Positions 1-35,205 are shown, counted from the stretch's first letter. The stretch: 35,205 bases of DNA from a bacterium (GCA_025774935.1 JALGZK010000021.1:1-35205); one strand, 5' to 3'. Numbers and translations: made by a program. The notes: generated by a model from the sequence alone, not told the origin.

Positions 1-195
1 GTGCCACGTGTTGTCCGGATTCTGCGTGACCGTCCACTCGATGTAGGTCGGCCCGGTCGCGATCCAGTTCCCGCTTCCCAGGATGCCGAAGTCAGTGCTC
101 ATGAGCATCCCGTAGTACGCGAACGCGCCCACGGGAATCAGCAGCAGCGACATGATGGCTATCGTCAACAGTCCGGAGCGCAATAGAAACCGCAT
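1..195 (-). CDS. Secreted protein of unknown function (N-terminal part only)
   Basis: The reading frame runs off the left edge of the window, so only the first 65 residues are seen. They begin with a classic signal peptide: Arg at positions 2 and 6, a hydrophobic core, then a VGAFA cleavage site near residue 26. The mature part starts with Tyr-Tyr-Gly and contains polar, aromatic-rich sequence ending in WTVTQNPDNTWH, which looks like the start of a beta-rich extracytoplasmic domain. The ATG at 193-195 is preceded by a purine-rich GAGGGGGGA ribosome binding site. It is divergent from the LysR gene and shares a 283-nt promoter region with it, so the regulator may control it. I do not recognise the family. 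Confidence 0.72.
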   Translation of the reverse strand, partial: MRFLLRSGLLTIAIMSLLLIPVGAFAYYGMLMSTDFGILGSGNWIATGPTYIEWTVTQNPDNTWH

Positions 196-264
196 TGAGG
201 TCCCCCCTCAGGTAGTGGCGGTCCCGTGCAGAGCCGCATCGATGTAGGATACAGACACACATGC

Positions 265-293
265 AATGTACCACATTACTTATGATGGGTCAA
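265..293 (-). promoter_or_regulatory. Sigma70-type promoter for the leftward secreted protein, overlapped by a dyad
   Basis: Read on the minus strand, TTGACC (288-293) and TACATT (265-270) are separated by exactly 17 bp. A perfect inverted repeat, AATGT-acc-ACATT (265-277), covers the -10 box and could bind a regulator such as the adjacent LysR protein. The boxes and dyad are seen directly; function is inferred. Confidence 0.5.
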
Positions 294-305
294 GGGGCAA
301 CAGGA

Positions 306-334
306 TTCCGTTGCAGTCGCGAAACGACTATATT
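306..334 (+). promoter_or_regulatory. Possible weak promoter for the LysR-type gene
   Basis: A good -10 box, TATATT (329-334), lies 17 bp downstream of a poor -35 box, TTCCGT (306-311), in the AT-rich part of the divergent region. It would give a leader of about 140 nt before the GTG start at 479. LysR-type genes usually autoregulate from such a divergent region. Confidence 0.3.
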
Positions 335-478
335 AGTGAACAACATTCAGCCCCTTGGCGACCCCTAACGTGCCTTCCGGCAGCCGGCTCACGGCGAGCA
401 CGCACCGGCCCTCCGCAGCCGACTGGTGACGCGATGCCCGGCCTTCTGCTATCCTCTCCGCACTTCAGGGGGTGGCGG

Positions 479-1405
479 GTGATTCTCGACAAGCGGATGC
501 GGGTCTTCCTGGCGGCGGCGGAAGCGGGAAGCTTCAGCCGGGCAGGGCGGCAGCTCTCGCTCAGCCAATCGGTCGTGAGCTTCCATGTCCACGCGCTCGA
601 GGAGGAACTCGGGGTGCGGCTCTTCAGGCGCGAGGGCAGGACGATCTCCCTCACGTCCGAGGGCGAGCTTCTCTTCCGCGAGGGGAGGAAGCTCGCTCAG
701 GCAGTACGCGAACTCGAGGAGCGATTCGCCGCGCAGTCGGAGGTGATCGCGCAGCGGATCTACCTCGCGGGAGACGCGCTCACTTGCGCGTTCACGCTGC
801 CGTGGACGCTCGCGGGATTCCGCGAGTCACATCCCGACGTCCTCTTCAACTACCAACACCTGGACGAGAGCGTGCTCCTCGACAAGCTCGTGCGCGGGGA
901 ACTCGACGTGGCTCTCGTCGGCCACCCGGTGAAGCATCGGAAGCTTGCGACCGAGGCGTGCTTCCAGGACGAGATCGTCCTCGTCGCCGCACTCGAAGCA
1001 GCTCAGGATCTCCTCACGCTCGAAGAGCTTCGCGGTCTCCCGCTCCTGTGGGCGACGAACGATCGCGGCCTCGAGCTCCTTCTATCCCGCGGACTCACGG
1101 ACGCAGGCCTCGCCGCCAAGAACCTCAACGTCTTCATGGAGGTCGAGAACCTAGCGATCCTGAAGACGTTCGTAAGGGCGGGGGTGGGCGTCGCGTTCCT
1201 CCCTCGCCTCGCGGTGGCGGACGAGCTCGGGTTCGGTCTCCTCAAGGAGGTCGACGTCGAGGGGCTCAGGCTCGAGCGCACGAACTACATCGTGTACCGG
1301 AAGGAGAAGGAGCCACGCGAGGTCGTCCGGAGCTTCCTCGACTTCGTGCGGGGGAGCGACTGGCAGGAGCTCGCGAGCGGTCGGGGACCGAAGCGCCGCA
1401 AGTAG
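479..1405 (+). CDS. LysR-family transcriptional regulator
   Basis: This is a DNA-binding transcription factor of 308 residues, the usual LysR length. The N-terminal winged helix-turn-helix (about residues 5-65) has the family pattern FLAAAEAGSFSRAGRQL, then SQSVVSFHV, LEEELGVRLF and LTSEGE. A periplasmic-binding-protein-like effector domain follows from about residue 90 to 295. I chose the GTG at 479 because AGGGGGT (467-473) sits at a good distance and the domain begins a few residues later. An in-frame ATG at 434 would add 15 residues with no domain content. It is divergent from a secreted protein and upstream of the hdr-flx operon, either of which it may control. The effector cannot be predicted from the sequence. 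Confidence 0.9.
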   Translation: MILDKRMRVFLAAAEAGSFSRAGRQLSLSQSVVSFHVHALEEELGVRLFRREGRTISLTSEGELLFREGRKLAQAVRELEERFAAQSEVIAQRIYLAGDALTCAFTLPWTLAGFRESHPDVLFNYQHLDESVLLDKLVRGELDVALVGHPVKHRKLATEACFQDEIVLVAALEAAQDLLTLEELRGLPLLWATNDRGLELLLSRGLTDAGLAAKNLNVFMEVENLAILKTFVRAGVGVAFLPRLAVADELGFGLLKEVDVEGLRLERTNYIVYRKEKEPREVVRSFLDFVRGSDWQELASGRGPKRRK

Positions 1406-1437
1406 TCCTCCGGCGCGCAAAGCGCGGGACGGCCTTT
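1405..1437 (+). terminator. Rho-independent terminator after the LysR gene
   Basis: A hairpin with an inner stem CGCGC-AAA-GCGCG (1414-1426) and an outer GTCC/GGAC clamp (1405-1408 with 1427-1430, 5-nt bulge) is followed by GGCC and a TTTT run at 1434-1437. It begins at the last base of the stop codon. Confidence 0.55.
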
Positions 1438-1573
1438 TCTCGAGCAGCCTCACATCGACGGTTTCGATGGACGGCGCCGGAGTGGCCGGGCGAGGTGAGG
1501 AGAGGCCCTGCGCAGCGGAGGCTCCCGCCCGGTCCCGGCACGGGAGTCGTCGCAGAGCCATCGGATTATTAGA

Positions 1574-1593
1574 TAACATAAGTAACATACAAT
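1574..1593 (+). repeat. Direct repeats upstream of the hdr-flx promoter
   Basis: TAACATA occurs at 1574-1580 and 1583-1589 (9-bp period). CATACAAT at 1586-1593 recurs at 1624-1631, where it forms the -10 region. The stretch is strikingly AT-rich for this genome and could be a regulator site or an UP element. No family-specific operator is recognised. Confidence 0.4.
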
Positions 1594-1603
1594 AGAAACA
1601 CTC

Positions 1604-1631
1604 TTGACATAACCCTTCGCGGTCATACAAT
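1604..1631 (+). promoter_or_regulatory. Strong sigma70-type promoter of the hdr-flx operon
   Basis: A perfect TTGACA -35 box (1604-1609), a 16-bp spacer and a TACAAT -10 box (1626-1631, 5 of 6 consensus) lie about 95 nt upstream of the first gene of the operon. The 319-nt gap between the LysR gene and the operon (1406-1724) otherwise holds the terminator at 1405-1437 and a GC-rich stretch with a weak CTCCCG/CGGGAG inverted repeat (1522-1546). I see no gene in it. Confidence 0.75.
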
Positions 1632-1724
1632 GGGGTTCCGCCGGTCACGGCCCCCCGGGGCCGGCCTTCAGCGGGAAACGCCGTGCGTCGACGGGAGTTT
1701 CCGTCTCTCACGAGGAATCCACAA

Positions 1725-2285
1725 ATGAGCTCACTCGATCAGGTCATGGCTACCTACGCCGAGTCCCTCTCCATGGACGTCGACCGTGACCGACTCCTGG
1801 GGATGATGCCGGGGATGCTCAAGCTCCTGGCTCTTCGTCCTGACAGGCGTGAGGCCATCTTCGGGATGATGCCGGGCATGATGGAGGACGCGGGCGTGAC
1901 GATGGACAAGGCGCTCGTGATGGACATGATGCCCTACGCCGCCGAGGTCCTGGGGGACCACCCGGAGCTCGGCGCGAAGATCATCGACGTGATGGTCGAG
2001 ATGATGGGCGTCTTCGGGATGCGGATGACGCCGGCGATGATCATGAAGATGATGCCGATCATGATGCCCCTGATGGCGAAGCACCCGAGGCTCATGCCGC
2101 CGTTCGTGAAGGCGATGCCGAAGATGATGGCGGAGCCATCGGAGCGGCCGGAGCCCACAGAGCCCACAGAGCCCACAGAGCTGACGGGGCCGACGGGGCC
2201 GACGGAACGGCCGGAGTCGGCCGAGCAGGCGGAGTCGAAGGAGCCCCGGGAGCCGGGGGAGGAGCTGGAGGAAGACCATGAGTAA
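1725..2285 (+). CDS. Methionine-rich triple-repeat protein, first gene of the hdr-flx operon
   Basis: This 186-residue protein has no signal peptide. Residues 18-135 form three gap-free tandem repeats with a 41-residue period. Met-Met-Pro falls at 27-29, 68-70 and 109-111; Arg/His-Pro at 38-39, 79-80 and 120-121; Met-Met closes each unit at 52-53, 93-94 and 134-135. About 30 methionines occur in the first 150 residues. The repeats look helical with Met-lined faces. The rest is an acidic Pro/Thr/Glu tail. GAGGA lies upstream of the ATG at 1725; an in-frame ATG at 1683 is less likely. The gene overlaps hdrC by 8 nt, so translation is coupled. I do not recognise a family. A role as an assembly factor, metal binder or small subunit of the Hdr complex is inference from position and composition. 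Confidence 0.8.
   Translation: MSSLDQVMATYAESLSMDVDRDRLLGMMPGMLKLLALRPDRREAIFGMMPGMMEDAGVTMDKALVMDMMPYAAEVLGDHPELGAKIIDVMVEMMGVFGMRMTPAMIMKMMPIMMPLMAKHPRLMPPFVKAMPKMMAEPSERPEPTEPTEPTELTGPTGPTERPESAEQAESKEPREPGEELEEDHE
1776..2129 (+). repeat. Three 123-bp coding repeats (41 codons each)
   Basis: The DNA behind the three protein repeats starts at 1776, 1899 and 2022 with an exact 123-bp period and no indels. ATG-ATG-CCG occurs once near the start of each unit. The units have diverged in sequence but keep register, so this is an old internal triplication under selection for length. Confidence 0.75.
2152..2200 (+). repeat. 9-bp microrepeats encoding the Pro/Thr/Glu tail
   Basis: AGCCCACAG occurs three times in tandem (2152-2178), then GACGGGGCC twice (2183-2200). 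Both are in frame and code for the EPT and GPT repeats of the acidic tail. Such 9-bp units can gain or lose copies by slippage without breaking the frame, so tail length may vary between strains. Confidence 0.7.
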
Positions 2286-2964
2286 GGTCGAGACGAAGCG
2301 ACTCCGACGGGAACTCTATCCCGAGCTCCGGGAGCTCACGTTCGGGTTCGTGAGCGATCTCGAGAAGTGCATGCAGTGCGGGAAGTGCGTGGGCGCGTGC
2401 CCAGCCGCCGCTGTCACGGCATACAACTCGCGGAGGATGATCCACGACATCAAGTCCGGGAACCTCCAGGACGTCATCGAGTCCGAGGAGCTGTGGTCCT
2501 GCTTCTTCTGCTCGACCTGTTACGCGAGCTGTCCGAAGGACATCAACTTCCCCTTCACCGTTGCGATGCTCCGCTACGCGTCGCTCTACGCGGGCTACGG
2601 CGCGGAGTACGTGAAGAAGATCATCCCATACGCGCAGGACTACTACGCCCGCGGGCTCACGGTCCTCCAGCCCGAGAAGAACCCCCTCGTGATCGCGAGA
2701 CGCAAGGCCAACTCCGGCACGAGCGGCGAGATGGGGGACATCCGGGAGAAGATGGGGATGCCGCGAGAGAGGACGGTCTCCGACGAGGCCCTCGCCGAGG
2801 TCCAGTTCATCTCCGACGTGAGCGGGATGACCAAGCTCATGAAGCGGATGCTCGACAGGCGGGACGCGGCGCCCAAGACCCGAGAGCGGCTCGAGAACGT
2901 CGACACGGTGAAGACGCGCGAAGGGAAGTTCGCGGGGTTCCCCGAGGAGCAAGAGAATGCCTAG
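2278..2964 (+). CDS. hdrC: Heterodisulfide reductase-like subunit C (HdrC)
   Basis: This is the Fe-S electron-transfer subunit of a cytoplasmic HdrABC-type complex, passing electrons between HdrA and HdrB. The 228-residue protein has two complete [4Fe-4S] motifs: Cys31, 34, 37, 41 (CMQCGKCVGACP) and Cys75, 78, 81, 85 (CFFCSTCYASCP), followed by the helical HdrC C-terminus. It has no membrane segments, so it is the soluble HdrC type rather than the membrane HdrE/DsrM type. The ATG lies inside the end of the preceding gene, and the stop overlaps hdrB by 8 nt. The order hdrC-hdrB-hdrA with overlapping ends indicates one co-translated complex. The physiological disulfide substrate cannot be deduced; in bacteria it is probably not CoM-S-S-CoB. 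Confidence 0.92.
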   Translation: MSKVETKRLRRELYPELRELTFGFVSDLEKCMQCGKCVGACPAAAVTAYNSRRMIHDIKSGNLQDVIESEELWSCFFCSTCYASCPKDINFPFTVAMLRYASLYAGYGAEYVKKIIPYAQDYYARGLTVLQPEKNPLVIARRKANSGTSGEMGDIREKMGMPRERTVSDEALAEVQFISDVSGMTKLMKRMLDRRDAAPKTRERLENVDTVKTREGKFAGFPEEQENA

Positions 2965-4000
2965 ACCCGAGGTGATGGCGAGAATCCCCGTCGACGACGA
3001 GTACTTCCTGTTCAGGTCGTGCGTCGCATCGAACAAGTACCCCGGCATGGAGTCCTCGACGAAGGAGGTCTTCGAGAGGATCGGCGTCGGGCTCAGGGAG
3101 TCAGACGACCAGACCTGCTGCGCGGGGTTCATCACGTTCACTTCGGTGGCGGAGGTGACGGCGACGATGCCGGCGGTGGCGAGGAACCTGTCGATCCCGG
3201 ACCAGGCCGGGCTCAACACGGTGACGATGTGCAACGGGTGCTACACGTTCCTCACGGAGTTCGGGCACTTCCTGCAGCACAACCCACCGATCATGGGCAA
3301 GGTCAACGAGATGCTCTCGATGGTCGGTCGCGAGTACACGGGGGAGAGCCAGGTGCTGCACATGATCGACGTGCTGCCGAAGCTCCAGGACCGGATCGCC
3401 GAACAGATCGTCCGGCCTCTCAAGGGCATCAGGTTCGCGACACACTACGGGTGCCACTACCTCTACGGGTTCAAGAAGGACGCGATCGACGATCCGTTCA
3501 CACCCACGGTGGTGGAGGACCTCATCGAGGTGGCGGGCGGAACGCCCGTCGACTACCCCGAGGCGAGAACGTGCTGCGGGAGCGGGCTCACGCAGGTCGT
3601 CATCCACAAGGAGGACCTGTCGCTTCCGCACATGAAGGCGAAGTTCGATTCCCTGAAGGAGGCCGACGTCGACGCCATCGTCGTCGTCTGCCCCTACTGC
3701 CTGACGATCCTCGACCGCGGCCAGGCGAAGATGGTGGACCGCGGGATCGCCCAGCACGAGGTTCCCGTCCTCTACATCACGCAGCTCCTCGGGCTCGCGA
3801 TGGGGATGGATCCCGTCAAGCTCGGGCTCGGGGCAAACGTGACGTCGGCGAAGAAGTTCCTCGACAAGCTCGAGCGGCTCGACAGGTCACGGGCGACGGC
3901 CCAGGCAGCGAGGGGCGGCGTGCCGCGAAGCCCGCAGAGTCCGGCGAGCTCGCCGAGTGGGGAGACCACCGGCGACGGGGGGGAGGCCGCCAATGCGTAA
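2957..4000 (+). CDS. hdrB: Heterodisulfide reductase-like subunit B (HdrB), two CCG domains
   Basis: HdrB is the catalytic subunit that reduces the disulfide (or an unknown bacterial equivalent) on non-cubane [4Fe-4S] clusters. Both cysteine-rich CCG signatures are intact. The first is Cys22-x31-Cys54Cys55-x36-Cys92-x2-Cys95, matching the family spacing. The second is CxHYLYG..., then x39 to a CC pair and x37 to CPYC. At 347 residues it is longer than typical HdrB (about 290-300), because it ends in a Ser/Pro/Gly/Ala-rich tail of about 40 residues that looks disordered. The start overlaps hdrC and the stop overlaps hdrA. Intact CCG motifs imply a catalytically competent enzyme. Confidence 0.92.
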   Translation: MPRPEVMARIPVDDEYFLFRSCVASNKYPGMESSTKEVFERIGVGLRESDDQTCCAGFITFTSVAEVTATMPAVARNLSIPDQAGLNTVTMCNGCYTFLTEFGHFLQHNPPIMGKVNEMLSMVGREYTGESQVLHMIDVLPKLQDRIAEQIVRPLKGIRFATHYGCHYLYGFKKDAIDDPFTPTVVEDLIEVAGGTPVDYPEARTCCGSGLTQVVIHKEDLSLPHMKAKFDSLKEADVDAIVVVCPYCLTILDRGQAKMVDRGIAQHEVPVLYITQLLGLAMGMDPVKLGLGANVTSAKKFLDKLERLDRSRATAQAARGGVPRSPQSPASSPSGETTGDGGEAANA

Positions 4001-5999
4001 GATCGGCGTCTTCGTCTGCCACTGCGGGACCAACATCGCCGACATGGTCGACGTCGAGAAGGTCGTCGCGGCCTCGGGGAGGATCCCCGAGGTCAGGTAC
4101 GCGGTCGACTACCAGTTCACGTGCTCGGCTCCAGGCCAGGACCAGATCAAGGACGCGATCCGCGAGCACAACCTCGACGGTGTGGTGGTTGCCGCGTGCT
4201 CCCCGAGGATGCACGAGACCACCTTCAGGAACGCCGTCGGGAGCGCCGGGATGAACCCTTACCTCGTGGAGATGGCGAACATCCGCGAGCACGACTCATG
4301 GGTCGCGAGCGACCGGGACGAGGCGACGAGGAAGGCGATCGACCTCGTGAGAATGAAGGTGAAGAAGGTCGCGAAGCTCGAGCCCCTCGAGGAGATCGTC
4401 CTCCCCGTTACCAGGAGGGCGCTCGTCATCGGCGGGGGCGTGGCGGGCATCCAGGCCGCGCTCGACATCGCGAACACCGGAGTCGAGGTCGTACTCGTCG
4501 AGAAGACGCCGTCGATCGGCGGGCACATGGCCCAGTACGACAAGACGTTTCCCACGCTCGACTGCGCCTCCTGCATCCTGACGCCGCGCATGGTCGAGGC
4601 CGCCATCCATCCGAAGATCACGATTCACACGTTCAGCGAGGTCGTCGAGTCGAGCGGCTTCGTCGGCGCATACGAGGTGAAGATCAGGAAGAAGGCCCGC
4701 TCGGTCGACCTCGTGAAGTGCACGGGGTGCGCCGACTGTCTGGAGAAGTGCCCGGTGAAGGTCCCCTCCGAGTTCGAGGCGGGGCTCGCCGAACGCGGCG
4801 CCATCTACCGCCCGTTCCCGCAGGCCGTCCCGAACGTCCCGGTCATCGACCGGGAGCACTGCACCTACTTCCTGAAGGACGGGAAGTGCGGAATCTGCCA
4901 GAAGGTCTGCCCGACCGACGCCATCGACTTCACGGTCGAGGACGAGATCGTTACCGAGAAGGTCGGCGCCATCGTGGTCGCGACGGGGTTCCACTTCTAC
5001 GACGCCGCCAACTACACCGAGTACGGCTACGGCCGCTATCCCGACGTCATCAGCTGGCTCCAGTTCGAGCGGCTGACGAATGCGTCGGGCCCGACGAGCG
5101 GGAAGCTCGTGCGTCCTTCGAACGGAGAGGCGCCGCAGACGATCGTGTTCATCCACTGCGTGGGGTCGCGCGACCCCTCGAAGGGCTTCCCGTACTGCTC
5201 GAGGGTCTGCTGCATGGCGACGGCGAAGCACGCGGTCATCGCGCGCTCGAAGCTGCCGGACGCGGAAATCTTCTCGTTCTACATCGACATCCGGGCCGCC
5301 GGGAAGGGCTACGAGGAGTTCGTCCGCCGCGCGATCGAGCAGGAGGACATCGAGTTCATCAAGGGCCGGCCGGCGAGGGTCATCGAGAAGAACGGGAAGC
5401 TCGTCGTGCGCTCGGAGGACGCGTTCTCCGGACGTCCGATCGAGGTCGAGGCCGACCTGGTCGTTCTCACCAACGGCGCGCAGGCCCAGGACGAGGCGCC
5501 CGAGCTCGCCCAGACGCTGGGAATCGGCTACGACCAGTACGGGTTCTTCAGCGAGCTGCACCCGAAGCTCCGGCCGGTCGAGACGAACAAGGCGGGGGTC
5601 TTCCTCGCGGGCATGTGCCAGGGACCGAAGGACATTCCCGAGTCCGTCTCGCAGGCGTCGGCCGCGGCGGCCAAGGCCCTCGAGATTCTCTCGAAGGACG
5701 AGCTCTCGCGCGAGCCGCAGGTCGCCGAGGTGAACCCATTCCGCTGCACCGGCTGCATGGACTGCATGGAGGTCTGCTTCTACACCGCCATCGAGGAAGA
5801 CGAGTTTATGCGCCGGAAGGTCGCCAAGGTCAACCCGGGCGTCTGTCAGGGCTGCGGCGCGTGCGTCGCGGCGTGCATGGACGGTGCGCTCGAGATGAAG
5901 ATCTTCAACGACGAGCAGATCTACGCCGAGATCACCGGGCTCTTCGCGATCCCGAAGGGAGCGCGCAAGGCCGGCGGCGGGGAGAGCGCCCATGGGTAA
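3993..5999 (+). CDS. hdrA: Heterodisulfide reductase-like subunit A (HdrA), FAD electron-bifurcating subunit
   Basis: HdrA is the flavin subunit that, in characterised complexes, bifurcates electrons between ferredoxin and the disulfide branch. The 668-residue protein begins with the family's N-terminal FVCHCGTNIADMVDVEKV. A Rossmann FAD site GGGVAG follows near residue 145, then PSIGGHMAQYDKTFPTLDC..C. Four Fe-S motifs are present: CTGCADCLEKCP, CGICQKVCP, CTGCMDCMEVC and CQGCGACVAAC. Some archaeal HdrA proteins use selenocysteine in the region after GGHMAQ, but here the codons are ordinary Cys. The ATG at 3993 follows GGGGGGAGG; an upstream in-frame ATG at 3957 lacks a ribosome site and would overlap hdrB further. 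The stop overlaps flxD by 8 nt. Confidence 0.94.
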   Translation: MRKIGVFVCHCGTNIADMVDVEKVVAASGRIPEVRYAVDYQFTCSAPGQDQIKDAIREHNLDGVVVAACSPRMHETTFRNAVGSAGMNPYLVEMANIREHDSWVASDRDEATRKAIDLVRMKVKKVAKLEPLEEIVLPVTRRALVIGGGVAGIQAALDIANTGVEVVLVEKTPSIGGHMAQYDKTFPTLDCASCILTPRMVEAAIHPKITIHTFSEVVESSGFVGAYEVKIRKKARSVDLVKCTGCADCLEKCPVKVPSEFEAGLAERGAIYRPFPQAVPNVPVIDREHCTYFLKDGKCGICQKVCPTDAIDFTVEDEIVTEKVGAIVVATGFHFYDAANYTEYGYGRYPDVISWLQFERLTNASGPTSGKLVRPSNGEAPQTIVFIHCVGSRDPSKGFPYCSRVCCMATAKHAVIARSKLPDAEIFSFYIDIRAAGKGYEEFVRRAIEQEDIEFIKGRPARVIEKNGKLVVRSEDAFSGRPIEVEADLVVLTNGAQAQDEAPELAQTLGIGYDQYGFFSELHPKLRPVETNKAGVFLAGMCQGPKDIPESVSQASAAAAKALEILSKDELSREPQVAEVNPFRCTGCMDCMEVCFYTAIEEDEFMRRKVAKVNPGVCQGCGACVAACMDGALEMKIFNDEQIYAEITGLFAIPKGARKAGGGESAHG

Positions 6000-6435
6000 G
6001 GAGAAGGACCGGGGCTACGATCCCGTGATCGTCGGGCTCCTCTGCAACTGGTGCACGTACGCCGGCGCCGACCTCGCGGGCACGACGCGGATCAAGCACC
6101 CGCAGAACATGCGCGCGATCCGGATCCCGTGCTCCGGCAGGGTCAGCCCTCACTTCCTCTTCACGTCGCTCTTTCAGGGGGCGGACGGCGTCTTCATCGG
6201 CGGGTGCCACCCGGCCGACTGCCACTATACCTCCGGCAACTACTACGCGCGGCGCCGCTTCGCGCTGATGAAGTCGCTCCTGGACTTCGTCGGCATCGAA
6301 CCCGACCGGCTGAGGCTGGAGTGGGTCTCGGCGTCGGAGGGCGACCGGTTCGCCGAGGTCGTGACGGAGTTCACCGAGGGCGTGAAGGCTCTCGAGCGCC
6401 CGCACTCCCTGAAACGCGACGGTCTGGAGAGCTGA
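5992..6435 (+). CDS. flxD: FlxD / MvhD-type [2Fe-2S] electron-transfer subunit
   Basis: This 147-residue protein belongs to the methyl-viologen-reducing hydrogenase delta-subunit (MvhD) family. It connects HdrA to the electron donor module: a hydrogenase in methanogens, or FlxABC in NADH-linked bacterial complexes. The family's cysteine pattern is visible: CNWCTYAGAD, the Cys of PCSGRV, and GCHPADCHY, which together bind a [2Fe-2S] cluster. No hydrogenase large subunit is nearby and FlxC, FlxB and FlxA follow directly, so the NAD(P)H-linked version is favoured. The start overlaps hdrA; the gap to the next gene is 1 nt. Confidence 0.9.
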   Translation: MGKEKDRGYDPVIVGLLCNWCTYAGADLAGTTRIKHPQNMRAIRIPCSGRVSPHFLFTSLFQGADGVFIGGCHPADCHYTSGNYYARRRFALMKSLLDFVGIEPDRLRLEWVSASEGDRFAEVVTEFTEGVKALERPHSLKRDGLES

Positions 6436-6436
6436 G

Positions 6437-7285
6437 ATGATCGACCGCATTCGTGACACGGCCAGACGCTGGCTCGCCGACGGCATCGTCGACGTCTTCC
6501 TCGGATTCCGGAAGCGTCCGGACGGCACGGTCGTCCCCGTGAGGATCCGGGACGCGGGTGAGGCCGACGGTCTCTTCTTCGGCGACGGCTGCGTCCACAA
6601 CCTGATGGGCCTCGTCGACCTCAGGAGTGAGGAGAAGGTCGGCGTGCTCCTGAAGGGCTGCGACGGGCGGGCGTTCGTCCAGCTCGCGATCGAGGGCGAG
6701 GCCGACCGCGGCCGTTTCAAGGTGCTGGGAGTCGTCTGCCCGGGCCTCTCCTCGAACGGTTCGCTCGAGGAGAAGTGCGAGACCTGCCGCTACAACACGC
6801 CGCCGGTCTACGACGAGCTCGTGAAGGAAGACGGAGTGGAGTCGTGGGAGAAGGGCCCCGTCGCCGACGGGCTGGCCGAGGTCGAGTCGATGTCGCATCC
6901 GGTGCGCGCCGCCTACTTCAAGAACGAGTTCGACAGGTGCATACGATGCTACGCCTGCCGCGACATCTGTCCGCTCTGCTACTGCGAGGAGTGCGTGACG
7001 GAGAAGTCGCGGCCGCAGTGGGTCGAGGTCGGGGTCAAGACATCCTCGAACTTCTACTGGCATCTGATCCGGGCGTACCACCTCGCCGGGCGCTGCGTCG
7101 CCTGCGGCGAATGTGACCGCGCGTGCCCGGTGGACATCCCGCTCAAGTACTTGAACCGGAAGCTGAGCCGAGAGGTCGAGGAGCTCTTCGACTACGTGCC
7201 GGGTACCGACCCGGACGCCACGCCGGTCCTCCTCGAGTTCAAGGAGGACGAGGAACACGTCCTCTGTCCCGGAGACGAATCATGA
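6437..7285 (+). CDS. flxC: FlxC-like multi-[4Fe-4S] protein
   Basis: A 282-residue cytoplasmic Fe-S protein that probably relays electrons inside the Flx module. The N-terminal half resembles Fe-S hydrogenase/dehydrogenase beta-type subunits, with Cys in GDGCVHN, KGCDGR, VVCPGL and CETCRYN. The C-terminal half has two ferredoxin motifs: a crowded CIRCYACRDICPLCYCEEC and a canonical CVACGECDRACPVDIP. The cysteine content implies at least three clusters. The 4-nt ATGA overlap with the next gene indicates translational coupling. The family assignment rests on Cys motifs and gene order; the letter C rather than B is by order relative to the known flx cluster. Confidence 0.8.
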   Translation: MIDRIRDTARRWLADGIVDVFLGFRKRPDGTVVPVRIRDAGEADGLFFGDGCVHNLMGLVDLRSEEKVGVLLKGCDGRAFVQLAIEGEADRGRFKVLGVVCPGLSSNGSLEEKCETCRYNTPPVYDELVKEDGVESWEKGPVADGLAEVESMSHPVRAAYFKNEFDRCIRCYACRDICPLCYCEECVTEKSRPQWVEVGVKTSSNFYWHLIRAYHLAGRCVACGECDRACPVDIPLKYLNRKLSREVEELFDYVPGTDPDATPVLLEFKEDEEHVLCPGDES

Positions 7286-8262
7286 CCTGGATCGTTGACG
7301 ACCTCGCGGGCCTCGCCGCGTTCCTTCGGGGTAAGGGGACCGTGTACGCGCCTGTCGGCGACGGCGGGACGTGCTACGGCAAGCTCGCGCGCGAGCAGGA
7401 ACCCGAGCTCGACTCGCTCACCGACGTCTCCGCTCGACACCTCTTCCAGCCGATGACACACTACTACCTCAAGTTCGAGGACCAGCCGAACGCCGACGCC
7501 GGATTCCGCGACTTCGACACCGCCCCGCGCGTCGTCCTCGGCATGAGGCCGTGCGACCTCAGGGGGCTCGAGGTGCACGACCGCGTGTTCGCCGAGAGCG
7601 AGAGCTACAGGAAGCTCAGGAGCGCGACGACGATCGTGGGCTACCTCTGTCCGGCGCGGGAGTCGAGCTGCTTCTGCGATTCGATGGGGGGCGATCCGCT
7701 GTCCCGCGAGGGGATGGACGTCTCGCTCTACCGGACCGACGACGGGACGTACGTGGTGACCGCTGAGACGGACCGGGGACGTGCCCTGATGGACGGCGCC
7801 CCCTTCGCCCCGTCGGGGCAGGCGCCTCCTCCGAAGTTCGCCGAGGCTGACCACCCGAAGCTCGAGGCGGTTGGGCTCGCCGAGTCGCTGAACGGAACGG
7901 AGGAGTCGGACGGCTGGGAGGACATCGGGTTCGCGTGCGTCAACTGCAGGGTCTGCACGTACGTCTGCCCGACGTGCCACTGTTTCACCGTCACCGACGA
8001 GGTCTTCGGCACCGAGGGGGGACGGGCCACGGTCTGGGACTCGTGCCAGGCGAAGTCGTTCACGAAGGAGGCCTCGGGCCACAACCCGCGGGCCGGGAAA
8101 CCGGAGCGCGTCCGCCAGAGGATCCTCCACAAGTACAACTACTACCCGAAGCTGCACGGGGCCCTCATGTGCAGCGGCTGCGGCCGGTGCATCAAGGGGT
8201 GCCCGACGGGGAGGAACATCGTCGAGGAGCTGACGCTCCTGAGAGGGGGGTCGCGGTCATGA
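7282..8262 (+). CDS. flxB: FlxB-like Fe-S protein related to sulfite reductase subunit A (AsrA)
   Basis: A 326-residue protein of the AsrA/hydrogenase-beta-like family, which carries electrons to or from an AsrB/FlxA flavoprotein. The N-terminal domain contains GMRPCDLRGL and the Cys cluster CPARESSCFCDSMGGD. The C-terminal part has two [4Fe-4S] motifs: CVNCRVCTYVCPTCHC and CSGCGRCIKGCP. It overlaps the preceding gene at ATGA, and its own TGA overlaps the next ATG. Its place directly before the flavoprotein is as expected for a FlxB-FlxA pair. A sulfite reductase role is unlikely because there is no AsrC sirohaem subunit in the operon. Confidence 0.82.
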   Translation: MTWIVDDLAGLAAFLRGKGTVYAPVGDGGTCYGKLAREQEPELDSLTDVSARHLFQPMTHYYLKFEDQPNADAGFRDFDTAPRVVLGMRPCDLRGLEVHDRVFAESESYRKLRSATTIVGYLCPARESSCFCDSMGGDPLSREGMDVSLYRTDDGTYVVTAETDRGRALMDGAPFAPSGQAPPPKFAEADHPKLEAVGLAESLNGTEESDGWEDIGFACVNCRVCTYVCPTCHCFTVTDEVFGTEGGRATVWDSCQAKSFTKEASGHNPRAGKPERVRQRILHKYNYYPKLHGALMCSGCGRCIKGCPTGRNIVEELTLLRGGSRS

Positions 8263-9056
8263 TCGATCTCCTCAAGACGGAGACGGCGAGGGTGCTCGAC
8301 GTCGTGGACGAGGCTCCGGGTCTCAAGACGTTCGTCCTGGAGCCAGCGAACGCGATGGAGTTCTCGCCGGGTCAGTTCGTCCTCGTCTCGAAGCTCGGCG
8401 TCGGGGAGTCGGTCTTCGCGATCTCCTCCGATCCGAGCGACACCGGGAAGATCGCCGTGAGCGTTCAGGCGCTCGGGAAGAACACGAACGCGCTCCACGA
8501 GCTCGATCCCGGCGAGAGCGTCGGACTCCGGGGTCCGTACGGGAACAGCTTCCCGATCGACGAATGGCGCGGGAAGCGGGTCTTCGTCATCGGCGGGGGG
8601 ATAGGGCTCGCGCCCCTCCGCCCGGTGGTCTACTCTCTCCTAGCAAGGAAGCACGAGTTCCAGTCGCTGTCGCTCGTCTACGGCGCGAGGCTACCTCAAC
8701 TCCTCGCATACAAGCCCGAGCTCGAGAGGTGGAAGGAGGAGATGGAGGTCCACCTCACCGTCGACGAGGCGAGGGACGGCTGGGACGGGAAGGTCGGCGT
8801 GGTGCCGAAGGTCATGACCGAGCTCGCGCTCTCGCCCGACAACGGGGTCGCCGTCATCTGCGGCCCGCCGGTCATGATCCGCTTCGGCCACATCGCTCTC
8901 AGGGATCTGGGATTCTCGGACGAGCAGGTCTACACGACGCTCGAGATGAAGATGAAGTGCGGCGTCGGTCTTTGCGGGCGCTGCAATGTCGACCATCGGT
9001 ACATCTGCAAGGATGGTCCGGTGTTCAGGATGGACGAGATCAACCACTTGGGATAG
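8259..9056 (+). CDS. flxA: FlxA-like FAD/NAD(P)H oxidoreductase
   Basis: This 265-residue flavoprotein is the entry point for NAD(P)H electrons in an Flx-Hdr complex. It follows the ferredoxin-NADP reductase fold: a FAD-binding barrel with RGPYGNSF, a Rossmann nucleotide-binding domain with GGGIGLAPLRPV, and CGPPVMI. A C-terminal [2Fe-2S] motif, KCGVGLCGRCNVDHRYIC, resembles PyrK and AsrB. The MvhD-type protein and HdrA in the same operon favour the NADH:ferredoxin/disulfide bifurcating role described for bacterial FlxABCD-HdrABC. It starts at an ATG embedded in the end of the flxB-like gene. It is the last of the seven overlapping or near-overlapping hdr-flx genes. Confidence 0.87.
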   Translation: MIDLLKTETARVLDVVDEAPGLKTFVLEPANAMEFSPGQFVLVSKLGVGESVFAISSDPSDTGKIAVSVQALGKNTNALHELDPGESVGLRGPYGNSFPIDEWRGKRVFVIGGGIGLAPLRPVVYSLLARKHEFQSLSLVYGARLPQLLAYKPELERWKEEMEVHLTVDEARDGWDGKVGVVPKVMTELALSPDNGVAVICGPPVMIRFGHIALRDLGFSDEQVYTTLEMKMKCGVGLCGRCNVDHRYICKDGPVFRMDEINHLG

Positions 9057-9066
9057 ACAGCCCGAA

Positions 9067-9098
9067 GCTCCGGCTCCTCCGCGCGGCGGGGCCGGAGC
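9067..9098 (+). terminator. Hairpin between the flxA-like gene and the FadL-type gene
   Basis: A perfect 8-bp stem, GCTCCGGC (9067-9074) with GCCGGAGC (9091-9098), encloses a 16-nt GC-rich loop and is followed by GTTCTCGTC. The U-tract is weak, so partial termination or mRNA end protection is more likely than full termination. The next gene still seems to depend on the upstream promoter. Confidence 0.4.
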
Positions 9099-9145
9099 GT
9101 TCTCGTCCCGGGCGCCAGGAGCAGTCTGATTCACAGGAGGCGCAC

Positions 9146-10411
9146 ATGATGAGGTCCTGTGTTCGCATTCTCGCGATCGCCCTCGCGGCGGTCATCCTAA
9201 TTCCGGCCGCGTCGTCCGCGACGAACGGGTACTTCACCCACGGCATCGGCATGAAGTCGAAGGGCATGGGCGGTCTCGGCGTCGCCCTGCCGCACGACGC
9301 GATGGCGGGCGGCGACAACCCGGCGACCATGGCGTTTGTCGGCAACCGCTTCGACGTAGGCCTCGACTGGTTCAGTCGGGACCGCGGGGGCGAGATCGTC
9401 GACAACGGTGCCCCCTTTTTCGCGGACGGGACTTACGACGCCAACGGCGAGGACAGCTTCTGGATCCCCGAGATCGGGACCAACTGGATGTTCGGCGACA
9501 AGGCGTCGATCGGTCTCGTCATCTACGGGAACGGCGGGATGAACACGAGCTATACGACACCGATCTCCCTCCTCGGCACGAGCAACGCGGGCGTGAACCT
9601 GAACCAGGCGTTCATCGTTCCGACGGCTGCCTTCAAGCTCAACGAGGCGCACTCGATCGGCGTCGGCCTCAACGTCGCGTGGCAGAGCTTCAAGGCAACG
9701 GGCCTCCAGAACTTCGACAACGAGCAGAACTCCTCGAACCCGGGCAAGGTCACGAACAACGGTGATGCCACGTCCTGGGGCTACGGCGCGAGTATCGGTT
9801 GGTACGGGCAGATCACGTGCTCGACGGCGGCCGGTATCGTCTACAAGACTCGCACGTACATGAGCGAGTTCGACGAGTACTCAGGGCTCTTCGCCGAGCA
9901 GGGCGACTTCGACGTCCCGCCCTCGATCTGGGGCGGATTCGTCGTGACACCCAACGAGCAGTTCTTCTGGGGTATCGACCTCGGCTACATCTGGTACAGC
10001 AGCATCAAATCGGTCGGGAACCCGCTCTTGCCGAACGCGACCCAGGCGCAGCTCGGCGCGGACGACGGCCCTGGATTCGGCTGGGAGAACGCCCCCGTTG
10101 TGAGGCTGGGCGCGGCCTACGACGTGAACGCAGCGTTCACGGTCAGGGCGGGGTACAACTACGGCAAGCAGCCGATCCCCGAGACCGAGACGCTCTTCAA
10201 CATGCTCGCTCCCGGCGTCGTGGAGCACCACGCGACCCTGGGCGGAACGTGGCGGATGAAACCGTCGATGGAGCTCACGTTCGCGTGGATGTACGCGTTC
10301 GAGAAGACGGTGGAAGGGAATGGATCGATCCCCGACCCCTACGGCGGCGGGGAGGCGAACATCCACATGTCGCAGAGTTCGTTCGGCCTGGCCTTCGGGA
10401 TGCAGTTCTAG
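9146..10411 (+). CDS. FadL/OMPP1-family outer membrane transport protein
   Basis: A predicted 421-residue outer membrane beta-barrel for hydrophobic small molecules. It starts with a signal peptide (hydrophobic core, cleavage near AASSA-TNG). The mature N-terminus TNGYFTHGIG and then KSKGMGGLGVALPHDAMAGGDNPATMAF are characteristic of FadL/TodX/OMPP1 proteins. Many alternating aromatic strands follow, ending in a C-terminal Phe typical of barrels assembled by Bam. AGGAGG (9135-9140) precedes two adjacent ATG codons at 9146 and 9149; I chose the first. It is co-directional with flxA after an 89-nt gap. This may mean that the Hdr-Flx complex handles electrons from oxidising an imported hydrophobic compound, but that is inference. 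Confidence 0.88.
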   Translation: MMRSCVRILAIALAAVILIPAASSATNGYFTHGIGMKSKGMGGLGVALPHDAMAGGDNPATMAFVGNRFDVGLDWFSRDRGGEIVDNGAPFFADGTYDANGEDSFWIPEIGTNWMFGDKASIGLVIYGNGGMNTSYTTPISLLGTSNAGVNLNQAFIVPTAAFKLNEAHSIGVGLNVAWQSFKATGLQNFDNEQNSSNPGKVTNNGDATSWGYGASIGWYGQITCSTAAGIVYKTRTYMSEFDEYSGLFAEQGDFDVPPSIWGGFVVTPNEQFFWGIDLGYIWYSSIKSVGNPLLPNATQAQLGADDGPGFGWENAPVVRLGAAYDVNAAFTVRAGYNYGKQPIPETETLFNMLAPGVVEHHATLGGTWRMKPSMELTFAWMYAFEKTVEGNGSIPDPYGGGEANIHMSQSSFGLAFGMQF

Positions 10412-10527
10412 CTTCGGGTTGTGACGCGCCGCCCGTGGGATGGGATGGGCGGGAGGACGTGACTCGCGGGAGGGGACGGCAGAATCCACACGTGAGAGCC
10501 TGAGAGACGTCCCGGCGCGAGAGCGGA

Positions 10528-10557
10528 GGCGCCGTCCCTCGAGAGAGGGGCGGCGCC
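10528..10557 (+). terminator. Strong hairpin terminator at the end of the hdr-flx-porin operon
   Basis: A 13-bp stem with one G-T pair (10528-10540 with 10545-10557) is closed by a GAGA tetraloop and followed by TTG. A smaller CCGCCC/GGGCGG inverted repeat (10429-10452) lies nearer the stop codon. The 359-nt gap 10412-10770 holds these hairpins and the promoter at 10597-10625; I see no gene in it. Confidence 0.65.
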
Positions 10558-10596
10558 TTGTCACGTCCGGCCCGCACACGGTCCTCACGAGCAATC

Positions 10597-10625
10597 TTGA
10601 TACAGATTTCTGACTGTGGTATCAT
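10597..10625 (+). promoter_or_regulatory. Sigma70-type promoter for the multihaem cytochrome
   Basis: TTGATA (10597-10602) and TATCAT (10620-10625) are separated by exactly 17 bp, in a locally AT-rich stretch between the upstream terminator and the cytochrome gene. It would give a leader of about 140 nt. Confidence 0.65.
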
Positions 10626-10770
10626 TTATGTGTCACTCGGAAGACCGCAGTCCGGGGCTCGAGGGCCCGCGTTGTGCGACCGGGCGCTCGTGCCCCCCTA
10701 CGCGCTCGAGAGACGGGAGGATCCCCGCTCCGACCCCGGCTCGAGACGAGCGACAGCGTGGAGGAGTGTC

Positions 10771-13413
10771 ATGAGGTCGAAAGCGCTCGCCGTCGTCCTG
10801 TGCGTTCTTCTCGTTCTCTCCGGGTTCGGCATCGCGTACGCCCGGAACCCAATCCGGCGCGATTTCTTCGACGTCTACCCCCAAGCTGAGACCACCCAGC
10901 TCGACGACCTCCCGAGCAACGCCGGCCACTGCGGCGCCTGCCACTTCGATTTCGATGGGGGAGGCGCCAGGAACGCGTACGGCGCCGACCTCGAGATCCG
11001 GATCAACGGCGGCATGACGAACGAGCAGGCGATCCTCGACGTCGAGTCGGAGGACTCGGACGGCGACGGGTTCGACAACGTCGTCGAGATTGCCGACCTT
11101 GCGAACTTCGATAACACGCCGGCGTTCCCGGGGCTCTCGTCGGGCAACGTGGGTCTCGTCCTCAACGTCAACCAGGGCGAGGTCGAGCCCTACCTGACCC
11201 CCTCCGGAGGCTCGGACACGACGCCGCCCGACGTCTCCGTCAGCTCGCCAGGCGGTGGAGAGGTTCTCGACGCCAACAGCTACTTCCCGATCGCCTACAC
11301 CGCCACGGACGACAGCGGCGTTGCATCGGTGAACATCTACCTCTCCGACGACTCCGGCGCGACGTGGAGGCCGGTGGCGAGGAACTCGACGCCGGGCACG
11401 GGCTACTCGTGGTTCGTGCCGAACCGTCCGGGAAGTGCCAACCGCATCCGGGTCGAGGCGATCGACGTCGTCGGCAACGCCGGGTACGACGACAGCGCGG
11501 GCGACTTCACGATCACCGCGACGCCTCCGGGCGTCGTTCCGACCACGTTCAGGGACATCGACATGTTCGGGACGCAGCCGTTCGAAGGGGCGATCCTGGA
11601 CGACCCGGACGCGAACTGCGCGACGTGCCACGGGAACTACGACTCCGCACACGAGCCCTGGTACAACTGGCGCGGGAGCATGATGTCCCAGGCCGCGCGC
11701 GACCCGTTCTTCTTCGCGTGCATGGCCGTGGCAGAGCAGGACGCTCCCTCGGTCGGCGACGTCTGCATCAGGTGCCACTCGCCGGGCGGCTGGCAGGAGG
11801 GACGCTCCGTCGACACGAGCGGCGACCTGCTGAACGTCAAGGACCGGCACGGGGTCCAGTGCGACTTCTGCCACCGGGCCGTCGACCACAACTACCTGCC
11901 CGGCGTGAGTCCCATCGAGGACCTGACCGTGCTCGCGACCGTCGACCCGCTCCCGCTCAACTACGGGAACGGCCAGTTCATCAACGACCCCGCGCCATTC
12001 ATGCGAGGGCCGTACTCGGACGCGCAGGCGAGTCACGCGGTTCTCGAATCGCCGTTCCACCGGTCATCGGACGTGTGCGGCCTGTGCCACGACGTCAGCA
12101 ACCCGGTCTTCGTGAGGACGGGGACCCACGACTACACCCCGACCGCGTTCGACGAGCAGCACCCGGACATGGAGATCCGGAACATGGCGCCCGTCGAGCG
12201 GACGTACAGCGAGTGGTCGCGGAGCGAGTACGCGTCCGTCGGCGTATTCGCACCCCAGTTCGCCGGCGACAAGCCCGACGGCATCGTCTCGAGCTGCCAG
12301 GACTGTCACATGCGCGACGTCACGGGGCAGGGCTGCAACGAGCCGGGAGCGCCGACGAGGACAGACCTGGGCCTCCACGACTTCACGGGGGGGAACACGT
12401 TCGTCCCCGACATCATCCCGATGTTCTTCCCGGACGAGGTCGACATCGCCCAGCTCCAGGACGCGAAGGCGCGGGCCGTGCACATGCTCGAGCTCGCGGC
12501 GACGCTCGAGGTGACGCAGGAGGAGTTCGGGGTCACCGTCCGTGTCACGAACGAGACGGGGCACCGGCTGCCCTCCGGCTACCCGGAGGGGCGGCGCGTG
12601 TGGCTACACGTTGAGGCGGTCGACGCCCTCGGCGCGGAGGTCTACGAGTCGGGCGAGTACGACTTCGAGACGGCCGAGCTCCACCACGACGAGGACGCGA
12701 AGATCTACGAGGTGCACCCGGGACTCTCGCCCGGGCTAGCCGCCGCGCTCGGCATGCCGGCGGGGCCGTCGTTCCACTTCGTGCTCTCGGACACCGTCTA
12801 CTCGGACAACAGGATCCCGCCGAGAGGGTTCACGAACGCCGCGTTCGAGGAGATCCAGTCGGCGCCGGTCGGCTATGCCTACGCTGACGGGCAGTACTGG
12901 GACGACACGGAGTATCATCTGCCGATCGAGAGCGACTCGGTGTTCGTGACGCTCTATTACCAGTCGACCTCGAAGGAGTACGTGGAGTTCCTGAGGGACG
13001 CGAACACGACGAACTCCGCGGGACAGGACCTCTACGACGCCTGGGTAACACAAGGGAAGGCGCCGCCGGTCGTGATGGGGCACGTCCGGACGGCCGTCGA
13101 CGTGACGGGCTCCGGCGTCGCCGAAGGCGAGACCTTCAAGTACGAGCTCGACCAGAACTTCCCCAACCCGTTCAACCCCGTGACGATCGTCAGCTACTCG
13201 ATCGCGGAAGAGGGGCCCGTCGAGATCGTCGTGTTCGACGTGAGCGGGAGACTCGTGAGAACGCTCGTCGATGAGGTCCGCGAGGCGGGCCGGTACTCCG
13301 TCCCGTGGGACGGAAGGAACGACGCGGGGCAGCCGCTCGCCTCCGGCGTGTACTTCGTCCGCTATGCGGCCGGCGGGCACTCGTTCTGGCGGAAGGCGGC
13401 GCTTCTCAGATAG
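10771..13413 (+). CDS. Secreted six-haem c-type cytochrome with Ig-like and C-terminal sorting domains
   Basis: An 880-residue extracytoplasmic multihaem protein. The order is: signal peptide (to about residue 26, cleavage at AYA); a first CxxCH at Cys54; an Asp-rich Ca-binding-like loop (DSDGDGFDN); an Ig-like beta domain opening with DTTPPDVSVSSPGGG; then five more CxxCH haem sites at Cys283, 332, 364, 436 and 509 in a cytochrome c554-like region. A long beta-rich region and a C-terminal FlgD-like domain follow, starting NFPNPFNP near residue 795 and ending in a basic Leu-Leu-Arg. Such C-terminal domains direct surface attachment or secretion in FCB-group bacteria. GGAGGAG (10760-10766) precedes the ATG. 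The substrate is unknown; extracellular electron transfer or oxyanion reduction are both possible. Confidence 0.88.
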   Translation: MRSKALAVVLCVLLVLSGFGIAYARNPIRRDFFDVYPQAETTQLDDLPSNAGHCGACHFDFDGGGARNAYGADLEIRINGGMTNEQAILDVESEDSDGDGFDNVVEIADLANFDNTPAFPGLSSGNVGLVLNVNQGEVEPYLTPSGGSDTTPPDVSVSSPGGGEVLDANSYFPIAYTATDDSGVASVNIYLSDDSGATWRPVARNSTPGTGYSWFVPNRPGSANRIRVEAIDVVGNAGYDDSAGDFTITATPPGVVPTTFRDIDMFGTQPFEGAILDDPDANCATCHGNYDSAHEPWYNWRGSMMSQAARDPFFFACMAVAEQDAPSVGDVCIRCHSPGGWQEGRSVDTSGDLLNVKDRHGVQCDFCHRAVDHNYLPGVSPIEDLTVLATVDPLPLNYGNGQFINDPAPFMRGPYSDAQASHAVLESPFHRSSDVCGLCHDVSNPVFVRTGTHDYTPTAFDEQHPDMEIRNMAPVERTYSEWSRSEYASVGVFAPQFAGDKPDGIVSSCQDCHMRDVTGQGCNEPGAPTRTDLGLHDFTGGNTFVPDIIPMFFPDEVDIAQLQDAKARAVHMLELAATLEVTQEEFGVTVRVTNETGHRLPSGYPEGRRVWLHVEAVDALGAEVYESGEYDFETAELHHDEDAKIYEVHPGLSPGLAAALGMPAGPSFHFVLSDTVYSDNRIPPRGFTNAAFEEIQSAPVGYAYADGQYWDDTEYHLPIESDSVFVTLYYQSTSKEYVEFLRDANTTNSAGQDLYDAWVTQGKAPPVVMGHVRTAVDVTGSGVAEGETFKYELDQNFPNPFNPVTIVSYSIAEEGPVEIVVFDVSGRLVRTLVDEVREAGRYSVPWDGRNDAGQPLASGVYFVRYAAGGHSFWRKAALLR

Positions 13414-13462
13414 GCGAGAGGCGACGGCACGCGCCGCAAGCTCTCGATCGCCCCGATAAGAA

Positions 13463-13490
13463 ACGGGGACGGGCCACAGCCCGTCCCCGT
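13463..13490. terminator. Bidirectional terminator between convergent genes
   Basis: A perfect 12-bp stem, ACGGGGACGGGC with GCCCGTCCCCGT, has a CACA loop and lies in the 112-nt gap between the cytochrome gene and the leftward gene at 13526. On the minus strand it is followed by TTTCTTATC, a usable U-tract; the plus-strand tail is CTTGCTCT. Confidence 0.75.
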
Positions 13491-13525
13491 CTTGCTCTCG
13501 GATGTGCCGGTGATCCGCGGACGGG

Positions 13526-14638
13526 TTACCGGTAGAGCGCCTTGATCGATCCCCAGCTTCGCGGCTGCACGGGCGAGTCCGGATCGCCGATGCGGACCGA
13601 CTTGATGTACCAACCGTACTCCTGCGTGCTCGCGCCCGAGCCGAAGAAGAAGCCGATGTGAATGCTCTCTCCGACGTACGCGCTCAGGTCGAAGCAGTCC
13701 CAGACGAATCCCGGCAGGTCGGTCGAGCTGAACACCGGCTCGCTCGCGACGCACCTCGGCCCTTCGTTGTTGGCCCGCGCGGCTATCTCATCGTATGCGG
13801 AGGCCGGCAATAACAGCTCCCACGTCGAGCCTCCGTCGGTCGAGACCTTGACGTTCCCGCCGTCCAGCTCCTCCTCGATCTCGTAGTAGTGGCACAGCTC
13901 CATGCACGCGCAGTCCACGGTGATGTCGATCGGCCCTATGATCGCGACCTGCCCGGCGTTGTTGGGATACGCGCCGTCCAGGTTCGTTCCGAGGACGTTC
14001 ACGATCGGGTCGTCCCCGCAGTCGACCGGCGGGATCGCGTCCGGCTCGCCCCACTCCCAGACCGGCGCGCCGTCGCACGCCAGCGTCGTGTACCCGGGAT
14101 TCGATTCGCTGAAGTCGAACGTATAGCACGCGTCGAGTATCGGACAGCAGTGGGAGACGGGCGTCCAGTCGTACGTGTCGAGCTCGAAGTAGCACACCCA
14201 TCCGTCGACGACAAGGTAGTAGGTCCCCGGATCCAGGCAGCCGGTCACGATCGACTCGGTCCCGGACACGAGACAGTCGAACTCGTCGCAGCTCTCGAGG
14301 AGATACAGGATGTGCGTGCACGAACTCGTCGGTATCGCGGCACCGAACGCGCGACACTCCGGTCCGTCGATCGTGATCTCGTAGACGACCTCGCCCCCGA
14401 GCAGGGACTGTGAGGGCGAGTAGCACGGGAAGCCGTACTGCGTGACGTTCGCGGGCCAGTCCCCATTGTTGTTCCAGACGGAGTCGCCGATCGTGAGAGG
14501 AACTGCGCCCGTGCAGTCGAGGAACTCGCGCTCGGGGGAAGAGACCCCGGGCGCGGGAGCATGGCGCGCTGTCTGCGGGAGCGCTGCCGCGGACATCGCC
14601 ACGACCAGAACTACGGCTAAGCAGGCCCTGTGATGCAT
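13526..14638 (-). CDS. Secreted protein with MAM/jelly-roll-like C-terminal domain, function unknown
   Basis: A 370-residue protein with a clear signal peptide (hydrophobic core after RACL, cleavage near AAALP). The middle part (about 40-170) is rich in Cys, Tyr and Asp and resembles pre-peptidase-type binding domains: DPGTYYLVVDGW. The C-terminal part (about 175-360) looks like a MAM or immune-inhibitor-A-type beta-sandwich, with CHYYEIEEELDGGNVKVS and SAYVGESIHIGFFFGSG. It lacks the FPNPFNP sorting domain found on its neighbours. No catalytic motif is visible. GGAGAGGA precedes the ATG at 14636-14638. It is the last of three leftward secreted-protein genes and has its own promoter candidate. 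Confidence 0.8.
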   Translation of the reverse strand: MHHRACLAVVLVVAMSAAALPQTARHAPAPGVSSPEREFLDCTGAVPLTIGDSVWNNNGDWPANVTQYGFPCYSPSQSLLGGEVVYEITIDGPECRAFGAAIPTSSCTHILYLLESCDEFDCLVSGTESIVTGCLDPGTYYLVVDGWVCYFELDTYDWTPVSHCCPILDACYTFDFSESNPGYTTLACDGAPVWEWGEPDAIPPVDCGDDPIVNVLGTNLDGAYPNNAGQVAIIGPIDITVDCACMELCHYYEIEEELDGGNVKVSTDGGSTWELLLPASAYDEIAARANNEGPRCVASEPVFSSTDLPGFVWDCFDLSAYVGESIHIGFFFGSGASTQEYGWYIKSVRIGDPDSPVQPRSWGSIKALYR

Positions 14639-14717
14639 CGTCGTCCTCTCCGTACGACCACGCGGCGGCGGGCGTCGGCAGCCCCACCCCCTTCCGCGCT
14701 CTCCTCGTTGGGTGCTC

Positions 14718-14746
14718 ATCGTAACCGCAAGCGCCGACAATCGCAA
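14718..14746 (-). promoter_or_regulatory. Promoter candidate for the secreted protein at 13526-14638
   Basis: On the minus strand TTGCGA (14741-14746) and TACGAT (14718-14723) have a 17-bp spacer, about 80 nt upstream of the start codon. Each box matches consensus at 4 of 6 positions. Confidence 0.4.
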
Positions 14747-14804
14747 CATCGACGTGTCGGCCGGAGCGACGACGGGCTGCGATACTGTGGGGGAGGTTCG
14801 CGCT

Positions 14805-16652
14805 CTACTTGAGGAGGACCAGCTTCCGGGTGACCGTGACGGGGCCCGCATCGAGCCGGCAGAAGTAGACGCCCGAGGGCAGGGTCCGACCTTGGTCATC
14901 CCTTCCGTCCCAGACGGTTGAGTGCGTCCCGGGTCCCGCCTCGGATTCCGCGAGCGTCCTGACGAGACGACCGGACGCGTCGAAGAGACACAGGCGCGCG
15001 GCGCTCCATTCCGGCAGCTCGTAAGCGATCGTCGTGGACGGGTTGAAGGGATTGGGGAAGCTCGACAGACGTGCGGTGCGTCCCGGCGAATCGCCCTCGC
15101 CAATGCCCGCCTGTGTTCTAACGAAGCCGAGGATCTCCAGGTCGTCGATGTTCCAGCCGCAGTACTGCCAGTTGTTGTCGGTCGTTCCCATCGTCCATCT
15201 GAGGTAGACGGTGGGCGAGCCGTCCGCAATGGTGGAGAGGTCGAGTTCCTGAACGACCCACTCGGTGTCCACGATCTCCGTCTGGTTCTCCCACAGCGTG
15301 GTCCAGTGCTCGCCGTCGTTGCTCGCCCGGACGTAGGCGTGGTCGGCGGCTGGCTCCTGCACGCCCAGCCACCGCCAGAATCTGATCGTGACGCCCGTGA
15401 GGTCGGAGCAGTCGATGGGGTCGCTCGTGAGATCGAGCTCCGGGATGCCCCGGTCGTAGTCGCCCGCCAGGTTGTACCCGTAGACGTTCGGCCCCGTGTG
15501 ACCCGAGGTCGGGTCGGGTCCGCCGTGCACACCTCCGGCGCCCAGGGGTTGCCCGAACTGCCAGAGGTAGTCGGTGTCCCAGTTCGGGTCGGCGTCCATC
15601 GGAAACGAGTAGACCGTCTCCCTTTCGCCTATCTCGAGGGCCACGTCACGACGTGCGTTCCCGATGTTCTCGGTCTCGTTCACGAAGAGCACTTCCGCGC
15701 GGTAAAGGCCGTCCTCGAGCGACCCGGCGTGCTCGTTGATCGAGATCTCGACCTCGATCGCCTCGCGTCCGGCGAGGGTCCCGCCGGTGCTCGTCAGGTC
15801 GAGCCACGGAGCAGCCGTCGAGACCGAGAAGGTCAGGGGATCGGGCCCTACGTTCTCGAGCGTGTATGTGACGTAAGCGGGGTCGAACGGTCCCCCGAGC
15901 GGTCCGACCGCGTGGAGCTCCTGGGCGCCGCGGACGAGGAGGCCGCGACCGGGGAGCGCAAGCGTGGATTGGAGCACGCGCCTGCCGGCCGAATGACTCT
16001 GGGCGAACGCCACGATCGCGATGGATGCGGGATCCCAGGAAGCGTCGAGGGTGAAGGTGCGCTCGACGTCGATCGCGTCACCCGGCATGGAGACCAGGAG
16101 AGGTGCCGGCTGAAGGACGTCCCGTGCGAGGAAGAACTGATCGGCGACGCCGTCCTCACACACGACGGACCACAGCGTGTCCTGAGAGGAGCCGACAGGC
16201 TCGATCGCTTCCACGTGGACGAGGAGCGTTCCATCAACGGCCGAGGCCATACGGTAGACCGCCCACATCTCGAGTGGACTGGAGGTCTCGAGCTGCCCCG
16301 AGACGATGGGGTCGTACTCGGGGAACATCGATCCGGCCCCCATACCGCCGATGCGCTCACGGTGTCCGTCGAAGATCGCATAGGGGATGAGGCCCGGACC
16401 GTACCAGTCGTACCGCGCCAGTCCCTCCGGGAGGGCGTGGGGCGGGGTCACGTACCACGTGAGGCCGACGAACTCGTGCGGCCCGTAGGCCTCGGAGAGG
16501 TCACGGAATCCGCTGACCGCGGACGGGCAGAAGACTCACCCCTGTCCGGAGAAGAGCTCCCCGAAGACGGTCCGGTCTCCTGCTGTTGCGGTTCCGAGCA
16601 GTCCGGTGGCAAGGGCGAGGCATACCACAAAGGCGGATAGGCGAGGACGCAT
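14805..16652 (-). CDS. Predicted selenoprotein: secreted Omp28/thioredoxin-like protein with UxxC motif and sorting domain (paralog A)
   Basis: The frame is open from ATG 16652 to the stop at 14805 except for one in-frame TGA (16536-16538), codon 39, which I read as selenocysteine. It gives a 615-residue protein. The order is: signal peptide (1 to about 24); a thioredoxin-like Omp28-type domain with GELFSGQG-U-VFC (Sec39, Cys42) and PYAIFDGH, where the family's cis-Pro lies; a beta-sandwich (about 200-330); a MAM-like jelly roll with WNIDDLEILG; and a FlgD-like C-terminal sorting domain starting SFPNPFNPSTT. If the TGA were a stop, the product would be a 38-residue signal peptide stub. The downstream part alone would lack a signal peptide despite carrying a surface-sorting domain. 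The ATG is preceded by CAGGGA, very close, and GGAG further up. The tandem paralog has TGA at the same residue, which argues against a nonsense mutation. Confidence 0.8.
16509..16538 (-). promoter_or_regulatory. Sec UGA codon and SECIS-like hairpin in paralog A
   Basis: In the mRNA, UGA (16536-16538) is followed by 12 nt and then the perfect 5-bp hairpin UCCGC-GGUCA-GCGGA (16523 to 16509). The apical loop begins 17 nt after the UGA and has G at its first two positions. This agrees with the bacterial SECIS rules as I recall them: loop about 16-37 nt from UGA, with a G among its first two bases. The GGUC loop start also resembles the SelB-binding loop of E. coli fdhF. The element lies wholly inside the coding sequence. 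Confidence 0.65.
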
Positions 16653-16748
16653 TCCCTGGTTCACTCCGAGCCTGAGAAGACCGTTCGCGGCGCACGTCTT
16701 AACGAGGACCGTCACGCCGCGCTGAGCAATCACTCATTAATCTGGTGC

Positions 16749-16777
16749 AGTATATCATGTCTGAGAGACGGAATCAA
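16749..16777 (-). promoter_or_regulatory. Sigma70-type promoter for selenoprotein paralog A
   Basis: On the minus strand TTGATT (16772-16777) and TATACT (16749-16754) have a 17-bp spacer, about 95 nt upstream of the ATG at 16652. The 158-nt gap between the two paralogs thus contains a separate promoter, so paralog A need not depend on read-through from paralog B. Confidence 0.6.
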
Positions 16778-16810
16778 CCTCGCTGTAGGGGGGCGCGGGC
16801 GTCCGGTGGC

Positions 16811-18664
16811 CTACTTCAGGAGCACCATCGCTCGCGTCTCGGTCGTCAGACCCGACGCGAGCCGGCAGAAGTACACACCGGATGGCAGGGTCTGCCCATC
16901 GTCGTCTCTTCCGTCCCAGTCGACGGCGTGCGTGCCCGGGCCGACCATCGCATCCTCGAGGACCCGGACGAGGCGCCCGGCGACGTCGTACACGCGGAGG
17001 CTCACTCTGGTGCGCGCTGGGATCTCGAAGGCGACGGTCGTTGAGGGGTTGAACGGGTTGGGGTAGTTCGACAGGATGGCAGCGCCGGAGGTGACGTCGC
17101 CTCCCTCGATCCCGGTGTCGTCACCGATGATGCCCCAGATCTCGACGTCGTCGATGTTCCAGCCGCAGAACCGCCCCAGTGCGTCCGTCGTTCCCATCGT
17201 CCATCGCACGTACACGGTCGACTGCCCGTCGGCGAGGGCCGACAGGTCGTAGGACACCTGCGTCCACTCCGAGTCAGCGATCTCCGAGTCGTTCTCCCAG
17301 ACCGGATCCCACCGGGTGCCGTCGGTACTCACGCGGATGTACGCGTGGTCGTAAGTCGGCTGCTCGACCCCCAGCCATCGCTGGAACCTGAGGGTGGTGA
17401 GGGAGACGTGGGAGCAGTCGATCGCCGTGGTCGTGAGATGCGTCTCCTGGAGGCCGTTCTCGTAATCGCCGCTGAGGTTGTAGCCGCAGACGTACAGGCC
17501 CGTGAATCCCGACGACGGGTCGGGCCCGCCGTACTGGCCCCCTCCGCCGGTCGGCTGGCCGTGCGCCCACAGTCCCTCCGCGGTCCAGCCTGGGTCGGTG
17601 TCCATGGCATAGCCGTACACCAGCCCCGTCTCGCCTATCTGGAGGTATGCGTTCAGGGCGGTGTCCCCGATGTGCTCGGTGTCGTTCACGAAGAAGAGCT
17701 GCGCAGTGTACAGACCCCTTCCCAGCGTCTCCGCCTCTGCGCTCAGGGCGACGGTGACCTCAGCGCTCTCGTGCCCGGTGAGCGTGCCGGTCTCGTTCGT
17801 GACGGTGATCCATGTCTCGCTCGCGAACACCGAGTACTCGATCGTCTCGGGACCGAGGTTCTCGACCGTGTACACGATGCTCGACGGATCGAATGGACCA
17901 CCCGGGTCGCCCGTCGCGTGGAGCTCGTCTTCGGGCGACACGCCGATCCCCCTTCCGTTCCGTGCCCACGTCGCCTGGAGGACCTCCTTGCCGGCAGCCT
18001 CGCTCTGCACGAAGACGATGTAGGAGACGTTGTCGAGGTTCCACCCGGCGCTCAGCGCGAACGGACGCTCGAACGACATCGTCTGGCCGGGAAGCGTCAG
18101 TGTGAGCGGCTCTTCAGGCAGAACCTCGCGCGCGAGGTTGATCTCGTGTTCGACGCCCACGTCCTCCTCGACGATGACGCACTGGACGACGTTGTCCGTC
18201 GTGGGGATCGCGGCGGTAGCGAGGATGTCGACGTAGAGCGTTCCGGCGGTCGTCGTGTTCATGCGGTAGACCGCATCGATCTCGACCGGGCTCGGGATGA
18301 CGAGGTGCGCTGCCACAATCGGGTCGTAGTCGTCGAACGTGGACCCGGACGGGTAGCCTCCGACGACCTCGTCGGTGCCGTCGAACCACGCCCACGGGGT
18401 TCCGGTGACGCCGTACCAGCTCTTCCGCTCAAGGGCCTCCGGAATCGAGTACGGCGCGCTCGTGTACCAGCTGACCGGGGCGAACTGATCGGGCCCGTAC
18501 GCCTCGAGGATCTCTCGCATTCCGCTAACTGCGGAAGGGCAGAACGCTCAGTCGGCTTTGGTGAAGAGCTCGCCCAGCACCGTGCGGTCCGAGGCGAGCG
18601 CGCCTCCGGCCGCTCCTGTCAGCACGAACGATACGAGAAGGAAGGCGAGGCAGCGAACGCGCAC
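16811..18664 (-). CDS. Predicted selenoprotein: secreted Omp28/thioredoxin-like protein with UxxC motif and sorting domain (paralog B)
   Basis: The frame is open through a single in-frame TGA (18548-18550) to the stop at 16811. With the GTG start at 18664, which has GGAGAGGAG at an ideal distance, the TGA is codon 39, exactly as in paralog A, and the two N-termini align without gaps. An in-frame ATG at 18682 has no ribosome site. The 617-residue product has: a signal peptide (cleavage near GALAS); the motif GELFTKAD-U-AFC (Sec39, Cys42); VTGTPWAWFDGT with the thioredoxin-fold cis-Pro; a beta-sandwich; a MAM-like jelly roll ending WNIDDVEIWG; and a FlgD-like domain starting NYPNPFNPSTT. It probably acts as a cell-surface or periplasmic thiol/selenol redox protein. 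Without UGA decoding, the remaining frame starts at an internal ATG (18520) and loses both its signal peptide and its redox motif. Confidence 0.8.
18520..18550 (-). promoter_or_regulatory. Sec UGA codon and SECIS-like hairpin in paralog B
   Basis: UGA (18548-18550) is followed by 11 nt and a perfect 6-bp hairpin UUCCGC-AGUUA-GCGGAA (18536 to 18520). The apical loop begins 17 nt from the UGA, as in paralog A, and has G at its second position. Both genes use the codons TCC, GCn, GTn, AGC, GGA here; the wobble differences fall in the loop, so the stem is preserved. Confidence 0.65.
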
Positions 18665-18766
18665 TCCGACGCTCCTCTCCATGCGATGCCGTCAGAACCA
18701 CCAGCGCGCCTGGACACATCGGTCCGCGCGCGCCGTCCCTGCGCAGGTCGTTCTTAGTAAAACGCA

Positions 18767-18795
18767 ATTGTACCACACTTGGCAAGCACCTCCAA
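18767..18795 (-). promoter_or_regulatory. Promoter candidate for selenoprotein paralog B
   Basis: On the minus strand TACAAT (18767-18772) lies 17 bp from a poor -35 box TTGGAG (18790-18795), about 100 nt upstream of the GTG start. The surrounding 18755-18775 is the most AT-rich part of this intergenic region. Confidence 0.45.
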
Positions 18796-18830
18796 GAGGG
18801 GGGAATGGGGGCGGCAACGCCGAACCGACG

Positions 18831-18857
18831 GCGGGCCCGCCTCTTCGGCGGGCCCGC
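18831..18857 (-). terminator. Hairpin terminator after the BlaR1-like gene
   Basis: A perfect 11-bp stem, GCGGGCCCGCC (18831-18841) with GGCGGGCCCGC (18847-18857), has a 5-nt loop and lies 27 nt beyond the leftward stop codon. There is no clear U-tract, so efficiency is uncertain. Each arm is nearly palindromic by itself. Confidence 0.5.
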
Positions 18858-18884
18858 TCGAGCGCTCGCGTCGTCTGCGCGCTG

Positions 18885-20474
18885 CTAGTCGGTGTCCGGC
18901 TCGTCCGGGGCCTCCGGCGGGGGGGAAGCGTCCGGAGGCTCCGATTCCGCCGGTTCGTCGGGCGCGCGCGGGGGCTCCGGCGCAGCTTCCTCGTCCGGCA
19001 TTCCGGAGTCGGCCGGCTTCGGCACCGGCTGGGGATCGCCCTCGGCCGGGGTCGCGTCGGGAATCGTCACCGACATCTCCATGGTCTTGTGGTCGTCCAT
19101 CCTGAAGTGGACCGGTACGACGACTTCCACGTTGTCATCGCCGACGCCCTCGAGCTCGAACGTCCACTGGCTCGCGGCGTCAACGGCCGCCTCGTCGAAG
19201 GTCGGGAAGCTCTCCGACCCCTCGAGGACCTCGATGCTCCACACCTCGCCGTCGGGGGTGACCGTGAGCTCGAGCACGACCTCGCCGTCCGCCCCAGCCT
19301 TCTTCGCGTCGTCCGGGTACTCGGGGTTGGCCGTGCTTTTGAGCGTGATGGTGTACGTCTTCTCCTCTGTTACTTCCAGCTCCTTCGGCGCCTCCTCCGT
19401 GGCCTCCTCGCTGCGTTCCGCGTCCCGTTCATCGTCCGCGGTGGCGAGCGTCGTCAGGGGTGAGACGGAGACGGCGACCAGGCAGACCGCCGCCAGCGCC
19501 AGACAGAACCAGTGCTTCCTCATGGGCACGAACCTCCCTTCCTGTCTCAGTCGTTCGAACCTCTGCCGGGTCAGCGACGGACCGCCGTGGGCGAATGCCG
19601 CCGCGATGCCGAGCGGCTCGAGTCCGATGCTCATCGTGCGAGCGAGCGCGCGGGCGTAGTCGGAGGGGGAGACCCCGCCCCGGACCGCCGCCTCGTCGCA
19701 GGCCATCTCGCTCGTGCTTCGCAGTCTCCTCAGAAGCGGCCAGAGCGGGGGGAAGAAGTAGAACGCGACCACGGCCGCGCGCTGTATTCCGCTCCTCAGA
19801 GGTTCGAAGCGGCGCCGGTGGGCGTCCTCGTGGAGGAGGACCGCCCTGAGTCCCGCGGCGTCGAGACGGGAGAGCACGGCCACGGGCAGGAGGATCCTCC
19901 GTCGGAACACACCGACGACCGCCGGCATGACGGGGTACGCAACGACTACGAGGGCCGCGCGCGGGACGCGCGTTCCCGCGAGCGCGCGGTCGAGCGACTG
20001 CCTGAGATCCGAGCGCAGCCGGTCGGGGTCGAGCGGCTCGGGCCTCGGGCGGCGGGCTGAACGGAACCACGCGAGGCCGAACCACACGGCGCCCGCTGCC
20101 CACAGGAGCGCGAGCACGGCTCCGGTGGCACCGATCGCGTTCAGAGCGGTGAGGTCTCCGCGCGCCGCAGCGACCGGGTCGACGATGGGCGCGGCCTTCT
20201 CCAGCCAGACCGTGATGCCGTCGAGGGTGAGTCCCGCCGCGTTCGTGCGCGAGAGGACTGGTGCGAGAGCTCGCTCAAGTGTGGGCGTGAGAAGCTGGAC
20301 GGGGAGGAGGAGCTTCGCCAGCCCGATCCACCAGAGCCCGTTCAGGAGCCGAGCGGGCGCGCGGCGCATGGCGAGAGCGAGTGCCGCGAGAACGGCGAGC
20401 ACGAGCGTCGTCTGCCAGAGGTGCGATACGACGCCGAGCCAGAATCCGTTGGGTAGTTCGAGCACTGCGAGCAC
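18885..20474 (-). CDS. BlaR1-like M56 membrane metallopeptidase fused to a TonB C-terminal domain
   Basis: A 529-residue membrane sensor-protease whose family cleaves or inactivates a BlaI-type repressor. Hydrophobic segments lie near residues 12-36, 43-63 and 108-135. The zinc peptidase motif is HEDAH (His215-His219), with the third ligand in SEMACDE (Glu256). A further membrane segment follows at about 325-348. The outer part is not a penicillin-binding sensor domain. It is an acidic linker, a TonB-C domain (about 375-460, with [29 protein letters not shown]), and a Pro/Glu/Asp-rich tail. The start is a GTG preceded by GGAG. It follows the blaI-like gene by 21 nt. This architecture is common in FCB-group bacteria; the ligand is unknown and beta-lactam sensing is not supported. 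Confidence 0.86.
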
Positions 20475-20495
20475 TGCTGCTTCTCCGGGCCGGGA

Positions 20496-20900
20496 CTACT
20501 CTTCCGAGTCGTCGTCCGCCTGCTGATCCCCTTCGCCCTTCTCGGCCAGCGCCTTCTCGATCTCGCGCAGGTCCTTCACGGACACCTCGTCCATGCGCGC
20601 GAGCTGTGCGACCAGCGGGGCCGCCGCTCCGTCGAACGCGGTGTCGAGGAACCGCCGGATCTCCTTCCTGAGCATCGCCGAGGGCGAGACCGCCGAGCGA
20701 TAGACCCAGGCCTTCCCGTCCTTGCGGACGCGCTCGATGGCGCCCTTCTCCTCGAGCCTCTCCACGATCTTCCTGACCGTCGAGTAGCTCGGCGGGTCGA
20801 CGAGGTCCCTGTGTATCTCTCTGACCGTCCCCTCGCGGCGGTTCCAGAGCTTCCTCAGGCACTGGAGCTCGAAGCGGGAGAGGTCGGGGAGCGTTCCCAT
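20496..20900 (-). CDS. BlaI/MecI-type transcriptional repressor
   Basis: A 134-residue winged-helix repressor. The N-terminal domain has [23 protein letters not shown], then [31 protein letters not shown], the classic BlaI DNA-binding pattern with the recognition helix [10 protein letters not shown]. The C-terminal region supports dimerisation and ends in an acidic Gln/Asp/Glu tail. It is transcribed with, and just ahead of, the M56 sensor-protease gene, the standard sensor-repressor pairing. It probably represses its own promoter through the dyad at 20946-20964, and perhaps the divergent gene at 21138. Confidence 0.9.
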
Positions 20901-20945
20901 GGCTGCTCCTCGGGGCGATGGGGTCCGGTGGCATCAGCGACAACT

Positions 20946-20983
20946 GTCACACATATTGTGCGACGAATGTCGCGGGAAGTCAA
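20946..20983 (-). promoter_or_regulatory. Promoter and operator of the blaI-blaR1-like pair
   Basis: On the minus strand TTGACT (20978-20983), a 17-bp spacer and CACAAT (20955-20960) form a promoter. A dyad covers the -10 box: GTCACACA (20946-20953) and TGTGCGAC (20957-20964), 8-bp arms with one mismatch around a 3-bp centre. Its position fits autorepression by the BlaI-like protein. It is not the textbook TACA-TGTA site. Confidence 0.6.
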
Positions 20984-21137
20984 GTCCTTTTTGGAGGACT
21001 CGCGAGAGGCCCTGTTTGCTGTATACTGCGCCCGAATCGGGCCCCGGGTGGCCGCATCTGAACGGGGGCCGATGCAGCGACACCCCTCTCCACGAGATCG
21101 AACCTGCCGCGGGAGCCCTTCCGACGGAGGCGCGACG
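20984..21137 (+). other. Divergent leader upstream of the rubredoxin-fusion gene
   Basis: This region holds an inverted repeat AGTCCT/AGGACT (20983-21000), a TATACT box (21022-21027) without a recognisable -35 partner, and a perfect dyad GCCCGA-A-TCGGGC (21030-21042). A rightward promoter for the 21138-26795 operon should lie here; the TATACT box is the best candidate. I see no gene in it. Confidence 0.35.
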
Positions 21138-22916
21138 ATGGCACGATTCCGCTGCACCGTCTGCAACTGGATCTACGACGAAGCCGTCGAGGGAGTGCCG
21201 TTCGCGGACGTCCCCGACGACTGGACCTGCCCGCAGTGCGGCGCGCCCAAGTCGGCCTTCGTTCCGGAGGGGCTTGTCGGGGGCGATGCCGACGTCGAAA
21301 CGAACGTCGCGGACAAGATCGTCGAGCAGCTGGTGGAACTCGGCGTCGAGTGCATCTTCGGCATCCCCGGGGATTCCAACCTCCCGCTCGTCGACGCGAT
21401 CCGGCGCGACGGCCGCATCCGCTTCGTCCTCACGCGTCACGAGGAGACGGCCGCGTTCATGGCCTCGGCGTACGGGAAGATCACCGACCGGATGGGGGTC
21501 TGCATGTCGATCGCCGGTCCCGGGGCGACGAACCTCGTCACCGGCCTCATGGACGCGGAGGCGGACCGCGCTCCGGTTCTCGCGCTCGTGGGTCAGGTCG
21601 CGGAGGTGTACCTCGGGAGTGAGGCGTTCCAGGAGATCGACCAGCTCGAGCTCTTCCACCCGTTCACGGAGTACTCCGAGGCGGTCGCGCGCCCGAACCA
21701 GGCGCTTCGTCTCGTCCTGAACGCGGCGAAGTACGCGTACCGGCTGCCGGGCGTCGCGGTCCTCTCCACGCCGACCGACGTGCTCGTCGACAAACTCGAC
21801 GAGCGCGTGCACGATCACACGAAGCGTCTCTTTCGCGACGCCGCGTGTCCGAGCGAGGCGTCGCTCGAAGCCGCCGCGCGGCTGATCGACGAGCACGCGA
21901 AGGTCGCGATCCTCGCCGGCTGGGGCACGAGGCACCACGGCGGTCTCCTTGTCGCGCTGGCCGAGAAGCTCAAGTGCCCCGTGGCGACGACGTCGCGGGC
22001 GAAGGGGACCGTGCACGAGTCTCATCCGCGAGCGGTCGGAGTCCTGGGCTCGATCGGCTCAAGGCACGCGGCGAGGGCTCTCCAGGACTGCGAACTCGTC
22101 ATCGTGATCGGGACGGGCTTCCGGCACGCGAACCTGATTCCCGCCGGAACGAAGATCGTCCAGATCGACGTCGACCCGGCGAGGATCGGACGGACGTTCA
22201 GCATCGACGTCGGCCTCGTCGGGGACGCGGGCGCGGCGCTCGAGGGGATCCTCGAGAGGGTCGGCGAGAAGGAGGAGGACCCCGCGACGTGGAAGAAGGT
22301 CGACGAGCTCAGAGCGAAGGAGCGCGCCGAGTTCGAGGCGGAGGGTGGTGACCTCTCGAGTCCCGTTCATCCCGGGTTCGTCATCCAGGCCATGAAGCGA
22401 AACGTCGCAACGGACGCCATCATCACGGTCGACGTCGGCGACCACACGTACTGGTTCTACAAGAAGTTCGTGTGCGAGGGCCAACGCACGTTCCTCTCGG
22501 CCAACATCGCGAGCATGGGGTTCGGGCTCCCGGCGGCGCTCGCCGCGCAGATGGCGCATCCGGACCGACAGGTCGTCTGCCTCACGGGCGATGGTGGGTT
22601 CGGGATGCTCATGGCCGACTTCACGACGGCGGTGCGCGAGGAGCTCCCGATCAACGTCATCGTCATGAACGACGGCTGCCTCAAGAACATCAAGAAAGAG
22701 ATGAACCGGGACGGCTACCCGGAGTTCGGCATCAGCTTCCCGAACCCGGACTTCGCCGAGTTCGCGAGAACGGCGGGAGGGGAGGGGTTCCGCGTCGAGG
22801 ACCCGTCGGAGCTGGACGCGGCGCTCGCGAAGGCGCTCTCGTCGGCCAGACCTTCGCTCCTCGACGTCGTGGTCGACCGGGAGAAGATGGCAGCGTCGGC
22901 GAAGAGCATCGATTGA
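21138..22916 (+). CDS. Rubredoxin-fused thiamine-diphosphate enzyme, pyruvate oxidase-like
   Basis: A 592-residue fusion. Residues 1-40 are a short rubredoxin domain with Cys6, Cys9 (CTVC) and Cys31, Cys34 (CPQC), plus the typical DDW and GAPKSAF. From about residue 55 a complete TPP-enzyme fold of the pyruvate oxidase/PoxB-acetolactate synthase superfamily follows: [15 protein letters not shown], the catalytic Glu in TRHEETAAF, a central nucleotide-binding domain with [13 protein letters not shown] and [11 protein letters not shown], and the TPP-binding GDGGFGM...NDG motif near residue 490. The likely reaction is oxidative decarboxylation of pyruvate with electrons passed via flavin to the rubredoxin iron, but the substrate is not proven. 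GGAGG (21126-21130) precedes the ATG. It heads an operon with fumarate/succinate enzymes, 14 nt ahead of the next gene. Confidence 0.85.
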
Positions 22917-22930
22917 GGGAGAAGGGGCAG

Positions 22931-24646
22931 ATGTCCGGCATCTCACGTCACGACGTGCTCATCGCAGGAGGGGGCCTCGCAGGCCTCCGCGCCGCCGTGC
23001 AGGTGCACGATGCCGGCCGCTCGGTCGCGGTGGTCTCGAAGGTCTACCCGATCCGCTCGCACTCGGGCGCCGCGCAGGGCGGTGTCAACGCGTCTCTCGG
23101 GAACCACCCCGATGGCGGTGACGACTCGTGGGAAGGGCACGCGTTCGACACGATAAAGGGCTCCGACTACCTCGCCGACCAGCCCCGAGCCGAGATCCTG
23201 GCGCAGGACGCCCCCGTGCGCGTCCTCGAGATGGAGCACTGGGGCGCGTACTTCAGCAGGTTTCCCGACGGTCGGATCGCGCAGCGGCCCTTCGGCGGGG
23301 CGGGATTCCCGCGCACGTGCTACGCCGCCGACCGCACGGGACATCAGCTCCTGCACACGCTGTGGGAGCAGTGCCTCAAGCGCGGGATCACGTTCCTCGA
23401 CGAGTGGTTCGTAACCAGGATCGTGACGCACGACGGGCGCGCGGGTGGGGTCGTGGCTCTGCACGTGCCGACCGGAGAGCTCAGGGCCTTCGCCGCCGAC
23501 GTCGTCCTCATCGCCGGAGGCGGGTACGGACGTGTCTTCGCGAAGACGACGAACGCGTACATCAACACCGGGAGCCTGACCGCGGCCGCCTACCGCGCGG
23601 GCGCCCGGCTCGAGGACATGGAGTTCATCCAGTTCCACCCGACGACCCTCTACGGAACCAACATCCTCATGACCGAGGGCGTGCGGGGCGAGGGCGGGTA
23701 CCTCGTCAACGCCGAGGGCAAACGGTTCATGGACAGGTACGCACCCTCGGTCCTCGAGCTGGCACCGCGCGACATCGTGGCGCGCGCGATCCAGACCGAG
23801 GTCGACGAGGGGCGGGGGTTCGAAGGTGGGTACGTCCAACTCGACATCCGCCACCTCGGCGGCGACGTGATCAAGGAGAAGCTCCCCGGCATCCGGCAGA
23901 TCGCGATGGACTTCGCGGGCGTCGACCCGATCGAGGAGCCGATCCCCGTCCAACCCGGCCAGCACTACTCGATGGGCGGAGTCTCGTGCGACGAGAACGG
24001 GGAGACCGACGTGCCCGGTCTCCTGGCGGCGGGCGAGTGCTCCTGCGTGAGCGTCCACGGCGCGAACCGTCTCGGCGGGAACTCGCTCCTCGAGACCCTC
24101 GTGTTCGGGAAGCGCGCCGGTGACCGGGCGGCCGAGATCGCTGGAGCGGGCGGCGCACCCGATGCATCGCCTGCTGATGCTCTCGCCGATGCCCTCGCCG
24201 AGGAGCGCGGCGCGGTCGAGGCGCTCCGGAAGAGGACCGACGGCGAGCGGCAGATCGAGATCCGTCGGGACATGCAGCGGACGATGACCGAGAAGGTCGG
24301 TCTCTTCCGGGACGGAGCGAGGTGCGTGGACGCGGTGCGGGAGATCGCGAGACTGAGAACGCGGTACCGGAGGGTCGCGCTCGGGAGCGGGCACGCCGCC
24401 TTCAACTACGATCTCATCGACACGCTCGAGCTCAGGGGCATGCTCGAGCTCGCCGAGATCACGGCCCTGGGAGCCCTCGTGAGACAGGAGAGCCGGGGCT
24501 CGCACTGGCGGACCGACCACCCGAAGCGCGACGACACGAACTGGCTCAAGCACACGATGGCGACGCGCGGGAAGGGCGGGCAGCCGGTTATCGACTACGA
24601 GGACGTGGTAATGGCCGGGTACGAGCCGACGGAGAGGACGTACTGA
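22931..24646 (+). CDS. Succinate dehydrogenase / fumarate reductase flavoprotein subunit
   Basis: A 571-residue FAD subunit that interconverts fumarate and succinate. It has an N-terminal Rossmann motif GGGLAGLRAA, the segment SHSGAAQGGVNA with the His that carries covalent FAD (about residue 44), the catalytic-region motifs HPTTLYG and TEGVRGEGGYLVN, and the FAD-domain end motif HGANRLGGNSLLE. The C-terminal helical domain is complete. GGGAGAAGGGG precedes the ATG. The stop overlaps the Fe-S subunit start (TGATG). Sequence alone does not tell the direction of catalysis; the anaerobic setting favours fumarate reduction. Confidence 0.93.
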   Translation: MSGISRHDVLIAGGGLAGLRAAVQVHDAGRSVAVVSKVYPIRSHSGAAQGGVNASLGNHPDGGDDSWEGHAFDTIKGSDYLADQPRAEILAQDAPVRVLEMEHWGAYFSRFPDGRIAQRPFGGAGFPRTCYAADRTGHQLLHTLWEQCLKRGITFLDEWFVTRIVTHDGRAGGVVALHVPTGELRAFAADVVLIAGGGYGRVFAKTTNAYINTGSLTAAAYRAGARLEDMEFIQFHPTTLYGTNILMTEGVRGEGGYLVNAEGKRFMDRYAPSVLELAPRDIVARAIQTEVDEGRGFEGGYVQLDIRHLGGDVIKEKLPGIRQIAMDFAGVDPIEEPIPVQPGQHYSMGGVSCDENGETDVPGLLAAGECSCVSVHGANRLGGNSLLETLVFGKRAGDRAAEIAGAGGAPDASPADALADALAEERGAVEALRKRTDGERQIEIRRDMQRTMTEKVGLFRDGARCVDAVREIARLRTRYRRVALGSGHAAFNYDLIDTLELRGMLELAEITALGALVRQESRGSHWRTDHPKRDDTNWLKHTMATRGKGGQPVIDYEDVVMAGYEPTERTY

Positions 24647-25353
24647 TGCCGGCGAAGCGCTTCAATGTGAGCGTCCGGCGGCACGATCCCACATCGGGCG
24701 AATCCCCGTGGTTCCAGGACTACGAGGTCGAGGTCGCGGAGGGCGTGACGGTCCTCGAGACGCTCCTCCGGATCCAGGCGGAACAGGACGGGACTCTCGC
24801 GTTCCGCTACTCGTGCCGCGGAGCGGTCTGCGGCTCGTGCGCGATGGTGGTGAACGGGGAGGTGTCGCTCGCCTGCCGGACGCAGGTGCACGGCCTCGGC
24901 AACGACCGGATCACGGTCGAGCCGCTTCCGAATCTCGAGGTCGTTCGCGACCTCGTCGTCGACATGGACTTCTTCCTCGAGAAGAACCTCGACATCCGTC
25001 CGTGGTTCGATCCCGCGGATCCCGATCCTCCACACGAGAGGCTCGTCGATCCCTCCGACTGGACCGAGGCCGAGCCCTATACGAACTGCATCCTCTGCGC
25101 CAGCTGCCACGCCGTGTGCCCCGTCACCGCCCGCGATCCTTCGTACCTCGGACCGGCCGCGCTCGCGAAGCACCACCGCTTCCTCGCGGACGCCCGTGAC
25201 GGCGCGGCAGAGAAGCGGCTTGCGCTCGTCGACGACGATGCTGGCGTCTGGGGCTGCGACGTCGTCTGGAACTGCTCGAAGATCTGCCCGAAGGGGGTGC
25301 GGCCCACGCAGGGCATCCTCGCTTCGCGCGAGCGGCTGAAGCCGAAGAGCTGA
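24646..25353 (+). CDS. Succinate dehydrogenase / fumarate reductase iron-sulfur subunit
   Basis: A 235-residue three-cluster subunit. The plant-ferredoxin-like N-terminal domain has the [2Fe-2S] motif CRGAVCGSCAM with a later Cys. The C-terminal domain has CILCASCHAVCP for [4Fe-4S], and the cysteines for the [3Fe-4S] and remaining ligands in CDVVWNCSKICPKGV. It begins within the stop of the flavoprotein gene. No membrane-anchor subunit (SdhC/D or FrdC/D) follows: the next gene, 38 nt downstream, is fumarase. The anchor is either elsewhere or replaced by another electron partner. Confidence 0.92.
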   Translation: MPAKRFNVSVRRHDPTSGESPWFQDYEVEVAEGVTVLETLLRIQAEQDGTLAFRYSCRGAVCGSCAMVVNGEVSLACRTQVHGLGNDRITVEPLPNLEVVRDLVVDMDFFLEKNLDIRPWFDPADPDPPHERLVDPSDWTEAEPYTNCILCASCHAVCPVTARDPSYLGPAALAKHHRFLADARDGAAEKRLALVDDDAGVWGCDVVWNCSKICPKGVRPTQGILASRERLKPKS

Positions 25354-25391
25354 CGGGCGCGCCCGGCGGGCGCCGAGACCAGGACGGGACC

Positions 25392-26795
25392 ATGAGAACC
25401 GAGAGAGACTTTATGGGCGCGGTGGAGATCCCAGATGGAGCGCTCTGGGGCGCGCAGACACAGCGGGCCATCACGAACTTCCCGATCTCGGGGCTTACGT
25501 TCGGGCGTCGGTTCATCGAGGCGCTCGGCCTGGTGAAGCGCGCGTGCGCGCAGGCGAACGTCGAGCTCGGGATGCTCGACGGGGAAGTGGGCGACGCGAT
25601 AGTCCGCGCGTGCGAGGAGGTCATCGCCGGCTCGTTGGACGACCAGTTCCCGGTCGACGTCTTCCAGACGGGCTCCGGCACGTCGACGAACATGAACGCG
25701 AACGAGGTCATCGCGAATCGGGCGATCCAGCTCCTCGGAGGCGAGGTCGGTTCGCGCTCTCCCGTTCACCCGAACGACCACGTGAACCGCGGGCAGTCGA
25801 GTAACGACGTCATCCCGACTGCGGTCCACGTCGCGGCGGTGACGGCGATCCGCGACGACCTCGTGCCGGCGCTCTGGCACCTCAGGGACGCGCTCTCGGC
25901 GAAGGCGGTCGCGTTCGACGGCGTCGTCAAGATCGGGAGGACCCATCTTCAGGATGCCACGCCCGTGCGGCTCGGGCAGGAGTTCGGGGGGTACGCGTCC
26001 CAAGTGGAGAAGGGCATCGAGCGGGCGGAGCGTGCGGCCGCCGCCCTCCGTGAGCTTCCGCTGGGAGGCACGGCCGTCGGCACCGGTGTGAACGCTCCAC
26101 GGGGGTTCGCCGTGAAGGCCATCGCCCGCCTCAACGAGGCGCACGGGACCGACTTCGTGGAAGCCGCGGACCACTTCGAGGCGAACGCCTCGCGCGACGG
26201 GATCGTCGAGGCGTCGGGGCTCCTCCGCACCGTCGCGGTCGGACTCTCGAAGGTCGCGGACGACGTCAGGTGGCTCGGGTCGGGGCCGCGGAGCGGGCTC
26301 GGCGAGCTCAGACTCCCCGCCGTCCAGCCGGGGTCCTCGATCATGCCGGGCAAGGTCAACCCGGTCATGGCCGAGGCACTCATCATGGTGGCGGCCCAGG
26401 TCCGCGGGCACGACGCGACGATCGCGATGGCGGGAGCGGGCGGGCACTTCGAACTCAACACGATGGTACCCGTCATGGCGTACGACCTCCTGAGCTCGAT
26501 CGCGTGGCTCTCGGGGGCCGTGAGGGCGTTCACGGACCGCTGCATCGCCGGGCTCGAGGTCGACGAGGACTGTTGCCGCCGGGAGGTGGAGGAGAGCCTC
26601 GCCCTCGCGACGGCGCTCGCGCCGGCGATCGGCTACGACCGCGCGGCGGAGATCAGCGAGGAAGCGTACCGCTCGGGGAGGACGGTGCGCGAGGTCGCCC
26701 TCGAGCGGGAGGTCCTCCCGGCTGCTGAGCTCGACCGCGCGCTCGACGCGAGACGGATGACGGAGCCCGAGGAGGAAGAGCAGGACGAGAACTGA
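25392..26795 (+). CDS. fumC: Class II fumarate hydratase
   Basis: A 467-residue enzyme for the reversible hydration of fumarate to malate, working next to the succinate/fumarate oxidoreductase. The fumarase/aspartase superfamily signature GSSIMPGKVNP is at about residue 315. Other family motifs are the fumarate-binding QTGSGTSTNMNANEV, NDHVNRGQSSND and KIGRTHLQDATP. TSTNMNANEV with SSNDVIPTA favours fumarase over aspartate ammonia-lyase. A Glu-rich tail (EEEEQDEN) is an addition to the usual C-terminus. The oxygen-stable class II enzyme lacks an Fe-S cluster. It closes the operon begun by the rubredoxin-fusion gene. Confidence 0.92.
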   Translation: MRTERDFMGAVEIPDGALWGAQTQRAITNFPISGLTFGRRFIEALGLVKRACAQANVELGMLDGEVGDAIVRACEEVIAGSLDDQFPVDVFQTGSGTSTNMNANEVIANRAIQLLGGEVGSRSPVHPNDHVNRGQSSNDVIPTAVHVAAVTAIRDDLVPALWHLRDALSAKAVAFDGVVKIGRTHLQDATPVRLGQEFGGYASQVEKGIERAERAAAALRELPLGGTAVGTGVNAPRGFAVKAIARLNEAHGTDFVEAADHFEANASRDGIVEASGLLRTVAVGLSKVADDVRWLGSGPRSGLGELRLPAVQPGSSIMPGKVNPVMAEALIMVAAQVRGHDATIAMAGAGGHFELNTMVPVMAYDLLSSIAWLSGAVRAFTDRCIAGLEVDEDCCRREVEESLALATALAPAIGYDRAAEISEEAYRSGRTVREVALEREVLPAAELDRALDARRMTEPEEEEQDEN

Positions 26796-26956
26796 GGGCC
26801 GAGTCAGGAACGGTCCAGCCGGTCCACCCGCCCCGGCCTCGCCGACCTCGTTCCGCCGAACCACTCTCACGTAGAGCCCGTCAGGGGCAATTCGAGAGGG
26901 TTTTGGGGCAGGCGGACTGCCGAGGTCCATGAAACCGTTCCGGGAGACCCCGTGTC

Positions 26957-26989
26957 CAAGGGGTGGATGCCGATGGCGTCCACCCCTTG
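26957..26989 (+). terminator. Strong hairpin after fumC
   Basis: An 11-bp perfect stem, CAAGGGGTGGA (26957-26967) with TCCACCCCTTG (26979-26989), continues through a T-G pair and GCC/GGC to a GAT loop, followed by TTCG. It is the strongest fold in the region and the likely end of the 21138-26795 operon, although it lies about 160 nt beyond the stop codon. Confidence 0.6.
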
Positions 26990-27178
26990 TTCGTGGGGGG
27001 CCGGCCGGATCGACGGGGCGGATTCCGGCGGGGGCGCGTGAATAAACCCGCGGGCACTGTCGTCAACCCCGTGGGCGCGAGTTCCGGCCCTTTCCCTGAG
27101 ACAGAACAACAGACACGCGAGGTGTTGTAGCGGGAACGCCCATCATTGCCTGAGTCGGGAATGCGGCACCCGCCCGAA

Positions 27179-27208
27179 GAGAGCCGCCAGCGCGAGCCGG
27201 CGGCTCTC
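27179..27208 (+). terminator. Second terminator-like hairpin before the purine hydroxylase genes
   Basis: A perfect 10-bp stem, GAGAGCCGCC (27179-27188) with GGCGGCTCTC (27199-27208), has a 10-nt loop and is followed by CTCACGTTC. It could be a second terminator or a leader structure. Confidence 0.45.
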
Positions 27209-27229
27209 CTCACGTTCGGCTCTTCCCGC

Positions 27230-27258
27230 TTGAACGCCCCCGCGCACTCCTGTACCCT
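27230..27258 (+). promoter_or_regulatory. Weak promoter candidate for the molybdenum hydroxylase operon
   Basis: TTGAAC (27230-27235) and TACCCT (27253-27258) have a 17-bp spacer, just after the last hairpin and about 70 nt before the first start codon. The match is only moderate (4 of 6 and 3 of 6). Confidence 0.25.
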
Positions 27259-27326
27259 GCGGTGCGAGGCGCCACCGCGATGCGTGGCGCGACTGCCGAC
27301 GGAGCCGTTCCTTCACCCCGATTCCC

Positions 27327-28223
27327 ATGAGTCTCGAGCACCCACCCATGCTGGATCTTTCGGCCCTCCTTCGCCCGACGAGTCCCGAAGAAGCCATCAG
27401 GCTCTTCGCCGAGACCCCGGGGAACGGGCTGTACGTGTCCGGGGGAACGGTGATCGTGCCGTCGGGCTCCCCGAACCTCGACTTCCTTGTCGACCTGTCG
27501 GCTGCGGGGCTCGACTACGTCAGGCCCCTGGCGGACAACGCGAGCACGGGGACGGCGGGAGAAGGCCCGGGCCTCGCCCTGGGAGCGGGGACGTGTATCT
27601 GCGACCTCGCCCGCTCGCAGCAGGTGGCCGACCTCGCCGGGGGAGTCCTCCACGAAGCGGCCGCCGCCGTCGCCAACCACACCGTCCGGAACCGAGCGAC
27701 CCTCGGCGGCAACGTCGTCGCGTCGCACTACCCGACCGATCTCCCACCGGCGCTCCTCGTTCTCGAAGCGAGCATCCTCGCGATGAACCTCGACGGGAAG
27801 CGCGAGATCGACCTCGAGACGTTCTACACCGACCGCCGCACCCAGCACAAGAAGGGCGACCTCATCGTCGAGGTGCGTGTTCCGGGCGCGAGCCGGAATC
27901 TCACCGCGGCGTTCGAGAAGCTCGGGAGGCTCAAGCTCGACATCGCCACCGTGAACGCGGCCGCCGCGGTTCGAGTGGAGGGCGGAGGGGTCGTGCACGC
28001 GCGGGCCGCGGTGAGCGGGACGGGCCGCCCGCCTGCGAGGTTGCACGACGTGGAGACGTTCCTCATCGGCCAGAAGGCCGACCGGGAGACCTTCGAGGAA
28101 GCGGGACGGATCGCCTCGGAATCGGTCGACCCGCGGTCGAACCACAGGGCGAGTGGCGAGTACAGAAAGAAGATGATCGGGGTCCTCGTGCGACGGGCCC
28201 TCGAGCGGGCAGCGGAGAAGTGA
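27327..28223 (+). CDS. Molybdenum hydroxylase (xanthine dehydrogenase family) FAD-binding subunit
   Basis: A 298-residue flavoprotein that passes electrons from the Fe-S clusters of a molybdenum hydroxylase to an acceptor. The FAD-binding PCMH-type domain shows LYVSGGTVIVPSG near the N-terminus and the family's NHTVRNRATLGGNVV around residue 125. A C-terminal CO-dehydrogenase-flavoprotein-like domain follows, with FEKLGRLKLDIATVNAAAAV. No good ribosome site precedes the ATG at 27327; a second Met at codon 8 is an alternative. The stop overlaps the next start (TGATG). Gene order FAD, then fused FeS-Mo, then 8-oxoguanine deaminase suggests purine oxidation. Confidence 0.88.
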   Translation: MSLEHPPMLDLSALLRPTSPEEAIRLFAETPGNGLYVSGGTVIVPSGSPNLDFLVDLSAAGLDYVRPLADNASTGTAGEGPGLALGAGTCICDLARSQQVADLAGGVLHEAAAAVANHTVRNRATLGGNVVASHYPTDLPPALLVLEASILAMNLDGKREIDLETFYTDRRTQHKKGDLIVEVRVPGASRNLTAAFEKLGRLKLDIATVNAAAAVRVEGGGVVHARAAVSGTGRPPARLHDVETFLIGQKADRETFEEAGRIASESVDPRSNHRASGEYRKKMIGVLVRRALERAAEK

Positions 28224-31081
28224 TGACCTTGCGATTCGTCGTGAACGGGAAGGACGTCGCGGTCGAGGTAGAGCCCTCTGAGGTTCTCCTCGACTCGCTC
28301 CGGCGGCTCGGGTACCGCGGCGTCAAGTCCGGTTGCCGGACGGGAAGCTGTGGGACGTGCACCGTCCTCCTCGACGGGCGGCCGGTACCTTCCTGCACCG
28401 TGCTGGCCGCGCAGGCGGACGGGCGCGAGGTCACGACGATCGAGGGTCTCGGCGACACGGACAACCCGCACCCGCTCCAGTCTGGGTTCCTCAGGCAAGG
28501 CGCCGCGCAGTGCGCCTACTGCATGCAGGGGATGATCCTCTCCGCGAAGGCGCTCCTCGACACGCATCCCCACCCGACCGACGAGGAGATCCGCGAGGGC
28601 ATCTCCGGGAATCTTTGCCGATGCACCGGGTACGTGAAGGCGATCGAGGCGGTCGCGGAGCTGGGGGGCACGCGACTCCACCTGGACTCCAGCAACCGCC
28701 ACCCGCACCGGAATCCGGGTCCTTATGCCACCGTCGGCGATCCTGTCGAGAAGACCGAGGGAATCGGCCTCGTCTCCGGCAGAGCGAAGTACACCGACGA
28801 CTTCGCGTTCGAGGGTCTCCTCCAGGGGCGCATCAAGCGGAGCCCACACGCCCACGCACGGATCGTCTCGATTGACGCCTCGAAGGCGCGCGCCCTCGAG
28901 GGCGTGCACGCCGTCCTCACCTGTGAGGACGTCCCGCGGGTACCGCACTCCACGGCCGGCCAGAACTGCCCCGAGCCCTCTCCGTACGACTCGGTGATGC
29001 TCGACCGGAAGGTCCGGTTCGTGGGGGACAGGGTCGCTGCGGTCGCTGCCGACACGCCGATCCTCGCAAAGCGTGCGTGCGACCTCATCGAGGTCGAGTA
29101 CGAGATGATCGAGCCCGTGCTCGACTTCGAGCGCGCGATGGACGAGGGCGCGCCGGTGATTCACGACGAGGACGACGCGACGGGGATCCTCGACGCCTCG
29201 CGCAACATGGCCGCGCACGTAGACGCCGAGGTAGGCGACGTCGAGGAGGGCTTCGCGAAGGCCGAGCATGTCTTCGAGCACACCTATCGCGTGCAGTACG
29301 TTCACGCGAACCCGTCCGAGCCGCACATCGCCGCCACATTCCTCGACGAGAAGAACCGGCTGGTCGTCGTGACAAGCACGCAGGTCCCGTTCCACGTCCG
29401 GCGCATCGTCTCCCGCGTGAACGAGATCCCCCTCCACGACGTGCGCGTCGTGAAGCCGAGGATAGGGGGCGGGTTCGGGGTCAAGCAGGAGGTCATCGTC
29501 GAGGACATCTGCGCCGCCCTGACGCTCGCGACGCGGCGGCCCGTCAAGCTCAGCCTCGACAGGAGCGAGGAGCTGGTCTCGTCTCGGACGAGGCACCCAC
29601 AGATCCTCAAGCTCAGGACCGGCGTCGCCGCGGACGGGACGATCCTCGCGCGCGAGATGCGCGTCCTCACGAACACCGGCGCGTACGGAAGCCACGGTCT
29701 CACCGTCCCGTCGAACACCGGTTCGAAGTCCCTGCCGCTCTACCGATCCCCCGCGATCGCGTTCTCGAACGACACCGTCTACACGAACCTCCCGGTAGGC
29801 GGCGCCTGCCGCGGGTACGGCGCGCCGCAGGGCTACTTCGCCATGGAGTCGCACAGCGACGAGATCGCTCACGCCCTCGGGATGGACCCGGCCGAGTTCC
29901 GCCTCATGAACGCGATTCGCGAGGGCGACGAAGATCCGATCGCGGAGAAGCTCGGAGAAGGCAAGGAGGGCTTCCGACGCGTCATCCAGACGAACGGTCT
30001 GCCCGAGTGCTGGGAACGAGTGAGCGAAGCCGCCGATTGGGAAGGGTGGCGGTCGAAGCTCGAACCGGGCCAGTTCGGGACGCCCGGAAGCTTCCGACAC
30101 TCACGCGTTGGGAAGGGCATCACGTTCGCCATGCACGGAAGCGGCATCCCCGGCGACGACATGGGGGCCGCGACCATCAAGGCGAACGAGGACGGTTCAT
30201 TCAACCTGCTCGTGGGTGCGACCGACCTCGGCACGGGCAGCGACACGATCCTGGCACAGATCGCGTCCGAGGTTCTCGGCGTCACGCCAGAGAAGGTCGT
30301 CGTCTACTCGTCCGACACCGACCGGACACCGTTCGATGTCGGGGCATACGCGTCGAGCACGACGTACGTGAGCGGCGGGGCCGTCGTGAAGGCCGCGGAG
30401 ATGGTACGCGACCGCCTCCTCGTCCACGCGGCGGCGCTCCTCGCTGAGGGACCGCAGGGCCTCACCTGTGCCGACGGGAAGGTGACCGCGCCCTCGGGCA
30501 AGAGCGTCTCGCTCGCCGACGTCGCGAACGCGGCGATGTACGGCGAAGACAAAGAGCAGATCTCGTTCACTGCGTCGAACGTGACGTACGACTGCCCGCC
30601 ACCCTTCGCCGCCGCGTGCTGCACGGTCGAGGTCGACACCGAGACCGGCAGGGTCGACGTCACCGACTTCGTGTGCGCGGTCGATCTCGGGTTTCCGATC
30701 AACCCGGCTCTCGCAGAGGGACAGATCGAGGGCGGCGTCCTGATGGGTCTCGGATACGCGCTCTCCGAGGAGATGCTCTTCGACGGGAAGGGCCGGATGC
30801 TGAACGACAACCTCCGGGACTACCGCGTCTTCTCGTCGGTCGACGCGCCGCCGATCCGGGCGATCCTGGTCAGAACCGACGAGCCAACCGGGCCGTTCGG
30901 GGCCAAGAGCGTGTCGGAGATCCCCGTGGACGTCGTTGCCCCCGCGGTCGCGAACGCGATCTACGCCGCGACAGGCGTGCGCCTCCGGGACCTTCCGTTC
31001 ACACCGGAGAAGGTGCTCGCCGGGATCGAGGCGCTCGCCGCTGCCGGAGGAGAGGGCGTGGGCGCGGGGGGCCGACGATGA
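28223..31081 (+). CDS. Molybdenum hydroxylase with fused [2Fe-2S] and molybdopterin domains (xanthine dehydrogenase-like)
   Basis: A 952-residue catalytic subunit. Residues 1 to about 155 are the double [2Fe-2S] domain: Cys38, 43, 46 and 58 in CRTGSCGTC..C, then CAYCMQGM...CRCTGY. From about residue 165 the molybdopterin domain begins (GDPVEKTEGIGLVSGRAKYTDD). It has GGGFGVKQE, GGACRGYGAPQGYFAMES and, near residue 900, GPFGAKSVSE with the catalytic Glu. XDH-family enzymes hydroxylate purines or other heterocycles. FeS and Mo domains on one chain with a separate FAD chain is an uncommon but known layout. In selenium-dependent members the selenium is a labile cofactor, not Sec, so sequence cannot settle whether this one uses it. 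It overlaps the deaminase by 4 nt. Confidence 0.9.
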   Translation: MTLRFVVNGKDVAVEVEPSEVLLDSLRRLGYRGVKSGCRTGSCGTCTVLLDGRPVPSCTVLAAQADGREVTTIEGLGDTDNPHPLQSGFLRQGAAQCAYCMQGMILSAKALLDTHPHPTDEEIREGISGNLCRCTGYVKAIEAVAELGGTRLHLDSSNRHPHRNPGPYATVGDPVEKTEGIGLVSGRAKYTDDFAFEGLLQGRIKRSPHAHARIVSIDASKARALEGVHAVLTCEDVPRVPHSTAGQNCPEPSPYDSVMLDRKVRFVGDRVAAVAADTPILAKRACDLIEVEYEMIEPVLDFERAMDEGAPVIHDEDDATGILDASRNMAAHVDAEVGDVEEGFAKAEHVFEHTYRVQYVHANPSEPHIAATFLDEKNRLVVVTSTQVPFHVRRIVSRVNEIPLHDVRVVKPRIGGGFGVKQEVIVEDICAALTLATRRPVKLSLDRSEELVSSRTRHPQILKLRTGVAADGTILAREMRVLTNTGAYGSHGLTVPSNTGSKSLPLYRSPAIAFSNDTVYTNLPVGGACRGYGAPQGYFAMESHSDEIAHALGMDPAEFRLMNAIREGDEDPIAEKLGEGKEGFRRVIQTNGLPECWERVSEAADWEGWRSKLEPGQFGTPGSFRHSRVGKGITFAMHGSGIPGDDMGAATIKANEDGSFNLLVGATDLGTGSDTILAQIASEVLGVTPEKVVVYSSDTDRTPFDVGAYASSTTYVSGGAVVKAAEMVRDRLLVHAAALLAEGPQGLTCADGKVTAPSGKSVSLADVANAAMYGEDKEQISFTASNVTYDCPPPFAAACCTVEVDTETGRVDVTDFVCAVDLGFPINPALAEGQIEGGVLMGLGYALSEEMLFDGKGRMLNDNLRDYRVFSSVDAPPIRAILVRTDEPTGPFGAKSVSEIPVDVVAPAVANAIYAATGVRLRDLPFTPEKVLAGIEALAAAGGEGVGAGGRR

Positions 31082-32475
31082 TCCTCCTCCGCAACGTCTT
31101 CCAGCTTGCCACCATGAACGACGCCGGCGACGTCCTGACCGGCGTCGACGTCCTCGTCGACGGAGCGAAGGTGGCGAGGATCGAGGACTCGATCGACCCG
31201 CCGGAAGGCGCCCGCGTGATCGATTGCTCGTCGATGCTCGTCCTCCCGGGATTCGTCAACCTGCACCACCACTTCTACCAGACGCTCCAGCGGAACGTCC
31301 CCCAGGCACAGAACCAGAAGCTGTTCGACTGGCTCACTACGCTCTACGAGGTCTGGGCGACGCTCGACGCCGAGGCGATCCGGGCGAGCACGCGGCTGGC
31401 GTGCGCGGAGCTCCTCCTCACCGGGTGCACGATGGCGAGCGACCAGATGTACGTCTTCCCGGAGGGGGTCGACGAGGACCTGATCGGGATCGAGGTCGAG
31501 GCAGCGCGGGAGATGGGGATCAGGTTCCACCCGACGCGGGGGAGCATGTCGCGCGGGAAGTCCGATGGCGGGCTCCCGCCGGACGCAGTCGTTCAGAAGG
31601 AGGAGGAGGTCCTCAAGGACTCCGAGAGGCTCGTGGAGCACTTCCACGATCCCGAGCCGTTCGCCATGACCCGAATGGCGCTCGCGCCGTGCTCGCCGTT
31701 CTCGGTCACGGACAGGCTCATGACCGAGACCGCCGCGCTCGCGCGCGAGAAGGGCGTGCTCCTTCACACGCACCTCGCCGAGACCCCCGACGAGACCGAC
31801 TACTGCCTCGAGCGATACGGGCTCCGCCCGCTCGCTCTCATGGAGAAGCACGGCTGGGTGGGGCGTGACGTCTGGTTCGCGCACGGCATCCACTTCGAAC
31901 CAGGGGAGCTCGAGCTCCTAGCCGGGACCGGGACGGGAATCGCGCACTGCCCGACCTCGAACATGCGTCTCTCGTCCGGGGTGGCTCCGGTGCCCGCGAT
32001 GCTCGCCGGTGGCGTCCGCGTGGGGCTCGCCGTCGACGGAAGCGCGAGCAACGACACGTCGGACATGCTCGGCGAGCTCCGGAACTGCCTCCTGGTCCAG
32101 CTCCTCGCTGGCGGTCCCGAAGCGATGACCGCCGAGGCGGTCGTGCGCCTGGCCACGCGCGGCGGCGCCGCGATCCTCGGGCGTGACGAGTGCGGCTCGG
32201 TCGAGGTGGGGAAGGCGGCCGACCTGGTGGCAATCGACATGCGACGCCTCGGCTACGCGGGAGCGCTCTCCGACCCGCTCGCGGCGATCGTCTACGCCGG
32301 CTTCGACCACACCGTGGACTACACGATCGTGCACGGCCGTGTCGTCGTCGACGGTGGGAAGCTCGCCACGGCCGACGCCGACGAGATCGTCGCGAAGGCC
32401 AACGAGGCCTCCTTCAGAATGCTGAAGGCCGCCGGGATCTCCTCCCGACGGCCTCCGTGGTTGTCGCACACCTGA
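31078..32475 (+). CDS. 8-oxoguanine deaminase-like amidohydrolase
   Basis: A 465-residue metal-dependent hydrolase of the TRZ/ATZ amidohydrolase family. The metal ligands are visible in NLHHHFYQTL, HTHLAETPDE, FAHGIHF and DGSASND. Subfamily marks match 8-oxoguanine deaminases: LFDWLTTLYEVW, LLTGCTMASDQMYVFPEG, HPTRGSMSRGKSDGGLPPD, and CSPFSV. That enzyme converts 8-oxoguanine to urate. The related SsnA protein, which accompanies selenium-dependent molybdenum hydroxylases, was considered; it lacks this FPEG/RGSMS pattern as I recall it. Translational coupling (ATGA) to the molybdenum hydroxylase supports joint action on purines. Confidence 0.88.
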   Translation: MILLRNVFQLATMNDAGDVLTGVDVLVDGAKVARIEDSIDPPEGARVIDCSSMLVLPGFVNLHHHFYQTLQRNVPQAQNQKLFDWLTTLYEVWATLDAEAIRASTRLACAELLLTGCTMASDQMYVFPEGVDEDLIGIEVEAAREMGIRFHPTRGSMSRGKSDGGLPPDAVVQKEEEVLKDSERLVEHFHDPEPFAMTRMALAPCSPFSVTDRLMTETAALAREKGVLLHTHLAETPDETDYCLERYGLRPLALMEKHGWVGRDVWFAHGIHFEPGELELLAGTGTGIAHCPTSNMRLSSGVAPVPAMLAGGVRVGLAVDGSASNDTSDMLGELRNCLLVQLLAGGPEAMTAEAVVRLATRGGAAILGRDECGSVEVGKAADLVAIDMRRLGYAGALSDPLAAIVYAGFDHTVDYTIVHGRVVVDGGKLATADADEIVAKANEASFRMLKAAGISSRRPPWLSHT

Positions 32476-32484
32476 TCGCGTCGC

Positions 32485-32507
32485 GCGGCCGGACGCGTGC
32501 CGGCCGC
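32485..32507. terminator. Hairpin in the 49-nt convergent gap
   Basis: A perfect 8-bp stem, GCGGCCGG (32485-32492) with CCGGCCGC (32500-32507), has a 7-nt loop and lies between the deaminase stop and the stop of the leftward Asp-box protein. It probably serves both directions; neither side has a U-tract. Confidence 0.5.
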
Positions 32508-32524
32508 ACCGCGCGTCCTCTCGG

Positions 32525-35158
32525 CTACTTCACGAGGTTCATCTTCGCGACCGAGACGCGTCCCCCCGCGTTCATGCGGAGGAAATAGGTCCCGCTCGCG
32601 GCGGATCGCCCGCCCGACGTTGCTCCGTCCCACACCGTCTCGTGACGGCCCGCGTCCCGGCGGCCGCGCTCGAGAGTCCTGACACGCCGCCCCGCCAGGT
32701 CGTAGACCGCGAGGTCGACCTCCGCGGCCTCCGTGAGCGCGTAGCTCACGGTCGTCACCGGGTTGAACGGGTTGGGGTAGTTCGAGAGCTCCGAGACGAC
32801 CGACGGGATCTCGTCGTCGTCCGGGATCCCCGCCACCGCGTCGAGGTCGATCGAGAGCATCGACCGTCCGTACGTGCCAGCGACGAGCGTCCGCGTCGGC
32901 TGGTGGATCTTGATGTCGTAGACCGGGACCGCCGGGAGTCCACTCCCGAGCACGCTCCACGACTCGCCGAGGTTCGTCGTGTAGTAGCAGCCGAAGTCGG
33001 ACCCGACGTAGAGCGTCGTCGGCATCTCGGGATCGACGACGATCACGTTGCACGGGCCGTCCGGGAGGTTCCCGGAGATGTCGTCCCACGTGGCGCCCCC
33101 GTCGTCGGTGCGGTAGACGTGCGAGATGTCCTCGTTCCAGCGCAGGCCCGAGAGCGTGACGTAGGCGATCATGGGGTCGGTCGGGTCGACCGCCACCCTC
33201 GTGACCCACCTGTTCGGGAGGCCCGCGGAGACGTTGACCCAGTCGCCGCCGAACGCCTGCCTCCTCCACACGTTCGAGTCGTCGGTTCCGGCGTAGACGA
33301 TAGCCGGGCTCGACGGCGCGACCGCCATCGTGGTGATGGTCCCGAAGTTCGCTCCCTGGTCCCCGTTCGTGAGGTCGGGGCTGACCGCCGTCCACGTGTC
33401 CGTCGCGTCGGTCGTCTTCCAGACGCGGTACGTGCCGTAGTAGAGCGTCTCGTTGTCGGTGGGGTCCATTACGATCGGAGTGTTCCAGTTCCTGCGGTCG
33501 TTGTCGTCGACGCCGTCGAGCGCCCAGTTCCATTCGAGGGCGAAGTTCTCCGACTTGTACATGTTGCCCCACTGGTACTCGCAGTAGATCACGTCGGAGT
33601 TGGTCGGGTCGACGAGAACGTAGAACCCGTCGCCACCGAAGATCCGCTCGTAGCCGTCCGGGTCGCCGAAGACGGTCCTGAGCGTCCCGTTGTCCTGCGT
33701 GCCGCCGTAGGTGCGTTCGGGATGCAGGTAGTCGATCTCGATCGCGTAGAACTCGTTCGTGTGCTGGTCGTAGAGCTTCGTCCAGCTGTCGCCCGAGTTG
33801 TCCGAGACGTAGATGCCGCCGTCGTTCCCTTCCCAGATGCGCGACGGGTTCGAGGGGTCGAACGCCATCGCGTGGTGGTCGACGTGGTTCTCGTCGGCGA
33901 CCTCCATCCAGAAGCCCCCGCCCATCTCCGTGCGGTACATCGGGACCCCGAGGGCGAACACGCGGGTGTGGTCGCTGGGGTCGACGCGGATCTGTCCGAA
34001 GTACCACCCGAACGAGCTGAACAGGTTCGAGACCGTGCCGGTGTTGACCACCGACCAGCTGTCGCCGTGGTTCGTCGACTTGTAGATACCGTAGAAGTAG
34101 CCGGGGTCGTCTGCGTAGATCGAGTAGATGATGTTCGGGCTTGACTCCGCCACGGAGAGCCCGATCCTCCCGAGGCCCCAGGGGAGGCCGTCGATGAGCT
34201 CCTCCCAGGAGTCTCCACCGTCCACCGAGCGCCAGATGCCGCTCGTGGGTCCGCCGGACGTTCTGTAGTTGCGCCGGCGCATGCGCTCCCACATCGCCGC
34301 GTAGACCGTGTCCGGGTGGTCGGGGTTGACCGCGACGTCGATCGCGGCCGTCGAGTCCGTGAGCGCGAGCACCTTCTCCCACGACGCCCCGGCATCCAGG
34401 GAGCGGTAGATCCCGCGGTTCGAGTCCGCGTCGAAGATGGCGCCGGTCGCGGCGACCCAGATGCGGTCGGCGTTCTTCGGGTCGACCACGACGCGCGCGA
34501 TGTACCGGGTCTCCTCGAGGCCGATATACTGCCAAGTCGCCCCCGCGTCCTCGGACTTGTACATGCCCTTCCCGAACCAGCTGAAGCTCGATGCGGTCGC
34601 CTCGCCCGTGCCTACGTAGATGACGTCGGGGTCGTCGGGACAGAGCGCGATCGCACCGATCGTGAGGACCGGCTGATCGTCGAAGATCGGTTCCCAGGTG
34701 ACGCCGCCGTCGACCGTCTTGTGGACGCCTCCGTTCCCCATGGCGGCATAGACGATGTCCGGGTTGGTCGGGTGGACGACGAGATCGGCCACGCGCGCCC
34801 CGATGTTCGTCGGACCGCGCTCGACCCACTGGACGTTCCGGCCGCGACTTGCCGAGAGCCGCATCGCGGTCGCGTCCTCGAGCGCCTCGTCGAGCTGCTC
34901 GACGTTGATCCTGTCGTAAGGGTACGCGCGCTGCACGAAGGCCCAGTCGTTCGGGAACGCGCCGGGTTCGTAGAGCTTCCCTTCGGAAGCGAGTTCGGCC
35001 TTCATGTCCGCCTTGAGCCGTGCGGCGCGGGCGTCGATCTCCGCTAGAGTTACGGGGCCGTCCGCGACGGAGTCTGCCGGGCCTGCGAACTGAACTGTCC
35101 AGAGCACGGCCAGAGCGAGAACCGCGATGAGCCCGGAGAGGGCCAGTCGGCGAGTCAT
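32525..35158 (-). CDS. Secreted Asp-box (BNR/sortilin-like) beta-propeller protein with C-terminal sorting domain
   Basis: An 877-residue extracellular protein. A signal peptide (to about residue 25) is followed by a helical stretch, then about ten Asp-box repeats of the form S/T-x-D/N-x-G-x-S/T-W, for example KTVDGGVTWE, KSEDAGATW, RSLDAGASW, RSVDGGDSW, VSDNSGDSW, RTDDGGATW and TTNLGESW. They build one or two VPS10/sortilin- or exosialidase-like propellers (about residues 110-770). The protein ends in a FlgD-like sorting domain starting NYPNPFNPVTT. AAGGAAGGA precedes the ATG. Many such proteins in FCB-group bacteria are surface adhesins or carbohydrate-binding proteins. No sialidase active-site arginine triad can be assigned by eye, so enzymatic activity is not claimed. 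Confidence 0.87.
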   Translation of the reverse strand: MTRRLALSGLIAVLALAVLWTVQFAGPADSVADGPVTLAEIDARAARLKADMKAELASEGKLYEPGAFPNDWAFVQRAYPYDRINVEQLDEALEDATAMRLSASRGRNVQWVERGPTNIGARVADLVVHPTNPDIVYAAMGNGGVHKTVDGGVTWEPIFDDQPVLTIGAIALCPDDPDVIYVGTGEATASSFSWFGKGMYKSEDAGATWQYIGLEETRYIARVVVDPKNADRIWVAATGAIFDADSNRGIYRSLDAGASWEKVLALTDSTAAIDVAVNPDHPDTVYAAMWERMRRRNYRTSGGPTSGIWRSVDGGDSWEELIDGLPWGLGRIGLSVAESSPNIIYSIYADDPGYFYGIYKSTNHGDSWSVVNTGTVSNLFSSFGWYFGQIRVDPSDHTRVFALGVPMYRTEMGGGFWMEVADENHVDHHAMAFDPSNPSRIWEGNDGGIYVSDNSGDSWTKLYDQHTNEFYAIEIDYLHPERTYGGTQDNGTLRTVFGDPDGYERIFGGDGFYVLVDPTNSDVIYCEYQWGNMYKSENFALEWNWALDGVDDNDRRNWNTPIVMDPTDNETLYYGTYRVWKTTDATDTWTAVSPDLTNGDQGANFGTITTMAVAPSSPAIVYAGTDDSNVWRRQAFGGDWVNVSAGLPNRWVTRVAVDPTDPMIAYVTLSGLRWNEDISHVYRTDDGGATWDDISGNLPDGPCNVIVVDPEMPTTLYVGSDFGCYYTTNLGESWSVLGSGLPAVPVYDIKIHQPTRTLVAGTYGRSMLSIDLDAVAGIPDDDEIPSVVSELSNYPNPFNPVTTVSYALTEAAEVDLAVYDLAGRRVRTLERGRRDAGRHETVWDGATSGGRSAASGTYFLRMNAGGRVSVAKMNLVK

Positions 35159-35205
35159 ACCAGGTGTCCTTCCTTGTGGAAGACCCTGCAGGGGTCGGTT
35201 CGTAG
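35159..35205 (-). other. Leader of the Asp-box protein gene (cut by window end)
   Basis: Only 47 nt are present upstream of the start codon. They contain the ribosome binding site and an imperfect GACCC/GGGTC inverted repeat (35182-35196). The promoter must lie beyond the window. Confidence 0.4.

Follow-up and report, generated by a model that had tools for sequence, protein, structure and literature searches.

The in-frame UGA codons of two genes of an uncultured anaerobic bacterium almost certainly code for selenocysteine (Sec). Taken as a whole, our data suggest that both genes encode thioredoxin-fold oxidoreductases with a Sec-x-x-Cys active site, which would be made by Sec decoding of UGA, exported by the type IX secretion system (T9SS) and displayed at the cell surface; we assign a probability of roughly 0.85 to this combined reading. 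That the genes are selenoprotein genes had been proposed in an earlier note on this DNA, and is now supported by each computable check which that note had suggested (the Sec machinery of the host, and the alternation of TGA and Cys codons in one alignment column), and by SECIS-type hairpins behind the UGA. Insertion of Sec at codon 39 in the cell is likewise strongly supported, on this indirect evidence.

Reading frames of gene A and gene B

The window, i.e. the whole stretch of DNA that was analysed, comprises 35,205 nt (GCA_025774935.1 JALGZK010000021.1:1-35205). The genome to which it belongs is a draft of 3.24 Mb in 40 contigs, 96% complete. Both genes are located on the minus strand, which the earlier note had left unstated; translation of the same coordinates on the plus strand gave no sensible protein and was discarded. 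The basic features are as follows.

14805..16652, minus strand: gene A, secreted Omp28/thioredoxin-like selenoprotein of 615 amino acids with Sec39 (translation; full-length homologues with one TGA)
16578..16652, minus strand: gene A signal peptide, approximately residues 1-25 (by eye from the sequence; hydrophobic leaders align in all orthologues)
16536..16538, minus strand: gene A Sec codon TGA, codon 39, first residue of UxxC (translation and alignment)
16527-16529, minus strand: gene A, predicted resolving Cys42 (translation and alignment)
16811..18664, minus strand: gene B, secreted Omp28/thioredoxin-like selenoprotein of 617 amino acids with Sec39, GTG start (translation)
18590..18664, minus strand: gene B signal peptide, approximately residues 1-25 (by eye from the sequence)
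18548..18550, minus strand: gene B Sec codon TGA, codon 39, first residue of UxxC (translation and alignment)

The product of gene A begins with MRPRLSAF and that of gene B with VRVRCLAF. As the earlier note had described, each translated frame holds a single TGA, at codon 39 and shortly after the signal peptide, and the two contexts align without gaps (GELFSGQG-U-VFCPSAVSG in gene A and GELFTKAD-U-AFCPSAVSG in gene B, with TGA read as U). The TGA takes the position of the first Cys of a CxxC motif, and the proline loops PYAIFDGH and TPWAWFDGT were found as well. The GC content at third codon positions, computed over the whole frames, is 0.84 for gene A and 0.88 for gene B, like that of the adjoining genes.

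Domain architecture, neighbourhood and possible function

Read through the UGA, both products display an N-terminal thioredoxin-fold domain and a C-terminal sorting domain, with the following regions assigned.

15954..16577, minus strand: gene A thioredoxin-fold domain with Omp28-type beta domain (alignments, AlphaFold model of the paralogue domain, fold search)
15723..15863, minus strand: gene A BACON-like domain, weak (below the Pfam cut-off)
15132..15392, minus strand: gene A MAM-like / choice-of-anchor J region, weak (profile match)
14817..15059, minus strand: gene A C-terminal FlgD-like / T9SS type A sorting domain (TIGR04183 26.9 bits, cut-off 23; PF13860)
17966..18589, minus strand: gene B thioredoxin-fold domain with Omp28-type beta domain (AlphaFold pLDDT 95; best fold matches HBP35 and Omp28 of P. 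gingivalis)
17720..17866, minus strand: gene B BACON-like domain (26.1 bits, cut-off 25)
17138..17461, minus strand: gene B MAM-like / choice-of-anchor J region (below curated cut-offs)
16832..17065, minus strand: gene B C-terminal FlgD-like / T9SS type A sorting domain (TIGR04183 30.8 bits, cut-off 23; PF13860 38.2 bits)

The AlphaFold model of the N-terminal domain of gene B (pLDDT 95, pTM 0.91) has HBP35 as its best match in the PDB (5y1a; E 2e-10, TM 0.78 by query, 14% identity), and also matches Omp28 of P. gingivalis (2r2c; E 1e-4, prob 1.00). The T9SS translocon protein SprA is encoded in the host genome (529.8 bits summed). The signal peptide would export each product, and the FlgD-like tail makes it a probable T9SS cargo that would end on or outside the outer membrane; a surface location of both proteins is thus suggested by the sorting tail together with SprA. 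In the Omp28/HBP35-like thioredoxin fold, Sec39 may act as the attacking selenolate and Cys42 as the resolving thiol, with the proline in the loop where this fold would have it. The modelled fold and the motif point to redox chemistry by these two residues, and the most likely role would be that of a surface thiol/disulfide (or peroxide/selenenylsulfide) oxidoreductase in a strict anaerobe.

Two further secreted proteins are encoded beside the pair.

13526..14638, minus strand: secreted MAM-like protein (also adjoins the selenoprotein gene in genome G008)
10558..13413, plus strand: secreted cytochrome-like protein with six CxxCH haem motifs and a FlgD-type tail (syntenic in G008, 72% identity)

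The order HdrA, FadL-like protein, cytochrome, MAM-like protein, selenoprotein is common to the window and G008, a genome of another genus of the family, and the neighbours of the selenoprotein genes in Krumholzibacteriota differ from those in the window. Six UGA-containing Omp28-like genes are present in the host genome, two in the window, two at C14:116-118k, one at C1:179k and one at C21:19k, next to one CxxC form at C14:115k. The gene neighbourhood is suggestive of an extracellular redox role and is no proof of one. A more far-reaching idea, which we regard as doubtful, is that the multiplied T9SS-carried Sec thioredoxins and secreted multihaem cytochromes would together serve extracellular electron/thiol exchange, with Sec fixed in one clade across several anaerobic phyla.

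The same neighbourhood may be read differently. The proteins might contain Sec and have an Omp28-like structural or ligand-binding role, for instance with haem, where the UxxC motif would assist folding and not catalysis. HBP35, the nearest structure, binds haem (PMC2907840), and the neighbouring gene with its six haem motifs is syntenic in G008. However, a costly residue such as Sec is retained in every member of the clade (see below), and its position, that of the attacking residue in a thioredoxin motif, argues for catalysis. We therefore consider a non-catalytic role unlikely, and prefer that of an oxidoreductase.

Even less probable is that the UGA is a regulated terminator, such that mostly a short product is made, read-through occurs only when selenium is plentiful, and the full protein is not needed. 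Sec decoding at UGA is inefficient in general, and some relatives have Cys at this position. The short product of 38 residues, however, would be little more than a signal peptide, and throughout the clade a conserved catalytic domain and a sorting tail follow downstream of the UGA. This makes such regulation improbable.

The Sec/Cys column in relatives

Searches of the phylum and of a wider set of genomes were performed with all stop codons read through. Each full-length orthologue of gene A and gene B detected in this way carries exactly one TGA, always in the same alignment column, at an identity of 44-49% that runs along the whole frame. Since every orthologue found in relatives has TGA at this very codon, its occurrence in gene A and gene B is not due to chance. 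All stops within domain matches are TGA, in the 23 matches of the phylum search as well as in the 40 of the wide search, and neither TAA nor TAG occurs. An in-frame TAG or a double TGA seen in three matches to the model NF045500 (see below) disappeared when matching was limited to the domain; these stops lie beyond it.

Named genomes were additionally scanned with the pattern [YF]CPSAV[ASE]G, a motif that omits the Sec column, and loci known under other handles were counted once. Over the loci fetched in all searches, which represent 91 distinct relatives, the column holds TGA in 43, TGC in 31, TGT in 17 (i.e. Cys in 48) and no other codon, in agreement with a UGA that stands in for Cys. The loci brought in by the named-genome scan include none with Cys in the column.

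A second group of paralogues lies in a conserved cluster (C14:115-119k in the host) and has TGA in most genomes and TGC or TGT in others; even close orthologues switch, with TGA in G015 vs TGT in G004. In a tree of 90 domains, computed with the Sec column removed, Sec and Cys change 8 times, and at least 4 of these changes are forced by well-supported branches. Gene A and gene B fall into one clade of 22 rows (support 99), all of them Sec, and the sister group of this clade moves between Sec and Cys. Its members are from Ca. Effluviviacota, Krumholzibacteriota and metagenome-assembled genomes labelled Latescibacterota, Gemmatimonas and Fibrobacter, the labels of the latter being those deposited. 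The gene shared with WJLY01000218.1 suggests that genome G009 is Ca. Effluviviaceae Genus IV.

SECIS-type hairpins

In the published model, a bacterial SECIS element has a stem of 4-16 bp topped by a loop of 3-9 nt, with a G among the first two nucleotides of the loop, and lies 16-37 nt from the UGA (PMC13188914). The hairpins behind the UGA of gene A and gene B satisfy these published rules for loop, stem, G position and spacing (PMC13188914).

16508..16524, minus strand: gene A SECIS-type hairpin GUCCGC-GGUCA-GCGGAU, loop 17 nt after the UGA (synonymous-codon null, p=0.010)
18520..18536, minus strand: gene B SECIS-type hairpin UUCCGC-AGUUA-GCGGAA, loop 17 nt after the UGA (synonymous-codon null, p=0.002)

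The null consists of synonymous recodings drawn from the codon usage of each gene itself. Among the relatives, a stem of at least 4 bp at a spacing of 16-20 is present in 40 of the 43 TGA genes vs 13 of the 48 Cys genes, counts that are descriptive given the non-independence of related sequences. The mean stem score of the TGA genes is 14.9, vs 9.6 for their synonymous recodings; where the codon is Cys, it is 7.2-7.3 vs 6.6-8.2. There are 22 different hairpins, with base pairs exchanged at most positions, and one close relative (L017, G012) is without a hairpin that meets the test. Folding energy alone, a weak test over 36 nt, is not significantly below the null in most genes, and the claim for a hairpin hence rests on its position and on the loop rule. 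An Rfam scan of the window gave no match, bacterial SECIS elements being too variable for Rfam to test.

Sec machinery and genetic code of the host

The selA, selB, selC and selD genes are all present in the host genome. SelA (533 bits) and SelB (344.6 bits, above the cut-off) were detected together with tRNA-Sec (selC; 71.5 bits, with ARAGORN in agreement) and SelD (371 bits). The selD gene, situated about 150 bp upstream of selC, also has a TGA within its own reading frame, in the context CAG-U-ASK. By the proposed mechanism, SelB with Sec-tRNA(Sec) would decode the UGA at codon 39 as Sec, with the hairpin, its apical loop beginning 17 nt downstream of that codon, as a guide. SelA occurs nearly phylum-wide (17 of 20 genomes). 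Genomes with Cys in the copy of the syntenic cluster mostly keep SelA, so that the use of Cys there is not explained by loss of the pathway.

Decoding of the UGA as another residue is also improbable, whether as Trp under an altered code or as Cys through a special tRNA. Cys would fit the alignment too, as it is the aligned residue in the other relatives. However, TGA terminates other genes of the window (5992-6435, 6437-7285, 7123-8262 and others), from which it follows that the code is standard, as had been noted earlier. Moreover, no relative has Trp at the column, the genome holds the full Sec set including a Sec-type SelD, and a SECIS-type hairpin follows the UGA, which is needed for Sec and not for a reassigned codon. 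That gene A and gene B are stop-interrupted pseudogenes or products of sequencing errors or mis-assembly, as might be suspected in a draft of many contigs, is refuted by the conservation of the TGA across relatives, i.e. the same TGA (never TAA or TAG) in independent assemblies of several phyla, and is further contradicted by homology and high third-position GC across the whole frames, leaving this explanation a negligible probability. Decoding as Sec is the reading that we retain.

Relation to known families

The earlier note had put the pair forward as a candidate new selenoprotein family. This part has to be revised, as NCBIfam already has a model of an "Omp28-related selenoprotein" (NF045500), identified in a 2026 review with "Hypothetical protein GOS_C, UxxC" (PMC13188914). 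The prediction of GOS_C by Zhang and Gladyshev in 2008 was based on 74 Sec and 312 Cys sequences, and the family had no known function (PMC2398784). It shares with the window proteins a thioredoxin-like/Omp28 domain with UxxC, and a predicted Sec with Cys homologues. NF045500 gives a match in 21 of 21 members of the clade that holds the window proteins; these two, at 28.5 and 59.5 bits, fall far short of its cut-off of 200. These matches stop near model position 264. The C-terminal part of the model (about 266-376) is unmatched and, by eye, corresponds in other genomes to thrombospondin type 3 and dockerin-like repeats, whereas the window proteins carry BACON, MAM-like and FlgD/T9SS domains. 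No member above the cut-off was found in 386 genomes, and the window proteins are set apart from GOS_C by comparison with the model. Judged by these profile matches, they are relatives of NF045500/GOS_C and not the first Omp28 selenoprotein. Novelty remains for the subfamily that bears the T9SS/FlgD-type tail, for its expansion and for its spread across several phyla.

HBP35 of Porphyromonas gingivalis (PDB 5y1a) resembles the window proteins in its thioredoxin fold with a beta domain and its C-terminal T9SS signal. Its thioredoxin activity needs two active-site Cys, and it reaches the surface via the Por/type IX system (PMC2907840, PMC3120885). HBP35 thus combines surface location in an anaerobe with thioredoxin activity, both of which are probable by analogy for the window proteins; haem binding is known for HBP35 only. 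In contrast to the window proteins, HBP35 depends on its Cys pair and is without Sec, and identity to the gene B domain is low (see above).

The Omp28 lipoprotein family (PF11551, NF033782) shares the fold of the Omp28 domain (2r2c). PF11551 is matched by 16 of 21 clade members at E<0.1 (best 1.6e-9), with gene B at 17.3 bits, below the gathering score of 34.9, and no match for gene A. No Sec is described for PF11551 or NF033782, and neither curated cut-off is reached by the window proteins. The same active-site logic is seen in other bacterial UxxC selenoproteins of thioredoxin-like type (Trx, DsbA-like, DsbG-like and Prx-like), which belong to different families. A search of open-licence papers returned nothing relevant on a selenoprotein tied to the type IX system and nothing on Omp28-type selenoproteins under that name; the word "sorting" has 0 occurrences in the 2026 review of selenoproteins (PMC13188914).

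Biological significance

Gene calling with the standard code splits gene A and gene B at codon 39, whereby both the signal peptide and the catalytic residue are lost. Selenium is not mentioned in the paper describing the phylum Ca. Effluviviacota, which, with six UGA-containing paralogues in one genome, joins the lineages that use selenoproteins. The products of gene A and gene B would count among the first examples of a selenoprotein that bears a type IX sorting tail, and such a protein raises the question of how a reactive Sec survives outside the cell and what its reductant is there. The clade in which all members have Sec, next to a sister group that switches between Sec and Cys, offers a natural test of why Sec is retained.

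Genes neighbouring gene A and gene B

The surroundings of gene A and gene B, the two predicted selenoprotein genes, include:
10558-13413 (+), gene for a secreted product that carries six CxxCH motifs and a FlgD-type tail
18885-20474, M56 peptidase domain (BlaR1-like) fused to a TonB C-terminal domain
20811-22916, long ORF in which a complete thiamine-diphosphate enzyme comes after a rubredoxin domain

The first product displays a weak MtrC/MtrF-like match, and its syntenic copy in another genus of the family (G008) is 72% identical. A stretch with 74% identity to 18885-20474 adjoins the gene B orthologue in G002. The ORF at 20811-22916 may be an unusual fusion or have a misassigned start.

Further selenoprotein candidates

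In the genome of the window (G000), selD (C14:177978-178895; L165/L181) contains an in-frame TGA, read as CAG-U-ASK (U, selenocysteine), and a tRNA-Sec gene lies about 150 bp downstream. Beyond gene A and gene B, the same genome holds four Omp28-like genes with UGA (motifs USFCP, UGSCP, USFCP and USTCP), at these loci:
L075, C14:112500-125500, a cluster headed by a paralogue with CxxC
L176, C1:177000-182000
L177, C21:17500-20500

Predicted selenocysteine is also present in a group of small Omp28-like proteins (L177, L178, L179, L182, L114; about 305-350 aa) in several genomes of the window's phylum, with the motif YEH[FY][TS]AxWU(S/G)(T/S)CP. Outside the phylum, in lineage G123, one in-frame TGA interrupts each of several genes of the Omp28-like type (L148; G123:C185; G123:C186), which suggests a separate expansion.
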